Positions 1 to 64,000 of a stretch of 64,000 nt of DNA are shown here, one piece after another (the stretch's first letter is position 1; every line of letters begins with the position of its first letter). The stretch is taken from positions 1-64,000 of the forward strand of contig NZ_WQEG01000007.1 of NCBI RefSeq assembly GCF_013033515.1. Direction: 5' to 3'. Source of the DNA: Ruegeria sp. HKCCA6707 (GTDB lineage: Bacteria > Pseudomonadota > Alphaproteobacteria > Rhodobacterales > Rhodobacteraceae). The translations under genes were made by a program, and so were the position numbers. Under the pieces are notes generated by a model. The model saw only the letters and a list, made by a program, of their open reading frames with translations, was not told where the DNA came from and made no database searches.

Positions 1-256
1 CCGTCACACCGTCTCTCCAGTGGGTCCGCACAACCTCAGCTGCGCCGGTGAAGGGCGTTCTAAGTAATACTCAAAACTTCCGCAAGAAGAAAAAACATGA
101 AATCCGAGAAAAAGCGAAAAAATTATCAAATATATTATTTATCAATAGCTTAAATGCCCATCCACCAGCGAAACCTGTTGATGAAGGCAAGATCATCACC
201 CCAGAGCAGAGCGGCACGACGCTTATACACATGGTTACCCACAGACTCAGGTCCTG
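1..256. other. Left-edge intergenic region
   Basis: No gene can be supported here. The first 67 bases are open in one plus-strand frame ending in TAA at 65-67, so the tail of a gene lying to the left is possible but not recognisable. Bases 85-155 are strongly A/T-rich compared with the surrounding GC-rich DNA, as expected of a spacer. The msrQ gene ends on the minus strand just after this stretch. Confidence 0.4.
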
Positions 257-871
257 TCAGGCGGAATCGATCCGTCTTGAGCGCGTCATCAAGCTTGAAA
301 GCGGCAAGCGGAGCAGCAGCAGGCCGGATATGACCGAAAGGTAAATCAAGGGTTCTGGTTGAAACCCTTTGGCCAGCATCACGTAATGGAGCCCGCCTAA
401 CAAAACCGCCGGATAAACGAGGACATGCAGTTTGCGCCATCGCGGACCCAAACGCCGAACAGAACAATTGTTCGACGTTACTGCCAAAGGAACCAGCAAA
501 AGAAATCCAGCCATGCCGACGGTGATGTATGGACGCTTAACGATGTCCGCCCAAATCTGACCCAGCACCTGAACATCCAGAAACAGCCAGACCAAAAGGT
601 GCAGGGTGACATAGGAAAAGGCGAGAACGCCAATGGCCCGGCGGAATTTCAGCAGGTTCAAACCCAGATACTGGCGCAAGGGCGTTACTGCCAGGCCAAG
701 GATCAACAATTGCAGAGCCAACTCGCCCAGCTTATGTTCAAGCGCGGAGATCGGCTCGACGCCCAGACCACCCGTAAGCGCGCGATAGAGAAGCCAAGGA
801 GCGGGTATCGCCCCCAAAAGATACACCGCCCAAACCGGGATTCTGCGAAGAGCCTGGTTCACTGCTGACAT
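257..871 (-). CDS. msrQ: MsrQ, haem-binding membrane subunit of methionine sulfoxide reductase
   Basis: A 204-residue integral membrane protein of the YedZ/MsrQ family, which carries b-type haem and passes electrons from the quinone pool to periplasmic MsrP for repair of oxidised methionine in envelope proteins. Several hydrophobic helices are visible, with candidate haem-ligand histidines in 'VTLHLLVWL' (residues 83-92) and 'RKLHVLVYP' (about 146-154), the pattern expected of the ferric-reductase-like transmembrane fold. It starts three bases after the msrP stop codon, so the two are very likely translated from one mRNA. Length and order (msrP then msrQ) match the usual operon. The identification rests on family pattern plus context and is strong. 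Confidence 0.93.
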   Translation of the reverse strand: MSAVNQALRRIPVWAVYLLGAIPAPWLLYRALTGGLGVEPISALEHKLGELALQLLILGLAVTPLRQYLGLNLLKFRRAIGVLAFSYVTLHLLVWLFLDVQVLGQIWADIVKRPYITVGMAGFLLLVPLAVTSNNCSVRRLGPRWRKLHVLVYPAVLLGGLHYVMLAKGFQPEPLIYLSVISGLLLLRLPLSSLMTRSRRIDSA

Positions 872-874
872 GGT

Positions 875-1777
875 TTAGTAGTTCTCCCTCAGGTCCATGC
901 CTTCATAGAGGCCAGCAACTTCTGCTTCGTAGCCATTGAACATCAGCGTCGGAATGCGCTTGGCAAAGAGGCCACCGCCCACCTGGCGCTCGCTGGCCTG
1001 CGACCAGCGCGGGTGGTTCACATTCGGGTTTACGTTGCTGTAGAATCCGTATTCGTGCGGTGCTGACATGTTCCAGCTTGTGGGTGGTTCGTCTTCGGTC
1101 AGGGTGATCTTTACAATCGACTTGATAGACTTGAACCCGTATTTCCACGGAACCACCAACCGCAGAGGCGCGCCGTTCTGGTTCGGGATCGGACGATCAT
1201 AGATACCGGTCGCCATGATCGTCAGCGGGTGCATCGCCTCATCCAGGCGCAATCCTTCACGGTAAGGCCATTCCAAAACCGGAAAACGCGTGCCGGGCAT
1301 CTCGTCCGGGCGATAGGCCGTTTCGAAGGCCACGTATTTGGCACCTTCTTGCACACCTGCCATGTTAAGCAGGTCCGCCAGTTCGAACCCATTCCACGGG
1401 ATCACCATCGACCAGGCTTCGACACAGCGAAAGCGATAGATTCGCTCTTCAACCGTCATCTCGGACATGATGTCTTGGAAATCATAGTCTCCGGGACGAT
1501 CGACAAGGCCGTCGATTTGGACGCTCCATGGTTCGGTGACCAGAGTATGCGCGTATTTCGCAGGGTCGTCTTTGCGCGTCCCGAATTCGTAGAAATTGTT
1601 GTAGCTTGTGATTTCTTCCCAAGTGTTCGGCTCCAGCGCCTCTTGCGCGGCGGCTGGACGTGCCATCGCCGTCAGCCCGACACCTGCCAGCCCAGCCATG
1701 ATTTGCCGCCGGTTCAGAAACGCCGATCGCGGCGTTACGTCAGCATGTGTCAAAGTGTTGGTCCAGCGATGCGCCAT
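875..1777 (-). CDS. msrP: MsrP, periplasmic methionine sulfoxide reductase catalytic subunit
   Basis: A molybdopterin enzyme of the sulfite-oxidase fold (YedY/MsrP family) that reduces methionine sulfoxide in periplasmic proteins. A twin-arginine export signal is visible near the N-terminus ([11 protein letters not shown] followed by a hydrophobic stretch ending in AAA), as expected for a folded cofactor protein. The likely molybdenum-ligand cysteine sits in '[11 protein letters not shown]'. I start at the ATG at 1777, which gives 300 residues and has GGAG just upstream; the frame is open 18 codons further, but that extension is not family-like. It is the first gene of a two-gene operon with msrQ. 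Confidence 0.94.
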
Positions 1778-2014
1778 TCCGGTCTCCGTCTTATAACTTT
1801 GCTCGGTGTTCGAGATAGCGTTTGTTAGCACAGAGCCAAGGAAACACGCGTAACGATTAAGAGACTAAGCTGTAATGAAAACCCAAAGTCCGTTGCTGCG
1901 GCGCTAAAGCAACTCTGCGCAAAACGATTGCGAACTTTCCGCCATTCCTGTCGAAAGCATTCCTGCGATCGAATATCTTGCATCGCAAACAAAGTTTATT
2001 TTGGGATAGTCGAA

Positions 2015-2983
2015 TTGCTTGTGTTCAAAGCCTTCCCGCTGTCATTTTCCATATTGTGGCGGTTTGTTCTTGTCTTTCCGGTCATGCTTGTTGCCCTATT
2101 CCTGTATGGGCTGGCAGGCGGATTGGTGGGTTTGTTGATAAACCTGCTGCTACCCGGTCTCTATTTCATTGTTTTCTTCTTCATCAGTGTTTCATCTGCT
2201 GTGATCCCTATTCTGGTAGGAAACCGACTTGGGTTTCTGGCAAGAAACATGACCCCGCGTGGCGGTTACAAAAAGCTCGTGGCACCCGCTCTTATGTACG
2301 GGGCAACCGAGGCTATCCTGGGCGGCTTGTTGTTGGCCCCAATCATTGGGCTGCAATTGACCACCTCCCTAACCGGATTGAGCAACGGCTTCGAACCCGC
2401 TCCTGTCGAACCACTCAGCGCCGTGCTTTCAGAGCACAACCCTGTGGTGGCGCTGATTGTCATTTTGGGGTTCTCGGCAGTGCGCGCGCTTCTGATGGTG
2501 CCGATGGCAGCGGCCGCACTCGGCCTTGATCCCAATGACCGGCCCTACACACCGTTTAGAAATATCGGGAAGTCCTTTCTGCCTTTATTCAGTCTGATAA
2601 CGCTAAGCTACGTGCTGATGGTGATCCTGATTATCGCCGCAGGCATTGGGTTTGCTGCATATGCCGACGGAAACCCCGCATTTGCCAATCCGCCTGTGTA
2701 CAAGGCCGATCCTTCCTGGTCGAATATGATAGCGGTGTTTCAGCACTATTGGGTCATAGTTGTAGCGGTCTTTATTATCGGTATTTGGACGCTCAGCCTA
2801 CAATGCGCGGGTGGCGTTCTAGCCTATTTGAAACTACGCGGTGACGGTGCATTTGTCCCAATGCCAGAGACTAAGGATCAGCCGCTTGCCGCGGCTCCAT
2901 TTGGCGCACAACCTTCGGGCCCGCGTATGTCAGCTGAAGATCTCCGCGCCTTGCGCAAAAGTCGTGAATTTCGCGATAGCTAG
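2015..2983 (+). CDS. Multi-pass membrane protein of unknown function
   Basis: About 322 residues with at least five long hydrophobic segments, including an early pair (residues about 14-60), one around the 'LIVILGFSAVRALLMVPM' region and two near the C-terminus, followed by a polar, proline-rich cytosolic tail. I do not recognise a characterised family. No good ATG exists before the first membrane helix; the TTG at 2015 has GGGA nine bases upstream and is my choice, with GTG at 2021 as an alternative. The frame is open back to 1928, but that part is not membrane-protein-like. A bidirectional terminator separates it from convergent clpB. Confidence 0.7.
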   Translation: MLVFKAFPLSFSILWRFVLVFPVMLVALFLYGLAGGLVGLLINLLLPGLYFIVFFFISVSSAVIPILVGNRLGFLARNMTPRGGYKKLVAPALMYGATEAILGGLLLAPIIGLQLTTSLTGLSNGFEPAPVEPLSAVLSEHNPVVALIVILGFSAVRALLMVPMAAAALGLDPNDRPYTPFRNIGKSFLPLFSLITLSYVLMVILIIAAGIGFAAYADGNPAFANPPVYKADPSWSNMIAVFQHYWVIVVAVFIIGIWTLSLQCAGGVLAYLKLRGDGAFVPMPETKDQPLAAAPFGAQPSGPRMSAEDLRALRKSREFRDS

Positions 2984-3001
2984 CAAATTACCAAAATAGG
3001 T

Positions 3002-3026
3002 AAGCCCTGCCAGGGTGGCAGGGCTT
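3002..3026. terminator. Bidirectional Rho-independent terminator
   Basis: A 10-bp perfect stem (AAGCCCTGCC / GGCAGGGCTT) with a five-base loop, followed by T-rich sequence on the plus strand and preceded by A-rich sequence. It lies between the convergent membrane-protein gene and clpB, and probably serves both. Confidence 0.8.
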
Positions 3027-3046
3027 GTCTTATTTATTCGGACAGA

Positions 3047-5665
3047 TCAATGCACGACGGCATCGTCGGGACGTGGGCGTTCTGAAGTGCCCAGGCGATC
3101 CCCGATGATCAGCCCATCCGAACCGGCAGTCACAGGGATGGTCTCGCCGTCCTTGATCTCACCAGCCAGCAGCGCCTCTGCCAGAGGGTTCTGCAGCGCA
3201 CGCTGGATCACACGCTTGAGCGGACGTGCCCCAAAGACCGGGTCATAGCCTTCGTTGGCCAGCCATTCCCTTGCGCTATCGTCCAAAGCCAGCTCGATCT
3301 TGCGGGCAGCCAGACGTTTCTGCAAACGTGCCATCTGGATATCGACGATGCCATCCATATCGGCCCGCTTGAGCCGGTCAAAGATGATGGTCTCGTCCAG
3401 GCGGTTCAGGAATTCGGGCCGGAAATGCGCCCGGACCGCGTCCATCACATCCCGCCGTGCCTGTGCGCTATCTGCACCCTCGGGCAATTGGCTGAGCGCC
3501 TGAGACCCGAGGTTCGACGTCAGGATGATCAGCGTCTGTTTGAAGTCCACGGTGCGGCCCTGACCATCGGTCAGAACACCATCATCGAGAACCTGCAACA
3601 GTACGTTGAACACATCCGGATGCGCCTTTTCGACCTCGTCAAACAGCACGACCTGATAGGGCCTGCGCCGCACCGCTTCGGTCAGCACACCGCCTTCGTC
3701 ATAACCGACATAGCCCGGAGGGGCACCGATCAGACGAGCAACCGCGTGCTTCTCCATAAACTCAGACATATCGATGCGCACCATCGCATTGTCATCGTCA
3801 AACAGGAAATTCGCCACGGCCTTGGTCAGCTCGGTTTTACCCACGCCAGTGGGTCCAAGGAACAGGAACGAGCCCAGCGGGCGCCCTTCGTCGTTCAGAC
3901 CCGCACGCGCACGGCGCACCGCATTGGCCACGGCGGTGACCGCCGCATCCTGACCGATCACGCGGGAGTGCAGATCGTCTTCCATCCGCAGCAGCTTCTC
4001 ACGCTCGCCTTCCAGCATTTTGGCGGTCGGGATACCTGTCCAGCGCTCGACCACGGATGCGATCTGTTCCGGCCGCACGGTTTCCTCGGCCATCATTGCG
4101 TTGCTTTCGGCGTTCTCGGCCTCGGTCAGCTGTTTCTCAAGCTCGGGTATGATGCCATAGGACAGCTCACCCGCTTTCGCCAGATTGCCTTCGCGCTTGG
4201 CGATCTCAAGGTCAGCCCGTGCCTTGTCGAGCTGCTCTTTAAGATCACGCGCGCCGGCAAGCTTGTCGCGCTCGGCCTGCCACTGGGCGGTCATCTCGGC
4301 AGATTGCTCCTGCAGGTCTGCCAGATCCTTTTGCAAGGTTTCCAGACGATCCTTCGACGCCGCATCATCCTCAAGCTTCAGCGCTTCTTCCTCGATCTGC
4401 ATCTGCAAGATCTGACGGTCCAACTGGTCCAACTCTTCGGGCTTACTATCAACCTCCATCCGCAAACGCGAAGCCGCCTCATCGACCAGGTCGATGGCTT
4501 TGTCGGGCAGGAAACGGTCGGTGATATAGCGATGCGAGAGCGTCGCAGCCGACACCAGCGCCGAATCCGAGATGCGCACGCCGTGGTGCAGTTCGTACTT
4601 CTCCTTGATCCCGCGCAGGATGCTGATCGTGTCCTCGACCGTCGGCTCCTGCACCATCACAGGCTGAAAGCGACGGGCAAGGGCCGCGTCTTTTTCAACG
4701 TATTTGCGATATTCATCCAGAGTGGTCGCACCGATACAATGCAGCTCACCGCGGGCAAGCGCAGGCTTGATCAGGTTGGCAGCATCCATCGCGCCATCGG
4801 ATTTACCGGCCCCGACAAGCGTATGCATCTCATCGATGAACAATATGATCTCACCAGCGGCTTCAGTGACCTCGGTCAGAACCGCCTTGAGGCGTTCTTC
4901 GAACTCGCCCCGGTATTTCGCACCGGCAATCAGCGCGCCCATGTCGAGCGCGAGCAGTTTCTTGTCTTTCAGGGATTCCGGCACGTCACCGTTGATGATG
5001 CGCAGGGCCATGCCCTCGGCAATTGCGGTTTTACCAACGCCGGGTTCCCCGATCAGAACCGGATTGTTCTTGGTACGGCGAGACAGAACCTGCATCGAGC
5101 GGCGTATCTCTTCGTCGCGCCCAATAATCGGGTCGATCTTGCCTTCGGCGGCCGCCTCGGTCAGGTCTCGCGCATATTTCTTGAGCGCGTCATAGCCTTC
5201 TTCCGCCGACGCGGTGTCGGCGGTGCGCCCTTTACGGATGTCATTGATCGCCTCATTGAGTTTCTGGGCCGATACCGCTCCTGCCTCCAAGGCCTCTTTG
5301 GCTTTGGACTTCACCATGCACAGCGCCATCAGAACCCGTTCGACCGGCACAAAACTATCGCCCGCCTTAGCGGCGATCTTCTCGGCCTCGTCCAGAACCT
5401 TGGCGGTCTGACTGTCCATATAGATCTGGCTTGCATCACCGCTGACCTTCGGGATCTTGCCCATCGCAGCGTCCAGCGCTTCAACCACGCGGGCCGGCGC
5501 GCCGCCCGCGCGTGTGATCAGGTTGCTGGCCAGCCCCTGATCGTCATCCATCAATGCCTTGAGTATGTGTGTGGGCTCCAGCCTCTGGTGTCCTTCGCGC
5601 AGTGCAATGGTCTGCGCCGCCTGCACGAATCCCCGTGCCCGCTCGGTGAACTTGTTCAAGTCCAT
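3047..5665 (-). CDS. clpB: ClpB, ATP-dependent protein disaggregase
   Basis: An AAA+ Hsp100 chaperone that, with DnaK, pulls polypeptides out of aggregates after heat or oxidative stress. The 872-residue product shows the N-terminal Clp repeat domain, the first nucleotide-binding domain with Walker A '[13 protein letters not shown]' (about 205), the long charged middle coiled coil that distinguishes ClpB from ClpA/C (about 400-530), and the second AAA+ domain with '[12 protein letters not shown]' (about 605). The start [12 protein letters not shown] matches the family; the frame continues upstream to 5899, but that stretch is not Clp-like. GGAGAG lies directly before the chosen ATG. No P-loop or arginine-finger region looks damaged. 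Confidence 0.97.
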
Positions 5666-5793
5666 GCGTTCTCTCCTTTTCAAAGCGCCTCTTGTATTCT
5701 GCGCCCGCTTGGCGGCACGCATCGGTCGAGGCCTCACATTCAATCTGGGAAATATCTCTGCCGGTTCAAGAGGCTGATCCGCAAATTCCCACC

Positions 5794-6099
5794 CTATCTG
5801 CGAGGTACTGAATAGAGAGTGTATCCCCCTGTCATCGCAACCTCGCGAGCGCCATACATCTCGACCAAAGACCGCGCCACATCGCTGCCGGAAGGGCACG
5901 AGACAAGATCAGCCGCGTCATCCAGAAAATTCACGGTGAACGCGGTTTCACCGGTCAATTGACACTCATCATCTGTGGACCGATAGCCGCCGACAAATCG
6001 CAGATCATCATTCGGAGGGACAACCGCATCAACCGAGGTTTCAGAAGGTGTTTGCTGACAGGCAGCCAAGGCAAGACAGAACAAAACCAGCTTTTTCAT
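5794..6099 (-). CDS. Small predicted lipoprotein, unknown function
   Basis: A 101-residue product beginning MKKLVLFCLALAACQQ, a short lipoprotein signal with the lipobox LAAC and the acylated cysteine at residue 14. The mature part contains two further cysteines (in 'DECQLTG' and 'VSCPSGS') and no recognisable domain. AAAGGGA lies eight bases before the ATG. The gene sits upstream of clpB on the same strand, 128 bases from it, so co-transcription is possible but not shown. I do not assign a function. Confidence 0.72.
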   Translation of the reverse strand: MKKLVLFCLALAACQQTPSETSVDAVVPPNDDLRFVGGYRSTDDECQLTGETAFTVNFLDDAADLVSCPSGSDVARSLVEMYGAREVAMTGGYTLYSVPRR

Positions 6100-6210
6100 A
6101 TCGGTCCCTTTCAAAGAATACCCCAGTTTATCACGAGACCGCACCACTTGCATGGACACAAGCGCCCGAACCCGCTAGGACGCAGACGTTTGCCAAAAAG
6201 GAGCCCCCCA

Positions 6211-6915
6211 ATGTCTGATGACCGTCTGATCGTTGCCCTTGATGTTCCCAACGCCCTGCAGGGGCTGGCACTGGCCGAACGGCTGGGCGACAGCGTGTCT
6301 TTCTATAAGATCGGGCTTGGTATGCTGACCGGTGGCGGGCTCGCTTTGGCCAATGAACTGAAACATGACCATGGCAAACGCATCTTTCTGGATATGAAGC
6401 TGTTTGACATTGGCAATACGGTCGAAAGCGCCGTGCGGGGGTTGGCGCAGTTTGATCTGGATTTTCTGACGGTTCATGGCGACCCACATGTGGTGCGTGC
6501 GGCAAAAGAAGGCGCTTCGGGGAAGGATCTGAAGATCCTGGCGGTGACAATTCTTACTTCTCTTAACCGAGACGATCTGGACGCCAGTTTGCTCAAAGCT
6601 GGCGATGTCCAGGATCTGGTTGTCGAGCGCGCGGCCAAGGCGCTGGAGGCCGGGGCCGACGGTGTAATTGCCAGCCCGCAGGAGGCCGCCCTGATCCGTG
6701 CCCTGCCCCAAGCCGATGGCCGTCTGATCGTCACTCCCGGTGTGCGCCCGGCAGGGGCAGCGTTGGGGGATCAGAAACGCGTGGCTACACCCGCCAGCGC
6801 CATCAGTGACGGCGCAGATCACATCGTTGTCGGTCGCCCGATCCATCAAGCGGATGATCCAAAAGCGGCCGCGCAGGCGGTTCTGAACGAGTTAAATTCT
6901 TTGACACGGCATTGA
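6211..6915 (+). CDS. pyrF: Orotidine 5'-phosphate decarboxylase
   Basis: Converts OMP to UMP, the last step of de novo pyrimidine synthesis. The 234-residue TIM-barrel protein has the catalytic Asp-x-Lys-x-x-Asp signature as 'LDMKLFDIGNT' (about 59-69), the early 'LIVALDVPN' strand and the C-terminal phosphate-binding 'VGRPIHQADDP'. The ATG at 6211 is preceded by AAAGGAG and gives the usual family length; the longer open frame back to 5959 has no support. It stands alone, divergent from the small lipoprotein gene. Confidence 0.97.
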   Translation: MSDDRLIVALDVPNALQGLALAERLGDSVSFYKIGLGMLTGGGLALANELKHDHGKRIFLDMKLFDIGNTVESAVRGLAQFDLDFLTVHGDPHVVRAAKEGASGKDLKILAVTILTSLNRDDLDASLLKAGDVQDLVVERAAKALEAGADGVIASPQEAALIRALPQADGRLIVTPGVRPAGAALGDQKRVATPASAISDGADHIVVGRPIHQADDPKAAAQAVLNELNSLTRH

Positions 6916-7140
6916 ACGCACCGGCGGTTGGCCACAAAAATCTTACAGCTTCGCGGTCCAACAGGTTGACCTTACGTCAGTTTTGCCGATTCTACGCCAA
7001 TTTGCCCCTGTGCCCGAAACCACACAACACATTCCGTAGATTGCACACATGCGGTTCCACGCTATCGAAAAACTGTGTTTTCGGCGATTCTAGCAGGGAA
7101 TACTCCCCGCGGGCCGTGTCTTCCTGAGGTCCGTCACCTT
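6916..7140. other. Spacer with possible small-RNA gene
   Basis: No credible protein gene between pyrF and the convergent Nudix gene. A strong plus-strand terminator lies at its right end, over 200 bases after the pyrF stop, which is farther than expected if it served pyrF alone. Short self-complementary pieces such as GGGAATACTCCC occur near 7095. An untranslated RNA ending at the terminator would explain this, but I cannot name a family. Confidence 0.25.
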
Positions 7141-7171
7141 CCCCCGCACTCTTTAATGCGGGGGGTTTCTT
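7141..7171 (+). terminator. Rho-independent terminator
   Basis: An 8-bp GC-rich stem (CCCCCGCA / TGCGGGGG) with an eight-base A/T-rich loop followed by a T-rich run on the plus strand. Polarity fits a plus-strand transcript arriving from the pyrF side. Confidence 0.75.
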
Positions 7172-7192
7172 TCAAACAGATGATGTTTCGGT

Positions 7193-7588
7193 TCAGTGCT
7201 GGGTATCCGCAAGGTAGTCCTGCAGCCGTGTTATCAGGTGAGGAACTGCCAAAGGGTGCGCCTCGAATCCTTTGGGCGTCATCATCTGCCATCCCTGCCC
7301 TTCGTCCCCGAACACGATCTGATCTCGATCTGTTGGCGGTCTTTGGGCGACAAAAAACCAATTCTGATCGTATTGCCGTGACCAGACAATATCAGAAGGC
7401 TTCAAACCCAACCCTAGTTCCTCAAGAGTTTCGCGTATCACACAATCCTGTGGGCTCTCGTCGTCCTCTCGGCCGCCTCCCGGAAAATCCAGATGCCCCG
7501 GAAACGGTATGGGTTTGTGACTGTCGCGTCGAATGACCAAAAGATCGGCGCCCAAGAACAACGCCACCTTCGCTCCGTTGAACTCCAT
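7193..7588 (-). CDS. Nudix family hydrolase
   Basis: A 131-residue hydrolase of nucleoside diphosphates linked to another moiety. The complete Nudix box is visible as GGREDDE-x7-RETLEELGL (about residues 38-60), with every catalytic and metal-binding position of the GX5EX7REUXEEXGU pattern present. Substrate cannot be read from the sequence; small stand-alone Nudix proteins include 8-oxo-dGTPases and (di)nucleotide-sugar hydrolases. I start at the ATG at 7588 because AAGGGA lies upstream; the frame is open ten codons further to 7618. Confidence 0.9.
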   Translation of the reverse strand: MEFNGAKVALFLGADLLVIRRDSHKPIPFPGHLDFPGGGREDDESPQDCVIRETLEELGLGLKPSDIVWSRQYDQNWFFVAQRPPTDRDQIVFGDEGQGWQMMTPKGFEAHPLAVPHLITRLQDYLADTQH

Positions 7589-7676
7589 CACTGGCTTTCC
7601 CTTTTGCACCCGACACATTAGCCTTTAGGGCATATCCCACTTCGCGCCAAAGCGCATTATACTGGATCAATATAAC

Positions 7677-8930
7677 ATGCCCGGCCTGTGCCGAGATTGC
7701 CTAACATGTCTTGATGACCAACGGCGCTGCCCCAGCTGTGGCAGCCCACGGATTACATCGCATCCTGAACTGTTCGACCTCACCATTGCGCATATGGATT
7801 GCGATGCGTTCTATGCCTCGGTCGAGAAACGCGACAACCCAGAGCTGGCGGATAAGCCTGTGATCATCGGCGGTGGAAAGCGCGGGGTCGTTTCCACGGC
7901 TTGCTATGTGGCGCGCATTCGCGGTGTACGCTCGGCAATGCCGATGTTCAAAGCCCTGCAGCTTTGTCCCGACGCCGTTGTGATCCGGCCGCGGATGTCG
8001 GTTTATGCCGAGGTGTCGCGCGAGATCCGCAAGATGATGGATGAGCTGACACCCGTGGTCGAACCACTTTCGTTGGATGAAGCGTTCATGGATCTGTCCG
8101 GCACGCAGCGTCTGCATGGCGCCCCACCCGCCGTCATGCTGGCCCGTCTGGTCAAACGCATGAAGGATGAGCTGGGCCTGACCGGCTCGATCGGGCTGAG
8201 CCACAACAAATTCCTGGCCAAAGTGGCCTCGGACCTCGACAAGCCGCGCGGGTTCTCGGTGATCGGAAAGGCGGAAACAGCGTCCTTCCTGTATGACAAA
8301 CCGGTACGTTTGATCTGGGGGATCGGCCCTGCTGCGCAAGAGTCGCTGGAGCGCGCTGGTATTCGAACCTTCTCGGACCTCTTGCGCTGGGATCAAGAGG
8401 CGCTGACCGCAAGGTTTGGATCAACAGGATATCGGCTGTGGCATCTTGCACGGGGCCAGGACAAACGCCGCGTCTCGGCCCATGAACCGATGAAGTCTAT
8501 CAGCAATGAGACCACATTCTTCGAAGACACTGCCAGCACCATCATACTGGATGGCCATATTTGGCGTATGTCTGAAAAAGTGGCCGATCGGGCCAAAGCC
8601 AAAGGTCTGGCGGGGCGCGTGGTCACTCTGAAGCTGAAGAAAGCCAATCACAAGATTATCACCCGGCGCGTGTCGCTGCGCGATCCGACGCAGATTGCAG
8701 ACCGCATCTATCGCACCGCGCGCGCATTGTTCGATCAGGTTGGTGACGAGGGTCCCTATCGGCTGCTGGGCTGCGGCCTGTCGGATCTTTGCAGCGAAGA
8801 TCAGGCCGACATATCGGGCGACCTTCTTGATCCCGGCGCGACCCAAAGGTCGCAGGCCGAACGCGCGACGGATGAAATCAGAAAGCGGTTTGGTTCGGAC
8901 GCGATCCTGAAAGGCCGCGCATTGCGCTGA
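7677..8930 (+). CDS. dinB: DNA polymerase IV (Y-family, translesion)
   Basis: An error-prone, distributive polymerase that bypasses damaged template. The catalytic motifs 'HMDCDAFYASVEKRDNPEL' and 'SLDEAFMDLSGTQRL' carry the metal-binding acidic residues, followed by the 'GLSHNKFLAKVASDLDKP' thumb region and a little-finger domain. The 417-residue length is typical of the alphaproteobacterial form. It carries an N-terminal piece of about 35 residues before the polymerase core, with cysteines at 5, 8, 11, 18 and 21 in CxxC arrangement, as if to bind zinc. No LexA-type operator was recognised upstream. Confidence 0.94.
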   Translation: MPGLCRDCLTCLDDQRRCPSCGSPRITSHPELFDLTIAHMDCDAFYASVEKRDNPELADKPVIIGGGKRGVVSTACYVARIRGVRSAMPMFKALQLCPDAVVIRPRMSVYAEVSREIRKMMDELTPVVEPLSLDEAFMDLSGTQRLHGAPPAVMLARLVKRMKDELGLTGSIGLSHNKFLAKVASDLDKPRGFSVIGKAETASFLYDKPVRLIWGIGPAAQESLERAGIRTFSDLLRWDQEALTARFGSTGYRLWHLARGQDKRRVSAHEPMKSISNETTFFEDTASTIILDGHIWRMSEKVADRAKAKGLAGRVVTLKLKKANHKIITRRVSLRDPTQIADRIYRTARALFDQVGDEGPYRLLGCGLSDLCSEDQADISGDLLDPGATQRSQAERATDEIRKRFGSDAILKGRALR

Positions 8931-8933
8931 GCG

Positions 8934-9794
8934 CTATTCGGCTGCCAGCGGTGTTTGGTTCTGGCATAGACGGCAAATGTCTGAGATCACGTCTTGCAGA
9001 ACCTGCCGGAAGTTCAGGAAATTGGCATTCGGTTCGATCCGGTCTTCGTCCATATAAAGCGCCCGATCAATCTCGATCTGAACCGCGTGCTGATTCCGCA
9101 TCGGGCGACCATACGTCTGCGTGACATATGCCCCGGCAAAAGGTGCATTCCGTGCAACCCTGAAACCGGCCGCGACAAAGGCGCTTTCGATATGATCGAC
9201 AATCTCAGGTGCTGCAGACGCACCAAACCGATCACCCAGAACAATCTCGGGATGCTTCGAGTTGGTGGGCCCGCTCAGCGCGACAGCTTCATGTGGCATC
9301 GAATGGCAATCCACCAGAATCGCGTGCCCGAACTGTTTGTGAGACTCCAGCAGAAGCGATTTGAGCCGCGTATGATAGGGGCGCCAATAGGTATCGATGC
9401 GCAAGCGCGCCTCATCCATTGTCAGCTTGCCCCGGTAGATGGCCCGCCCATTGGCAACAACGCGGGGAATCACACCCAGCCCTGACGCGACGCGCGGATT
9501 GTGCCCCTGCCTCCGCGCGCCCTGGATCAAGGCGGGGTCAAGCTCTTCCGCGCTGCGATTCAGATCCAGATAAGCCCGCGGCATCGCAGCTGCGATCAAC
9601 GGAGCTCCATGTGCTGGTGCCGAGGCAAACAATTGATCTACAAAGGCATCTTCCGAAGACCGAATCGCATGTTGCCCCAATACCGAGTGCCGTAAAAGCG
9701 AGTCAGGATAGCGCCGACCGCTGTGAGGTGAAGCAAACACCACGCATGAACTGCGCGTTTCGGGCATATCCAGAACGTAGGCTGAACTGTGCAT
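8934..9794 (-). CDS. N-formylglutamate amidohydrolase family protein
   Basis: A 286-residue member of the family that hydrolyses N-formyl-L-glutamate to formate and glutamate, the last step of one histidine degradation route. Signature pieces are 'ASPHSGRRYP' near the N-terminus, 'VDCHSMP' in the middle, and 'GRPMRNQHAVQIEIDRALY' near the end; histidines and acidic residues there are likely zinc ligands. The ATG at 9794 has AAGGAG seven bases upstream. No hut genes are visible nearby, so the physiological substrate may be a different N-formyl amino acid. Confidence 0.87.
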   Translation of the reverse strand: MHSSAYVLDMPETRSSCVVFASPHSGRRYPDSLLRHSVLGQHAIRSSEDAFVDQLFASAPAHGAPLIAAAMPRAYLDLNRSAEELDPALIQGARRQGHNPRVASGLGVIPRVVANGRAIYRGKLTMDEARLRIDTYWRPYHTRLKSLLLESHKQFGHAILVDCHSMPHEAVALSGPTNSKHPEIVLGDRFGASAAPEIVDHIESAFVAAGFRVARNAPFAGAYVTQTYGRPMRNQHAVQIEIDRALYMDEDRIEPNANFLNFRQVLQDVISDICRLCQNQTPLAAE

Positions 9795-9941
9795 AAGGTC
9801 TCCTTGTCGGATACGAACATAGACTGGAAAATAGTTCTTCCAAACCCCTTGATCCCCTTTCCGACTCCTTTTATAGAGCCCGCTACCGGCGCGGGGTTCC
9901 GCGCCCCATTTCGTTATGGGGCAGGTCACGCAAAGGTTCAT

Positions 9942-10016
9942 GGGCGGTTAGCTCAGCGGTAGAGCACTTCGTTGACATCGAAGGGGTCACAAGTTCGATC
10001 CTTGTACCGCCCACCA
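9942..10016 (+). tRNA. tRNA-Val (anticodon GAC)
   Basis: A complete cloverleaf can be folded by eye. The acceptor stem GGGCGGT pairs with ACCGCCC, the anticodon stem CTTCG/CGAAG encloses TTGACAT with anticodon GAC, and the T arm holds the standard GTTCGATCC. The 3' CCA is encoded. It reads valine GTC/GTT codons. Confidence 0.97.
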
Positions 10017-10106
10017 TGATTTCACTGTTCCGGGCTTCCGGGACACCCGAGTAACCCAGGCGCTGGCCACGTCCTTGATGAAGGCGCCGCAGATTGGAGA
10101 CAGACC

Positions 10107-10232
10107 ATGAAGGTCAAGAACTCGCTCCGCTCGCTCAAGAACCGGCACCGCGATTGCCGTATTGTGCGTCGCAAAGGCCGCGTCTACGTGATCAACAAGA
10201 CGCAGCGCAAGTTCAAAGCACGTCAGGGCTGA
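10107..10232 (+). CDS. rpmJ: 50S ribosomal protein L36 (cysteine-lacking form)
   Basis: A 41-residue basic protein, [20 protein letters not shown] onward, ending in [11 protein letters not shown]. It has the L36 pattern of the long YkgO-like form, with only one cysteine in place of the zinc-binding set of the classical form. GGAGA lies before the ATG. It follows tRNA-Val by 90 bases on the same strand and is closed by a strong terminator. It was recognised by reading the sequence because it is shorter than usual gene-finding cut-offs. Confidence 0.95.
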
Positions 10233-10252
10233 GAACAGCATAAATCGAATTC

Positions 10253-10284
10253 AAAAAAACCGCGCTTTTGGGCGCGGTTTTTTT
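10253..10284. terminator. Bidirectional Rho-independent terminator
   Basis: Seven A residues, a GC-rich stem (CCGCGC / GCGCGG) with a short loop, and seven T residues. The symmetry lets it stop transcription from rpmJ and from the convergent SemiSWEET-like gene. Confidence 0.9.
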
Positions 10285-10308
10285 GTTTTTGGTCCAAACG
10301 ATTGCCAA

Positions 10309-10632
10309 CTAGAACGTATAGCCGGCGTGCAACATGATTCCGAACACCATCAGCAGGTTCAGGACCATGGAAATCCCGTTGCCCAGATAGATCGGCAACT
10401 TGCCCACCACTAAACCGTAGACGAACCACAAAAGGGACAGCAGCGCATAAAGCGACCAGGATATAAGCGACTGGCCTTCGGCATGTTGGGAATGGGTGAA
10501 GTAGAGCTTGATAAGCTGCGGCACCGTCGCGAACGGGCCCGCGACGCCGACAAAGATCATGAAGCTTTCAAACCGCGCCAACCAATGGCCAAGATCCGAC
10601 TTTTCCAGTTTTTCAGCAAGCGTTTCCGCCAT
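10309..10632 (-). CDS. SemiSWEET / PQ-loop family small sugar transporter
   Basis: A 107-residue protein with three predicted membrane helices after an amphipathic N-terminus: 'FMIFVGVAGPFATVPQLIKLYF', 'LISWSLYALLSLLWFVYGLVV' and 'NGISMVLNLLMVFGIML'. The Pro-Gln pair at the end of the first helix and the single three-helix bundle match bacterial SemiSWEETs, which dimerise to move mono- or disaccharides by facilitated diffusion. The ATG at 10632 begins a short charged stretch before the first helix. No transport partner lies nearby; the substrate cannot be deduced. Confidence 0.8.
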   Translation of the reverse strand: MAETLAEKLEKSDLGHWLARFESFMIFVGVAGPFATVPQLIKLYFTHSQHAEGQSLISWSLYALLSLLWFVYGLVVGKLPIYLGNGISMVLNLLMVFGIMLHAGYTF

Positions 10633-10950
10633 GAGAACCCTCGTCGTCAATGTGATGCACCGTTCCGGTCGTGACCGAATAAAATCACGCAAACCCTAGC
10701 CCGAACACCCCCGACAACCAATACCTTTGAAATCGCAGTTTGCGCGACTTTTCTTGTGCGATGCCGGCTTCGCGTTCACCGGAACACGAGACATCAAGCC
10801 TGTGAAAACTGGCAGATTGCCGAAGCGAAAACTGCCCCCGGATTTAAGTTTACTAATTCTGTCAGTTTTACTTGCATCCTCAGCAAAATGGTATAATTGA
10901 CTGAAACAGTCGGGTTGAAGCCCGCCACGAAATTCAACTTGGGAATCGAT
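10633..10950. other. Divergent intergenic region before iron-type binding protein
   Basis: No gene seen between the SemiSWEET-like gene and the iron-type binding protein. The right half is A/T-rich and contains a promoter-like TATAAT. I could not recognise a clear Fur, Irr or RirA box by eye. Confidence 0.5.
10868..10897 (+). promoter_or_regulatory. Candidate sigma-70-type promoter
   Basis: A perfect TATAAT at 10892-10897 with TTACTT 18 bases upstream as a weak -35 element, about 54 bases before the binding-protein start codon. Only the -10 hexamer is convincing. Confidence 0.3.
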
Positions 10951-11967
10951 ATGTTGAAATCTTCCACCTGCGTTGCTGCGGCGCTGACCGCTCTGATCGC
11001 AGCTTCAGCCGCCGCCGAAGGTGAGCTGAACCTATACTCTTCGCGCCACTATGACACGGACGAACGGCTATACACCGATTTCGAAGAGGCCACCGGCATC
11101 ACGATCAACCGCATTGAAGGCAAAGCTGACGAGTTGATCTCGCGTATGGAAGCCGAGGGTGCGAACTCTCCTGCCGACATTCTGCTCACCGTGGATACGT
11201 CGCGTCTTGAACGCGCCAAGAACGCTGGGATTCTGCAAGCGATTGACAGCGAAGTGCTGGAAGATCGCATCCCTTCCAACCTGCAAGACAGCGATAACCA
11301 GTGGTTTGGCTTCTCGCAGCGCGGACGCATCATCTTTTTCAACAAAGAGACGGTTGATACTCCACCAGCCACCTATGCGGATCTGGCAAAGCCCGAGTTC
11401 AAGGGCATGGTCTGCATCCGCTCGTCGACCAACACTTATAACCAGACCCTGCTGGCATCGATCATCACGCATGAAGGAACCGAGGCCGCCAAAGATTGGG
11501 CCGCTGGAATTGTCGAGAACATGGCCCGCGACCCACAAGGTGGCGATACAGATCAGCTGCGGGGCATCGTTTCGGGTGAGTGCGATATCGCCGTTTCAAA
11601 CACCTACTACTTTTCCCGCGCGATCCGCACGGATGTCAAAGGGGTTTCCGCCGAACGTGACATGATCGGGTGGATCTTTCCCAACCAGGACGGCTATGGC
11701 GCTCATATGAACCTGTCGGGCGCTGGCGTTGCCGCGAATGCGCCGAACAAGGACAACGCGGTCCTGTTTCTGGAATACCTGGCCAGCGATCAGGCCCAAG
11801 AATACTTCTCGGCAGGCAATGACGAGTTCCCGGCTGTGGTCAACGTCGAACTTGCGGACTCGGTCAAAGCTCTGGGCGAATTCAAGGCCGATGAGATTGA
11901 TCTGTCGGATGTCGCCAAGAACATCCCCGAAGCGCAGAAGATCTTCAACGAAGTCGGCTGGAAGTAA
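10951..11967 (+). CDS. Periplasmic binding protein of an iron(III)-type ABC transporter
   Basis: A 338-residue secreted protein with a signal peptide ending near 'AASAAAEGELNLYSSRHYDTD'. The mature start 'LNLYSSRHYDTDERLYTDFEEATGI' and the pair 'NTYYFSRAIRT' match the FutA/FbpA class of ferric-iron binding proteins, where adjacent tyrosines ligate the metal. The permease and ATPase genes are not adjacent, so it must work with components encoded elsewhere. A terminator follows 25 bases downstream. The ATG at 10951 is chosen because the signal peptide begins there. Confidence 0.88.
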   Translation: MLKSSTCVAAALTALIAASAAAEGELNLYSSRHYDTDERLYTDFEEATGITINRIEGKADELISRMEAEGANSPADILLTVDTSRLERAKNAGILQAIDSEVLEDRIPSNLQDSDNQWFGFSQRGRIIFFNKETVDTPPATYADLAKPEFKGMVCIRSSTNTYNQTLLASIITHEGTEAAKDWAAGIVENMARDPQGGDTDQLRGIVSGECDIAVSNTYYFSRAIRTDVKGVSAERDMIGWIFPNQDGYGAHMNLSGAGVAANAPNKDNAVLFLEYLASDQAQEYFSAGNDEFPAVVNVELADSVKALGEFKADEIDLSDVAKNIPEAQKIFNEVGWK

Positions 11968-11992
11968 CCAAAATCCACTCACCGATCTACTG

Positions 11993-12017
11993 GGGGCGCA
12001 ATTTCGCGCCCCTTTTT
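11993..12017 (+). terminator. Rho-independent terminator
   Basis: A 7-bp stem (GGGGCGC / GCGCCCC) with a six-base loop and a run of five T, just after the iron-type binding protein gene. Confidence 0.88.
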
Positions 12018-12083
12018 CTGTTGATTACCTTATAATTTTATCGCAATATTCTCATATTAGCGATTTCTTCTCACTTTAGGTCG

Positions 12084-12638
12084 ATGCTAGATAACCTGTC
12101 AAACCGCCTCGCTACCAGATTGAATGAGCTACGCCAGTCTCGCGATTGGTCGCTCGACCACCTGTCGCAGGCCAGCGGTGTTAGCCGGGCAACACTGTCC
12201 CGCATGGAACGGGGCGATGTCAGTCCAACAGCAGAAACGCTGGGGCGCCTTTGCGCCGCTTACGGCCTGCCGATGTCGCGTCTGTTGATGATGGTCGAAG
12301 ACAGTTTCGATCCCAAGATCCCTTTTGAACGCCAGCCCGAATGGCGTGACCCCGAAACTGGCTTTACGCGCCGGTCGGTCTCACCGCCAGCGACGGGGTT
12401 GAGCGGAGAGGTGCTTGAGGGGCATTTGCCACCGGGCGCAACCATCTCTTACGAGACCCCTCCGCGCCCGGGGCAGGAACATCATCTGATTTTGCTGGAT
12501 GGCGCGTTGACGCTTACGGTGGACGGCACGGCACACGCACTCAATGCCGGGGATTGCCTACGCTATCATCTGGCTGGGCCAACGCGATTTGAAACCGGCC
12601 CCGCACGCGGGGCCCGCTATCTTTTGGTGCTGATATGA
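12084..12638 (+). CDS. XRE-family transcriptional regulator with C-terminal cupin domain
   Basis: A 184-residue regulator. The N-terminal helix-turn-helix (about residues 8-62) contains 'WSLDHLSQASGVSRATLSRMERG', a classic XRE recognition segment; the C-terminal part (about 105-180) is a small cupin beta-barrel with 'GQEHHLILLDGALTLTVDG', probably a ligand sensor. Proteins of this architecture often control amino-acid or polyamine metabolism. Its stop overlaps the start of the next gene by four bases (ATGA), so it is co-translated with the acetyltransferase. Confidence 0.9.
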   Translation: MLDNLSNRLATRLNELRQSRDWSLDHLSQASGVSRATLSRMERGDVSPTAETLGRLCAAYGLPMSRLLMMVEDSFDPKIPFERQPEWRDPETGFTRRSVSPPATGLSGEVLEGHLPPGATISYETPPRPGQEHHLILLDGALTLTVDGTAHALNAGDCLRYHLAGPTRFETGPARGARYLLVLI

Positions 12639-13153
12639 TTACCCGCCTGACCGATGCCTATTTCGACAGCGCCGTGGATGACCTGACCGAGATATTGCAT
12701 GCCTGTGTTCATACCGGTGCCAGCATTGGGTTCATCCTGCCTTTCCCGCGCGATCACGCGCGAAGCTATTGGCAGGATACCGTGCGACCGGGCGTGCAGA
12801 CCGGGGCCGTGGACCTGTTTGCAGCTTACGAAGACGGGCGTATCCTTGGCACAGCACAGTTGATCCCGGCAGGGATGCCCAACCAACCACATCGCGCCGA
12901 TGTCGCAAAGCTTTTGGTTCATCCAGAGGCGCGCCGGCGCGGGTTAGGCCGCAGCCTTATGCAATCGCTTTTTGACCGTGCCGCCGAACTAAACAGAACC
13001 GTACTTGTGCTGGACACCCGCAGTACCGATCCGTCGAAACTCTTGTACCAACAGCTTGGGTTTCAAATCGCGGGTGAAATCCCGGATTATTGCCGTAACC
13101 CCTTCGACGATCGATTGGAGCCTACAACCTATATGTTCAAGCACTTGGGCTGA
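12635..13153 (+). CDS. GNAT family N-acetyltransferase
   Basis: A 172-residue acetyltransferase of the GCN5-related fold. The acetyl-CoA binding loop is visible as 'LLVHPEARRRGLGRSLMQSL' (about residues 92-111), followed by the typical 'LVLDTRSTDPSKLLYQQLGFQ' strand. It overlaps the XRE-cupin regulator by four bases, so the regulator and enzyme probably form a unit. The acceptor substrate is unknown. Confidence 0.88.
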   Translation: MITRLTDAYFDSAVDDLTEILHACVHTGASIGFILPFPRDHARSYWQDTVRPGVQTGAVDLFAAYEDGRILGTAQLIPAGMPNQPHRADVAKLLVHPEARRRGLGRSLMQSLFDRAAELNRTVLVLDTRSTDPSKLLYQQLGFQIAGEIPDYCRNPFDDRLEPTTYMFKHLG

Positions 13154-13160
13154 GCCTGCA

Positions 13161-13415
13161 TCAGGTATCAATATCCAACGCAAGCGCATGAATACGCGGC
13201 ACGATATCGCCCAAGGCCTTATGCACAGCGCGATGACGCGCGACACGTGACTGCCCGTCAAATGCAGCCGCCCGAATCCGCACATTGAAGTGGCTTTCAC
13301 CACCCTCTTGATACCCTGCATGGCCGCGATGGCTTTCGCTGTCGTCCACGACCTCCAGTTCAGTGGGGTCAAAGGCCGCCTGCAGGCATTCCCGAATTTC
13401 ATCCGTCACAGTCAT
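13161..13415 (-). CDS. BolA family protein
   Basis: An 84-residue protein of the BolA/YrbA fold: 'MTVTDEIRECLQAAF', then 'VVDDSESHRGHAG' and the C-terminal 'RVARHRAVHKALGDIV', which includes the conserved histidine used with monothiol glutaredoxins to bind a [2Fe-2S] cluster. Such proteins act in iron-sulfur trafficking and iron sensing. The start at 13415 is supported by the conserved MTVTDEI beginning. It is divergent from the J-domain protein, an arrangement I recall as recurrent in Rhodobacterales. Confidence 0.92.
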   Translation of the reverse strand: MTVTDEIRECLQAAFDPTELEVVDDSESHRGHAGYQEGGESHFNVRIRAAAFDGQSRVARHRAVHKALGDIVPRIHALALDIDT

Positions 13416-13522
13416 TTTTCCGCTCGACGGCAAAAAACTTGCCGCTCCCCTCTTCTACTTTCTGAGCCTTAGATTAAACTGCTGCCTCCGAGTCGAAAAG
13501 ACGCGTTCGAAGGAGCAGGCCC

Positions 13523-14149
13523 ATGACGAAATCAGATCCGTTCGGATTCGATATGTCCGTATCCAGCGCAAAGAAAAAGAAACCGCGCGGACGTCGGGGC
13601 ATGTCGGGCGCGTCCGAAACTTCGGTCCGCATCTGTGACCATCCCGATTGCGAAGAACCGGGCAAGTTTCGCGCCCCAAAGGCACCTGATGTGTTGGACG
13701 ACTTTTACTGGTTCTGTCAGCAGCATGTGCGTGAATATAACCAGAAATGGAACTTTTTCGACGGCACGACCGAGGCCGAGCTGAACGCACAACGCTCGAA
13801 AGACAAGGTGTGGGAGCGGGAAACCAAGCCCATGGGCGACCCCGAGGCGCGGGCCTGGGCGCGGCTGGGCATCGAAGACCCGCATCAGGTTCTGGGTGCA
13901 AACGGGACGCAGAACAAAGGCCGCACAGCCGGTACCGGTGGTCGCCGCCTGCCCCCGACCGAACGACGCGCGATCGAAATTCTCGAAGCCAATGACAGCT
14001 GGTCCAAGGCAGAAGTGCGCAAGGCCTATAAGAAATTGATCAAGGTTCTGCACCCTGACATGAATGGCGGTGACCGCAGTCAGGAAGAACAACTGCAAGA
14101 AGTCGTCTGGGCCTGGGATCAAATCAAGGACAGCCGGAACTTTAAGTGA
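13523..14149 (+). CDS. J-domain (DnaJ-like) protein
   Basis: A 208-residue protein with a C-terminal J domain (about 150-207) containing the Hsp70-activating HPD triplet in 'KLIKVLHPDMNGGD'. The N-terminal half is different from classical DnaJ: it has 'ICDHPDCEEPGKFRAP' and later 'WFCQQHVREYN', a Cys/Cys...Cys/His set that could hold a metal ion. It probably recruits DnaK to a specific client. AAGGAG lies before the ATG. The next gene starts within its stop codon. Confidence 0.88.
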   Translation: MTKSDPFGFDMSVSSAKKKKPRGRRGMSGASETSVRICDHPDCEEPGKFRAPKAPDVLDDFYWFCQQHVREYNQKWNFFDGTTEAELNAQRSKDKVWERETKPMGDPEARAWARLGIEDPHQVLGANGTQNKGRTAGTGGRRLPPTERRAIEILEANDSWSKAEVRKAYKKLIKVLHPDMNGGDRSQEEQLQEVVWAWDQIKDSRNFK

Positions 14150-14991
14150 CTTTGGCCAAGCAACAGCCGCAGACGTTGACAGCCATGGCCGTCGACGTGC
14201 TGACCACGGCAGATGGCCGTGAAAAAACCGCGAAGTCGCGAGACTATGCTGCGCGCTGGCAGGCCGCTCGGGCTGGGGGTGAACTGATTGAGATTGGCGC
14301 TGCAACGCCCCCCGATCACCCCTCGCGCCCGGAAAAGCCCGAACTGCTCAGCCCGCGCGATGTGCCAAAGCGCAAGCCGGGATCCCCGGCAGGGCGTATC
14401 GCGTTGCTGCATGCGGTGGCGCATATCGAGTTGAACGCTGTGGATCTGCACTGGGACATCATCGCGCGCTTTTCCCATGTGCCGATGCCCATGGGATTTT
14501 ACGACGATTGGGTCAAGGCGGCCGATGAGGAATCCAAGCATTTCAATCTGATCTGCGATTGCCTGAAAAACATGGGCAGTTTTTATGGCGCCCTGCCTGC
14601 CCATGCGGGCATGTGGCGGGCGGCCACCGATACGATGGAAGACCTGCAAGGCCGACTGGCCATCGTGCCCATGGTGCTTGAAGCGCGCGGGTTGGATGTG
14701 ACCCCTGGCATGATCGATATCTTCCAGAAGGCCGGAGCAACCGACGCCGTCGAAAGCCTAAAGGTCATTTATGCCGAAGAGGTCAGCCATGTGGCCTATG
14801 GGGCCAAGTGGTTCAACTTTGGCTGCGGGCGCGACAATAGCGACCCCAAAGAGGCGTTCCACGCACTGGTCAGAAAATACTTCAAAGGCGGGCTGAAGCC
14901 GCCATTTAACGAAGAAAAACGGGCCGAAGCCGGGCTGCCACCCGATTTCTACTGGCCCCTGGCTGATGAGTTGCCCGCTTACGTGCGCTGA
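14146..14991 (+). CDS. DUF455 family ferritin-like protein
   Basis: A 281-residue member of the DUF455 family, predicted to have a ferritin-like four-helix bundle. Repeated acidic/histidine pairs in 'AVAHIELNAVDLHWD', 'ADEESKHFNLI' and 'AEEVSHVAYG' look like di-metal ligands. Function in the family is not established in what I know. It starts with GTG overlapping the J-domain gene's stop (GTGA), so the two are translationally coupled. Confidence 0.85.
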   Translation: MTLAKQQPQTLTAMAVDVLTTADGREKTAKSRDYAARWQAARAGGELIEIGAATPPDHPSRPEKPELLSPRDVPKRKPGSPAGRIALLHAVAHIELNAVDLHWDIIARFSHVPMPMGFYDDWVKAADEESKHFNLICDCLKNMGSFYGALPAHAGMWRAATDTMEDLQGRLAIVPMVLEARGLDVTPGMIDIFQKAGATDAVESLKVIYAEEVSHVAYGAKWFNFGCGRDNSDPKEAFHALVRKYFKGGLKPPFNEEKRAEAGLPPDFYWPLADELPAYVR

Positions 14992-15114
14992 TCCAGCGCA
15001 TAACCTGACGCCCCCTCCTTAGACGTCCTGTCATTGTTACAAATGCCTGTTACCGCCCCGAGTATGGGCCGGTGTTCAGGCCCATATCCGATTTGTCCGA
15101 AAGGAGATTTAGAT

Positions 15115-15720
15115 ATGGAAAACCTGATCTTCTCAGTTCACGCGACGGCATTATGGTGCGCCTTGGGCGCGGCCCTGCTGCTTTGCGGTTATCTGTCTTT
15201 GAACTTGAGGCGCCCGCAACTTGGGCTCTGGCCAAGCGCCAGCGGCTGGCGACATCATACCGCCTTTGGATTGTTCCGGCTGTTTTGCGGGGCAACCGTA
15301 GTCTTTGCGTTTAGCGAGGTTTGGGTGAATGGTTGGGGCCATTGGATCCGCTATGCCATCGGCCTGCCCATCATGGTGCTGTCCTTTGGGATAACGCTTT
15401 GGGGTTATCGTTTTCTGGGCCTCGACAACACCTATTGCGAAAGCGAGGGTCTGGTGACCGGTGGCATGTATGCCTATTCCCGCAACCCTCAATATGTGAC
15501 GTCGGTCCTGTCCACGGTTGGGTTAGGGATCACCAGCGGATCCTGGACAACGCTGATGCTGGCGGCGATCCTCTTCGTGATCTACTTTTTGTTTGTCCTC
15601 AATGAAGAGCGGTGGCTGCTGCATGGCTATGGCCGAGCCTTTCAGGACTATATGCAATCGACCCCGCGCTTTGTGGACGAACGCAGTCTGATACGCGTGC
15701 GCGACGCCCTTCTCGACTAG
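15115..15720 (+). CDS. Isoprenylcysteine/phospholipid methyltransferase-like membrane protein
   Basis: A 201-residue membrane protein with four or five hydrophobic segments. The C-terminal half contains 'GGMYAYSRNPQYVTSVLS' and 'LNEERWLLHGYGRAFQDYMQSTPRF', the pattern of the ICMT/PEMT-like methyltransferase family, where the arginine/asparagine segment and the acidic pair contact S-adenosylmethionine. The substrate in bacteria is usually unknown. AAGGAG nine bases upstream fixes the ATG at 15115. Confidence 0.8.
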   Translation: MENLIFSVHATALWCALGAALLLCGYLSLNLRRPQLGLWPSASGWRHHTAFGLFRLFCGATVVFAFSEVWVNGWGHWIRYAIGLPIMVLSFGITLWGYRFLGLDNTYCESEGLVTGGMYAYSRNPQYVTSVLSTVGLGITSGSWTTLMLAAILFVIYFLFVLNEERWLLHGYGRAFQDYMQSTPRFVDERSLIRVRDALLD

Positions 15721-15865
15721 GCTGGGCCTATCAATAAGGCCAGTTTGAAAGAATAATCCGTTCAGCTTGCGCCGGGGGCGGCTTTCCCTTGCCCTCACCC
15801 GGAATATGTTGCACCACACACAGGTTCAAACCCGGTGAACGGGCCACAGGATAAGGACAAGGCGC

Positions 15866-16852
15866 ATGGCTGACGGATCGATTGACGTAAACGCAAAACC
15901 TACCGAAGAAATCTCGGTCCGTGACGTGTTCGGCATTGACAGCGACATGAATGTCAAAGGCTTTGCCGAGGCCACCGATCGTGTCCCAGCCATCGATCCG
16001 ACCTATAAGTTCGACCCTGAAACCACGCTGGCGATTCTGGCTGGCTTTAGCCATAACCGCCGCGTCATGATCCAAGGGTATCACGGAACGGGTAAGTCCA
16101 CCCATATCGAACAAGTCGCTGCCCGCCTGAATTGGCCTGCAGTCCGAGTGAACCTGGACAGCCATATCAGCCGGATCGACCTGATCGGTAAAGACGCCAT
16201 CAAATTGCGCGACGGGAAGCAGGTGACCGAATTCCACGAGGGTATCCTGCCCTGGGCCCTGCGCAATCCTGTTGCGATTGTGTTTGACGAATACGACGCG
16301 GGCCGTGCGGATGTGATGTTCGTGATCCAGCGTGTGTTGGAACATGACGGCAAGCTGACTTTGCTTGACCAGAACGAGATCATTACGCCGAACCCCAATT
16401 TCCGCTTGTTTGCTACGGCAAACACCGTTGGCTTGGGTGACACAACCGGCCTCTACCACGGCACCCAGCAGATCAACCAGGCTCAGATGGACCGTTGGTC
16501 TTTGGTGTCGACGCTCAACTATCTCAGCCACGATGCCGAGACGATGATCGTTCTCTCAAAAGCGCCGCATTACAACACCGCTGAGGGCCGTAAAACCGTC
16601 AGCCAGATGGTCACCGTGGCCGACCTGACCCGGACCGCCTTCATGAACGGCGACCTGTCTACGGTCATGAGCCCGCGGACCGTAATCAACTGGGCGCAGA
16701 ACGCCGAGATCTTCCGTAATGTTGGCTATGCCTTCCGACTGTCCTTCCTGAACAAATGTGACGAGCTGGAACGTCAGACCGTCGCTGAGTTCTACCAGCG
16801 TTGCTTTGACGAGGAACTGCCTGAGAGCGCAGCAAGCGCAAGTCTGGGCTAG
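15866..16852 (+). CDS. cobS: Cobaltochelatase AAA+ subunit CobS
   Basis: A 328-residue AAA+ ATPase that, with CobT, drives CobN to insert cobalt into hydrogenobyrinic acid a,c-diamide in aerobic cobalamin synthesis. Walker A '[13 protein letters not shown]' (about 72), Walker B 'IVFDEYDAG' (about 139) and sensor region '[14 protein letters not shown]' are intact, and the N-terminal '[13 protein letters not shown]' is typical of CobS. cobT, which often lies close downstream, is not found here or anywhere in the window; a racemase-like gene starts eight bases after the stop. Confidence 0.95.
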
Positions 16853-16859
16853 AGCTGCT

Positions 16860-17561
16860 TTGCATATCGGGCTGATCGGGGGAATTGGTGTTGCTGCGAC
16901 GGTGGCGTACTACCAGCGCCTGACAGCCGCAGTTTCCGCGCAGGGACAGGCGCTTGAACTGACCATTGTTCATGCCGACGTTCAGGAATTGATCCGCAAC
17001 AACCTGGCGGATCAACGTGACGCGCAAGCGCAGGTATATGCCAGACTGATCGACCGGCTGAAGGCCGCAGGTGCGGATTGCGCAGCGATCACGTCTTTGG
17101 GTGGTCATTTCTGCTTTGACGAGACAGTGTCAAGATCATCGCTGCCCTTGGTTTCGGCGGTCAAGCCGCTTGATGCGTATTTCCAGACCCAGGGGTTTTC
17201 CAAAGTCGGCCTGTTGGGAACGCGCGTCGTGATGGAAACCCGTCTGTACGGTCAGCTTCAGCATACTCAAGCTGTTACGCTCGATGATGAGCTCGAGCCC
17301 CTCGCCCAAACCTATCAGGACATGGCGGTCTCTGGTACCTGTAGCGGCGATCAGCGATCCCTCTTTCTGGATGCCGGACGACGCATGGTTAATGAATTGG
17401 GCGCGGACGCTGTTGTTCTTGCCGGAACAGACCTCAACCTTGCCTTTGAAGGCCAGTCACCAGGCTATCGCGTCGTCGATGCACTTGATGTTCATATCGA
17501 CCAATTGGCCAAGCTGGCCGCAGGTCATCTCTCACTGTCCGAAATCATACTAAGCGAATAG
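16860..17561 (+). CDS. Aspartate/glutamate racemase family protein
   Basis: A 233-residue protein of the Asp/Glu/hydantoin racemase superfamily. It starts MHIGLIGGIGVAATVAYYQ (TTG start codon, eight bases after cobS). The two-cysteine mechanism of the family is less obvious here: the first site reads 'AAITSLGGHFCFDE' and the second 'VVLAGTDLNLAFE', where the usual second cysteine (GCTE-like) is replaced by 'GTDL'. It may therefore not be an active racemase. The ribosome binding site is weak, suggesting translational coupling to cobS. Confidence 0.75.
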   Translation: MHIGLIGGIGVAATVAYYQRLTAAVSAQGQALELTIVHADVQELIRNNLADQRDAQAQVYARLIDRLKAAGADCAAITSLGGHFCFDETVSRSSLPLVSAVKPLDAYFQTQGFSKVGLLGTRVVMETRLYGQLQHTQAVTLDDELEPLAQTYQDMAVSGTCSGDQRSLFLDAGRRMVNELGADAVVLAGTDLNLAFEGQSPGYRVVDALDVHIDQLAKLAAGHLSLSEIILSE

Positions 17562-17572
17562 TCGAAAAGAAA

Positions 17573-17594
17573 AAGGAGAGCGGGAGCTCTCCTT
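17573..17594. terminator. Bidirectional terminator
   Basis: A 9-bp perfect stem (AAGGAGAGC / GCTCTCCTT) with a four-base loop, A-rich on the left and T-rich on the right. It lies between the convergent racemase-like gene and the first response regulator. Confidence 0.8.
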
Positions 17595-17632
17595 CTCTAT
17601 TTGGGCTTGGTTTCGTTCGAAAACCGTAACGA

Positions 17633-18562
17633 TCAGCCGAATTGAGCAACCTGGTCCTCGATCATCTCGGCCATTTCAACTGCCTTATCGATCAGGAACA
17701 ACGCTTCCATTTTCGAAGAGGCCTTAAGAGCGACTTCTTTTCCGACCTGGAACGCCATTGTGGTGTCTGTCGAGCTCGAGTCGGCAACTTCGCTCAGTGG
17801 TGCGCGCAATTGCCCAGGGCTGAGTTCCATTTCAGAGTCGAGCAGCAGCAGGAACACTCCGTTCCCCCAATAGGTCGCAAAATTGCGTTCGTTCTTGGTC
17901 GCCATCAACAGTGCGGCACCCGCAGCGCCCATGGTTTTGCGGAATTCCGCAGCACTGCTGGATTGGAAGATACGCTCGACATCAGCCACCTTGATGGCGA
18001 CGATTTTCGAAACCATCGAATGCATGGTCGACAGTTGAATCACATAGTTTTCAAACTCGGAAAGACCCATACAACCCGGTAGATCGCCAAAGAATAACGG
18101 ATCGCTAAGACGCATTTCGCTCGATACTTCGGGCTCTTGCCACGTATACCCGTCTGCTTCGAATACTTCGATGGCCGCGCGTCGTTCAGCCGCCATGCGA
18201 TATGCATCACCGAGGCGTTGCTTCAGATCCGAAAACTCAAACGGTTTGGTTACATAATCTGTCGCGCCTGCCTCAAACGCTTCATCAATGTACTGCTTTT
18301 GCACCATGGCGGTGACCATGATGATAGGCGTAAACGTGTAGCCCGGCAGCTTTCTGGCTTCCTCACACAGAGCGATGCCATTCATTTGCGGCATCTGAAC
18401 ATCCAAAAGCAGGCAGTCGAACACCTCTTTCGGGTCATTCAAGATATCAAGTGCCTCTTGTCCACTTCTAGCGGTCACAATGTCTTCATAGCCAAAGGCG
18501 GCAAGCACGCTTTCGAGAAGCTCCAGAATGCTTGGATCGTCGTCCACAGCAAGTATACGCAT
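17633..18562 (-). CDS. Response regulator: REC plus degenerate GGDEF-like domain
   Basis: A 309-residue protein with a full receiver domain: acidic pair at 7-9, phospho-acceptor Asp54 in 'CLLLDVQMPQMNG', and the conserved Lys in 'DYVTKPFEF' (about 105). There is no DNA-binding helix-turn-helix. The remaining 180 residues resemble the second half of the regulator at 20106-21239, and the segment 'FATYWGNGVFLLLL' (about 230) sits where a diguanylate cyclase would have GGDEF, so I infer an inactive GGDEF-like output. The upstream gap separates it divergently from the acyl-homoserine-lactone synthase. Partner kinase: probably the histidine kinase at 22877-24304. Confidence 0.85.
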   Translation of the reverse strand: MRILAVDDDPSILELLESVLAAFGYEDIVTARSGQEALDILNDPKEVFDCLLLDVQMPQMNGIALCEEARKLPGYTFTPIIMVTAMVQKQYIDEAFEAGATDYVTKPFEFSDLKQRLGDAYRMAAERRAAIEVFEADGYTWQEPEVSSEMRLSDPLFFGDLPGCMGLSEFENYVIQLSTMHSMVSKIVAIKVADVERIFQSSSAAEFRKTMGAAGAALLMATKNERNFATYWGNGVFLLLLDSEMELSPGQLRAPLSEVADSSSTDTTMAFQVGKEVALKASSKMEALFLIDKAVEMAEMIEDQVAQFG

Positions 18563-19125
18563 AACTTTTCACCAACCTCTTTGCACCGGGCATACCGAAG
18601 GCTTTTGATCACCGTGAATAGTTCGGAAATCCGGCGCGTGAAACATATAGGGTCTTAACAGTATGACTAAAGAAAGCGGCAAAAGGGTGACGTTAGATTG
18701 GCTCGCATATGTCTGCCCAAAACTTTTCGGCATTCCGGTACAGATCAGCGGGCGAACACACGTCAAACGGGAACGCCGAGGCGTTTTATCCAGAATGCAA
18801 GCCACCTCAGCACCTGATTTGGCCCGATCTTTTCGTTTCTCCACCCGCCACAATCAGACTGCGAGGCAGGTAAAACGAATCGAAATAAGAAAAACTTATT
18901 ATGTTTATTTTCAATATTTTAACAGACCCCTTTCGCGCTTGGGCCTCTAAGGCCAGCATGCCCGGAGTGTTAATAACTGGGCTTTCTGTGACCCAAGTGC
19001 CACTCTACACGCCTTGAGGGAGGTGAAAGTGACACACAATCAGGAATTTCTGCCATTTACGTCACTAGGTTGTAGACAATCCCTGCTGAATCTTGTCATA
19101 AGTGTGGCGAATGTATGGGAAAAAT
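18563..19125. other. Divergent intergenic region between response regulator and AHL synthase
   Basis: About 560 bases without a convincing gene. A 95-codon open frame at 18663-18950 (plus) has no good ribosome binding site or recognisable features. The stretch 18880-18925 is strongly A/T-rich and includes an inverted repeat (AATAAG, five A, CTTATT at 18884-18900), a likely promoter/operator area for the synthase. I found no sequence resembling a canonical lux box. Confidence 0.5.
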
Positions 19126-19199
19126 ATGGACCAACCACTCAGGTATGCGCAGGAATATCCGGCGCCGGACGCTTTTCCGGACCTGCAACCGGCCAATGA
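19029..19199 (+). CDS. Possible short leader ORF overlapping the AHL synthase start
   Basis: A 56-codon GTG-initiated frame with an excellent ribosome binding site (GGGAGG, then five bases, then GTG). It runs into the synthase gene in a different frame. The peptide has no recognisable features. It could be a translated leader that influences synthase expression, or chance; the strength of the Shine-Dalgarno relative to that of the synthase is the only evidence. Confidence 0.25.
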   Translation: MTHNQEFLPFTSLGCRQSLLNLVISVANVWEKYGPTTQVCAGISGAGRFSGPATGQ

Positions 19200-19875
19200 C
19201 ACTCGGGCCGCACCAACAGCTGGAGCGCAACGCAATTTATATGCGTTGAAGCGCAAGTCGCCGACACCTCATGGTGAAATCGGCGGGGTTCAGGCGACCG
19301 TCATGAACTTTCGCAACATCCATGAGCACGGCACTTTGCTCGCAAAATACCTTGAGATGCGTAAGCATATCTTTATCGACCGGCTGAACTGGCAGGTCGG
19401 TGAGGTAGACGGTATGGAATTCGACCAATACGACACCCCTGCATGCCAATGGGTGGTTCTACATGAATTCGGTGAGGTTCTTGGTGGTGTCAGGCTGATG
19501 CCGACCACCGCCCAATGCGGAATTTACAGCTATATGCTGCGCGATGCGCAACGCGGCATTTTGAAAGGTCTTCCGACAGACATATTGTTCATTGACGCAC
19601 CTGTAAAAAGCAACGTTTGGGAAGCGTCTAGGTTCTTCATCAGCGATAGTGTTTCGTCTTCGCGCAGATTGGCGATCCAACAAGAGCTTTTTCATCAAAT
19701 GACACTCGCAGCCCGAGCCGGTGGTGCGACAAGAATTTTGGGGATCGTCCCTGCGGTTTGGGCGCGTTGGTCACGCCGTCTGGGTGTTGGCGCATCACCT
19801 ATCGGTGCAAAATTCTCAATTGACGGGACATGGAGCCAATCGGTCTTGTTCAACATCGAGAGCTACGCCAGCTGA
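19126..19875 (+). CDS. Acyl-homoserine-lactone synthase (LuxI family)
   Basis: Makes N-acyl-homoserine lactone from S-adenosylmethionine and an acyl donor. Counting from the internal Met at 19303, all eight invariant LuxI residues occur with the family spacing: R20, F24, W30, D41, D44, R64, E107 and R110 ('EMRKHIF', 'LNW', 'FDQYD', 'GGVRLMPT', 'WEASRF'). The ATG at 19126 adds 59 residues rich in Pro/Ala that LuxI proteins normally lack; the ATG at 19303 gives the usual 190-residue length, but neither has a strong ribosome binding site. No luxR gene is adjacent; instead response regulators, a P450 and a histidine kinase flank it. Activity is strongly expected; acyl chain unknown. Confidence 0.92.
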   Translation: MDQPLRYAQEYPAPDAFPDLQPANDTRAAPTAGAQRNLYALKRKSPTPHGEIGGVQATVMNFRNIHEHGTLLAKYLEMRKHIFIDRLNWQVGEVDGMEFDQYDTPACQWVVLHEFGEVLGGVRLMPTTAQCGIYSYMLRDAQRGILKGLPTDILFIDAPVKSNVWEASRFFISDSVSSSRRLAIQQELFHQMTLAARAGGATRILGIVPAVWARWSRRLGVGASPIGAKFSIDGTWSQSVLFNIESYAS

Positions 19876-19999
19876 AAGAGATTTGTCAGCTTACCGCGCT
19901 GCAATCGCCCGCATTCTAACCGCACCTAATCTGCTCGCGTGCGCGTGGCGCGCCTTGACCTTTCGCGATAGCTAAGATCCAAGCGCGCCTCAATAACGT

Positions 20000-20021
20000 C
20001 AAGAAATTACCCAATTTCTTG
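20000..20021. repeat. Inverted repeat downstream of AHL synthase
   Basis: Arms CAAGAAATT and AATTTCTTG, nine bases each, with a four-base spacer ACCC. It lies between the synthase stop and the start of the second response regulator. A short T-rich stretch follows, so it may be a weak terminator, or an operator for the regulator gene. Confidence 0.5.
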
Positions 20022-20105
20022 TGCGTTTTCTTGGATTTCGCCGCCGTTTTGTCTCAGTTGCTTCCTAGTGTGCCTAGGCTAGTCGAGTCAGAAGCGGTTA
20101 CAAGT

Positions 20106-21239
20106 ATGAAACAGGTCAATCTCAGCAGCGATCGGTTCCAAAGCAAACTTGAGATGCGTGCACTCAAGCAGGCCACTCTCAGTGTGTTGGCCGTTGACGA
20201 TGAACCCGGCATTCTTGAAATGCTCCAGTCTGCCTTGCCTGAATTGGAAAACTGTCAAGTCACAACCGCCACAACAGCCGACGATGCCTTGGAATTAATT
20301 CGAAGTGCCAAAACGCCCTTCGACTGTTTGCTTTTGGACATTCAGATGCCCGAAAAAAACGGCATCGAGTTGCTGCGCGAAATCCGACGCGTACCCGGCA
20401 ACCAGAACACGCCTGTAATTATGCTCACGGCAATGGACGATCGCAAACATATCGAAGATGCGTTCCTCGAAGGTGCCTTCGATTACATCACCAAGCCCTT
20501 TGATTTCTTCGAGTTGCGCAGCCGCATGAATGCAGCACATCTGTTGATGATGGAGCGGATCAAAACGCAGACTTCGACAGCCTCGATCCGGAACCTGCGC
20601 GAAGAATTGGACCACAGTCAGCAGTTCAGGTTTGATGATCCGCTTACTCTTGATGGGCTAAAACGCTGCCTTCGTTGCGTTGAATTCAGCAACTATCTCG
20701 AACAGATGACGCGCGCGCGCCGCTCAGACACCTGGGTCACCGCCGTTAAACTGCAGGACGCTCAATATCGGTTTGATCTGGGCGACTATGGCGGCTTCCG
20801 TCGCGCCATCTCTGACATCGGAGAATGTATCGAAGGCGTAACGCGCGACAGCGAATCTATCTTCTCATATCGCGGCAGCGGTGTATTCCTAATTGTGACC
20901 CACGGGCGCGAGTGTACAGATCAGATACCCTCAGAAGAGGTCCTAAACCAAAAGCTGGCAATGATCCTCAGCAACCGATGCGCCTCGGTCCATCTGAAAA
21001 CTGTAATGAGCACGGCGGTTTCCATGCGTTCGATTTCCAAGGCCGGTGTCTCGGCAGCCCTAAACAAAGCCCTCGATCAGGTCAGCGAACGAGAGGACGC
21101 CTTTCGCAAAGGCACAATCGTACCGTTGCGCCCCGTTTCTAAGGATGTGTCGGACACAAAGAAAAAGGGCACAGGGCGTCTATTCGAAACGGTGATGCAA
21201 GAGCTTTACGGGAACAATTCCTATTTGGCCCGGAAATAA
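20106..21239 (+). CDS. Response regulator: REC plus degenerate GGDEF-like domain (paralogue)
   Basis: A 377-residue protein with an N-terminal tail of about 25 residues and a receiver domain with acidic pair at 31-32, Asp78 in 'CLLLDIQMPEKNG' and 'DYITKPFDF'. It is clearly homologous over the full length to the regulator at 17633-18562. In its C-terminal domain 'SIFSYRGSGVFLIV' aligns with the GGDEF loop of diguanylate cyclases but lacks the catalytic GGDEF residues. There is no HTH. I infer that it signals by protein contact or ligand binding. The ATG at 20106 is chosen; a second Met at codon 17 is an alternative. Confidence 0.85.
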   Translation: MKQVNLSSDRFQSKLEMRALKQATLSVLAVDDEPGILEMLQSALPELENCQVTTATTADDALELIRSAKTPFDCLLLDIQMPEKNGIELLREIRRVPGNQNTPVIMLTAMDDRKHIEDAFLEGAFDYITKPFDFFELRSRMNAAHLLMMERIKTQTSTASIRNLREELDHSQQFRFDDPLTLDGLKRCLRCVEFSNYLEQMTRARRSDTWVTAVKLQDAQYRFDLGDYGGFRRAISDIGECIEGVTRDSESIFSYRGSGVFLIVTHGRECTDQIPSEEVLNQKLAMILSNRCASVHLKTVMSTAVSMRSISKAGVSAALNKALDQVSEREDAFRKGTIVPLRPVSKDVSDTKKKGTGRLFETVMQELYGNNSYLARK

Positions 21240-21242
21240 AAC

Positions 21243-22604
21243 CTAGCTGACACGTTCGGCATTCAGGACAAGCGGCCCACTGGTGCGCATTGTGAATGTT
21301 AGAACCGGCTCGGGTAATTCAAAATCAGAAAGCGAGAAATTGATCCGCCTCAGCAACGAGGCCATCAAGACCATGATCTCGGTTTCTGCATATTGCGCGC
21401 CGATGCATATTCTTGGGCCGTCTCCGAACGGAATATACTGCCCGCGGGGCAAATTGGCGTTCATGAACCGCTCAGGTCGGTACTCGGCCGGCGCGTCCCA
21501 CAGTCGCTCATTCCTGTGCAGTGAATAAACTGGATAGAAAAGCGCGTCGCCCTTTGCGATCTTGATTCCTTTTATTTCAACATCTGCCGTCGCATCGCGC
21601 GCAAAGAATGCCGCCGAAGGATAAAGGCGCAGCGTTTCTTTGATATGGGCGCGAAGCAATGGCATCTTTTCAAGATCGGCAAATTCAATCGGCCCACTGG
21701 CGCGCACCGACAGTATCTCGTTTCGGATGCTGTTTTGGACTTCCGGGTTCAAAGCCAGCAAATAGTAACCCCACGCCAGAGCATTGGCCGAAGTTTCATG
21801 GCCGGCCACGACAAATGTCAGCAGGTTATCGACCGTCGTTTCCTTGTCCTCGAAATCCGTCTTCAACGCTTCGATCATGAAATCCAGAAAGTCTTGCGGC
21901 TCTTCCCGATTTTGCGCTCGACGTTGTTCAATGACCAGTCGCGCCAGATCGCGCATCTTGGTAACGGGTGCTTTGCTGACGACCCATTTCTTTCGCGGCA
22001 ACCACTTGGGCAATCCCATCAGGTCAAAGAGCGAAAGATCAGAAATATAGTTAAAATAGGCGATGAGCCCAACACGGATCTGTTCAGCGCTGACCTCTTC
22101 ATTTCCCGAGAAAATCACCCGAGAGATATTGGTCAGTGTAGACGCGGGCGCAATTTGAGCCATGTCCACGGGGCCTTCGTTTTCGGCCAGCGAGTCGGCG
22201 ACCTCCATGCCAGTTTCGGCAAAGTGACGTGCAAGAACCGGCAGATTTCTGGCCGCGAAAAGCGGCGAATACCTGCGCCTCTGCTGGCGCCATTTTTCAC
22301 CCTCAGACAAAATCAAACCGTTGCCGACGGCAGATCCGATGATGTCCTTGGTGAACTTCGCCTTTGGAAATGAGCGCCCCTGTCCAACAAGGAGTTCCGT
22401 GATCATTTCCGGATCACAAATGTAATGGATGTTCAAAGGGCCGCGAACATACGTCTCGCGCAACGTTTCTGCCGGTATGACTTCGAGCATGTTTCGCCCG
22501 GCCGATCTTGCAAATTGCAAAAGTGACACCGGTTCCTCAGCAAGCCTTGCCGAAACGGGGGTGACATCAAATTGCCTCATTTTCGTCATGCCAGCAGCGG
22601 TCAA
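21243..22604 (-). CDS. Cytochrome P450
   Basis: A 453-residue haem monooxygenase. The I-helix oxygen-activation motif is 'VVAGHETSANALAWG' (about 270), the ExxR motif is in 'IKETLRLYPSAAFFARDA', and the haem-thiolate loop is 'FGDGPRICIGAQYAETE' with Cys400. It resembles the broad bacterial group that includes fatty-acid hydroxylases such as CYP102-type domains. Its stop lies three bases from that of the convergent response regulator and it is divergent from the histidine kinase. A TTG start at 22604 has AAGGA upstream; ATG codons at 22589 and 22580 are alternatives. Modification of the AHL acyl chain is an attractive but untested role. Confidence 0.9.
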   Translation of the reverse strand: MTAAGMTKMRQFDVTPVSARLAEEPVSLLQFARSAGRNMLEVIPAETLRETYVRGPLNIHYICDPEMITELLVGQGRSFPKAKFTKDIIGSAVGNGLILSEGEKWRQQRRRYSPLFAARNLPVLARHFAETGMEVADSLAENEGPVDMAQIAPASTLTNISRVIFSGNEEVSAEQIRVGLIAYFNYISDLSLFDLMGLPKWLPRKKWVVSKAPVTKMRDLARLVIEQRRAQNREEPQDFLDFMIEALKTDFEDKETTVDNLLTFVVAGHETSANALAWGYYLLALNPEVQNSIRNEILSVRASGPIEFADLEKMPLLRAHIKETLRLYPSAAFFARDATADVEIKGIKIAKGDALFYPVYSLHRNERLWDAPAEYRPERFMNANLPRGQYIPFGDGPRICIGAQYAETEIMVLMASLLRRINFSLSDFELPEPVLTFTMRTSGPLVLNAERVS

Positions 22605-22876
22605 ACCGTAATTCCTTTAAGATATTCGAGAACGCTCTGCCCCATTTACGGAGATATTTTCCGGATTGGCAACGTTATCGCCAAATTTTCGCCTCAACTC
22701 GGGCACTTAAGCAACAAGAAGTCTTTGGGCTCGACCGTTTCAACCAAACGGTTGCGCTGAACAATCACCGGGCTTGATTGATGACTATTGTCAAACTGTG
22801 AACCCAATTCCGACCAACTACGTCCTCATTGTTCAGCTAAGACCGAAACGAACGTTCGAATAACGAAGTTATTGCA
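22605..22876. promoter_or_regulatory. Divergent promoter region, P450 / histidine kinase
   Basis: Around 270 bases with no gene. It holds an imperfect repeat TTGGC...GCCAA (22666-22684) nearer the P450 gene and two adjacent palindromes directly in front of the kinase start codon (separate entry). Confidence 0.45.
22849..22873. promoter_or_regulatory. Twin palindromes at the histidine kinase start
   Basis: CGAACGTTCG (22849-22858) is a perfect 10-bp palindrome, followed immediately by AATAACGAAGTTATT (22859-22873), perfect six-base arms around GAA. They end three bases before the ATG, where the ribosome binding site should be. Operator or translational control site are both possible. Confidence 0.45.
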
Positions 22877-24304
22877 ATGACAGCCATCGAAGCAGCTCAA
22901 CTGGCCCGGTCAAAGAACGAACCGGAAGACCGGCTACTGCAGAATATCAAAGACTACACGGCCATGAGCTTTGAGCTCTTGTGGCAGCGGCAAGCGATTT
23001 TTCTTGCCACGACGATACTGACCGCGTTCTTCTTTGATCCGATAAATGCGCTGTTGTTTTATGGCACAATCCTGATTTGCGAAGCTCAGGACCTTATCCT
23101 GGCCAAACGCGTGCCAAAGCTAAGGCCAGAACAACACAAAGCCATCGCAATGATGGTCATGTGGATACTGCTAAACACTATCCTCAGTTCGATCGCCATA
23201 TGCTTGTACGCCGTCTCAGTCGCCTTCAAGCAAGAATCCGGTGGACATTTCACCCCTTTGTTCTTCCTTTTCGCAGCTGCCTTGTTCGCGGCGATGAACA
23301 ACCATCAATTCGTTTGGGCAATGATCGTACGACTGGCCATGTACGGCATTTCGTTCATGATCATTGTCGTCAAAGACCTGTGGGTCGTCAGGCCACCGCT
23401 GTCGTCCGAGCTTTGGCTGCATTTCTTCACAGTTGTCTTTGTAATGTACTTTCTGATCGACTGTTCGCTTGTTTTCCTCAAGCTCTATCGAAGAAATCTG
23501 GAACAGTTGGAGAGATTGAAAGAAGAACATGAAAGAACAAAAGCGGCCTATGTCGCAAAAACCCAGTTCATATCGACAATTAGCCACGAGCTTCGCACGC
23601 CCCTAACTTCGATCAAGGGGTCGATTGACCTGATCAATTCCGGTGCTTTGGGTGAGGTTCCCGACAAGATGCTGAACCTCGTGCAGTTGGCCGGAAAGAA
23701 CAGTGAGCGGCTGGCCTCGTTGATCAACGACATCCTGGACATCCAGAAAATGGAATCCGGTGAGATGAGTTATCGCGAAATCACGATCAGCGCTCAGGCT
23801 TTGACCCGCGAGGCGATTTCGTCGAACCTTGGATTTGCCAGCGCCCACAACGTCGAAATCAAAGAAGATATTCCGAAAACGGAAGAACTGTTGGTGCAAG
23901 GCGATGACGTTCGTCTTCAGCAGGTCTTGACCAACATGATTTCCAATGCGGCCAAATTTTCTTTTGACGGCGGGGAAATCACTGTCGGATGCAAGCGGAT
24001 CGGCGACCGCGTGCGTTTCTTTGTCAAGGATCAGGGTATCGGAATACCACAAGGCAGTCGCGACAAGGTGTTTGATCGTTTCTCACAGATCGACTCGTCG
24101 GACGAGCGTCATGCGGGTGGAACTGGGCTTGGCATGAATATTTCCAAGCAGATTGTCGAACACTTTGGCGGAACGATTGATTACGAAAGCACACTTGGCA
24201 AAGGCAGCACGTTCTACGTTGATCTTCCGCTGTCCACCAAGGAAGAGCGCGCGGCATCCGCTGTTTCGGTGATACCGCAAGCCAGAATAGTACCATCCGA
24301 GTAA
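22877..24304 (+). CDS. Membrane sensor histidine kinase
   Basis: A 475-residue kinase with six hydrophobic segments between about 40 and 202 and almost no periplasmic domain, then a short coiled linker and the catalytic core. His237 lies in the H-box 'FISTISHELRTPLTSIKGS'; the N-box 'NMISNAAKFSF', G1 'VKDQGIGIPQ' and G2 'GTGLGMNIS' are intact. The membrane-embedded sensor suggests detection of a hydrophobic or membrane-associated signal. With no response regulator fused or directly following, the two receiver proteins on the other side of the P450 gene are its most likely partners. Expression may depend on the palindromes at the start codon. Confidence 0.9.
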   Translation: MTAIEAAQLARSKNEPEDRLLQNIKDYTAMSFELLWQRQAIFLATTILTAFFFDPINALLFYGTILICEAQDLILAKRVPKLRPEQHKAIAMMVMWILLNTILSSIAICLYAVSVAFKQESGGHFTPLFFLFAAALFAAMNNHQFVWAMIVRLAMYGISFMIIVVKDLWVVRPPLSSELWLHFFTVVFVMYFLIDCSLVFLKLYRRNLEQLERLKEEHERTKAAYVAKTQFISTISHELRTPLTSIKGSIDLINSGALGEVPDKMLNLVQLAGKNSERLASLINDILDIQKMESGEMSYREITISAQALTREAISSNLGFASAHNVEIKEDIPKTEELLVQGDDVRLQQVLTNMISNAAKFSFDGGEITVGCKRIGDRVRFFVKDQGIGIPQGSRDKVFDRFSQIDSSDERHAGGTGLGMNISKQIVEHFGGTIDYESTLGKGSTFYVDLPLSTKEERAASAVSVIPQARIVPSE

Positions 24305-24315
24305 AGCACCCGCTG

Positions 24316-25797
24316 CTACAATTCCTTCAGGTCGAAGGCAGCCACTGGCTGAGCGCCATAAGACAAGCCCGACTTGAAATGTAGCTCCGAGCCGTCGACG
24401 CGCTTGATCTTGAAGGCTTTGCTGGTCAGATCTCGCGCCTCTTCGCCCGGCGGCAGTTCGCCATTCCATCCTCCAAGCGGATGATTGGCGCAGCAGTCAA
24501 AGTCGCAAAGATCGAATGTCTGAACGACCTTTACTGCACCGGGCAACTTTGTGCCTTCGCAGCGATACTGCTTTGGGAAACGGGGATCGTTGCAGACCAT
24601 GTCTTGAACCTCGACGTCATCATTCCACTCAAAGCGATCAAAAGCCTCGCGCGGCGGGCCGGCATTTTCTGGATACTCGGCATCGTAGAGACCCAACAGC
24701 GTATAGCGATCATTCCATTCGCTTGTGCGCCCCTTTTTTGCATAGGTCGTCCGCGTCTGGGCCGAGTTGAAGATCGACCAAAACCCTTTGCGCGCCCGCG
24801 GTGGCATATTGCCCGTCTTGTCCGGCGGCCCCAGGAATTTGAAAACCTTGCCGCCCTGATTATCCTGCCCGATCAAACCCGGTCGGCGGTCATTCAGAAC
24901 CCAGTTGGCCAGAACGATAAAGTCTCGCATCGCGACCCCATCGATCGAGAACGCGGCGTGGCAATTGTAGAACCGGTTGTTGTAGATACACCAGTCCTCG
25001 GCCCCCAGCTCTGGCTCGACGGCGTTATCACGGATAAAGGCAAAGCTATTGTCGTGAATGCGCACATTGCGGTTCCGGGTTATGCGCGGTTCTTTCTTGG
25101 TGCCCTCGATCCGCTTCTCGCGAATGTCCATTCGGATGGCATTGAACGCGTGGCTGATCTTGCAGTTTCGAACCACAACCTGGCCTTCTATGTCGAAAGC
25201 CCCCAACATCGCGCCGTTGAAAAAACTGGCGTCAAAATGGTCGCGCTTTCCCTTCACCTCGGGCCAGGTATGGCGCCCATCCCACATGTCATGATCAGGG
25301 TCCTGCACCCATGTGATGCCATCCAGAACCAGACCTTTGGTGGGTTTCTGATCTGTCTGTCGCGCATACAGGAAATACCGCCCACCTGTGCCGCTACATC
25401 CCCGCACCGTCACATCCCTGCAGGATCTGAGGTAGATCGCATTGGGCCAGCAATTTTCAAAACTCAGGTTTTCGATCACGATATGATCTGCACCAAACAG
25501 TTTGAGAAAAGCAAAATCGCCATCCAGCGGCTCCAGCCCGCCATGCCGCCCGTCATCGCGTGTTTTTCCACCGTCCAGCACCGCGCGGCCCCGGCGTGGC
25601 CCGCGAATTGTGATGGGGTGTGTTTTGGTTCCCGAGATCGCGATCACGGTTGGTGTGGGATAACGGCCCGGCAAAAGCTCAATCGTATCGCCGGGCCTGG
25701 CCTTGCCAATCGCCGTTTGCAGATCAAAAGCCCAGTCAGACGACTGATCGGTGTTGTCGCGTCGACGCAAGCTGGGGGCCGCAAAGATCAATGCCAT
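24316..25797 (-). CDS. Right-handed parallel beta-helix (pectate-lyase-like) protein
   Basis: A 493-residue protein. The N-terminal part 'AIGKARPGDTIELLPGRYPTPTVI' and 'ITIRGPRRGRAVLDGG' are typical of right-handed parallel beta-helix proteins, and repeated short turns ('VIENLSFENCWPNAIYLRSCRDVTVRGC', shown in part) follow. Such folds belong to polysaccharide lyases, epimerases and hydrolases. I see no clear signal peptide at the chosen start, although the 29 codons upstream are open and partly hydrophobic. Next to xylose genes, a role on plant or algal polysaccharide is plausible. A long inverted repeat lies just upstream. Confidence 0.7.
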   Translation of the reverse strand: MALIFAAPSLRRRDNTDQSSDWAFDLQTAIGKARPGDTIELLPGRYPTPTVIAISGTKTHPITIRGPRRGRAVLDGGKTRDDGRHGGLEPLDGDFAFLKLFGADHIVIENLSFENCWPNAIYLRSCRDVTVRGCSGTGGRYFLYARQTDQKPTKGLVLDGITWVQDPDHDMWDGRHTWPEVKGKRDHFDASFFNGAMLGAFDIEGQVVVRNCKISHAFNAIRMDIREKRIEGTKKEPRITRNRNVRIHDNSFAFIRDNAVEPELGAEDWCIYNNRFYNCHAAFSIDGVAMRDFIVLANWVLNDRRPGLIGQDNQGGKVFKFLGPPDKTGNMPPRARKGFWSIFNSAQTRTTYAKKGRTSEWNDRYTLLGLYDAEYPENAGPPREAFDRFEWNDDVEVQDMVCNDPRFPKQYRCEGTKLPGAVKVVQTFDLCDFDCCANHPLGGWNGELPPGEEARDLTSKAFKIKRVDGSELHFKSGLSYGAQPVAAFDLKEL

Positions 25798-25808
25798 AGC
25801 GTATCCAA

Positions 25809-25835
25809 TCAATTTTCCTGAAACAGGAAAATTGA
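25809..25835. promoter_or_regulatory. Long inverted repeat before the beta-helix gene
   Basis: Perfect 12-base arms TCAATTTTCCTG and CAGGAAAATTGA around AAA, beginning 12 bases upstream of the beta-helix start codon. Position and perfection suggest an operator or a hairpin controlling translation. Confidence 0.6.
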
Positions 25836-25928
25836 ACGAAATTCGACCGCGCGGCGCAAGTGTTTTGCAACAAGGCGGCACCAATGGCGCGGCTCACCGG
25901 CCTCATACAGGGATCTGACGATCAGCGG

Positions 25929-27236
25929 TTAAACGAACCTATTGACGTAGTTTTCCAGTTTCTCTTGCCGACCCGAGCGCGGATTCGGGTTGATCCCCTG
26001 GTCCAAGACGCGCGCGGTGATCTGGTCCAGATCGCTGTCCAACATCGCCTCAGCTTCCGGGTCGGACCAACCCGCATAGCGTTCGCTCAGCGCCGCCTCC
26101 AGACCACCATCTTCGATCATCGCCGCAGCAGCTTTCAGACCACGGGCGCAGATGTCCATCCCACCGACATGAGCAGCCACCAGATCTTCGGCATCAATCG
26201 ACTGACGGCGGATCTTGGCGTCAAAGTTGGTGCCCCCGGTGGTGAAACCTCCATCCTTGAGGATGTGGTAATAGGCCAGCGCCACCTCGGGCGTGTTGTT
26301 GGGGAACTGATCGGTATCCCAGCCCGACTGGTAATCGTTGCGGTTCATGTCGATCGACCCCAGCATCCCTTCTGCCGTGGCCACCGCAATCTCGTGTTCG
26401 AAACTGTGGCCAGCCAGAATGGCGTGCCCCTGTTCCAGATTCAGCTTCACCTCATTCTCAAGCCCATACTTTCTTAGGAACCCGATGCAGGTTGCGGCGT
26501 CGTAATCATATTGATGTTTTGACGGTTCCTGCGGTTTTGGCTCCACCAGAATGGTGCCTTTGAAGCCGATCTTGTGCTTGTATTCGACAACCATGTTCAG
26601 AAAGCGGCCCATGTGATCCAACTCGGCCGTCAGATCCGTGTTGAGCAGGGTTTCATACCCTTCACGCCCGCCCCAAAGTACATAGTTTTCACCGCCCAGT
26701 TTATGAGTCGCATCGATGCACGATTTTACGGTCGCCGCAGCAAAAGCAAACACGTCTGGATCAGGGTTTGTACTGGCGCCTGACATCCAGCGGCGGTGGC
26801 TGAACATATTGGCCGTGCCCCAAAGCAGCTTGGTGCCAACCTGCTGCATTTTCTCACCGATATAGTCGGTGATCTCGTTCAAAGTGCGCAGATTGTCAGC
26901 GAAATTGCCCTGCTCGGGCCGAACATCAACGTCGTGCCAGCAGAAGTAAGGCTGCCCCAGAATGTCAAACATCTCAAAGGCGATGTCCGCCTTCAGACAG
27001 GCGCGGGACATGTCGTCTTGCGGGTACCAAGGGCGCTCAAAGGTCGGACCGCCAAACGGATCGCCGCCTTCCCATGCAAAGGAATGCCACCATGCGACAG
27101 CAAAACGCAGGTGATCTTCCATACGCTTGCCCATCACGATTTCGTCTGGGTTGTAATGGCGGAAAGCCAGCGGGTTCTTGCTGTCCAATCCTTCGTATCG
27201 AACTTTTTCGATACCCTCAAAAAAACCGCTGGTCAT
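25929..27236 (-). CDS. xylA: Xylose isomerase
   Basis: Interconverts D-xylose and D-xylulose with two divalent metal ions. The 435-residue protein has the family's long form and the active-site pieces '[16 protein letters not shown]' (catalytic His and Asp), '[17 protein letters not shown]' and the metal-binding '[19 protein letters not shown]'. It starts ATG eight bases after the stop of the ATPase gene, so it belongs to the xylFHG-xylA transcript. Product goes to xylulokinase at 35544-37001. Confidence 0.97.
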
Positions 27237-27244
27237 GGTCTTAC

Positions 27245-28048
27245 CTACTCTGTTTTTTGTCCTGGTTGCTTGCCCAGAATAATCATGGACAGCAAATCGT
27301 CATCTGTAACGTCGGCGATGTCGACCGTTCCAACCAGTTTCCCGTTTTTCATGACCGACGCGCGGTCACACAGTTCCATCACCGCATGTACATCATGGTC
27401 GATAAGGAATATTCCGATCCCCTGCGCCTTGAGCTGATGGATCAGATCCGCCACCATCTGCGTTTCATGAGGGCCCAAAGCTGCGGTCGGCTCGTCCATG
27501 ATCAGAATACGTGCGTTGAAATAGACCGCCCGTGCGATGGCAACCGATTGTCTTTGCCCACCCGAAAGCGCCGAGACCGGGTCGTTGAACTTTTGAAAGT
27601 TCGGATTGAGCTGCGCCATGATCTTGCGGCATTCGGCCTCCATCGCGGCATCATTGACCAGACCCATTGGCGTGATCATCTCGCGCCCCAGAAACAGGTT
27701 CGAGGTCGCATCCAGATTGTCGGCCAGGGCAAGCGTCTGATAGATCGTCTCGATATTGTTGGCACGCGCATCGCGCGGGTTGCCGATTTCGACCGGTTTG
27801 CCATCAATCAGGATCTCGCCCTGATCCATCTGGTAAGCACCCGACAACACTTTGATCAGCGTCGATTTCCCCGCCCCGTTATGGCCCAGAAGGCCAACAA
27901 CCTCACCGGGATAAAGATCGACAGAGACATGATCCACCGCCTTGATCCCGCCAAATGAGATCGAGATGTCCCGCATCTCGACCAGAGGCGGTTGGCCGGA
28001 GCCACGACCAGAACTTGAAACCTGTTTTTGAGTGTCCTGAGTTTCCAT
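27245..28048 (-). CDS. xylG: Sugar ABC transporter ATP-binding protein (xylose type, single NBD)
   Basis: The energy-coupling subunit of a ribose/xylose-class importer. Walker A '[17 protein letters not shown]', signature '[16 protein letters not shown]' and Walker B '[13 protein letters not shown]' are present. At 267 residues it has one nucleotide-binding domain, unlike the two-domain XylG of E. coli, and resembles FrcA-type short subunits. The start ATG overlaps the permease stop by one base (TGATG). Symbol given by context; specificity is set by the binding protein. Confidence 0.88.
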
Positions 28049-29346
28049 CACTTGGCCCCCAATCGCTTGCGGTAGACGATGTCGATATAGACGGCCAGCA
28101 CCAGAACGCTGCCGACAACGATGTTTTGAAACGGAGCATCCACACCAACCATGGCCATGCCCGATTGCAACGCTTGCATGATCAACGCGCCCAGTATCGC
28201 GCCGTAGATCGTCCCAAGACCACCAGACAATGCGGTGCCTCCGATCACGGCCGCCGCGATCACCCGCAGTTCGTCCAGCGTCCCTATATCGTTCGAATGG
28301 TTGGCCAGACGCGCCGATGCGACAACGGCTGACACGGCACACAGAAAGCCCATCAAGGCAAAGATCTTTACGGTCAGCAGGCGCGTATTGATCCCCGAAA
28401 GCTCTGCCGCGTCCGGGTTCCCTCCGGTGGCAAAGATATAGCGGCCAAACCGCGTTTTGCGCGCCACAACGGTCAGTGTGACGGCGACAATGATCAGAAT
28501 AAGGACCGAAATCGGGATACCATATCCAACGACCAGCCCCTCGGGCATTACCTCACCCCGCGCCTCAAACATGCGCTCTAGCCGGCGCGTCGGGATCGCA
28601 TAGCTGTTGACGATGTAGACATATCCTAGGATGGCGATCGCGATGATGGCCGCCAAAGTTGCCTCGGCCCAAACGGGTTTGACAGGGAAACCATGCGCGG
28701 ACTTGGCACGCCTGCCGCTCCACAAGGCCCAGATCGCTACCGCCGTCGCGGCAAATCCAAACAGCCAGCTTGTGGTCGTGCCCAACGTACCGTTGGTACC
28801 ACCAAACATGAGGAACGTGCTGTCCAGCGGGCCAATGGTCTGACCGCTGGTCATGTACCATGCCACGTTTCGCCAAACCAGAAATCCGCCCAATGTAACA
28901 ATGAAGGCAGGGATCGTCAGATAACCCACCATCCATCCGTGGAACGCCCCGATCAGAGTGCCGACAAACAGACCAACAACAACGGTTATGGCCCATGTCA
29001 GCGGATTGTTCAGGCCCATGCCCAGGATGTTCGGCAATAGCTCGGTCTGCGTCATTGCCATTACGGCTGAGGTGGTCGCCAAAAGCGCACCGACCGACAA
29101 ATCGATATGTCGCGTCACGATGATAAAGACCATGCCACAGGCCATGATGGCCACCGAGACGGTCTGAATGGACAGGTTGAACAGGTTCCGGGGTGTCAGA
29201 AAACGCCCGTCAGTGACGATGTTGAACCCGATGCAAAGGATGACAAAGGCGCCGATCATACCCAAAAGTCGCATATCCAGTTCCAACTGCTGGAACAGGT
29301 TCTGCTTTGCTTTTTGAGGTACCGGCTGAGACGAAGTTTCGGTCAT
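28048..29346 (-). CDS. xylH: Sugar ABC transporter permease (xylose type)
   Basis: A 432-residue inner-membrane permease of the BPD_transp_2 class with about ten helices. '[27 protein letters not shown]' and '[28 protein letters not shown]' are signatures of the RbsC/XylH family. The long version, with an extra central segment, is typical of xylose permeases. Start MTETSSQP at 29346 is chosen over an upstream in-frame Met at 29385. It is translationally coupled to xylG. Confidence 0.92.
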
Positions 29347-29372
29347 TTCCGATCTTTCATGTTCAGCAAAGG

Positions 29373-29401
29373 GTCCCTGGCCCAAAGCGCGGGCCAGGGA
29401 C
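29373..29401 (-). terminator. Stem-loop between binding-protein and permease genes (xyl)
   Basis: Perfect 11-bp arms GTCCCTGGCCC and GGGCCAGGGAC with a seven-base loop, between the xylF stop and the xylH start. No T-run follows on the minus strand, so it more likely protects or partly stops the mRNA to make binding protein in excess. Confidence 0.8.
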
Positions 29402-29409
29402 TTTTAGGT

Positions 29410-30429
29410 TTAGTTACAAGGTGCTGGGCCGTTCTCGACGCCCTGGCACAGATCCTCCAGAGGGATCCAGCCAGCATCTACAACAACCGACAGGTTGTCT
29501 TGTGTGATCGGAACCGGTGCCAGGAAGACCGAGTTCATTGTCGTGCCACCCGGCGAGGTCCAGCTGATCGCACCATCAACATCGCTCGGGCTTGTACCAC
29601 CACTCAGGGCAACAGCAATCTCACCTGCCGCTTTGCCAAGCTCGCGCGCGTCTTTCCAGACGGACACAGTTTGCGTGCCCAGCGCAACTCGGTTCAGCGC
29701 CGCGTGATCGCCATCCTGACCCGAAACCGGAATACCTTCCATGCCTTGCGCGGTCAGCGCCGCAACAACACCACCCGCCGTGCCGTCATTCGAGGCAACA
29801 ACCGCGTCAACGTTGTTTTCATTGGCGGTCAGGATCTGTTCCATGTTCCGCTGCGCGTTGGCTGGAAGCCAGCCATCGGTATAGGCTTCGCCGACGATGA
29901 CGATGTCACCGCTTTCAACTGCGGCCTCAATGATCTCTTGCTGGCCACCGCGCAGGAAATCTGCGTTCGGGTCAGTGGGCGAACCCTTGATCATCACATA
30001 GTTGCCTTTGGGCATTGCTTCAAAAACGGCGCGTGCCTGCATGCGACCAACTTCGACATTGTCGAATGTCAGATAAAAGGCGCGATCGTCTTCGATCAGA
30101 CGGTCATAGGCAATCACCGGGATGCCTTCATCTGCAGCCGCCTGCACGGCGGGGCCAATGGCCTGTGCGTCCTGCGCCAGAATGATCAGGGCGTCGACAC
30201 CCTGCGCAATCAGGCTTTCGATATCCGCCAATTGTTTGGCAGAAGACGATTGCGCATCAGCCGAGATATATTCGGCACCCCCCGCTTCAAGCGCGGATTT
30301 GATCGCCGCCTCGTCTGTTTTCCAACGTTCTTCCTGAAAGTTGGACCAGCTTACGCCGACGACTGGCTCGGCGAATGCAACTGTTCCAAGCAGAACTGCA
30401 GCGGCCGAAAAACCGAGAATTCGTTTCAT
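29410..30429 (-). CDS. xylF: Periplasmic sugar-binding protein (xylose type)
   Basis: A 339-residue periplasmic binding protein of the type I (ribose/xylose) fold with signal peptide [20 protein letters not shown]. Mature start '[22 protein letters not shown]' and '[20 protein letters not shown]' match XylF. GGGAGGAAAT precedes the ATG, a strong ribosome binding site. First gene of xylF-xylH-xylG-xylA. The region upstream holds candidate operators for the divergent ROK regulator. Confidence 0.93.
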
Positions 30430-30462
30430 GATTTCCTCCCAATTGTCGAGCCAACGTCCTTG

Positions 30463-30481
30463 ATTCGTGGCCCTCACGAAT
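30463..30481. promoter_or_regulatory. Candidate operator in the xylF / ROK intergenic region
   Basis: A 7-base inverted repeat ATTCGTG...CACGAAT with five-base spacer, 34 bases upstream of xylF. A second A/T-rich imperfect repeat (TATTT...AAATA, about 30496-30514) lies next to it. Either could be the binding site of the divergent ROK regulator. Confidence 0.4.
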
Positions 30482-30578
30482 TTGGATAGCATATTTATTT
30501 CAGTCGGTAAAATATTTAGTGTTCAAAACCCTCCCACTTGGCTAAAAATGGGTAAGCTGCAGGAATCGGAACGGTAAG

Positions 30579-31796
30579 ATGCTGAAAAGCAATGCTTCTC
30601 TAAAAACACTGGACCAAAGAAATGTAACGCGGCTTCGCGTTTTGGATCACATCAGGACGCGCGGATCGATTTCGCGGATCGACATCGCATCTGCTTTGAA
30701 TACCAGTCCGGCAACGGTCACCGCTGCAACAGCCGATTTGATTTCAGCAGGCTTGATCCGGGAAGTTGAAGGCAATGCAAACCCGAATGCGGTAAAGCGC
30801 GGACGACCGCGTGTCTTGCTGCAGTTAGACGCAAGCGCCCATCTCGTTGCAGGGATAAAAGTGGCCCGTCAGTTTATCTCGGCCATTCTGGTGGATTTTG
30901 AAGGCAACGAAGTCGTCACGCATGAATACCCGCTGCAGAAGGCAAGAATGACGCCCACCGAGTTCGTTCAAACCATCGGCGCCGCATTGGATGAAACTTG
31001 TGCCAAATTTGGTGTCAGTGCCGATGCCGTGGCTGGTATTGCAATAGGTGTGGCCGGGCTTCTCGATGCAGAACGAAACTTCGTCCATTGGTCCTCTTCG
31101 ATCACCGAGCGCAATGTCGATTTCAGTAAACTGCTGACGGACGCTTTGCCTTGCCCAGCCTTTATTGAAAATGACGCAAACCTTGTGGCCAAGGGTGAGC
31201 AGCTTTTCGGTATGGGCAAGGGATTGAAGAACTTTCTGGTTGTGACGATTGAACATGGTGTTGGGCTGGGTATCGTCCTTGATGGCAAACTATTCCGTGG
31301 GGAACGCGGTTGCGGGGCCGAGTTCGGTCACCTCAAAGTGCAGCTCGATGGTGCATTGTGCCAATGTGGTCAGCGCGGCTGCCTCGAAGCCTATGTGGGC
31401 GACTATGCTCTGATCCGGGAAATGACCGTAATTGGGGCCAGTGAACAGTTGAAATCCGTCTCTGACATTTTCCAACGCGCGCATGACGGCGATGATCGCG
31501 CTGCGTCCGTGCTTGCACGCGCAGGCCAGGTGTTTGGGCTTGGAGTCTCCAATCTGATTAACCTGTTCGATCCCGAATGTATCATTCTGTCTGGAACCCA
31601 AGCCAATATCGACCACCTGTGCACCGATGAGGTCATGAACCGTATCGAACGCGGCGTGGTGAAGGTTGATGCCCCACTGCCCGAGATCAAGATCCACCAT
31701 TGGGGTGACCAGATCTGGACCAAAGGGGCCGCCGCATACGGAATCGAGCAGGTCTCGATCCTAAAAGTGAACGAGCTTGCCAAACATGCGTCTTAG
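30579..31796 (+). CDS. ROK family transcriptional regulator, probably of xylose genes
   Basis: A 405-residue protein: N-terminal winged helix-turn-helix ('RGSISRIDIASALNTSPATVTAATADLI'), then an actin-like ROK sugar-binding domain with the zinc motif 'LCQCGQRGCLEAYVG' (about 265). Such proteins repress sugar genes until the sugar binds. It is divergent from xylF, which points to control of the xylose operon, as with XylR of ROK type. The last 11 bases overlap the next gene. Confidence 0.9.
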   Translation: MLKSNASLKTLDQRNVTRLRVLDHIRTRGSISRIDIASALNTSPATVTAATADLISAGLIREVEGNANPNAVKRGRPRVLLQLDASAHLVAGIKVARQFISAILVDFEGNEVVTHEYPLQKARMTPTEFVQTIGAALDETCAKFGVSADAVAGIAIGVAGLLDAERNFVHWSSSITERNVDFSKLLTDALPCPAFIENDANLVAKGEQLFGMGKGLKNFLVVTIEHGVGLGIVLDGKLFRGERGCGAEFGHLKVQLDGALCQCGQRGCLEAYVGDYALIREMTVIGASEQLKSVSDIFQRAHDGDDRAASVLARAGQVFGLGVSNLINLFDPECIILSGTQANIDHLCTDEVMNRIERGVVKVDAPLPEIKIHHWGDQIWTKGAAAYGIEQVSILKVNELAKHAS

Positions 31797-33297
31797 TCCG
31801 GTTTTCACTCTTATCTTTGCAACAGCCGCAACTGCCGAGGTCGCGCTGCCAACGTTCGAACAGATCGCAATTCCCGAGCATGTCTATGACGGCGGATGGG
31901 AACACTTCGTCGGCGGGGGAGTGGCGGTGTTTGACTGCAACGGTGATGACCTGCCAGAGCTTTTTGTGGCCGGGGGATCCAACCCGGCGCAACTGTTCCT
32001 GAACACCTCGCAGAATGGGGTCTCATTTCGCAGCGCCACTCCCGACACTTTGACCTTAACCGGAATCTCCGGGGCATACCCGCTGGATATCGACAGCGAT
32101 GGCCTGATGGATCTGGCAATTTTGCGAGTTGGTGAGGATCTGCTGCTGCAAGGCAAACCAGACTGCGCCTTCGCGCCCTTCGAAGCCATAGGATTTCAAT
32201 CCACAGACCATTGGACAACCGCGTTCTCGGCCACTTGGGAGGCGGGCCAAACCCTACCGACTCTGGCCTTTGGCACCTATGTCGATCGGCTCAACCCAGA
32301 TGGGCCGTTCGAAGCTTGCGGACCAACGCTGCTCTATCGCCCCGCAGGTACAACCTATGCAGAACCGCAGCATCTGACACCCGGCTATTGTGCGCTTTCC
32401 ATCCTGTTTTCCGACTGGGCGCGGAGCGGGCGAGCAGATTTACGGGTCAGCAATGACCGGCACTATTACGTCCGAGGCGGCGCAGAGCAGATGTGGGCGA
32501 TGGAACCTACGCCCCGGCTTTATTCTGCGGATGAGGGATGGTTGCCCTATTCGATCTGGGGCATGGGCATCGCCTCGCGCGATTTGACGGGCGACGGATA
32601 CCCTGAGGTTTTTTTGACGTCGATGGGTGATCAGAAGTTGCAGGTGTTCGACCCGGTCGCGGATGGCCCGACATGGCGCGATGCGACCTATGACAAGGGG
32701 ACCACTGCGCATCGACCGCATGCAGGGGAGGATGGACGGCCTTCGACCGGCTGGCACGCACAGTTTGCCGACGTCAATAATGATGGGCGTGACGATATCT
32801 TTGTGGCCAAAGGCAATGTCGAACAGATGCCGGACGCAGCGATGAGCGACCCCAACAACCTGCTTTTACAGCAACCCGATGGGCAGTTCGTTGAAGCCTC
32901 GGTGGATGCGGGTGTCGCCTCGATGTCCAAGTCGCGCGGCGGAGCGGTTGTGGATCTGAACAACGATGGACATCTGGATCTGGTAGTCGTGAACCGCGGC
33001 TCTGCGCTGGAGATGTATGAGAACCAGACCGGCCCGGGAAACTGGCTGCTTGTTGAGGTCGAGCAACCTGGGACAAACCGCGCAGCCGTAGGAGGGTTCA
33101 TAGAAATCGAAACCGAACAGGGCCTGCAAACGCGCGAAATCACCATTGGCGGCGGCCATGCTGGTGGCATCGCGGGCCAGCATCATTTCGGCTTAGGCGA
33201 CGCGGTTGAGGCCCGGTTACGGGTGATCTGGCCCGATGGCACGGTTGGCCCATGGCAGAACGTAGCGCCCAATCAGATCATCCGCATTCAACGCTGA
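31786..33297 (+). CDS. Secreted FG-GAP/VCBS repeat protein with ASPIC/UnbV C-terminus
   Basis: A 503-residue protein with a short signal peptide (MRLSPVFTLIFATAATAEVA). Several calcium-binding-like repeats of the FG-GAP type can be seen: 'VFDCNGDDLPELFVAG', 'DIDSDGLMDLAIL', 'DLTGDGYPEVFLTS', 'DVNNDGRDDIFVA' and 'DLNNDGHLDLVVV'. Together these suggest a seven-bladed beta-propeller. The C-terminal 'GGFIEIETEQGLQTREITIGGGHAG' is the ASPIC/UnbV module. The start overlaps the ROK gene by 11 bases. Its stop abuts that of the convergent di-heme peroxidase. Function unknown; extracellular. Confidence 0.85.
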   Translation: MRLSPVFTLIFATAATAEVALPTFEQIAIPEHVYDGGWEHFVGGGVAVFDCNGDDLPELFVAGGSNPAQLFLNTSQNGVSFRSATPDTLTLTGISGAYPLDIDSDGLMDLAILRVGEDLLLQGKPDCAFAPFEAIGFQSTDHWTTAFSATWEAGQTLPTLAFGTYVDRLNPDGPFEACGPTLLYRPAGTTYAEPQHLTPGYCALSILFSDWARSGRADLRVSNDRHYYVRGGAEQMWAMEPTPRLYSADEGWLPYSIWGMGIASRDLTGDGYPEVFLTSMGDQKLQVFDPVADGPTWRDATYDKGTTAHRPHAGEDGRPSTGWHAQFADVNNDGRDDIFVAKGNVEQMPDAAMSDPNNLLLQQPDGQFVEASVDAGVASMSKSRGGAVVDLNNDGHLDLVVVNRGSALEMYENQTGPGNWLLVEVEQPGTNRAAVGGFIEIETEQGLQTREITIGGGHAGGIAGQHHFGLGDAVEARLRVIWPDGTVGPWQNVAPNQIIRIQR

Positions 33298-34596
33298 TCA
33301 TTGGTCGACCGGCAAACCGCTGGGCACCTGTTTCGGGACTCCCAGGCGCAGGGCCGGATCCTCAAGACTACCTAGAAAACTCATAATATCGCCGATTTCG
33401 GCGTCGCTCAGTTGGATCGGTTCCAGATCATTGGACGCAGCTATTGCATCGACAAGGGACGCGTCCAGCATCGGCTTTTCATCCTCAGCGCCGGGGAATT
33501 CGGGCAAATGCGCCGACGCCACGGCGTAGTCCCGCAGCGACTGCACCGGATCCAGATGATGGCGGACGACATCTTCCAACTCGGCATAGGCTCCGCTGTG
33601 CCCATAGGGCGCGGTCAGCGTAACGTTGCGCAGGGACGGCGTTCTGAATGCAAAGGCGTCGTCTGCATCACCAGTGACGCGCAATCGCCCGTCATCGCGG
33701 GCATGGTTTTCAAATCGCGCAGCTTTGCCCGGCCCGATCTGCGGCATGGCAATGGAATGAAACCCGTGATCTGTCTGGAACCAGCCGGAATGGCAGCTGC
33801 TGCACCCGGCTTCGCCATAAAATATATCCATGCCGCGCTGTTGAGCGTCCGAGAGGTCGCCTTCACCACGCATTGCCCGATCAAACGCACTGTTATCCGC
33901 GCGCCACTCGAACGCGATAAAGTCGGCGATAACGTTGGCGATACCGGTGAATGAAATCTCTTCGCCTGGATAGACGTCCTGAAACCGCTGCTGGTATTCT
34001 GGGATCTCGGCAACGCGCGCAGCGATCAAATCCCACGCACCACCTTCTTGCGACAGAAAGCCCAGCCGCACAGCTTGACTGATTTCGTTCTCCGAATAGT
34101 GTCCGGCCATTTCGTCAGGCGACAAAACCGGGAACATGGCCTGTGCCGCCAGCGCAGATTGGAACCCCGATCTCATATGCGTGCTGAGCGGTGTTCTGAT
34201 CCCGTCCGGTTCACCTGGCGCGGCCTCAAGCCGGCCATCGTGAAAGAAGGTCCTGAACTCGGTTGCACCCAGGTTCCAAAGACCCGGAGAATTGCGGGGT
34301 ATTCTCTGTTCCGGCAAGTTTTCGGGGTCAAGAACCCGCCCATCCCCAAGCCCTACCCCGCCCTCGCCGACCCCAAGCGACAGGCCGTCCGAGGTTCCAA
34401 GATCAGGGTGATGACATGTGGCGCAGCTGATGTTTCGATTGCCCGACAGGATCGGATCGTAGAACAATAGCTGGCCAAGCTCGACCGCATTCAGATCCAG
34501 CTGCGGAAATTCGGGCTTGGGGCCAAGGTCCAGCGCCATTCCGACCGAGCCCGTCAAACACAGCCCAGAAACTGCGCCGACCAATCCACGTTTCAC
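33298..34596 (-). CDS. Di-heme cytochrome c peroxidase / MauG-like protein
   Basis: A 432-residue periplasmic protein with a signal peptide and two c-type haem motifs, CATCH (58-62) and CSSCH (265-269). 'RNSPGLWNLGATEFRTFFHDGR' and 'FRTPSLRNVTLTAPYGHSGAY' are typical of the CcpA/MauG superfamily. Members reduce hydrogen peroxide or oxidise protein residues. The first codon overlaps the aldose epimerase stop by four bases, so the gene is in the galM/xylB transcript, an unusual partner for sugar enzymes. Confidence 0.9.
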   Translation of the reverse strand: MKRGLVGAVSGLCLTGSVGMALDLGPKPEFPQLDLNAVELGQLLFYDPILSGNRNISCATCHHPDLGTSDGLSLGVGEGGVGLGDGRVLDPENLPEQRIPRNSPGLWNLGATEFRTFFHDGRLEAAPGEPDGIRTPLSTHMRSGFQSALAAQAMFPVLSPDEMAGHYSENEISQAVRLGFLSQEGGAWDLIAARVAEIPEYQQRFQDVYPGEEISFTGIANVIADFIAFEWRADNSAFDRAMRGEGDLSDAQQRGMDIFYGEAGCSSCHSGWFQTDHGFHSIAMPQIGPGKAARFENHARDDGRLRVTGDADDAFAFRTPSLRNVTLTAPYGHSGAYAELEDVVRHHLDPVQSLRDYAVASAHLPEFPGAEDEKPMLDASLVDAIAASNDLEPIQLSDAEIGDIMSFLGSLEDPALRLGVPKQVPSGLPVDQ

Positions 34597-35522
34597 ACCC
34601 GATCCTCCACAATCTCCAAGACCAGCTTTTGATAGTAGGGCTTTTCAGGCGAGTACAATACTGAAGGGAATGACGGTGTGTTGACCGCATTAGGATAGCC
34701 CGACGGCTCGATACACAATCCGGCGCTATCCCAAAACGGAAAAGACATCTGTACCGCCGAATAGACCTGTGCCCCAGGCTGGTCGGAATAGACCCGCAAG
34801 GTCAGACCGGATTCCGCAACAAGCTCGGCAACCGGTTCGTTGGTGGATCGCTTAGCATTGAAAACGAAAAAACTGTCCAGACCCTCTGCGCAGTCACCAA
34901 TCGGACGCGCAGCAGTGAAGTCCCGCGTTGACCCCTTCACCTGGTGAATTGGCCCGTTTGCAACACCCTGAGCGTCGGTGTCTAAAATTCGGTCCGACAT
35001 GATCCTGAGATGTGCATCGGTCATACCGCCGAGATTACCCAGAGTATAATAATTGTGCTGCGCGATGCTGATCGGAGTTGGCCGATCCGGCTTGGCCGTT
35101 ATTTCGTACGTCAGGCGCGGATATTTCAGCGTCACACGAACCTCAAATGCCACCAAACCGGGAAAACCACATTCCCCGTCTGGCGAGGCGTAATACATCA
35201 CAGCCTGATTGGCGTTGGACTGTTTAATTTGCCAATATTGGCGCGACAGAGCGTGGAAACCGCCATGCAAGCTATTCGCACCTTCATTTGCGTCCAACAG
35301 GTTTTCAACATCCTCCAGTCGGAACCGCGCCCCGCCGATCCGGTTGGCGACCCGTCCCACGATGGCACCCAGATAGAACGGGTCTGACAGGTAATCCTGC
35401 GGGTTTTCATACCCAAGGATCAGCGGCGTTTCACCCAAAACCCAGCTTTGCGTGATCGCGCCATAGTTCAGCAACGAGGCCGACATGTCGTGATCTCTGA
35501 GAGTAACGCGTTCAATCTGCAC
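34593..35522 (-). CDS. galM: Aldose 1-epimerase
   Basis: A 309-residue mutarotase that interconverts alpha and beta anomers of aldoses. 'ANSLHGGFHALSRQYW' carries the first active-site His; 'SIAQHNYYTLGN' carries the second; the catalytic Glu lies in 'GLCIEPSGYPNAVNTPSF'. Lies 21 bases after xylulokinase on the same strand, consistent with preparing xylose or other aldoses for isomerisation. Confidence 0.92.
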   Translation of the reverse strand: MQIERVTLRDHDMSASLLNYGAITQSWVLGETPLILGYENPQDYLSDPFYLGAIVGRVANRIGGARFRLEDVENLLDANEGANSLHGGFHALSRQYWQIKQSNANQAVMYYASPDGECGFPGLVAFEVRVTLKYPRLTYEITAKPDRPTPISIAQHNYYTLGNLGGMTDAHLRIMSDRILDTDAQGVANGPIHQVKGSTRDFTAARPIGDCAEGLDSFFVFNAKRSTNEPVAELVAESGLTLRVYSDQPGAQVYSAVQMSFPFWDSAGLCIEPSGYPNAVNTPSFPSVLYSPEKPYYQKLVLEIVEDRV

Positions 35523-35543
35523 GGCTTTGCCCCAGGCCTTTGT

Positions 35544-37001
35544 CTAACGCGCGGCCAAAGGGGCCACGGCTTTGTAATACTGCCTATACCGCTGATACGC
35601 GTTTTCATAGGCATCCAACAACTCAGCGCGCGGCTCTATATGTTCGGCAATCGATGGTGCGACCATTACGTCGCTTGGGGTGGCAACTGTGACCGCACAA
35701 GCCGCCAATCGCGCAGCGCCCATCGCGGCCCCGAACTCACTGCCTTCGGGCAGGGCGAGCGGGACATCAAGCACAGTTGCAAGGGTTTCCAGCCAGAACC
35801 GGGATCGCGCGCCCCCGCCCACAGCCAGCAATCGGCTTGGCTCCGTGCCCGTAGCTTTGAGCGCTTCAAGGCAATCGCGCATTGCGAAACTCACACCTTC
35901 CATCACCGATTGAGTCAAATCCGCCGGTTCCGATGACACGTCGATCCCAAGAAAGGCACCTCGAATGGCGCTGTCATTATGGGGCGTGCGCTCCCCCGAC
36001 AGGTAAGGCAGGAACGTAATCGCAGAAGGACCGTTCACTTGATCAGGCAGCGCTCCAGCCAAGGCACTGACAGGTTGGCCGAGATTGCGCGACAACCAGT
36101 TCATGCTGTTTGTCGCCGACAGGATAACCCCCATCTGGATCCACCTGTCCGGCACCGCGTGGCAAAAACAATGTACCGCTGTTTCCGGGTCGGGCGCATA
36201 AGCGTTCTTGGCGACCAGCAGCACGCCAGAGGTGCCCAGAGACAAAAAGCCCGTGCCTTCGTCAATCGCCCCGATACCACAAGCGGCGGCGGCATTGTCA
36301 CCGGCACCACCGGCAACGATAACCGGCCCGGACATCCCCCAGTCATGCAACAACTGGGCCCGCACTTCACCACCTGGCGCATTGCCCTCCACCAGATCGG
36401 GCATCTGGCTGGCGTTCATATGGCTCAGCTCCAGCGCCTTGCCCGACCACGCGCGCTGTCCGACATCCAACCAGGCGGTTCCCGCGCTGTCGGACATCTC
36501 GCTGAAGAGCTCTCCCGTCAGCCAATAGCGCAAATAGTCTTTCGGCAGGAGGACCTTGGCTGTTTTGGCGAATATGTTGGGCTCGTGGGCCCGAACCCAA
36601 GCAAGTTTGGGCGCGGTAAAGCCGGGAAAGACGATATTCCCGGTGATCGCGCGCATGTCAGACAGGCCATCCAAAGCAGAGGCCTCATTGGCTGAGCGGG
36701 TGTCATTCCATAAGATGCACGGCCGCAGAACCTGCCCCGCCTCATCGAGCAGAGTCGCCCCGTGCATGTGGCCGCTCAGCCCGATGCCACGGACCGAAGC
36801 CAGAGCGTTTGGGTTCGCCTGTTTCAGACCTGCGATGACGCGCTGACAAGCCTCAACCCAATCCGCAGGGTCCTGTTCCGACCACCCCGGCGACGGGGTC
36901 GAGGTTTCTATTGCGGCCTCAGCCTCAGCGATGATCTGCATCTGGTCATCGACCAGCAGCCCTCGCAGGCCCGAAGTGCCCAAATCCAGACCTAGAAACA
37001 T
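35544..37001 (-). CDS. xylB: Xylulokinase
   Basis: A 485-residue FGGY-family kinase that phosphorylates D-xylulose to D-xylulose 5-phosphate. The N-terminal 'LGLDLGTSGLRGLLVD' phosphate loop, 'GIGLSGHMHGATLLDEAGQVLRPC' (start of the substrate pocket), 'YLSGERTPHND' and 'LLAVGGGARSRFWLETLATVL' are all typical of XylB. It follows the Gfo/Idh gene by 62 bases on the same strand, so it sits at the junction between the xylose genes and the large carbohydrate locus. Confidence 0.95.
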   Translation of the reverse strand: MFLGLDLGTSGLRGLLVDDQMQIIAEAEAAIETSTPSPGWSEQDPADWVEACQRVIAGLKQANPNALASVRGIGLSGHMHGATLLDEAGQVLRPCILWNDTRSANEASALDGLSDMRAITGNIVFPGFTAPKLAWVRAHEPNIFAKTAKVLLPKDYLRYWLTGELFSEMSDSAGTAWLDVGQRAWSGKALELSHMNASQMPDLVEGNAPGGEVRAQLLHDWGMSGPVIVAGGAGDNAAAACGIGAIDEGTGFLSLGTSGVLLVAKNAYAPDPETAVHCFCHAVPDRWIQMGVILSATNSMNWLSRNLGQPVSALAGALPDQVNGPSAITFLPYLSGERTPHNDSAIRGAFLGIDVSSEPADLTQSVMEGVSFAMRDCLEALKATGTEPSRLLAVGGGARSRFWLETLATVLDVPLALPEGSEFGAAMGAARLAACAVTVATPSDVMVAPSIAEHIEPRAELLDAYENAYQRYRQYYKAVAPLAAR

Positions 37002-37063
37002 GTTTGATCCTTCCCGATCACGCGCTTTTCAAGACAGCCGATGCCGGCCGCAATAGAACTCGG

Positions 37064-38218
37064 TCAATCCAGCTTGACCCAAGCAGAGTTGCGCGCCGCG
37101 CTTTGGACACAGGCACCTACGAATTTCACACCGCTCAGCCCATCCTGAATTGTTGGATAGACAACCGACGCGTCCGGCGTCTTGCCGTTTCGATGCGCTT
37201 GAATGGCCTCTGCCGCTTCGCTGTAGATATTGGCAAACCCTTCCAGATAACCCTCGGGATGGCCCGGAGGCACGCGGCTTATGCGGTTTGCCGCATCCCC
37301 TGCCCCAGCCCCGTTTCGGGTGATCAGGCGCTTGGGTTCGCCATAGGGAGTGAACCACAGATAGTTCGGATCCTCCTGCGCCCATTCCAGACCCCCCTTG
37401 TCACCATAGACCCGCAAGCGCAGAGCATTTTCATTGCCGGGTGCCACCTGCGAACACCAAAGCATCCCCCGCGCACCGCCCTTGAAGCGCAACATGACAT
37501 GGGCGTTGTCATCCACAGGCCGCCCGGGCACAAAGGCCTGCAAATCAGCGGCCAGGCTTTCAGCCTCCAGCCCCGTGACAAAGCAGGCCAGGTTATAGGC
37601 GTGCGTTCCGATATCCCCGGTTGATCCCCCCGCGCCCGAGCGTTCGGGATCGGTGCGCCATTCAGCCTGTTTGAAGTCCTGCTGTTCGGTCAACCAGTCC
37701 TGCGGGTATTCCACCTGCAACACACGAATGGTGCCGATGTCGCCATTGGCTACCATCTCTTGCGCCTGCCGCACCATCGGATAGCCGGTATAATTGTGCG
37801 TCAGGATGAACAGAGCGTCCGAGCTTTCTGCTGCTTTGACCAGCTTTTTCGCGTCGCTCAGAGTCGAAGTCAGTGGTTTGTCACAAATGACATGAATGCC
37901 CCGTTTCAGAAACTCGCGCGCCGCCGCATAGTGAACATGGTTGGGCGTTACGATTGATACCGCTTCGATCCCTGATTTCAGCCGGGCCTCACGGATCGCC
38001 ATCTGCTTGAAGTCATCATAGATCCGCGCAAGCCCCAAAGCCTCACCGCTGGCCTGTGCTTTTTCCGGCGTCGAGGACAATGCGCCAGCGACAAGCTCGA
38101 ACTTGTCGTCCAGTCGCGCGGCGATACGATGTACGCCGCCGATAAAGGCGTCGTTGCCACCACCGACCATACCAAGGCGAATACGGCCCGAGAGGTTTTC
38201 GTTACGTCCAGTAACCAT
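37064..38218 (-). CDS. Gfo/Idh/MocA family oxidoreductase
   Basis: A 384-residue NAD(P)-dependent dehydrogenase. The Rossmann start 'IRLGMVGGGNDAFIGGVHR' binds the cofactor; the 'CDKPLTSTLSDAKKLV' Lys-Pro motif is the family's catalytic/cofactor hallmark, and 'GSTGDIGTHAYNLACFVTG' carries the conserved Asp-x-x-x-His. It starts in the last base of the TIM-barrel gene. Pairing of such enzymes is common in inositol and glycoside-oxidation routes; the exact sugar is unknown. Confidence 0.88.
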   Translation of the reverse strand: MVTGRNENLSGRIRLGMVGGGNDAFIGGVHRIAARLDDKFELVAGALSSTPEKAQASGEALGLARIYDDFKQMAIREARLKSGIEAVSIVTPNHVHYAAAREFLKRGIHVICDKPLTSTLSDAKKLVKAAESSDALFILTHNYTGYPMVRQAQEMVANGDIGTIRVLQVEYPQDWLTEQQDFKQAEWRTDPERSGAGGSTGDIGTHAYNLACFVTGLEAESLAADLQAFVPGRPVDDNAHVMLRFKGGARGMLWCSQVAPGNENALRLRVYGDKGGLEWAQEDPNYLWFTPYGEPKRLITRNGAGAGDAANRISRVPPGHPEGYLEGFANIYSEAAEAIQAHRNGKTPDASVVYPTIQDGLSGVKFVGACVQSAARNSAWVKLD

Positions 38219-39273
38219 CAGTCGATCCCCAGCATCTTGCGGTTTGCAGCCTCATCGGTTCCGCCATCTGCGAAATCGTCAAACGCCTTTTCTGTAACGC
38301 GGATAATATGATCCGAGACGAATTGCGCCCCTTCCCGCGCGCCGTCCTCGGGGTGCTTCAGGCAGCATTCCCATTCGACAACCGCCCAGCCATCGAAGTC
38401 ATTCGCGGCCATTTTCGAGAACACTGCCCCAAAATCCACCTGCCCATCGCCCAGCGACCGGAACCGGCCTGCACGGTCGACCCAGCTTTGATAGCCCGAA
38501 TAGACACCTTGCCGACCGGTTGGATTGAACTCGGCATCCTTGACGTGGAACATTCTGATCCGGTCTTTGTAGATGTCGATATTGTCCAGATAATCGAGGC
38601 ACTGAAGGATGTAATGTGACGGGTCATAGAGCATGCAGGCCCGCGCATGGTTACCGGTTCTTTCCAGGAACATCTCATATGTGATGCCATCATGCAGGTC
38701 CTCGCCCGGATGGATCTCGTAACAGACGTCGACGCCGCACTCTTCGGCGTGGTTCAGGATCGGCAGCCAACGGCGCGCAAGCTCATCAAAGGCGGTTTCA
38801 ACCAAACCCGCCGGACGTTGTGGCCAGGGGTAAAGATATGGCCAGGCCAGCGCGCCAGAAAAAGTCGCATGCGCATTGATCCCCAGGTTGCGCGAGGCCG
38901 ACAACGCCTTTTTGACCTGATCCACCGCCCATTCCTGGCGGGCTTTGGGGTTGCCCCGAACGCTTTCGGCAGCAAAGCCGTCAAAGGCGGTGTCATAGGC
39001 AGGATGCACCGCAACCAATTGCCCCTGAAGATGGGTCGAAAGCTCGGTGACTTCGGCGCCGTTCTCCTGCGCCTGCCCCTTGAACGCGTCGCAGTAGTCC
39101 TTGCTGGTCGCCGCAGTTTCAAGATCAAACAGCCTGTCGTCCCAACTGGGTACCTGCACCCCCTTATAGCCGCATTCGGCCGCCCATTTGGTGATCGCGT
39201 CCCACGAGTTGAAGGGCGCCTCGTCTCCGGCAAACTGTGCCAGAAACAAAGCCGGGCCTTTGATTGTTTTCAT
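38218..39273 (-). CDS. Sugar phosphate isomerase/epimerase-like TIM-barrel protein
   Basis: A 351-residue protein of the AP-endonuclease-2/xylose-isomerase-like TIM barrel. Metal ligands appear in 'DVCYEIHPGEDLHDG', 'MLYDPSHYILQ', 'RMFHVKDAEFNP' and 'GWAVVEWECC'. Members include isomerases, epimerases and the lyases of 3-keto-glycoside routes. GGAGG lies directly before the ATG. It overlaps the following Gfo/Idh gene by one base, so both act in one pathway. Confidence 0.87.
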   Translation of the reverse strand: MKTIKGPALFLAQFAGDEAPFNSWDAITKWAAECGYKGVQVPSWDDRLFDLETAATSKDYCDAFKGQAQENGAEVTELSTHLQGQLVAVHPAYDTAFDGFAAESVRGNPKARQEWAVDQVKKALSASRNLGINAHATFSGALAWPYLYPWPQRPAGLVETAFDELARRWLPILNHAEECGVDVCYEIHPGEDLHDGITYEMFLERTGNHARACMLYDPSHYILQCLDYLDNIDIYKDRIRMFHVKDAEFNPTGRQGVYSGYQSWVDRAGRFRSLGDGQVDFGAVFSKMAANDFDGWAVVEWECCLKHPEDGAREGAQFVSDHIIRVTEKAFDDFADGGTDEAANRKMLGID

Positions 39274-39300
39274 GGTGTTTCCTCCCAGAACCCAAAACCC

Positions 39301-40359
39301 CTAACGGGGCAAATTTTCTTTCAGATAAATGTCAGTGCGGATACGTTCCTGTGCCCTGTTGAAAGGCACCTTGTCCGAAGTCGCGCGCAACAGGCGAACC
39401 GCAGAGCGAATGATATGCCCAGAATCTTGTGAAATTAGAGCGTCAAAAATCCCTTTTCGCAAGGCTTCGCGGCTAAGCGGGGTCAGTTCATGAGCAATGA
39501 TCACCAGATCCTTGCCGATTCTGTGATCTGACAGAAACTGAACAAGACCTGCATTACCCGCAGCGGACGAATAAATCCCGACAAGATCAGGGTAGGTCTC
39601 AAAAATCTCGGGCAACAACTTGTAGATCAGTTTCGGGTCGTCGCGACCTTCGACCGAAGCCACAACTTCGAGATGCGGAAAATCTTCCGAAACCACCAGG
39701 TCGAAACCCTGTCGACGTTCCAGGTGATCACGGGCAAGCCGCGATCCGGTCAGAACCAGAACCTTCCCTTTGCGATGCACAAAGCGCCCCATCAACTGTG
39801 CCGCAGTTCGCCCGGCCGAGACATTGTCGATCCCGACAAAATGATCCCGATCAGAACTTGGCAAATCAGACACCAATGCGACCACCGGAACGCCTTTGTC
39901 TCGGGTTCGTTTCACAGCATCCCGAACCGATGGGGTTTCTGGCCCGAACACTGCGACACCGTCTGTTTCCCCGCTATCGATCCCATCAAGAAGATTGACG
40001 ATTTCTTGCGGATCAAAGGGCGCGACTTTCTTGATTGAGATGCGGGTCCGCTCGATGAATTGGTCACGGGATTGCTCGGTAATCTGCGCGGTTAACGCCT
40101 CGATGAACTCATTGTCCGTGTCGGGCAGAATGAACAAAAACCTGTACACGCGCTTTCGCGCCAGATTGGCCGCTGCCGTATCGCGGACGTAACCCAGCTT
40201 ATCGATCGCCTTTTGCACTTTCTGGACGGTCACAGAGCGCACTCCGGGGCGTCTGTTCAGAACCCTGTCGACCGTCGCAAGGCTGACACCGGCCACACGC
40301 GCGATGTCATTGACCGTTGGCTTTTTCACCAATTCTAGTTTTTGTTTCTGGTCTTCCAC
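39301..40359 (-). CDS. LacI family transcriptional regulator (internal to sugar operon)
   Basis: A 352-residue repressor: N-terminal LacI helix-turn-helix 'TVNDIARVAGVSLATVDRVLN' with the minor-groove hinge following, then a type I periplasmic-binding-like domain ('FLFILPDTDNEFIEALTAQI'). I choose the GTG at 40359, which has GAGGG upstream and gives family length; the frame extends further up into the kinase gene. It lies inside the operon it probably controls, between kinase and TIM-barrel genes. It may bind the twin operators at 47981-48028. Confidence 0.88.
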   Translation of the reverse strand: MEDQKQKLELVKKPTVNDIARVAGVSLATVDRVLNRRPGVRSVTVQKVQKAIDKLGYVRDTAAANLARKRVYRFLFILPDTDNEFIEALTAQITEQSRDQFIERTRISIKKVAPFDPQEIVNLLDGIDSGETDGVAVFGPETPSVRDAVKRTRDKGVPVVALVSDLPSSDRDHFVGIDNVSAGRTAAQLMGRFVHRKGKVLVLTGSRLARDHLERRQGFDLVVSEDFPHLEVVASVEGRDDPKLIYKLLPEIFETYPDLVGIYSSAAGNAGLVQFLSDHRIGKDLVIIAHELTPLSREALRKGIFDALISQDSGHIIRSAVRLLRATSDKVPFNRAQERIRTDIYLKENLPR

Positions 40360-40366
40360 GTGACGT

Positions 40367-41989
40367 TCAGCCCTCAAGCTCCTGCGCCAGACCTTCGAAT
40401 AATAGGGCGACGGCCTCGGCACCGGGATCGTTGTGCCCGATCAGGTTTTCGGCCGGAACATAGGCGGCGCGACCGGCTTTGGCACGATGAATCTGTGCCG
40501 TTGAGTCAGCTCCTTTACGCGCTGCCTTGGCGGCCTCGGTCATGCCCGATTGAAGCGCTGCAAGCGCCGGGGCGAGCGCGTCAACCATTGTCCGGTCACC
40601 CACCTGTGCGCCGCCCACCTGACTGACCCTGTTCAACCCTTCAACCAGCGACTTGGAAATCGAGGCACCGCTGGCACAGGCATCGCCTGCAGCGTTGAAG
40701 AAGATTGCTAGAATAACACCGGATGACCCGCCCATGGTCTGGCTCAGCTCATTGCCCAGCGCCGGAAAAAGCTGCGTAAGGTCAGCCAGCGGCATCCGGT
40801 CTATGCTGACTTGCAAGGCGCGCGCTGCGGTCGCCAATGTGCTACCGGTGTCCCCATCCCCGGACTTGGCGTCCAACTCGTTCAGTCTGCTTTCCGCATT
40901 GATCAGCAGTTCCGACAGGCGCAAAATCGTCTCGCGCGTCGCCGGGTTATTCGATGGGATCGGATCGATTGGGGTCAACCCGTCGGGCAGCGGTGCAACC
41001 GGCACGGGCTGGATGGCGTTGACACCTGGCCATGCGGGTAAATCAACCGGGGTCTGGAGTGCCGCCAGATCATCGGTGGCAACTGGCAGGATCGACACGG
41101 AAAATCCATGCATATCCAAAGACGTCATCATCGGAGCAGGTCCGATGATATGCTGTGCGATACCCGTCGCGGTCAGCGCATGGGTCAGCACCGACATCTC
41201 AAGCGGCGTGGTCGAACCCAGGTTGTTGACCAGCGCCACACAGTCGCCCGATCCCACACGCTGTTTCAGCTTTTCGACCACAGTAGACATCGCCGTGACC
41301 GCGTTCGAGAAATCGACCTGTTCCACCCCCGGCTCACCGTGGATGCCCAACCCAAGCTCGGCCTTGCCCGGCGCTATTCTCTCTTCTTTGGGCGATCCCG
41401 GTACGGTACAGGTATCCAGGCTCATCCCAATGCTGACGACCTTGTCGATCACGGCTTTGGCTGCAGTCGTAACAGTGGCCAAGTCAGCCCCGCCTTCTGC
41501 CAACGCGCCCGCGATTTTATGGACAAACAAAGTTCCCGCGACACCACGTGGTTGCGGCAGGTCCGGCAAGGCGATGTCGTCATCGACCACAACCATCTCG
41601 ACCTTGCGCCCCAGCGCCCGCGCCCTTTCGGCTGCCAACCCGAAGTTCAACCGATCGCCGGTATAGTTCTTGACGATCAGCAGGCAGCCTGCCTCGCCCG
41701 TGACAGCAAGTATCCCGGCGAGTACCGCCTCAACCGATGGCGAAGCGAATACCTCTCCGCAAACGGCAGCGGTCAACATGCCCGCGCCGACGAACCCGGC
41801 ATGGGCCGGTTCGTGCCCGGACCCACCACCCGAAACCAGCGCCACTTTCGACTTGTCCCAGTCCGACCGGTATACAACCTTGATATGCGGATACCCGTCC
41901 AACCGTGTCAGCGCGCCGCCGGACGCGGCCAAAAGGCCATCGATCGCATCGGTCACAAGGGTTTCTTTGGTGTTGAGGAACTGGGCCAT
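40367..41989 (-). CDS. Fused DhaK-DhaL kinase (dihydroxyacetone/erythrulose kinase family)
   Basis: A 540-residue ATP-dependent kinase. The DhaK half (1-330) binds a short ketose covalently to the His in 'LGIHGEPGVEQ'; 'VSGGGSGHEPAHAGFVG' forms the substrate site. The DhaL half (350-540) has the Mg-ATP Asp cluster in 'ELDAKSGDGDTGSTLA' and 'GGSSGVILAIFF'. The single-chain form resembles Citrobacter-type dihydroxyacetone kinase rather than PTS-dependent DhaKLM. In polyol loci such fused enzymes may act on erythrulose; here the true substrate is unknown. Confidence 0.92.
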   Translation of the reverse strand: MAQFLNTKETLVTDAIDGLLAASGGALTRLDGYPHIKVVYRSDWDKSKVALVSGGGSGHEPAHAGFVGAGMLTAAVCGEVFASPSVEAVLAGILAVTGEAGCLLIVKNYTGDRLNFGLAAERARALGRKVEMVVVDDDIALPDLPQPRGVAGTLFVHKIAGALAEGGADLATVTTAAKAVIDKVVSIGMSLDTCTVPGSPKEERIAPGKAELGLGIHGEPGVEQVDFSNAVTAMSTVVEKLKQRVGSGDCVALVNNLGSTTPLEMSVLTHALTATGIAQHIIGPAPMMTSLDMHGFSVSILPVATDDLAALQTPVDLPAWPGVNAIQPVPVAPLPDGLTPIDPIPSNNPATRETILRLSELLINAESRLNELDAKSGDGDTGSTLATAARALQVSIDRMPLADLTQLFPALGNELSQTMGGSSGVILAIFFNAAGDACASGASISKSLVEGLNRVSQVGGAQVGDRTMVDALAPALAALQSGMTEAAKAARKGADSTAQIHRAKAGRAAYVPAENLIGHNDPGAEAVALLFEGLAQELEG

Positions 41990-42000
41990 GCTTTTGCTCC

Positions 42001-42993
42001 TTAAGTCACACGCGCACCGGACGCGTCAAAGTATAACGGGTTCTGTGGGCGGATTTTTATCATCTTTCCAGCAGGATAGTCCTGATGGACATCAATCAGG
42101 GTCACCACCTGATGCCCCTTCAGATCCAGATGCAACCTGGTCTGATCACCCAAGTGCTCGGCACGGATGACGCGGGCATCCGCACCTTCACCTTCAACGA
42201 TGTTTTCCGGGCGCAGGCCGATCTGCGGGCCTTTGTGACTGCCACCGAACAACTCGGACGGAAGAATGTTGATCCGCGGCAGGCCCAACCGGCTGGCGAC
42301 ATAGACGCTGCCGGGATTCTCGTAAATGTCGCGCGGTGTGCCGTATTGAACCAAGCGGCCGTCTTCCAACACCCCGATATGGGTCGCCATTGTCATGGCC
42401 TCGACCTGATCATGGGTTACATAAAGCAGGGTCGAGCCCAGATCAGCCTGAATGCGCTTAAGTTCTACCCGCAGGTCGGCGCGCAGTTTGGCATCAAGAG
42501 AGCTTAGCGGCTCGTCCATCAAAAAGATCTGCGGATCACGCACCAATGCGCGCCCGATGGACACGCGCTGCATTTCACCGCCCGACAGCTCTGTGGCCTT
42601 GTTGTCCAACTTATGGGGAATCTGCAGGATTTCCGCGACCTCGTTTACCTTGCGCGTGATTTCATCCTCGGGCGTCTTCAGGATCGGCGAGCGCAGTGGG
42701 AAGGACAGGTTATCGCGCACCGTCATATGCGGATAGAGCGAGTATTGCTGAAACACCATTGCCACGTCGCGCTGAGCGGGCGTGTCCAGGCCAACATCGC
42801 GTCCACCGATGTGAACCGAACCTGCATCCAGTTTCTCAAGCCCTGAAATCAGACGCAGTGTTGTGGTCTTACCAGCCCCGGTCGGCCCCAAAAGCACAAC
42901 AAACGCACCGTCAGGGATGGTCATCGAGATATCCTTGACCGCTTCAACATTCCCGAACGACTTCGAGATATTCTTCAACACAACCTCAGCCAT
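42001..42993 (-). CDS. Carbohydrate ABC transporter ATP-binding protein (second ATPase)
   Basis: A 330-residue MalK/UgpC-class ATPase. Walker A 'LLGPTGAGKTTTLRLI', signature 'ELSGGEMQRVSIGRAL', Walker B 'IFLMDEPLSSLD' and a C-terminal TOBE domain are visible. It overlaps the preceding ATPase gene by eight bases; both belong to one importer, so the pump is likely a heterodimer of ATPases. Start MAEVVLKN chosen over an upstream Met. Confidence 0.92.
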   Translation of the reverse strand: MAEVVLKNISKSFGNVEAVKDISMTIPDGAFVVLLGPTGAGKTTTLRLISGLEKLDAGSVHIGGRDVGLDTPAQRDVAMVFQQYSLYPHMTVRDNLSFPLRSPILKTPEDEITRKVNEVAEILQIPHKLDNKATELSGGEMQRVSIGRALVRDPQIFLMDEPLSSLDAKLRADLRVELKRIQADLGSTLLYVTHDQVEAMTMATHIGVLEDGRLVQYGTPRDIYENPGSVYVASRLGLPRINILPSELFGGSHKGPQIGLRPENIVEGEGADARVIRAEHLGDQTRLHLDLKGHQVVTLIDVHQDYPAGKMIKIRPQNPLYFDASGARVT

Positions 42994-44083
42994 CGCCCAA
43001 CACCTCATCGTTCAGCACTGACCGCAACGCCCGGCCCGATGATTTCTCGAACAGCGTGACTGTTGGAGAGCGGAAATCCAGACCCACGAGATCTCCGGGG
43101 GTAACCGTTTCGCGCGCATCGATGCGGGCTTTCAACTCACCATTGGGGCTTTCAAGCGTCACGATCTGGGTCGTCCCCAAATATTCTGCCGCCAGGGCCT
43201 TGGCACGGTAGTTACTGGCATCGGACAGGAACACATGTTCCGGGCGTACACCAAAGACCAACTCGCCTTCGGCTCCTTCCAGCAGTTTGGGCACCGCCTC
43301 ATCATGACCGTTGAGCCGCACGGATTCTGCACCGGGCACCACCTTGCCCTGAAATGGTAGGAAGTTCATTGAAGGTGAGCCGATGAAGTCAGCCACAAAC
43401 ATGGTCGCGGGTTTGTCATAGATCTCTTGCGGTGTTCCAAACTGTTCGATTACCGCGTTGTTCATCACCACGATCTTGTCGCCCATTTGCATAGCCTCAA
43501 GCTGATCATGGGTGACGTAAACTGTTGTTGCGCCCATACGATCATGCAATGCGCGCAGTTCTTCGGCCATGTGTTCGCGGAACTCGGCGTCCAAAGCCCC
43601 TAGCGGCTCGTCCATCATGAAGGCCTTGGGCTCGCGCACAATGGCGCGACCAAGGGCCACGCGTTGCCGGTCACCACCTGACAACCCACCCACCGGGCTG
43701 TCCAGAATGTCGGTGATCCCCAGAATGCCCGCAACCTCTTCGACCTTCGCCTTGACCGCTGCGCGCGGCATGCCCTGAGAGATCAACGGATAGCTGATGT
43801 TCTTACGCACATTCATATGCGGGTAGAGCGCGAACATCTGGAACACAAAGGCAATATCACGCTCAGACGGCGGGCTTTGACTGATCTCTTCCCCGTCCAG
43901 ATAGATCTCACCCGATGTCGGCAGCTCGAGACCAGCAATCATGCGCAACGTGGTTGTCTTGCCACAGCCCGAGGGGCCAAGCAGCATGAAGAACTCGCCG
44001 TCCTCAATGGTGAAAGAGCTTTCACGGACGGCCGTGAAGTCCCCAAACATCTTCTTTACGTTTTTGACGACGATCTCAGCCAT
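42986..44083 (-). CDS. Carbohydrate ABC transporter ATP-binding protein (first ATPase)
   Basis: A 365-residue MalK/UgpC-class ATPase. Walker A 'LLGPSGCGKTTTLRMI', Walker B 'AFMMDEPLGALD' and TOBE domain are standard. The signature reads 'GLSGGDRQRVALGRAI' with Asp in place of Gln. Two non-identical ATPase genes in one importer locus are seen in glycerol- and polyol-type systems (GlpS/GlpT). Start MAEIVVKN. Confidence 0.92.
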   Translation of the reverse strand: MAEIVVKNVKKMFGDFTAVRESSFTIEDGEFFMLLGPSGCGKTTTLRMIAGLELPTSGEIYLDGEEISQSPPSERDIAFVFQMFALYPHMNVRKNISYPLISQGMPRAAVKAKVEEVAGILGITDILDSPVGGLSGGDRQRVALGRAIVREPKAFMMDEPLGALDAEFREHMAEELRALHDRMGATTVYVTHDQLEAMQMGDKIVVMNNAVIEQFGTPQEIYDKPATMFVADFIGSPSMNFLPFQGKVVPGAESVRLNGHDEAVPKLLEGAEGELVFGVRPEHVFLSDASNYRAKALAAEYLGTTQIVTLESPNGELKARIDARETVTPGDLVGLDFRSPTVTLFEKSSGRALRSVLNDEVLGDG

Positions 44084-44444
44084 CCGCAATCACCTCACCA
44101 ATACGCAAGAGATTGCCATCAGGATCCCATAGCGCGGCCTCTCTCATGCCCCATGTCTTGTCTTCAGCGGGCATGAACTTGGGAAAGGCCCCAGTCTGCG
44201 GCAGCCCCAGCTGCGCGACACGATCTGAAAACTCATCAACATTGGTCGGCCGAATATAGACACCATGGTCGCAAGTTTCGGGCCGATTTTCGGGCTTTGC
44301 GAAAAAGTGAAGCTCTACCTTTTCATTGTTCATCAGCAGATAGCCTTCATCCTTGTACCAAGTGTCGAAACCAAGATCGGCATAGAAGTTCTGGGTCGCG
44401 TCAAAGTCGCGTGACGGAAGGATTGGGCAAGCTTGTTCCCACAT
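44076..44444 (-). CDS. VOC-superfamily (glyoxalase / bleomycin-resistance-like) protein
   Basis: A 122-residue protein of the vicinal-oxygen-chelate fold: 'QACPILPSRDFDATQNFYADLGF' at the start and 'REAALWDPDGNLLRIGE' at the end, with candidate metal ligands in 'VELHFFA', 'VYIRPTN' and the terminal Glu. Many small members bind drugs such as bleomycin; others are lyases or isomerases. Its overlap with the downstream ATPase gene (8 bases) and location inside the transporter locus suggest a role in the sugar pathway or simple co-expression. Confidence 0.8.
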   Translation of the reverse strand: MWEQACPILPSRDFDATQNFYADLGFDTWYKDEGYLLMNNEKVELHFFAKPENRPETCDHGVYIRPTNVDEFSDRVAQLGLPQTGAFPKFMPAEDKTWGMREAALWDPDGNLLRIGEVIADG

Positions 44445-44639
44445 CTATTCGCCCTCCGGAAAATGGCTGACGATGATGAACATGACGGTTCCAATCAGCG
44501 TGACAATGAAGGAATAGGTGAAGGCCCACAGGACAAAAGGCTGCATCAGCATCAAGACCCCGACAGCGATCAGGATGGTCGCCACCATTTCCCAGGGTCC
44601 ACGGCGCAGCCGCAGCAATCCGTTCAGAAACTTGGTCAT
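44445..44639 (-). CDS. Small two-helix membrane protein of the ABC locus
   Basis: A 64-residue protein beginning MTKFLNGLLRLRRGPWEMVA, with two hydrophobic helices (about 20-37 and 39-56). No characterised family recognised. It overlaps the permease stop by four bases (ATGA) and is directly followed by the VOC gene. Glycerol-type two-ATPase importers carry a small membrane protein at a similar place, so this could be an accessory transporter subunit. Confidence 0.72.
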   Translation of the reverse strand: MTKFLNGLLRLRRGPWEMVATILIAVGVLMLMQPFVLWAFTYSFIVTLIGTVMFIIVSHFPEGE

Positions 44640-45574
44640 TTGCGCACCGCTCCGAAAGTGATCCCGCGCAGCAGATGCTTGCGCATCAGGATGGTGAAGA
44701 TCATGACCGGGATCAGGAAGATCGTGGCCCCTGCAGCGACGGCCGGCCAATCGAGTCCACCGATCCCGATGATTGTGGGAATGAAGGGTGGCGCTGTTTG
44801 GGCATTGGCCGAAGTCAGCAGTACTGCAAACGCATATTCGTTCCAGGCAAAGATCAGGCAGAAGATCGCGGTTGAGGCAATACCGGTCGCGGCCTGTGGC
44901 AGTACCACCTTGTAGAAGGCTTGGAACCGCGTGTAGCCATCGATCAGGGCGGCTTCTTCATACTCGCGTGGGATTTCGTCTATGAAGCCCTTTAGCAGCC
45001 ACACTGCCAGCGAGATATTCACCCCGGTATACAGCAAGATCATCCCCAAATGCGTATCGCTGAGACCCAGATTGCGGAACATCAGAAAGATCGGGATCGC
45101 CACCGCAACCGGTGGCATCATCCGTGTACTCAGGATGAAAAACAGCAGATCGTCTTTCAAAGGCACCTTGAAACGGCTGAACGCATAGGCAGCCAAAGTG
45201 CCCAGAAAGATGCTCAGGAAGGTCGATCCGAACCCGATAATCACCGAGTTCATGAACCGTTCACCAAATTTCGAGGGTCCGACGATGACCATGTCGTATT
45301 GACGCACGATCTCATCCGCCCAGTTCTGTGGCGGGTTCGCTTCCAGAAACTCCTGTGTCTGCCGCGTGCGTGTGGTGAACAGGTTGACATATCCCTCAAG
45401 CGTCGGGTCAAAGACAAGCTTGGGCGGATAGCTGATTGCATCTGCGGGGGATTTGAACCCGGTCAGCAAGATCCAGACCAGCGGGATCATGGTGATCAGC
45501 GCATAGGTGATGACCAGTACACCGGCGATCCACTTCGACCGGTTGGTCGGTTCGGTAACAGAAAAGCCGCTCAT
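44636..45574 (-). CDS. Carbohydrate ABC transporter permease (MalG/UgpE type)
   Basis: A 312-residue permease with about six helices and the coupling loop 'KGFIDEIPREYEEAALIDGYTRFQAFYKVVLP' (EAA motif; described in part). Start MSGFSVTE at 45574 is preferred; the frame is open 34 codons further, which would overlap the previous gene much more. The stop of the other permease overlaps by four bases. Confidence 0.92.
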   Translation of the reverse strand: MSGFSVTEPTNRSKWIAGVLVITYALITMIPLVWILLTGFKSPADAISYPPKLVFDPTLEGYVNLFTTRTRQTQEFLEANPPQNWADEIVRQYDMVIVGPSKFGERFMNSVIIGFGSTFLSIFLGTLAAYAFSRFKVPLKDDLLFFILSTRMMPPVAVAIPIFLMFRNLGLSDTHLGMILLYTGVNISLAVWLLKGFIDEIPREYEEAALIDGYTRFQAFYKVVLPQAATGIASTAIFCLIFAWNEYAFAVLLTSANAQTAPPFIPTIIGIGGLDWPAVAAGATIFLIPVMIFTILMRKHLLRGITFGAVRK

Positions 45575-46518
45575 CTCTGTTTCACCTTGTTCAGGGCTTT
45601 GACATAAATCGACGCAAGGCCGAACACGGTGACGAACAAGATAATTGCATAGGCAGACGCATATCCCGTTCGCCATTTCTCGAACGCTTCACGTTTCAGA
45701 TTGATCGAGGTCAGCTCGGTCGTTGATCCTGGGCCACCTCCGGTCAATTGGACCACAAGATCGAACATCTTGAAGTTCTCGATCCCGCGGAAAAGAACCG
45801 CCAGCATCAGGAAAGGCAGTACCATGGGAATGGTGATCGTGAAGAACTGCCGCAGCTTACTGGCACGGTCGATTTCGGCAGCCTCATAGATATAGTCGGG
45901 GATACTGCGCAGCCCGGCCAGGCAGATCAGCATCACAAACGGTGTCCACATCCAGGTGTCGACGATCACGATGGACCACGGCGCCAGTTTCACCGATCCC
46001 AGCATCTCGAAACTGGAGGGTTCTTTGCCCGTGAACCAAGAGATGATGTAATTGAATAAGCCGATTTGCGGCTGGTACAGAAACTTCCAGAAATTCCCAA
46101 CCACAGCAGGGGACAGCATCATCGGCAGCACGATGATTGTTGTCCAAAGATCGTTGCCTTTGAATTTCTTGTTGATCAGCCAAGCCAGGGTGAAGCCGAT
46201 CAGGACCTGAAAGAAAATCGTCCAGAACAGGAAATGCGCCGTTGCCTGCATATTCAGCCAGGTGTCAGAATCCGTCAGGATCCTCTCGTAATTCCTGAAC
46301 CCTACATCCTTGATCTCGCGTCCGATCCGGTTGGCTTTGTAATTGGTAAAGCTCAGTTGGATGGTCCAGATCAAAGGAAAGATGTTGATCGCAAGCAGCA
46401 GGAAGATCGTCGGAGCAATGAATATCCAGGCGATCGCGCGGTCCGAAAGCCCCCGGATTTTTCGCGCAACTCTCACGGGCGTTGCCTGCGCAACGCGGTC
46501 TATGGTCCTGTCAGACAT
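45571..46518 (-). CDS. Carbohydrate ABC transporter permease (MalF/UgpA type)
   Basis: A 315-residue inner-membrane permease with six helices and the EAA coupling loop 'YEAAEIDRASKLRQFFTITIP'. It pairs with the MalG-type permease that starts within its stop codon (ATGA overlap). The ATG at 46518 (MSDRTIDRV) is chosen; the preceding hairpin lies outside the coding part. Confidence 0.92.
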   Translation of the reverse strand: MSDRTIDRVAQATPVRVARKIRGLSDRAIAWIFIAPTIFLLLAINIFPLIWTIQLSFTNYKANRIGREIKDVGFRNYERILTDSDTWLNMQATAHFLFWTIFFQVLIGFTLAWLINKKFKGNDLWTTIIVLPMMLSPAVVGNFWKFLYQPQIGLFNYIISWFTGKEPSSFEMLGSVKLAPWSIVIVDTWMWTPFVMLICLAGLRSIPDYIYEAAEIDRASKLRQFFTITIPMVLPFLMLAVLFRGIENFKMFDLVVQLTGGGPGSTTELTSINLKREAFEKWRTGYASAYAIILFVTVFGLASIYVKALNKVKQR

Positions 46519-46557
46519 GTCTTGGCCAGTTCTTTTCGGTTTCGGACCTGAGGGTCG

Positions 46558-46581
46558 CAGAGCGGGCGACGGCCCGCTCTG
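46558..46581 (-). terminator. Stem-loop between binding-protein and permease genes
   Basis: Perfect 10-bp arms CAGAGCGGGC and GCCCGCTCTG with a four-base loop in the gap after the binding-protein stop. No T-run follows on the minus strand, so it is probably a stabilising or attenuating hairpin, as in the xyl operon. Confidence 0.8.
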
Positions 46582-46596
46582 AACCATTGTTCAGGA

Positions 46597-47916
46597 CTAC
46601 AGTTTGCCTTCGTCTTCGAAGACTTCGGTCCAGTCTTCGATCAGAAGATCAAGCGCTTCCTGAGCGGTGCCTTGGTCAGCAACCACATAGTCGTGAATGC
46701 GCTTTTGCATCGCCAGCAGCAGTTCCGCATAGGCTGGCTCTTGCCAAAAGTCCTGCACGCCCGCCATCGCTTCTAGGAAGTCGCCGGCAAAGGGCTGGCT
46801 GTCGACGAAACCGGGATCTTCCAGCACCGAATTATGCGCCGAATATCCACCCAGCTCCCACCACTTGGCCTGAACCTCGGGTTGGGCAAACCACTTGATA
46901 TACTCAAGCGCTGCGTCCTGCTTGTCAGAATAGCTGACAACAGAAATGCCCTGCCCACCCAGGGTCGAGCCCGGCTGGTTCTGCGGCGGGTTCACGAAGA
47001 AGTCGATCTTGTCACCGCCGGTGTTCGGATCAGCATAAAGCCCCGGGAAGAACGCAAACCAGTTCATCGCCATAGCGACCTGACCAGACTTAAAGGCGTC
47101 CAGGCTCTCACCCATGTAAGAGTTGGTATAGCCCGGAGGTGTCGCGGTCTCGTAGAATTCTTTGTAGAATTCCAAAGCTTCCACCGCCTCGGGCGAGTTT
47201 ACCGCCCCTTCCATGTCGTAAGATCCCGGCGTGTTCTCATACTTGAAGCCCCAAGGGTACAGCGCGCCGGTCACACCCATGGTGATCCCTTCGGATCCAC
47301 GCTCGGTAAAGATAGCCGCACCATAGACGGTTTTGCCGTCAATCTCGCGACCTTGGAAGAACTGGGCAATCTGCAACAGCTCTTTCTGAGACTGCGGTTC
47401 GCGCAGGTCCTGGCCGGTTGCTTCCTTGTAGGCTGCCTGAATTTCAGGATCTGCAAACCAGTCTTTGCGATAGAACCACCCGTTTGCATCACCCATGGCA
47501 GGCAAGGCGTAATAGTTCGGCGTACCCTTTGGCCAAGTCGAATAAGCGTAGACGGTCGCCGGAGCGAAATCATCCATGCTGATCCCTTCAGCATCGAAGA
47601 AATCATTCAGCTTTACGTAATGCCCGTTCTCGGCACCGCCGCCGATCCATTGGCTGTCACCAATCAGCAAGTCACAAAGCTTGCCGCCCGAGTTCAGCTC
47701 GTTCAGCATCCGGTCTGCAAAGTTCGGCCAGGGCACAAATTCGAAATTCATGGTGTGGCCAGACTGGGATTCGAATTCCTTCGAAAGCTCAACCAGTGCG
47801 TTGGCCGGATCCCACGCCGCCCAACACAGTGTCAAATCGTCAGCATTTGCCTTGGTAGAAAGAGTAGTAGCGGCAAGGACTAGTGCGCTGGCCGAAGCCA
47901 GTTTTGTGTAAGTCAT
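46597..47916 (-). CDS. Periplasmic carbohydrate-binding protein of ABC transporter
   Basis: A 439-residue extracellular solute-binding protein (family 1 type) with signal peptide ending 'LSTKANA' and mature start 'DDLTLCWAAWDPANALVELSKEFE'. It brings substrate to the two permeases encoded next. GGGAGG lies upstream. First gene of the import transcript and directly downstream of the twin palindromic operators. The binding-site residues cannot be used to infer the sugar. Confidence 0.92.
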   Translation of the reverse strand: MTYTKLASASALVLAATTLSTKANADDLTLCWAAWDPANALVELSKEFESQSGHTMNFEFVPWPNFADRMLNELNSGGKLCDLLIGDSQWIGGGAENGHYVKLNDFFDAEGISMDDFAPATVYAYSTWPKGTPNYYALPAMGDANGWFYRKDWFADPEIQAAYKEATGQDLREPQSQKELLQIAQFFQGREIDGKTVYGAAIFTERGSEGITMGVTGALYPWGFKYENTPGSYDMEGAVNSPEAVEALEFYKEFYETATPPGYTNSYMGESLDAFKSGQVAMAMNWFAFFPGLYADPNTGGDKIDFFVNPPQNQPGSTLGGQGISVVSYSDKQDAALEYIKWFAQPEVQAKWWELGGYSAHNSVLEDPGFVDSQPFAGDFLEAMAGVQDFWQEPAYAELLLAMQKRIHDYVVADQGTAQEALDLLIEDWTEVFEDEGKL

Positions 47917-47980
47917 CCATTCCTCCCTTTTTGCGCCGTCGACCGAGGATGTGCGAATCGCGGCATATGTCCAAGGCTAT

Positions 47981-47998
47981 TTGAGGTACGCACCTCAA
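47981..47998. promoter_or_regulatory. LacI-type operator, proximal copy
   Basis: TTGAGGTACGCACCTCAA, an 18-bp palindrome with 7-base arms and a central CG, the design of LacI-family operators. It lies 65 bases upstream of the binding-protein start codon and 30 bases (three helical turns) from the second copy. Confidence 0.75.
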
Positions 47999-48010
47999 GT
48001 CTAGGAATTT

Positions 48011-48028
48011 TTGAGGTTCGTACCTCAA
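48011..48028. promoter_or_regulatory. LacI-type operator, distal copy
   Basis: TTGAGGTTCGTACCTCAA, the same arms as the proximal copy with a central CG. The exact 30-bp offset places both on one face of the helix, suited to cooperative binding. Confidence 0.75.
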
Positions 48029-48247
48029 CCCAGGAAAAAACTCACGTTTCCGGTTCAAACAAACGCTTTTGGATTTGATGTTTGCATCCGGAAACGGCGC
48101 AAAGTTTCAACGAACTATCGATACGACAGTCGCGCGATTCGTGACTACACTCGCCAGCCAGCATTTCAAGCGAACGGCAGCTTCAGATGATCAAACTCTA
48201 TCAATTTGCCCACAGTTGCGACAGGGTATTGGACTTAGAAATTTGCC

Positions 48248-48937
48248 TCAGCCTTCAAGCCAGGTGCCATAGTCGCTGACCAGCAAGTGCGTGGGCGCCT
48301 GGTCTTCTTCGACGTTCGAGAACCGACCAATCGGTTCGCGGAAGATGTTGTCAGTCTCGTCGTCATTGACGGTTGAGACCTCTCCGATCAACACATCGCC
48401 GCCTTCGCCCCAGAACGCGTGCCAGTCACCCGGTTGCAAGGTCACGCTTTCGCCCGGTGCCAGTTTGAGCTTCTCGCCCGGCCCATACGGGCGTCGGATG
48501 CCGTCACACCAAACAGTTCCCCCCTGCTCCGCCGCAAAAGAGCCATCCTCGTTCGAGCCAAAAAGCTCGATTACCAGCGTGGCACCACCGCGGTTGATGA
48601 TGTCTTCGGCCTTGATGACATGTGTGTGCATCGGCGAAAGCTGATCCTGACGCGAGATCAAAAGCTTTTCGGCATAACACATGCCCCGACCCTGCTGCAG
48701 ATCAGCCAGACGGCCATTTCGCAATGTGAACAGAAACAGTCCCATTTCATCAAAGCGCCCATCGCCATAGTCGGTAATGTCCCACCCGCAGCGCGCGTCG
48801 ATCAGATGCTGCGCCTCGGCGCGCTTTGCCTTGAACTCATCGGGTGTCCAATAGGCAAAGGGGGGCAAGGTAAAGCCAAAGTGACGGATCATCTCGTCAG
48901 CTTCGGCCATGATTTCATTGATTCTGGACCGCTTCAC
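48248..48937 (-). CDS. D-lyxose ketol-isomerase / D-mannose isomerase family protein
   Basis: A 229-residue cupin isomerase of the D-lyxose isomerase family, which interconverts D-lyxose/D-xylulose and D-mannose/D-fructose. Metal ligands are in 'LSPMHTHVIKAEDIINRGG' and 'LQPGDWHAFWGEGG'. It starts with GTG at 48937, preceded by AGGAG and overlapping the glycosidase stop (GTGA). The coupling suggests that it takes the sugar released by the glycosidase, mannose being the best guess. Confidence 0.88.
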   Translation of the reverse strand: MKRSRINEIMAEADEMIRHFGFTLPPFAYWTPDEFKAKRAEAQHLIDARCGWDITDYGDGRFDEMGLFLFTLRNGRLADLQQGRGMCYAEKLLISRQDQLSPMHTHVIKAEDIINRGGATLVIELFGSNEDGSFAAEQGGTVWCDGIRRPYGPGEKLKLAPGESVTLQPGDWHAFWGEGGDVLIGEVSTVNDDETDNIFREPIGRFSNVEEDQAPTHLLVSDYGTWLEG

Positions 48938-50211
48938 GCGACTTCTCCTGTGAGTTTCAGGAACTCTATTACCATCGCCGCCGTCCATGTGAAATGAGGA
49001 CCACCGCAGGGGGCGCCATTCATCGGGTCAAAATATTCGGCAAAGCCACCGATATGGATCAGCTTCATGCTGTCGGCGATGATACGGTCAGCGGTATCTT
49101 TGTGACCATCCCGTAGCAACCCGTCAGAGATCATGTAATTCACGATCAACCAGGACGGCCCGCGCCAATAGCGGGCACCGTCATAGCCTTCGACATCGGG
49201 ATCGTGGCTGGGGATCAGATACTTGACCCGACGCCCCAGGTCATCAATGCGTGCCGCAATAGCGTCGGCGCGGGATTGTTCGATCCGCGCGAACACGGGC
49301 AAGAGTCCTCCGATGGACGGGCTGTCGATCAAAGCTTCGGCCGCGCGGTCGAAACACAAGTACTGCTGATGTTTGTCGCTCCACAGGGTCTCCATCGCGG
49401 CAAGACCTTTTTCTGCAAGACGGCGTTGCTCGGTCGCCAGGACATCATCGCCAAGCTCTTCCGCCAAAGCGGCGAGATCGGCGCAAGACCTCAGCAGGAT
49501 CGCGTTAAAGCCAGGATCGACCACCGTGAAGGGTGATGCATCATGCAAAAGCGAGTTATCCCACCTAAGACTGCGGAAATGCTGCACAAGCCAGATATAG
49601 CGCTGATACTGCTCTTTCGTCGGCCGATGTGCCGGATCCGCGTGCATCGTGTCGCGACGGGTGAACTCTCCGACACCCTCTGTCGGAACGCGCGAAAAGG
49701 CATCATCCCAATCGATCGAATTGTCGCGCCCGGATTCCCAAGGGTGAATAATCGCCACCAGCCCCGTGCCGTCCGGGTCACGGTTAGCAAAGAACCAATT
49801 GTGCCAAGCCGCGATCTTGGGCAACAGAACCTTGGCTCGCCGCTGCGCCATATCCTTGTCATGCGCCCGATCGTATAGGCGGCGAATGGCAAACCCGGTG
49901 ACGGGCGGCTGTGTGATGCCCGAGGACGGAACCTTGCGATTGGTCGCCCAAACCTCGGGGCCAGGGAAGTATCCGTCATCTTCTTTGTGGAAGATGATAT
50001 GCGGCACCATCCCGTCTTCCCACTGATGCTCGAAAAGAGTTTCTATCTCCGTCCAGGCGCGGGATTCGTTGATGTAATACTGACCCAACGCGGACAGGGC
50101 GCTGTCCCAATTCCACTGGAACGGATAGAGCCCATGGGTCGGTACCGTGTAATGGCCCAAGTCATTGCGCTCCAAGATCTCGACAGCTTGGTCATAAAGG
50201 ACGTTATTCAT
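48934..50211 (-). CDS. GH63-like glycosidase (mannosyl/glucosylglycerate hydrolase type)
   Basis: A 425-residue alpha/alpha-barrel protein of the MGH1-like/GH63 group. 'GLYPFQWNWDSALSALG' carries a likely catalytic Asp and 'HIGGFAEYFDPMNG' a likely catalytic Glu; 'HPWESGRDNSIDWDD' and 'YWRGPSWLIVNYMI' are conserved substrate-binding pieces. Related enzymes hydrolyse alpha-mannosylglycerate or glucosylglycerate. There is no signal peptide, so it acts in the cytoplasm on imported substrate. First gene of a two-gene unit with the isomerase. Confidence 0.85.
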   Translation of the reverse strand: MNNVLYDQAVEILERNDLGHYTVPTHGLYPFQWNWDSALSALGQYYINESRAWTEIETLFEHQWEDGMVPHIIFHKEDDGYFPGPEVWATNRKVPSSGITQPPVTGFAIRRLYDRAHDKDMAQRRAKVLLPKIAAWHNWFFANRDPDGTGLVAIIHPWESGRDNSIDWDDAFSRVPTEGVGEFTRRDTMHADPAHRPTKEQYQRYIWLVQHFRSLRWDNSLLHDASPFTVVDPGFNAILLRSCADLAALAEELGDDVLATEQRRLAEKGLAAMETLWSDKHQQYLCFDRAAEALIDSPSIGGLLPVFARIEQSRADAIAARIDDLGRRVKYLIPSHDPDVEGYDGARYWRGPSWLIVNYMISDGLLRDGHKDTADRIIADSMKLIHIGGFAEYFDPMNGAPCGGPHFTWTAAMVIEFLKLTGEVA

Positions 50212-50790
50212 TTTTGTCTCCGGCGATCAGGCCACGGCAAATTGCGACTGTGTGTCGAACCAACGAAAGCACCTGTTTTTTGATGTTCCAGCGACCTTAC
50301 TCCTCGAGCCACTCTTCACGTTACTCTTTGGAATGAAACTGCAGACGTTACTCGCCACACCGCAAGTCCCTAACCAAAGGCTCATTCAGGTTTCAAGCTG
50401 ATGTTGCTTTGCAGGTGATCAGCACAAGACCCCACAGGGCGTTCGTTAGAAAAACCCTGGGAGAGATCGAAGCGCAAACAAGACCTAATCGACAGTGTAT
50501 CCTCGAGTCGCATTGCTACTCCCAAACAAAGCTCAAAACCAGGTATTAGGACCCAACAATTCGTGGCTCTGTGCGTTGCAATCGGATCGCAAGCACAATC
50601 ATAGTCACCTGACGCATATTTCTTACAGATCCGGGTGAGTTTACGGGCAATCTGATATAACGTTATACCTGATGTCAACTCAAATCCATGGACCGGAGGG
50701 TTGCTTCGCCGAGGTTCTCGCTCCGAACGCCTTGCAAGCTCGCCTGCTTGAATTCAAAATCTGCCGCAGTTGTATTTCCAAGTGAGACCG
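50212..50790. other. Divergent intergenic region, glycosidase / LacI regulator
   Basis: Close to 580 bases with no credible gene; a 98-codon minus-strand frame at 50382-50678 lacks any support. It contains the palindrome TATAACGTTATA near the LacI gene, a plausible autoregulatory operator, but no copy of the TTGAGGT-type sites found upstream of the binding-protein gene. Confidence 0.5.
50656..50667. promoter_or_regulatory. Candidate LacI operator (TATAACGTTATA)
   Basis: A perfect 12-bp palindrome with central CG; partial symmetry extends to 22 bp. It is 124 bases upstream of the regulator's start codon and about 445 bases from the divergent glycosidase gene. Confidence 0.45.
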
Positions 50791-51825
50791 ATGGCTGAAA
50801 AACCAAAGCTCGAAACCGTGGCGAAAAAGGCCGGTGTTTCCATTGCCACGGCAAGCCAGGTCATGCGCGGCACAGGACGAATATCGGACAAAACCAGGAC
50901 AAAGGTGCTCGAAATCGCGCGCATTCTAAACTACGTGCCAGATGGGCGCGCGGCGTCGATGCGATCTGGCGAAAGCCGCGAGATCGGGTTTACGATTCAC
51001 CAGATTGCCAACCCGTTCAACGCTGAGGTTATCAGTGGGGTGAGCGACTTGCTTGAGACCGAAGGCTACCTCGTCTCGGTGCTTGACTCGCAAGACGATC
51101 CCAAACGCCAGAGGAACCAGCTGGAAACCTTCATACGCGGTTCACGCGGAGGTTTGCTTTGGGTCCCTGCCAGAAATACTCCGCTGTCTACTCTGGAACT
51201 GCTACGCACCCATCGAACGCCAACCGTTTCGTTCTTGCGCCGCGGAGACACCTCTGAATTTGATCACGTAGGGATCAAAAATTTTGAGGCGACACAAACA
51301 GCTACTCGACATCTTTTGGCTCTAGAACACAAGAAAATAGCGTTTCTCGGCGGTATCGCCGATGTCGAAGTCCGAAACCAGCGCATTGCCGGGTATAGAT
51401 CGGCACTGGAAGAACATGGCTTGAACCATCCGGTGATCTGGGAATGCCCCGACAACAAGCTTTCTGGCATGAAAGCAATGGCCGGGCTCAAAGAGGCACA
51501 TCCAGAAGTAACAAGCGTTGTGTGCAACGGAGATATGATCGCGATTGGTGCGTGTCTTGCTCTTGTTCGCATGGGGCTCAAGCCTGGCAAGGACGTATCT
51601 GTCATTGGTTTTGACGATATTCAGGATGCAGCAGTTTCCGCACCGCCATTAACGACGATGGCGGTTTCGCCGTACAATCTTGGTCAACAGCTGGCTCAGG
51701 TTTTGCTGGAAAGAATACGAGAACCGGAACGGCCTGTTTCTTCGCATGAAGTTTCCGCAAAGCTTGTAGTTCGGGAAACCACCGGCATTGCAAAACCGTC
51801 GCGTGGAAAACTGCCGAAAAACTGA
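50791..51825 (+). CDS. LacI family transcriptional regulator (divergent)
   Basis: A 344-residue repressor with N-terminal 'KLETVAKKAGVSIATASQVMRG' helix-turn-helix and the hinge 'GRAASMRSG', then a sugar-binding domain ('GFTIHQIANPFNAEVISGVSDLL'). Divergent from the glycosidase/isomerase genes, which it probably controls. The ATG at 50791 is chosen because the domain begins a few residues later; the frame is open seven codons further. Confidence 0.9.
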   Translation: MAEKPKLETVAKKAGVSIATASQVMRGTGRISDKTRTKVLEIARILNYVPDGRAASMRSGESREIGFTIHQIANPFNAEVISGVSDLLETEGYLVSVLDSQDDPKRQRNQLETFIRGSRGGLLWVPARNTPLSTLELLRTHRTPTVSFLRRGDTSEFDHVGIKNFEATQTATRHLLALEHKKIAFLGGIADVEVRNQRIAGYRSALEEHGLNHPVIWECPDNKLSGMKAMAGLKEAHPEVTSVVCNGDMIAIGACLALVRMGLKPGKDVSVIGFDDIQDAAVSAPPLTTMAVSPYNLGQQLAQVLLERIREPERPVSSHEVSAKLVVRETTGIAKPSRGKLPKN

Positions 51826-51914
51826 AACGGGCAAAATTCCCGTGGGGTCATGGCTTACAGCGATGGCAACACGACGCAGCGCCACGACAAAAAGAGCTTG
51901 ATTTCCTTACGTCT

Positions 51915-52781
51915 TTAGCTCGGCGGTGTCAGGACGCTCGTCAACGTCGCAGTTGTTGCCAAAACCACCACCATTGTCAAAAACTCAAGCTCGATCGAAC
52001 GGGTCAGGCGCTGCCCGGCCCTTGCATCTCCACTTCGCAGGGCCGGAACAAACTGAAGCTTGTTGAATGCTGCGAAGATCAACAAGAGGCCAACAAGAAA
52101 GATTTTGAACAAAAGCGCACGACCATAGCCGGTTGCGAAGAGTGCCTGAATGCTGCCGACAAGCGCCCAAGCCATTACCAGACCCGCCGCGACCAAGAGC
52201 GGCACAACAAGTACACCCACCTTGCCAAATCGGTACCCTAGCTCCGCCGCATCTAAAAGCTGCCCTGGTTCAAGCGCCATTCTGCGAAGTGGGGCAAAGA
52301 CGCCAAGCCAAAACGCTGCGCAAAGCAGATGTAGGAAAAGAACAACTTGAAAACCAAACCGTCCAAGTTCCGGCACATGACCGATCAGAGCAAAGGACCA
52401 AAGCGCCAAGAGGCCTCCGCAAAGAGCAATCCAACGGCCAAATCGTGGGACAAAGCATCCAAAAAGAAGCAAAACGGCGGCTAGTACTTGGCATACAAGC
52501 AGGTATCCCACGGATGTCTGCCACAGCAAACCAAGCATCTCGGGGTCGACCATACCATCGATCTCGCCTTTAAGTGCAGCTCCGCGAAGCAAAAAACCGA
52601 TAACCGCCGCGACCAACGCTAAACAGGCCAGAACGATGGTCTGACGCTTCAACTCAGGGCTTATTCGCGCCACCAAACCAGAATAGACGCACCCGATGAT
52701 CACAACCCCGGTAGCACCGATAAAGCTTAGGTAAAGTACAAGCTTGGCAAGGATTGCGGCGACACCCCAAACGTCCAGCAT
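51915..52781 (-). CDS. copD: CopD family copper resistance membrane protein
   Basis: A 288-residue inner-membrane protein with about eight helices, of the CopD/YcnJ/PcoD class that takes up copper with CopC for supply to cuproproteins. Helices such as 'VLFLHLLCAAFWLGVFAPLRRMAL' (His-containing) match the family. Start MLDVWGVAA at 52781, two bases after the copC stop. Convergent to the LacI gene. Confidence 0.87.
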   Translation of the reverse strand: MLDVWGVAAILAKLVLYLSFIGATGVVIIGCVYSGLVARISPELKRQTIVLACLALVAAVIGFLLRGAALKGEIDGMVDPEMLGLLWQTSVGYLLVCQVLAAVLLLFGCFVPRFGRWIALCGGLLALWSFALIGHVPELGRFGFQVVLFLHLLCAAFWLGVFAPLRRMALEPGQLLDAAELGYRFGKVGVLVVPLLVAAGLVMAWALVGSIQALFATGYGRALLFKIFLVGLLLIFAAFNKLQFVPALRSGDARAGQRLTRSIELEFLTMVVVLATTATLTSVLTPPS

Positions 52782-52783
52782 GT

Positions 52784-53125
52784 CTATTCCACAGTAAAAG
52801 AAAACTCGCCTTGCATCGTGTGACCGTCCACACCCAAACCTCGCCACTCGATAACATATGTACCGCTGCCCTTGCTCGGCAACGGTATCGAAAAGTTCTG
52901 TTCGAAATTCGTTTGGTCACCCAGTTCGAGTTTGACAGCCTTCTCCTGTTCAAAGGCCAGTCCAACTCGCGTTAACCTGATTTCCTGGTCAAATCTCAGC
53001 TCAACTTCACCCGGTTGATTGGGTATCGTTGCACCATCGGTTGGGGTCGTCGTTTCTACTTTCGAATGCGCCATGGCAAAACCGGAAAGCAGGACCAAAA
53101 TCACGAAAGCCAGGATTGTCTTCAT
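52784..53125 (-). CDS. copC: CopC domain copper-binding protein
   Basis: A 113-residue periplasmic protein with signal peptide MKTILAFVILVLLSGFAMA followed by His at the mature N-terminus ('HSKVETTTPTDGATI'), the histidine that begins copper coordination in CopC proteins. 'EWRGLGVDGHTMQGEFSFTV' at the end carries the second conserved His. Forms a unit with copD. Confidence 0.92.
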   Translation of the reverse strand: MKTILAFVILVLLSGFAMAHSKVETTTPTDGATIPNQPGEVELRFDQEIRLTRVGLAFEQEKAVKLELGDQTNFEQNFSIPLPSKGSGTYVIEWRGLGVDGHTMQGEFSFTVE

Positions 53126-53754
53126 ACTGTTTCTCTTGGTTTTTTCCGCGCCACTTTCCGGTCAAAACTTTTGGCGACCACCGCAGCGAGGTTACCATAG
53201 ACCAGAACTTTGCTTGTTATGAAGCATCAATCGTCAGATTGACGAATGGCGAAACGCCATTTCGATCCGTTTCATTATCTACGCGGTTTTTATTCCTGAT
53301 CCACAATGCGCCATCAAAACTTCAGGGTTCGCCGCTGCCCGCGCAAGAAGCGGCCAAACTTCGCAGCCCTGGATTTGAGCGAGGAGAACAACAGTAATTA
53401 AACCATGGATCACCGGTGCAATTATGATCTTTCGGCCACATACCGAAGGTGACAGCTTATTTCAGCAAAAACCCGTCAGCCCAGGAATAGAACTTTAGGC
53501 TTGATCCCCTCCCCTATTTTCCTTAAACGACCGCAATCCGGTGCCGCGTGTTCGCGACTCCGGTGTTTTTGGTTTGTCTTCTGGCGTGGCGCCCCGCTTT
53601 CTTCGGCCCAAGGCGTGCTGATGGCAGACCGGACCAAAGGAACAGTCGACCTGATCTCTGGCGGGCTGCGGTGCAGGACCCGGTAGAAGACCAAGAGCTC
53701 TGAGGGCGCGCTCAAACTTCGTGGACCAACCACGAGCAGATAGGAGTACCTGCG
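53126..53754. other. Intergenic region between copC and rplS
   Basis: About 630 bases in which I see no convincing gene; short frames on both strands lack ribosome binding sites or recognisable content. It holds a 7-base inverted repeat (AATGGCG / CGCCATT, near 53245-53261) and, close to rplS, a hairpin (TCGTGG...CCACGA, about 53719-53735) that may belong to the rplS leader. trmD and rimM, common upstream partners of rplS, are absent. Confidence 0.5.
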
Positions 53755-54138
53755 ATGGACCTGATCGCACAGCTTGAGGCGGAGCAAATTGCCGCCCTGG
53801 GGAAAGACATCCCCGATTTCAAAGCCGGTGACACCATCCGTGTCGGCTATAAGGTGACCGAAGGGTCGCGCACCCGTGTGCAGAACTATGAAGGCGTCTG
53901 CATTGCGCGCAAGAACGGCGAAGGCATCGCCGGTTCGTTCACCGTTCGCAAGATTTCCTTTGGCGAAGGTGTGGAACGTGTGTTCCCGCTCTTTTCGACC
54001 AATATCGACAGCATCACCGTTGTCCGCCGTGGGCGCGTTCGTCGCGCCAAACTGTACTATCTTCGCACCCGTCGTGGTAAATCCGCACGTATTGCAGAAG
54101 TCACCAACTACAAGCCCAAGGCTGGCGCCGAGGCGTAA
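53755..54138 (+). CDS. rplS: 50S ribosomal protein L19
   Basis: A 127-residue ribosomal protein: '[29 protein letters not shown]' (in part) and '[19 protein letters not shown]' are diagnostic. L19 sits at the 30S-50S interface. AGGAG precedes the ATG. It is followed 11 bases later by rpmE. Confidence 0.98.
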
Positions 54139-54149
54139 GGAGCGGAAAG

Positions 54150-54371
54150 ATGAAAAAAGACATCCATCCCGATTATCACGTCATCAACGTCAAAATGACC
54201 GATGGCACCGTGGTTCAGATGAAATCCACCTGGGGCGCCGAGGGCGACCAGCTGGCTTTGGAAATCGACCCTTCCTCGCACCCTGCGTGGACCGGTGGCG
54301 GCACCCGTCTGATGGACGCAGGCGGTCGTGTGTCGAAGTTTAAGAAGAAATACGAAGGTCTGGGCTTCTAA
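54150..54371 (+). CDS. rpmE: 50S ribosomal protein L31
   Basis: A 73-residue L31 protein: '[20 protein letters not shown]' at the start, and '[29 protein letters not shown]' near the end (shown in part). It lacks the CxxC zinc motif of the other L31 class. Second gene of the rplS transcript. Confidence 0.97.
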
Positions 54372-54392
54372 GCCAAACCTGTTTCGAATGCG

Positions 54393-54421
54393 AAAGGCCG
54401 CCTGTTTGGGGCGGCCTTTTT
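54393..54421 (+). terminator. Rho-independent terminator
   Basis: A 10-bp stem (AAAGGCCGCC / GGCGGCCTTT) with a seven-base loop and a T-run, directly behind rpmE. Confidence 0.92.
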
Positions 54422-54531
54422 CGTTTGGGTCAGCTGAGCGGTGGATTAAGAAATCGTAATCTTTTGCCCATCCGGGCCGCAGGTTGCGCGCACATCTAAA
54501 GGTGACCAGAGCGTTACCCCAGGAGAGTGCA

Positions 54532-54753
54532 ATGCTATCGCCCACCAAATTGCTCGCCGCCACTGCAACCGTGGCCCTGTTGTCGCAAGCCGCTATCGCT
54601 GGCCCTGCCGACCAAAACACAGAGTTGCCCCCGCAGGATGAATATCTGGTGGATGGGATGCCCCTTTGGGGACCGTTCACTCCGGATTTTCCGCTGTCAT
54701 TGCTGATCGAAAATAGCGGTGAGGCTCAGACCTCGTTGTCGACAATGGTCTAG
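54532..54753 (+). CDS. Small secreted protein, unknown function
   Basis: A 73-residue product with a signal peptide (MLSPTKLLAATATVALLSQA, then AIAGPA) and a short acidic mature part without recognisable motifs. AGGAGAG before the ATG is a strong ribosome binding site, which argues that it is a real gene. It ends 17 bases from the convergent AEC transporter gene. No function assigned. Confidence 0.65.
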   Translation: MLSPTKLLAATATVALLSQAAIAGPADQNTELPPQDEYLVDGMPLWGPFTPDFPLSLLIENSGEAQTSLSTMV

Positions 54754-54770
54754 CGCCCACCGCCGCAGGC

Positions 54771-55658
54771 TTAGACCCAAACCGACAGCGCCACAGGCAG
54801 AACCAGGATTGTGGCCAGGGTCGAGACCAGAATAAAGCCCGCCACGTCGGGCCCGTATTCCGGCACATGCTGATCGATGAAAAGATAGGTTGCCACGGAT
54901 GAGGGCATCAGGCAGCACAGGATCACCGCGCCGCGCTCCGCACCCGTAAAGCCGAACAGCCAGACCAAAGCACTGGCGATCACAACGGCCATGGCGAGGT
55001 GCAGCCCGGTCAGTAGTACCGCGCGCCAAAGGCTTTGGATTTGTAGCGTCGCGAGTGTATGGCCCAGTGTCAGCAACATCAGCGGGATCGACAGCCCGCC
55101 CAGTATGTCAAAGGATTTGGCGATGGGTTGCGGCAGGCTGGTCCCCGTCGCCATCAGCACCAATGACAGCGCAACCGCATAGATGATCGGCGACGTCGCC
55201 AGTTTCTTGGGGGAAAACGCGCCAGCCGGGATCCACATGCCGATGGTAAATATGCTGATCAGGACCACGACGACAAAACCCATCGTATAGGCCATGCCCG
55301 CATTGCCCAGAGCCAGCAACGTGATCGGCAGACCTATGTTCCCGACATTCCCGTGCATCAAGGGCGTCAGGAATGCGCGCACCGGAAGGCGCATCAACCG
55401 CAGCGCCACAAACCCCAGAACACCAAAGCCCGCGATCGCCAGCGCGGCGGCCGCCATGACGTCCAGGAACGTTCCGACAGCAATGGTCGTAGCCGACAGG
55501 TGCGAGATGATCAGTGTCGGGTATCCCACCCGCGAGACAATGCCGCCGATCACCTTGTTGTCGAAAGGCGCTTTGGTCACGGCCAGCCCATAGCCGATTC
55601 CGGCGCAGATCAGCACGGGCAAAACCACGTTGAGAACGTTGAGAAACAGGTGCTCCAC
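54771..55658 (-). CDS. AEC family transporter (auxin-efflux-carrier type)
   Basis: A 295-residue membrane protein with about ten helices. 'LNVVLPVLICAGIGYGLAVTKAPFD' at the start, 'NVGNIGLPITLLALG' in the middle and 'GGLSIPLMLLTLGHTLA' match the AEC/BASS-related family of organic-anion carriers such as malonate or malate exporters. The GTG at 55658 is used because AAGAGG lies upstream and homologous beginnings start there. Substrate unknown. Confidence 0.85.
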   Translation of the reverse strand: MEHLFLNVLNVVLPVLICAGIGYGLAVTKAPFDNKVIGGIVSRVGYPTLIISHLSATTIAVGTFLDVMAAAALAIAGFGVLGFVALRLMRLPVRAFLTPLMHGNVGNIGLPITLLALGNAGMAYTMGFVVVVLISIFTIGMWIPAGAFSPKKLATSPIIYAVALSLVLMATGTSLPQPIAKSFDILGGLSIPLMLLTLGHTLATLQIQSLWRAVLLTGLHLAMAVVIASALVWLFGFTGAERGAVILCCLMPSSVATYLFIDQHVPEYGPDVAGFILVSTLATILVLPVALSVWV

Positions 55659-55876
55659 CCAAAGCCTCTTGCGCTGATGTCTTGCACAGACTGTGGTTGA
55701 GCGGCAGGAATTTGACAAGCCTTGGCCTGTAACGCCCCCGCATCACGGGATTTTCCGGAAAACGCGCGCGGAACCTCAAAACCGCAGTGTGAAGTCCTTC
55801 CCTTCGACACTCACACAACATATAGTGGCATGCAACAACGTGTGGATAAACACGGCGGGACACTGGGAATACAGGC

Positions 55877-56686
55877 ATGGCACATATCATCGTAGTCGGG
55901 AATGAAAAGGGCGGCGCGGGTAAATCAACCGTATCCATGCATGTGGCCACCGCGCTGGCGCGACTGGGACACAAGGTCAGCACCCTGGATCTGGATTTGC
56001 GCCAACGCAGCCTGGGTCGCTATTTCGAGAACCGTTTAAACTTCATGAAAAGCGCTGGATTGAACCTGCCCAGCCCACGCCACCATGACCTGCCCGAGAT
56101 TGATCCCAGCACGCTGAGACCCGGTGAAAATATTTACGACCACCGTTTGTCTGCGGCCGTGGCCGAGCTGGAAAGTGACAGCGACTTTATTCTGATCGAC
56201 TGCCCCGGCTCGCACACGCGTCTCAGCCAGGTAGCCCATTCACTGGCCGACACTCTGGTGACGCCGCTGAATGACAGTTTCATCGACTTTGACCTATTGG
56301 CGCGGATCGATTCCAAGGGTGAGAAAATCCTTGGCCCCTCGGTCTATTCCGAGATGGTCTGGAACGCGCGGCAATTGCGGGCCCAAGCAGGTCTGAAGCC
56401 CATCGACTGGGTCGTTGTGCGCAATCGCGTCGGCACCCAGCGCATGGTCAACAAGGAAAAGATGCAACGCGCGATCGAGATGCTGTCCCAACGCATCGGC
56501 TTCCGCGTCGCCTCGGGCTTTTCCGAACGCGTGATCTTTCGCGAGCTGTTCCCACGCGGGCTGACCCTGCTGGACCTCAAGGATATCGGGGTCAAACAGC
56601 TCAACATCTCGAACATCGCCGCCCGCCAGGAATTGCGGGACATGATGAAAGAGCTGAGCTTGCCGGGTGTTGAGATCGATTTTTGA
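55877..56686 (+). CDS. mipZ: MipZ, division-site positioning ATPase
   Basis: A 269-residue ParA/MinD-type ATPase that forms a gradient from the poles and keeps FtsZ rings at mid-cell in alphaproteobacteria. Deviant Walker A 'GNEKGGAGKSTVSMHVA' at the N-terminus, switch I 'LDLDLRQRSLGRYFENR' and 'FILIDCPGSHTRLSQ' (Walker B) are diagnostic for MipZ rather than ParA. It stands alone and begins near an A/T-rich leader. Confidence 0.95.
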   Translation: MAHIIVVGNEKGGAGKSTVSMHVATALARLGHKVSTLDLDLRQRSLGRYFENRLNFMKSAGLNLPSPRHHDLPEIDPSTLRPGENIYDHRLSAAVAELESDSDFILIDCPGSHTRLSQVAHSLADTLVTPLNDSFIDFDLLARIDSKGEKILGPSVYSEMVWNARQLRAQAGLKPIDWVVVRNRVGTQRMVNKEKMQRAIEMLSQRIGFRVASGFSERVIFRELFPRGLTLLDLKDIGVKQLNISNIAARQELRDMMKELSLPGVEIDF

Positions 56687-56788
56687 CGGCCCCCACGGAA
56701 GAATTGACCGGAAAGCTCCTTCTCTAACACCCAGACAGCAACATAGACCCTTAGGATTAGATGTTTGGCCCATATCCCGCCTCCAAGT

Positions 56789-57244
56789 ATGCAAGGTGAG
56801 CTTGGTGCTTGGAATGATGGTGCCGGAGTGTCTCTTGAAAGCTGGGTTGGGTATGAAGGCAACTATAAGTTGGCTGTTGGGTATGCCGCGCTGTTGTGGC
56901 CAAGGTTCGAGGCAGTCGGACAATACATCCTCGTTGAATGGGTCCACAAACAAAGTATCACGGAGTTCGAAAACCAGCCCAACTCGACACCCAAAAGTGT
57001 GGAATGTGTGCTTAACCATCTCCACCTGGCCGATTTTCATAACCACGATCGAGACGACATCTCCCACGACAAACTTCTTTTTCTGGGCAACATCGTCAAA
57101 GAGATGTGGGATGCTAAATTGCGCGCGCAATTCCCAGACAGGCCGTGCACGGTCCAGTTTTTCGTTCCAGAGGACCCCGAAGAGCTATCGGAGTACCAAA
57201 TCTCGTTCTGGCAAACGGCGTGGGACACCTCCGCGCACAAATAG
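56789..57244 (+). CDS. Conserved hypothetical protein
   Basis: A 151-residue soluble protein, 'MQGELGAWNDGAGVSLESW' at the start, with many aromatic residues and no known motif. I have seen similar hypothetical proteins in proteobacteria but cannot name a family. The ATG at 56789 is preferred to the in-frame TTG at 56765. It follows mipZ by about 100 bases and is convergent with the adenylate cyclase gene. Confidence 0.62.
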   Translation: MQGELGAWNDGAGVSLESWVGYEGNYKLAVGYAALLWPRFEAVGQYILVEWVHKQSITEFENQPNSTPKSVECVLNHLHLADFHNHDRDDISHDKLLFLGNIVKEMWDAKLRAQFPDRPCTVQFFVPEDPEELSEYQISFWQTAWDTSAHK

Positions 57245-57282
57245 ACTTAAGTCGGCTCTTTTCCTCGTTCAAATAAGGCCAA

Positions 57283-58518
57283 TCAACCCGCTTGATACAA
57301 AACCGTAAACAACTCCTTGGGCTCGGGCACCCCGCGCAGCATGTAGCGGCCGACCGAGACCAGTTCGTGCGACGTATCTTGCGCGGCCTTCGCCACATTG
57401 TCGGACACCAGTATGCGTTGCCCCAGTGAACGGTGCATGCCAGCGATGCGGGCGGTTTGGTTGACGGCAGGGCCAACCACAGTGAAATCCAAGCGGCTAT
57501 CGGCACCGATATTGCCATAGAGGATCTCACCTGCATGCAATGCGAGCGTATAGTTGACCACTGGTAAGCCCGCCTGCACACGCTGCGCGTTCAGCTCTGT
57601 GATCCCCGTGTGCAACTGCGCAGCAGCCGCCAAAGCCGCCTTGGCATCAGCATCGATATCCCCGACATCGAACATCGCCATCACCCCATCTCCCATAAAC
57701 TTGAGGATGCTGCCCTCGCAGTCGTGGACCACGTCCACAGCGACGGACAAATAGTCGTTCAGCATGTCTATGATGTCCGGGCCCGGCAACTCCTCGGACA
57801 GGGTGGTGAAGCCTTCGAGGTCGAAGTTCCAGATCACTGCGTCGATTTTCTGCAATGACCCTCGGCGAATTTCGCCCGACAGCACCCGTTGGCCTGCATC
57901 ACGCCCCAGATAGACCCGCATCAGATCATGCGAGACCCGCGCGTTCGACGCAGATTTAAGTGCCAGGCCCAGATGTGGCATGACCGCTTTGATCACCGCC
58001 ATATCTTCATCCGCAAAACCTCTCAGCGCGTTGCTTGTCCAAGACATAAGAACCCCGTCCACCGGTTTTTTAGCGTCTCGGGGCGCGCTATGTGTCGGAA
58101 CGTCAAAGGAAATACCGGTTGCGTAATAATCGGTTGCTCCGATTTCGCGCAGTTCGTTCAAAAAAGGAAAACGGCTGGCTTCGTTCTGGTTGACCAAGCG
58201 TTCATGGATTTCGTCGACATCTTCTTCCAGCAGGGCGAAAAGAGGGCTCTGCCGCCAGGCTTCGCTCGGGATCTCGCTATATTCAAAGGTTTGATAATCG
58301 CCACCTTTGTCCTTGTACCAGCTATAGCCGGTGCCGCCGTAAACCGGATGCAGCGCGGATTGGGCTGCGTGAAACCGCATCAGAGGCACACCCATGTCGA
58401 TCAATCGGTCACAATAGCCGTCGAGCAGTTGTTCCTTGCCCGCCCCTTCCAATCCTTGCGCAACCAGCCATTCGGACAGGCTGTGAATTTTGGTGTCTAC
58501 TGATCCCGATATGCTCAT
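57283..58518 (-). CDS. Class III adenylate/guanylate cyclase with N-terminal sensor region
   Basis: A 411-residue protein that should make cyclic AMP (or GMP). The catalytic domain (about 220-400) has both metal-binding Asp: 'IWNFDLEGFTTLSEELPG' and 'LKFMGDGVMAMFDVG'; 'YTLALHAGEILYGNIGADSRLDFTVVG' follows (in part). The N-terminal 210 residues form a GAF-like or related input domain. No membrane helix is seen, so it is a cytosolic sensor cyclase. Confidence 0.9.
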   Translation of the reverse strand: MSISGSVDTKIHSLSEWLVAQGLEGAGKEQLLDGYCDRLIDMGVPLMRFHAAQSALHPVYGGTGYSWYKDKGGDYQTFEYSEIPSEAWRQSPLFALLEEDVDEIHERLVNQNEASRFPFLNELREIGATDYYATGISFDVPTHSAPRDAKKPVDGVLMSWTSNALRGFADEDMAVIKAVMPHLGLALKSASNARVSHDLMRVYLGRDAGQRVLSGEIRRGSLQKIDAVIWNFDLEGFTTLSEELPGPDIIDMLNDYLSVAVDVVHDCEGSILKFMGDGVMAMFDVGDIDADAKAALAAAAQLHTGITELNAQRVQAGLPVVNYTLALHAGEILYGNIGADSRLDFTVVGPAVNQTARIAGMHRSLGQRILVSDNVAKAAQDTSHELVSVGRYMLRGVPEPKELFTVLYQAG

Positions 58519-58815
58519 ATCACGTTCCTGTGTCGGCGGTGCTGTTCATCTGGGGACGCGCCCCGCCAATGTCCAGTGCCGGATCGGCCATGTCGCTTGG
58601 CCAAATCCGCTATTCCGTCGCGCGACAGTGGATTGGAAGTCAAGCGCTGATAGGTTCTGCTTCACCGACGCTGCATGGTGAAGGCCATGGCTTGCCCGTC
58701 CGCTCAATAGCGCAAGAATTGTGGTGCCGCGAATCCGTTGCTGCGCAAAACAAACTATCGGTGTTGGCAGGGGATCGGTGTATGCTCCGTGTTCAGGCAG
58801 CAGGACGAGGGCGAA

Positions 58816-59439
58816 ATGAGCGTTGATACCTGGATCACCTATGTGGCGACAGTTCTCTTGTTGATGAGTACGCCCGGGCCAAGCCAACTGCTGATGCTGT
58901 CCAACTGCGCAACCAACGGTCTGAAACGCGGTGTTTTCACGGCTGCCGGGGACTTGACTGCCAATTTCCTTCAAATGCTGGCGGCAGGGCTTGGCATTGC
59001 TGCCGTGATTGCCAGTTCAGGTACCGCTCTGGCTTTGATTAAGTGCTTGGGCGTTGCCTATCTGGTTTTTCTTGGTGTCAAACAGGTCCGTAATGCAAAA
59101 GCCGCGTCGACACATCGCGCAACAAAGGCGAGCCCCAAGGCGCTGTGGATGCAGGGTTTTGTGACCTCTGCCGCGAACCCCAAAGCCGTTGTGTTTTTTG
59201 CGGCCCTTTTTCCATTGTTCATAGATGGTGCGCTGCCATTTTGGCCTCAATTTGCGATTTTGTCCGCGACCTATCTTTTGATCGACGGGCTGTTTCTGAC
59301 CGTCTATGGCGCAAGTGCCAGTTGGCTGGCTCAGCGGCTACAAGGTCCGGCGCGGCTCTGGCTCGACCGGATCGGGGGCGGGTTCATGATTTTGGCAGCG
59401 CTTTTGCTGGGGCTTAAATCGCTTCGCGACGCCAACTGA
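58816..59439 (+). CDS. LysE family translocator
   Basis: A 207-residue exporter of amino acids or related metabolites with six predicted helices. The N-terminal 'TYVATVLLLMSTPGPSQLLMLSN' holds the TPGP signature of the LysE/RhtB family, and 'SAANPKAVVFFAALFPLF' the second conserved segment. Start 58816 has GAGGGCG upstream. Substrate unknown. Confidence 0.9.
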   Translation: MSVDTWITYVATVLLLMSTPGPSQLLMLSNCATNGLKRGVFTAAGDLTANFLQMLAAGLGIAAVIASSGTALALIKCLGVAYLVFLGVKQVRNAKAASTHRATKASPKALWMQGFVTSAANPKAVVFFAALFPLFIDGALPFWPQFAILSATYLLIDGLFLTVYGASASWLAQRLQGPARLWLDRIGGGFMILAALLLGLKSLRDAN

Positions 59440-59527
59440 AACAAAAGCCAAAACGCAAGAACTTTTCCTGCCTCTATTTGATCCAGATCGTGGTGGCGCC
59501 CTGTCGAACTGATCAGTCTGTCAATAT

Positions 59528-59548
59528 CCCAACGCGTCTTGCGTTGGG
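59528..59548. promoter_or_regulatory. Inverted repeat upstream of the FAD monooxygenase gene
   Basis: Perfect 8-base arms CCCAACGC and GCGTTGGG around GTCTT, 49 bases before the start codon of the monooxygenase gene. Possible operator or 5' leader hairpin. Confidence 0.45.
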
Positions 59549-59596
59549 TGCAGTGAAACCGAACCCTGACCCCGGGGGCGACAGAGGAGATCATCC

Positions 59597-61207
59597 ATGA
59601 CCAAGATCTTTGAAGTTCCGCTTTATGCCTACGAAAGCAGCGCAGATCAGGCTTCAGCCTTGCCTGTTCGGCACCAGGTCATTGTTGTCGGCGCAGGTCC
59701 CGTGGGGTTGGCCGCTGCAATAGATCTGGCCCAGCAAGGGGTCGAAGTTCTGGTGCTGGATGACAATGACAAGGTCAGTTTTGGAAGCCGCGCGATTTGC
59801 TTCGCGCAACGACCGCTTGAGATCATGGATCGACTGGGATGTGGTCAGACAATGGTGGACAAGGGTATCCAGTGGCACGAGGGCAAGGTCTTTTTCGACA
59901 CTCGTCAGGTTTATGGCTTTGACCTGCAGCCAGAAAAGGGTCAACGCCGTCCAGCCTTTATCAACCTGCAGCAATATTATTTCGAGCAGTTCCTCGTGGA
60001 CCGCGTGCGGGGGCTGCAACAACAAGGTGCTGCGATCGAAATCCGCGGGCGAAACAAGGTCGAGGCAGTGGGAACCCATCCCGACCATGTTCGGCTTGAA
60101 GTGGAAACGCCAGAAGGGCCTTATATCGTTGAAGCCGATTGGGTAATCGCCTGCGACGGGGCCGGGTCCTCAATGCGTTCCATGTTGGGCAAGGATTTCC
60201 ATGGTCGGGTTTTCGAAGACAACTTCCTGATTGCTGATGTGGTGATGCAATCTGATCTTCCAAGCGAGCGTTGGTTCTGGTTCGATCCCCCTTTCAATCG
60301 AGGCCAATCGGCCCTGTTGCATAAACAGCCCGACGGCGTTTGGCGCATCGACCTGCAATTGGGTTGGGACATAGACAAGGACAAAGAGAAGCGGCCTGAG
60401 AATGTTATACCGCGCATAAAGGCGATGCTGGGCGACGATATCGATTTTGAGATCGATTGGGTCAGCATCTATACCTTTCAGTGTCGCCGGATGGAGCGGT
60501 TCCGTCATGACCGGGTCATCTTTGCCGGCGACAGCGCCCATCAGGTCAGCCCATTTGGTGCACGTGGCGCCAATTCGGGTGTTCAGGATACCGACAACCT
60601 GTGCTGGAAGCTCAGCATGGTGATCGACGGGCGTGCCCCCGAAACGATTCTGGACAGCTATGATCGTGAAAGAACGCAAGCGGCGGATGAAAATATCAGT
60701 GCCTCAACCCGGTCGACTGAGTTCATAACGCCGAAATCCGATATGTCGCGCTTGCTTCGAGATGCAGTGCTGGATCTTAGTGCGCAATTCGAGTTTGCCC
60801 GCCCGCTGGTCAATTCCGGTCGTTTGAGCACGCCTTGCATCTATGACGGCTCTCCGCTGAATTCAGCTGATGGACTGAACGGCCCAAGTAACACCCGTCC
60901 CGGTGCCCCTTGCCCGGATGCGCCTGTGGGCGACGGCTTTCTGCTTTCGAAACTGAACCGGGGATTCAATTTGTTGACTATCGATGCCGATGCGCCTGAT
61001 GAGCTTGAGGTTGACGGGGTGTCCGTAAAAAGACTGGCCCTCTCGGTCAAAGATGACCCATCGCTCGCGTTGAAGCATCGATACTTGGGCGAAGCCACCA
61101 GCGCTGTCTATCTGATCCGACCGGACCAGCATATTGCCGCCCGCCGAGACAGCTATGAAGAAAACGCGTTCCGCCAAGCGATACTCCGCGCTTCGGGGAA
61201 GGAGTAG
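59597..61207 (+). CDS. FAD-dependent monooxygenase (aromatic hydroxylase type)
   Basis: A 536-residue flavoprotein hydroxylase of the PHBH/MhpA-like class. The FAD-binding GxGxxG is in 'VIVVGAGPVGLAAAIDLAQ', the NADPH/FAD 'DG' motif in 'VIACDGAGSSMRSMLG', and the GD motif in 'VIFAGDSAHQVSPFGARGANSGVQD' (in part). Such enzymes hydroxylate phenolic substrates. GAGGAG lies before the ATG. Its partner DUF2783 gene begins four bases after its stop. Confidence 0.9.
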   Translation: MTKIFEVPLYAYESSADQASALPVRHQVIVVGAGPVGLAAAIDLAQQGVEVLVLDDNDKVSFGSRAICFAQRPLEIMDRLGCGQTMVDKGIQWHEGKVFFDTRQVYGFDLQPEKGQRRPAFINLQQYYFEQFLVDRVRGLQQQGAAIEIRGRNKVEAVGTHPDHVRLEVETPEGPYIVEADWVIACDGAGSSMRSMLGKDFHGRVFEDNFLIADVVMQSDLPSERWFWFDPPFNRGQSALLHKQPDGVWRIDLQLGWDIDKDKEKRPENVIPRIKAMLGDDIDFEIDWVSIYTFQCRRMERFRHDRVIFAGDSAHQVSPFGARGANSGVQDTDNLCWKLSMVIDGRAPETILDSYDRERTQAADENISASTRSTEFITPKSDMSRLLRDAVLDLSAQFEFARPLVNSGRLSTPCIYDGSPLNSADGLNGPSNTRPGAPCPDAPVGDGFLLSKLNRGFNLLTIDADAPDELEVDGVSVKRLALSVKDDPSLALKHRYLGEATSAVYLIRPDQHIAARRDSYEENAFRQAILRASGKE

Positions 61208-61211
61208 CGAC

Positions 61212-61421
61212 ATGACCGATCTAGTTTTGACACCTAATATCCCGCAGCCTGACGATTTTTATGCAGAGCTTGTCGCAACACATGAAAGCCTGAGCAAAGA
61301 AGAAAGCGATGCGTTGAATGCGCGGCTGATCCTGGTGCTTGCCAACCATGTCGGAGACAATACGGTTTTGAAACAAGCGCTGGAGGCCGCTTCTCAGGGT
61401 GCGCGACACCCTCTGCGATAG
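61212..61421 (+). CDS. DUF2783 family small protein
   Basis: A 69-residue protein: 'DDFYAELVATHESLSKEESDALNARLILVLANHVGD' (in part) is the signature of DUF2783, which is found next to FAD-dependent hydroxylases. It starts four bases after the monooxygenase stop with GGAAGGAG upstream. Possibly a small partner subunit; no function is established. Confidence 0.85.
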   Translation: MTDLVLTPNIPQPDDFYAELVATHESLSKEESDALNARLILVLANHVGDNTVLKQALEAASQGARHPLR

Positions 61422-61587
61422 CGTCCACACTGGGAATGAATACCGATTGCAACCTGCAGCCAAAGCTCTGGCATGTATTCGCGCAGCCCCATACACGCAG
61501 ACCATGCACATACCCTGTGTGGTAGCATATGTTTTGCGCAAAACCTTCCGAAGCTATTGTCTAGCCGAGTTACGAAAGGGGGCGCAT

Positions 61588-61920
61588 ATGCCTACGATCA
61601 CCGGCTACCACGCACATGTCTATTTCGACGCTGACACACAAGAAACCGCACAGCAGGTCTGCGAAGAGGCCGCCCGTCTGTTTCCGTCGGTTCAGATGGG
61701 TCGCCTGCATACGCGCAATGTTGGCCCTCATCCGCGTTGGAGTTGTCAACTGGGATTTCCGATCGAAGCCTTTGATCAGGTCTTTCCCTGGCTTATCCTC
61801 AACCGCAAAGGGCTGACGGTTTTCACCCATCCTGAAACCGGAGACCACCTCGCAGATCATCGCGACCGTTCGGTCTGGATGGGAGAGATGTTGGAGCTTG
61901 ATCTTACGATCTTCGATTAG
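61588..61920 (+). CDS. DOPA 4,5-dioxygenase family protein
   Basis: A 110-residue protein of the DOPA-dioxygenase-like family (ferredoxin-like fold): 'YHAHVYFDADTQETAQQVCEEAA' with the metal-binding His pair, 'GPHPRWSCQLGF' and 'TVFTHPETGDHLADH' near the end. Plant and fungal relatives cleave the ring of DOPA; bacterial members cleave catechol-type substrates or are uncharacterised. AAAGGGGG precedes the ATG at 61588. Confidence 0.85.
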   Translation: MPTITGYHAHVYFDADTQETAQQVCEEAARLFPSVQMGRLHTRNVGPHPRWSCQLGFPIEAFDQVFPWLILNRKGLTVFTHPETGDHLADHRDRSVWMGEMLELDLTIFD

Positions 61921-61963
61921 AGCACATATCAAGCGGGCGCTTCGTTTGGATATACGACCATTT

Positions 61964-62026
61964 GGGGGCTCTGCCCCCCGTCGCAGCAAGCTGCGCCTCC
62001 CCCGAGGTATTTTTGAACAGAAGAAG
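61964..62026. repeat. GC-rich intergenic repeat with stem-loops (Rhodobacteraceae-type REP-like)
   Basis: GGGGGC-TCT-GCCCCC hairpin, then CGCAGC-AA-GCTGCG, then CTCCCCCGAGGTATTTTT and a GAACAGAAGAAG tail. The composition is of a kind I recall as repeated in intergenic spaces of this family. Its place directly behind the DOPA-dioxygenase-like gene also lets it end transcription. Confidence 0.55.
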
Positions 62027-62041
62027 CTTGGCAGGTGCGCT

Positions 62042-63670
62042 CTAAGCCAGGTCTCTGGCCCTGTCGCGGAGCAGGAATTTCTGGATCTTACCGGTGGAGG
62101 TTTTGGGAAGCGGGCCAAAGACAACCGTTTTGGGGGCTTTGAAATGGGCCAGTCGATCGCGGCAGAAGGCGATAATGTCGGCCTCGTTGGTCTGTGCCTG
62201 TGGCTTTAGCTCGACAAAGGCGCAAGGCGTTTCACCCCATTTGTCATCCGGACGCGCGACCACGGCAGCCTCCATGACGGCGGGGTGTTTATAAAGCGCA
62301 TCCTCAACCTCGACAGATGAGATATTCTCACCTCCCGAAATGATGATGTCCTTGGATCGGTCTTTCAAAGCGATATAGCCATCGGGATGCATCACACCCA
62401 GATCGCCCGAAGCGAACCAGCCGCCGTCAAAGGCTTTGTCGGTCGCTGCGGGGTTTTTGAGGTAACCCTTCATGACAATATTGCCCTGCATGAAGATCTC
62501 ACCCATGGTTTCGCCATCCGCAGGCACTGGCTTCAGGGTCTCGGGGTCGGCGACCATCAGGCCCGACAGCGCTACATACTTCACCCCCTGACGAACTTTC
62601 AGCGCAGCGCGCTCCGGCGCGTCTTTGTCATTCCATTCGTCTTTCCATGCGCAGACAACCGAAGGACCATAGGTTTCGGTCAGGCCATAGACATGGGTGA
62701 CGTCAACGCCCATCGCCTCCATCGCCTCGATCACCTTGGCCGGGGGCGGGGCGCCGGCAGTCATCACCTTGATCTGCTGCTTGAAGTCTTTGAGGTGGTC
62801 TGGCGCATTGGCCAGCATGTTCAGCACAATGGGGGCGCCGCAGAAATGGGAGACGTTTTCGTTGCGGAAAGCGTGGTAGATGGGTTCGTCACGCACCGCG
62901 CGCAGGCACACGGATGTGCCTGCATTGGCCGCCATGGTCCAGGGAAAGCACCAGCCATTGCAATGAAACATCGGCAGCGTCCAAAGATAGACCGAATGCT
63001 GTGGCATCCCCCATGTCAGAATGTTTGACGTCGCGTTGAGAGCCGCCCCCCGGTGATGATAGACCACGCCTTTGGGATTGCCTGTCGTGCCCGAGGTATA
63101 GTTCAGCGTGATCGCGTCCCATTCATCTGTCGGCAGCGACCAGTCGAACTTGGGGTCGCCTTCGGCCAGCAGCGCCTCATAGGTCAGATCGCCGAGGGTT
63201 TCGCCGCCCGCAAAGCTGGGGTCTTCGATATCGATCACCAGAATATCGTGATCTACCTGGGTCAAAGCCGCTTTCACGGTAGACGAGAACTCCGGATCGA
63301 CCAGCAGAACCTTGGCCTCGCCATGGTTGAGGATAAAGGCAATGATCGCCGCATCGAGCCTTGTGTTGATCGCGTTCAACACCGCCCCTGCCATGGGGAC
63401 TGCGAAATGCGCCTCATAGAGTTCGGGGATGTTGGCCGCGATGATCGAAACCGTATCGCCCCGACCGATCCCACGTGCAGCAAGTGCCCCAGCTAAGCGG
63501 CGGCAGCGGTCATAGGTTTGCGCCCATGTGTATCTGCGGTCGCCGTAAACCACAGAGGGATAGTTGGGGTAAACTGCGGCTGTCCTCTCGATATAGCTTA
63601 GCGGGGAAAGCGGGGTGTAATTTGCCGGTCTTTTGTCCAGATGCTGTTCATAGATATTTGTGGCGGTCAT
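62042..63670 (-). CDS. AMP-binding acyl-CoA synthetase
   Basis: A 542-residue member of the acyl-activating (ANL) family, which joins a carboxylic acid to CoA with ATP. 'LNYTSGTTGNPKGVVYHHRG' (P-loop-like), 'HVYGLTETYGPSVV' and 'WFASGDLGVMHPDGYIALKDRSKDIIISGGENISS' (shown in part) are standard motifs; the C-terminal Lys in 'KTSTGKIQKF' is catalytic. Medium-chain fatty acids or dimethylsulfoniopropionate-type acids are frequent substrates of marine members. GGGAGG lies before the ATG. Confidence 0.92.
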   Translation of the reverse strand: MTATNIYEQHLDKRPANYTPLSPLSYIERTAAVYPNYPSVVYGDRRYTWAQTYDRCRRLAGALAARGIGRGDTVSIIAANIPELYEAHFAVPMAGAVLNAINTRLDAAIIAFILNHGEAKVLLVDPEFSSTVKAALTQVDHDILVIDIEDPSFAGGETLGDLTYEALLAEGDPKFDWSLPTDEWDAITLNYTSGTTGNPKGVVYHHRGAALNATSNILTWGMPQHSVYLWTLPMFHCNGWCFPWTMAANAGTSVCLRAVRDEPIYHAFRNENVSHFCGAPIVLNMLANAPDHLKDFKQQIKVMTAGAPPPAKVIEAMEAMGVDVTHVYGLTETYGPSVVCAWKDEWNDKDAPERAALKVRQGVKYVALSGLMVADPETLKPVPADGETMGEIFMQGNIVMKGYLKNPAATDKAFDGGWFASGDLGVMHPDGYIALKDRSKDIIISGGENISSVEVEDALYKHPAVMEAAVVARPDDKWGETPCAFVELKPQAQTNEADIIAFCRDRLAHFKAPKTVVFGPLPKTSTGKIQKFLLRDRARDLA

Positions 63671-63890
63671 CCGATATTCCTCCCAAACGCGGCAGACTTG
63701 CGTATTGAGCACAGAGCTTACGCCAAAAGAAATGCGTAGGAATACGTGAATTGGCTACACTGGCGATATTCTATGGATTAATCTGGCCCTACTTCGCGAG
63801 TCTCATTCGCGTTGATCTGCGTCATCACGTCACCGCGCGCCCGTTTGGAACAGTTGATTCCCCGCGCGCCACACCCAGAAAGGACATGTC

Positions 63891-64000
63891 ATGGACGGCA
63901 CGTTCAACGAAAACGATATTTCGCGGGTGGTCGAAGCCGACCGCGCCCATGTCTGGCATCATCTGATCCAGCACAAGCCCTTTGAAACAAACGACCCGCG
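63891..64000 (+). CDS. Aminotransferase class III, N-terminal part (taurine:pyruvate type), cut by window end
   Basis: Only the first 36 codons are present: 'MDGTFNENDISRVVEADRAH' and a 'VWHHLIQHKPFETNDP' segment. This beginning matches taurine:pyruvate aminotransferase (Tpa) as I recall it from Roseobacter-group bacteria, which makes sulfoacetaldehyde from taurine. AAGGA lies before the ATG. The start is too short to be certain. Confidence 0.7.
   Translation, partial: MDGTFNENDISRVVEADRAHVWHHLIQHKPFETNDP

Follow-up and report, generated by a model that had tools for sequence, protein, structure and literature searches.

Acyl-homoserine lactone (AHL) signaling based on LuxI is usually described as LuxI together with LuxR. 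In the CqsA/CqsS and LqsA/LqsS/LqsR systems, an autoinducer synthase is found beside a six-TM sensor kinase, and LuxN/AinR is a hybrid kinase that has about nine TM helices and includes a receiver domain. In Vibrio, the AHL synthase LuxM/AinS likewise has a membrane receptor kinase, LuxN/AinR, as its neighbor. LuxN is drawn into comparison in the accessible part of a 2013 roseobacter study (Cude and Buchan 2013, PMC3824088). The same part of that study describes orphan luxI genes with adjacent histidine kinase genes as roseobacter topologies H, I, and J, and lists R. conchae TW15 with topologies A, B1, and J.

The window analyzed here, a 64,000-nucleotide stretch of Ruegeria sp. HKCCA6707, contains a cassette of five genes at 17633-24304, encoding a receiver protein (RR1), a LuxI-type synthase, a second receiver protein (RR2), a cytochrome P450, and a six-helix membrane histidine kinase. 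Each of these ORFs is open, and their Pfam domains bear out the gene content given by the sequence-only reading of this DNA. We use the term cassette, rather than operon, because the genes lie on both strands. In three relatives dN was 0.07-0.29, with synonymous sites saturated or nearly so, and a known structured RNA was ruled out by the lack of any Rfam family at gathering score within 14000-28000.

Unlike LuxM/AinS-LuxN/AinR, the cassette has a LuxI-type synthase and its receivers are separate proteins; the kinase, unlike LuxN/AinR, has six membrane helices in its model and no receiver domain in a Pfam scan. CqsA/CqsS and LqsA/LqsS/LqsR, likened here by gene arrangement, share the synthase-kinase layout but use different synthase chemistry. 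In topologies H, I, and J, luxI likewise lacks luxR and has a histidine kinase gene in its neighborhood, and the available text of that paper (PMC3824088) has no occurrence of the term P450. R. conchae TW15 carries the five-gene locus (L136) and has three LuxI proteins over the cut-off, and by elimination against the topologies listed in the available text its five-gene locus may correspond to topology J, whose reversed upstream "HK" may be RR1, a receiver protein with no kinase domain. The sequence-only reading knew of no described system of this composition. That view has to yield for the orphan luxI with a kinase, known since 2013 from the available part of PMC3824088 and present in TW15, and for P450 action on AHL, proposed in 2017 for strain MOLA 401 (PMC5479921). 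The P450 link, like the mutual exclusivity of LuxR and kinase and the exchange of LuxI for FeeM described below, was not found reported in the literature searched.

Proteins encoded by the cassette

The LuxI-type synthase (19126-19875, forward strand) has 249 aa from its likely ATG and scores 71.2 bits against Pfam Autoind_synth (PF00765; cut-off 24). Its start is probably 19126 in an ORF open from 19102, and that of RR2 is probably 20106 in an ORF open from 20019, because relatives begin there; in the LuxI, kinase, and receiver locus maps, tree, and alignments, ORF starts were set mechanically. What we take to be the eight classical LuxI residues, with positions tested in the alignment, are R87, F91, W97, D108, D111, R131, E174, and R177 of the 257-aa ORF. 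The claim that none is missing was upheld, and all eight are identical in 102/102 LuxI rows (window and a few repeats counted). The N-terminal extension bears an FPDL motif. Against two relatives dN/dS was 0.08, other synonymous distances being saturated. The enzyme very likely produces an AHL. The divergent intergenic region between RR1 and luxI (18563-19125) contains conserved blocks in an alignment of 11 loci, with CACAC at 19033 (-93) and GTGTG at 19102 (-24) upstream of the likely luxI ATG.

RR1 (17633-18562, reverse strand, 309 aa) and RR2 (20106-21239, forward strand, 377 aa from the likely ATG) are indeed paralogs, with 35.8% identity over 240 aa. Both have a receiver domain (PF00072, E-values 1.1e-28 and 1.2e-27; Asp54 in RR1), the only Pfam match in RR1, followed by a degenerate GGDEF-like domain. 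PleD and WspR share the receiver plus GGDEF fold but, unlike them, RR1 and RR2 have YWGNGVF and YRGSGVF, respectively, at the GGDEF position. The catalytic GG(D/E)EF motif was found in 0/107 aligned receiver proteins, one further row being a gap, which rules out active diguanylate cyclases. The best full-length Foldseek matches of the RR1 model (pLDDT 82.9) are WspR, DgcR, and PleD. The WspR match had an E-value of 1e-14, but whole-length superposition was poor (TM about 0.4); a second structural aligner listed mainly receiver-domain matches for RR1, and a profile of 27 RRs matches WspR 3bre across positions 3-279. Neither Pfam nor structure matches revealed a DNA-binding domain in either protein. 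Phosphotransfer from the kinase to the receivers can be expected with good confidence, and for output through the pseudo-GGDEF domains we see roughly an even chance.

The sensor histidine kinase (22877-24304, forward strand, 475 aa) matches only HisKA (PF00512) and HATPase_c (PF02518) in Pfam, with no family matched in the sensor region. The phosphoacceptor is His237, and a His occupies this position in 88/88 rows. The six helices described in the sequence-only reading reappear in the structural model (pLDDT 75, pTM 0.45) as membrane-length helices at 35-52, 55-81, 87-118, 125-141, 146-171, and 178 onward, read off the model and not from a TM predictor. The best 50 Foldseek matches listed are to the kinase core and so uninformative on the sensor.

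Separated from the kinase gene by a divergent intergenic region (22605-22876, from ORF positions), the cytochrome P450 gene (21243-22604, reverse strand) encodes a 453-aa protein matching PF00067 with 258.6 bits. The heme Cys motif, I-helix Thr, and ExxR are all present (FGDGPRICIG with the Cys ligand at 393, AGHETS of the I helix at 267, KETLR at 322), and Cys400 and Thr271 are kept in 48/48 rows. PDB relatives include CYP46A1, CYP4B1, and CYP102A1. According to the part of the source available, CYP102A1 oxidizes C12-C20 AHLs at omega-1 to omega-3, and AHL activity in a bioassay falls after this oxidation (PMC3355433). The likeness is that both are P450s, AHL oxidation in the cassette being a proposal only; unlike CYP102A1, the cassette P450 has no fused reductase, and the neighbor survey covered proteins of at least 110 aa. 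It is somewhat probable that the P450 acts on an AHL, and action on the acyl chain, as had been suggested, is plausible.

The lowered bioassay activity after CYP102A1 oxidation would also suit a P450 that clears the signal, oxidizing the AHL to a less active form and so resetting the circuit; the ligand of the kinase would then be the AHL in its unmodified form. Separate control of such an enzyme is possible, since its gene faces that of RR2 and points away from that of the kinase. We consider this unlikely, since FeeM loci (below) have a methyltransferase as the partner enzyme, whose role seems biosynthetic and not degradative; co-occurrence alone does not distinguish clearing from tailoring. 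The PDB relatives would fit a P450 whose substrate is a fatty acid or acyl precursor, hydroxylated before its use by LuxI, or an unrelated lipid, with the kinase sensing that lipid. The 34 LuxI loci that have the kinase and no such P450 within 7.5 kb indicate that the P450 product is not a constant ligand, and make this quite improbable.

Recurrence of the five genes and mutual exclusivity of LuxR and kinase

The synteny of the five genes proposed for checking was examined in 41 loci (40 named P450 loci and the window), where the five families were found in 35, 32, 28, 27, and 18 loci, and the next most frequent neighbor in only 6/41. The genes are thus co-conserved across genera, and the sequence-only reading withstands the genomic refutation it had set itself. 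Culturable Ruegeria carrying the cassette include R. conchae and R. atlantica. LuxI, P450, and kinase genes occur in 11 orders or orientations among the 30/40 named loci holding all three, a count from which L131, L151, L156, and L157, without LuxI or kinase, are left out. This recurrence with changing order and flanks rules out chance clustering. Five loci are identical between the named and handle sets (L146=L035, L154=L038, L166=L036, L161=L197, L163=L199). Where P450 identity is at least 73%, the kinase and receiver are each present in 28/28 named loci and LuxI in 26/28; in the 59-63% P450 clade, LuxI and kinase are each present in only 5/12.

P450 orthologs (at least 59% identity) were found in 9/394 genomes of the window's family, all 9 of them among the 48 genomes with the kinase (E-value 1e-70; Fisher p 3e-9, without correction for relatedness), with linkage within 7.5 kb in 5/9. 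Conversely, only 9 of the 48 kinase genomes have a P450 ortholog. At most four candidates were scored per genome, so the kinase and P450 counts may be low. Class-wide, the kinase was detected in 2/289 genomes (E-value 1e-70), both from the window's own family.

The window departs from the usual luxI-luxR pairing as the sequence-only reading had noted: a kinase stands at the place of LuxR, and no LuxR was found in 10001-34000 using tblastn with two queries and an HMM of 26 LuxR proteins, which rules out an ordinary adjacent LuxI/LuxR pair. This setting was compared across 61 mapped LuxI genes, comprising the window, the best 41 after it, and 19 lower-ranked places among the matches listed (259 genomes with matches), the 19 having been picked before their neighbors were seen; the LuxR scan covered loci of at least 5 kb. 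The kinase is adjacent in 30, LuxR in 29, both in 0, and neither in 2, both at contig ends. Few label changes are seen on the LuxI tree (97/102 rows plus two own-genome LuxI proteins) or on the kinase tree (L099, L100, L103, L212, L213, and repeats left out), so these large counts are not independent events.

Two LuxR-LuxI pairs are encoded elsewhere in the same genome, and the cassette AHL could therefore act through LuxR. An unrelated cue might then drive the kinase and receivers to control luxI and P450 expression, a reading that the conserved blocks between RR1 and luxI would suit. We regard this as improbable, given that kinase linkage and LuxR linkage of LuxI exclude each other among mapped loci, that neither RR showed a DNA-binding domain, and that the kinase family also adjoins FeeM in two separate clades, which a ligand link fits better.

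FeeM in place of LuxI and a proposed signaling circuit

In other genomes, FeeM N-acyl amino acid synthase (PF21926) and a methyltransferase stand in for LuxI beside the same kinase family. The FeeM product is an N-acyl amino acid by family name, whereas the cassette synthase is of the LuxI type. FeeM (E-value 1e-12) was found in 7/394 family genomes and is kinase-adjacent in 7/7; the window's genome has no match at this E-value. In five loci, FeeM scores 116-138 bits against a cut-off of 27, with methyltransferase families also over cut-off, and FeeM-linked kinases fall in two separate clades of the kinase tree. At L183 FeeM and the methyltransferase share a fused ORF, and at L215 they form a pair. 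A hand-compiled list of 51 kinase places, with FeeM scanned for in loci of at least 4 kb, has 34 with LuxI, 7 with FeeM, 1 at a contig end, and 9 (L187-L195) with neither in the stretch examined. In plasmid records bearing the kinase, LuxI (7, with near-identical spacing) or FeeM (5) is less than 1 kb away in 12/12. Among Roseovarius-genus FeeM copies, 2/9 have no kinase in the stretch examined, and none is annotated near a Palleronia plasmid FeeM.

The exclusivity of LuxR and kinase beside LuxI, together with the FeeM exchange beside the kinase, points to the kinase as the probable membrane receptor for its neighbor's N-acyl signal; ligand binding by the kinase is likely. Overall, the genomes tilt us toward a LuxR-independent N-acyl signaling circuit encoded by the five-gene cassette. 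LuxI would form an AHL, probably long-chain, whose acyl chain would be oxidized by the P450; the modified AHL would be bound by the six-helix membrane kinase, leading to phosphorylation (or dephosphorylation) of RR1 and RR2. The degenerate GGDEF domains of these receivers would relay the signal through protein contact or nucleotide binding, with neither c-di-GMP synthesis nor a DNA-binding domain.

The chances are about even that the six-helix kinase is the founding member of a class of receptors whose ligands are neutral N-acyl amino acid esters and whose adjacent synthases are interchangeable. The synthase would be either LuxI, which gives a lactone that the P450 may optionally tailor, or, in the two FeeM-linked clades, FeeM with a methyltransferase of the ICMT/PEMT or Methyltransf_25 type. 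The FeeM-methyltransferase pair is a candidate N-acyl alanine methyl ester (NAME) synthase. According to the available part of a 2024 paper, previous studies had no candidate NAME synthase genes (PMC11580390), and FeeM and methyltransferase genes beside the kinase provide gene candidates for both NAME synthesis and perception. For orphan LuxI enzymes, the neighboring membrane kinase becomes a candidate receptor. With one LuxI lineage found in two mutually exclusive settings, beside LuxR or beside a membrane kinase, receptor replacement becomes testable.

A five-gene block and its signalling proteins

The block at 17633–24304 holds a receiver protein (RR1, minus strand), a LuxI synthase (plus), a second, paralogous receiver protein (RR2, plus), a cytochrome P450 (minus) and a sensor histidine kinase (plus). 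This composition, claimed by the sequence-only reading, holds: open reading frames and Pfam agree, and Pfam backs the family assignment of all five genes. The eight LuxI residues described as invariant are all present and are identical in 102/102 LuxI alignment rows; the window itself, and some loci more than once, are counted in the sets behind this figure and those for the kinase and receivers. Three LuxI matches in the whole genome (30 contigs, 4.54 Mb) exceed the Pfam cut-off. A 251-aa open reading frame of this genome (locus L097, 7581–8336), possibly OlsB-like, gave a weak Autoind_synth match below that cut-off (22.2 bits). The two further luxI genes each adjoin luxR, one near what we take to be a trigger factor gene and the other near a presumed crotonyl-CoA reductase gene. 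Their settings resemble topologies A and B of the roseobacter luxI arrangements in PMC3824088.

Both RR1 and RR2 combine a receiver domain with a C-terminal domain that no Pfam family covers. The receiver Asp is found in 106/108 receiver proteins, the remaining two having gaps. A profile of 27 receiver proteins matches WspR over both domains, and the best full-length Foldseek matches of the RR1 model (pLDDT 82.9) are WspR, DgcR and PleD, with poor whole-length superposition (TM about 0.4). GG(D/E)EF occurs in 0/107 aligned receiver proteins, sequences such as YWGNGVF and YRGSGVF being typical at that place. "Receiver plus pseudo-GGDEF protein" is the most apt description of both RR1 and RR2.

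The kinase phospho-acceptor His is conserved in 88/88 rows. The N-terminal region has no Pfam family match and forms six membrane-length helices in the predicted model; D26, Q37, R38, E69, D72, Q119, N142, H143, Q144, R152 and D167 do not vary among 22 aligned sequences. Although database records call relatives of the kinase "HAMP domain-containing", the Pfam search gave no HAMP match.

LuxI genes beside a kinase or beside LuxR

LuxI matches were found in 259 of 394 Rhodobacteraceae genomes. Sixty LuxI places were mapped, comprising the best 41 after the window and 19 chosen from lower ranks, and neighbours were called with tblastn and a LuxR HMM built on 26 sequences. Among the 60 places plus the window, LuxI was kinase-adjacent (within 5.5 kb) in 30 and LuxR-adjacent (within 1.5 kb) in 29; none had both neighbours, and the two with neither lie at contig ends. 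These counts are not independent events, because the split clusters on the LuxI tree, with three label changes for LuxR (shuffled mean 25) and eight for the kinase (shuffled mean 30). The N-terminal extension tends to be longer and variable in kinase-linked LuxI proteins (19126–19330 in the window; L035–L094), and an F[PS][DEAN]L motif of the FPEL/FPDL type is present in 41/67 kinase-linked and 0/29 LuxR-linked LuxI open reading frames.

Upstream of luxI (18563–19125), conserved blocks across 11 Ruegeria-type loci, a possible promoter or operator, include CACAC at -93/-94 and GTGTG at -24 in 9/11 loci; in L134, whose stretch stops 24 bases earlier, CACAC was placed by inference. At the Roseovarius marisflavi locus (L150), a separate LuxI-LuxR pair at about 15–16.6 kb lies about 8.5–9.3 kb from a kinase-LuxI-P450 cassette.

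The direction of the sequence-only interpretation was right. Its remark that it knew of no described system with this composition is only partly borne out: PMC3824088 reports orphan luxI genes with adjacent kinase genes and suggests a phosphorelay. It lists topologies A, B1 and J for R. conchae TW15, whose genome has three LuxI genes above cut-off, the kinase-linked one in L136; by elimination, topology J, an orphan luxI with kinase genes, would be this cassette locus. For the P450 in the cassette, the pseudo-GGDEF receivers, the mutual exclusion of LuxR and kinase, and the FeeM replacement set out below, our literature search, which covered few subscription journals, found no description.

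Co-occurrence of the P450 with the cassette

In the genome searches, which scored at most four kinase and four P450 candidates per genome, P450 orthologues (≥59% identity) occurred in 9/394 family genomes, each of the nine belonging to the 48 in which the kinase was detected at E 1e-70 (Fisher p 3e-9, kinship ignored); the two genes were linked within 7.5 kb in five of the nine. A scan of named genomes yielded 40 P450 loci. The 28 at ≥73% identity (L129–L155 and L166) all carry the kinase and a receiver protein, and 26 carry LuxI. At one of these loci (L131, R. profundi) the cassette is split, with P450, kinase and RR2 on one contig and LuxI and RR1 on another (L204), and at L151 the LuxI-less P450 locus is on a short contig. 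At 59–63% identity (12 loci), LuxI and the kinase are each present in five. All ten named genomes with a LuxI-less P450 locus (or, at L157, a contig-end LuxI fragment) have a LuxI match; two of them were already within the 394-genome sample.

The check for five-gene synteny, run on the 40 named P450 loci plus the window, found that the cassette families recur: in neighbour clustering of these 41 loci, the five were present in 35, 32, 28, 27 and 18, against 6 for the family ranking next. LuxI, P450 and kinase take 11 orders or orientations over the 30 named loci having all three. That the genes stay together while order and flanks vary suggests that they function together or are transferred together. 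A P450-kinase-LuxI trio is also found on a 371-kb Sulfitobacter plasmid (L214, 5947–9609), where TetR and RND efflux genes come next.

FeeM synthases beside the same kinase family

In a class-wide sample the kinase occurred in 2/289 genomes, both Rhodobacteraceae. Within the family we found 51 kinase places in 48/394 genomes, LuxI adjoining 34 (within 5 kb). Among the 17 others (L179–L195), seven have a FeeM gene (N-acyl amino acid synthase, PF21926) at a centre-to-centre distance of no more than 2.2 kb, one (L182) lies at a contig end, and nine (L187–L195) have neither LuxI nor FeeM within the examined stretch, some contigs being short. Two LuxR-like genes adjoin the kinase in L189.

A FeeM search at E 1e-12 returned 7/394 family genomes, all of them the kinase-adjacent ones. 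A methyltransferase, ICMT/PEMT-like in three and Methyltransf_25-like in four, adjoins FeeM in 7/7, and in L183 the two are fused as one open reading frame. Methyltransferase/FeeM stretches lie at L179 8890–11784, L180 7505–10479, L181 8914–11757, L183 7151–10350, L184 8959–12110, L185 7128–10401, L186 7237–10356 and L215 8914–11757. Among 84 genomes from the genus to which the L150 genome (Roseovarius marisflavi) belongs, nine FeeM copies were found in seven genomes, with an adjacent methyltransferase in 9/9 and a kinase within the examined stretch in 7/9. Of the two kinase-less copies, one sits close to a contig end (0.7 kb away); around the other, 14.5 kb of sequence shows no kinase, and two RR1-like proteins are encoded within 5 kb. 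In all 12 plasmid records that carry the kinase, a synthase gene lies less than 1 kb from it, LuxI in seven and FeeM in five; the seven LuxI records represent few independent cases because they look near-identical. No kinase is annotated close to a FeeM gene (33% identity) on a Palleronia plasmid. On a Sulfitobacter OXR-159 plasmid (L227, 4167–6627), FeeM and the kinase have a short methyltransferase gene as neighbour, which an IS256-type transposase gene directly adjoins.

A kinase tree built by a quick method and rooted at the midpoint, with SH-aLRT as its only support measure, places the FeeM-linked kinases in two separate clades. The clade whose loci have ICMT-like methyltransferases falls, with support, inside the LuxI-linked kinases, implying that FeeM took the place of LuxI; the clade with Methyltransf_25-like enzymes belongs to the same large kinase group, its exact position being without support.

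N-acyl alanine methyl esters (NAMEs) are reported from Roseovarius and Loktanella, failed to activate LuxR-type receptors when assayed, and can undergo terminal oxidation (PMC6296433 and PMC11580390). PMC11580390 states that candidate NAME synthase genes had so far not been found, refers to the FeeM paper solely in connection with a possible effect of N-acylated amino acids on transcription and, with earlier work, reports no interference of NAMEs with AHL signalling, which speaks neither for nor against a separate kinase receptor.

Because the kinase family keeps an N-acyl-amide synthase of one type or the other as its neighbour, it is most likely the receptor of the neighbouring synthase's product. 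We hypothesize a shared ligand class of neutral N-acyl amino acid esters, a lactone from LuxI and a methyl ester from FeeM with a carboxyl methyltransferase. Reports that CYP102A1 hydroxylates C12–C20 AHLs (PMC3355433) and that poly-hydroxylated long AHLs of MOLA 401 were tentatively ascribed to a P450 (PMC5479921) make oxidation of the AHL chain by the P450 plausible rather than proven. From these genomic associations we infer the mechanism as a whole: in the window, LuxI would make an AHL, the P450 would oxidize its chain, the kinase would read it and the receivers would relay the signal. We read the system as a variant of AHL-type signalling with a probable kinase receptor.
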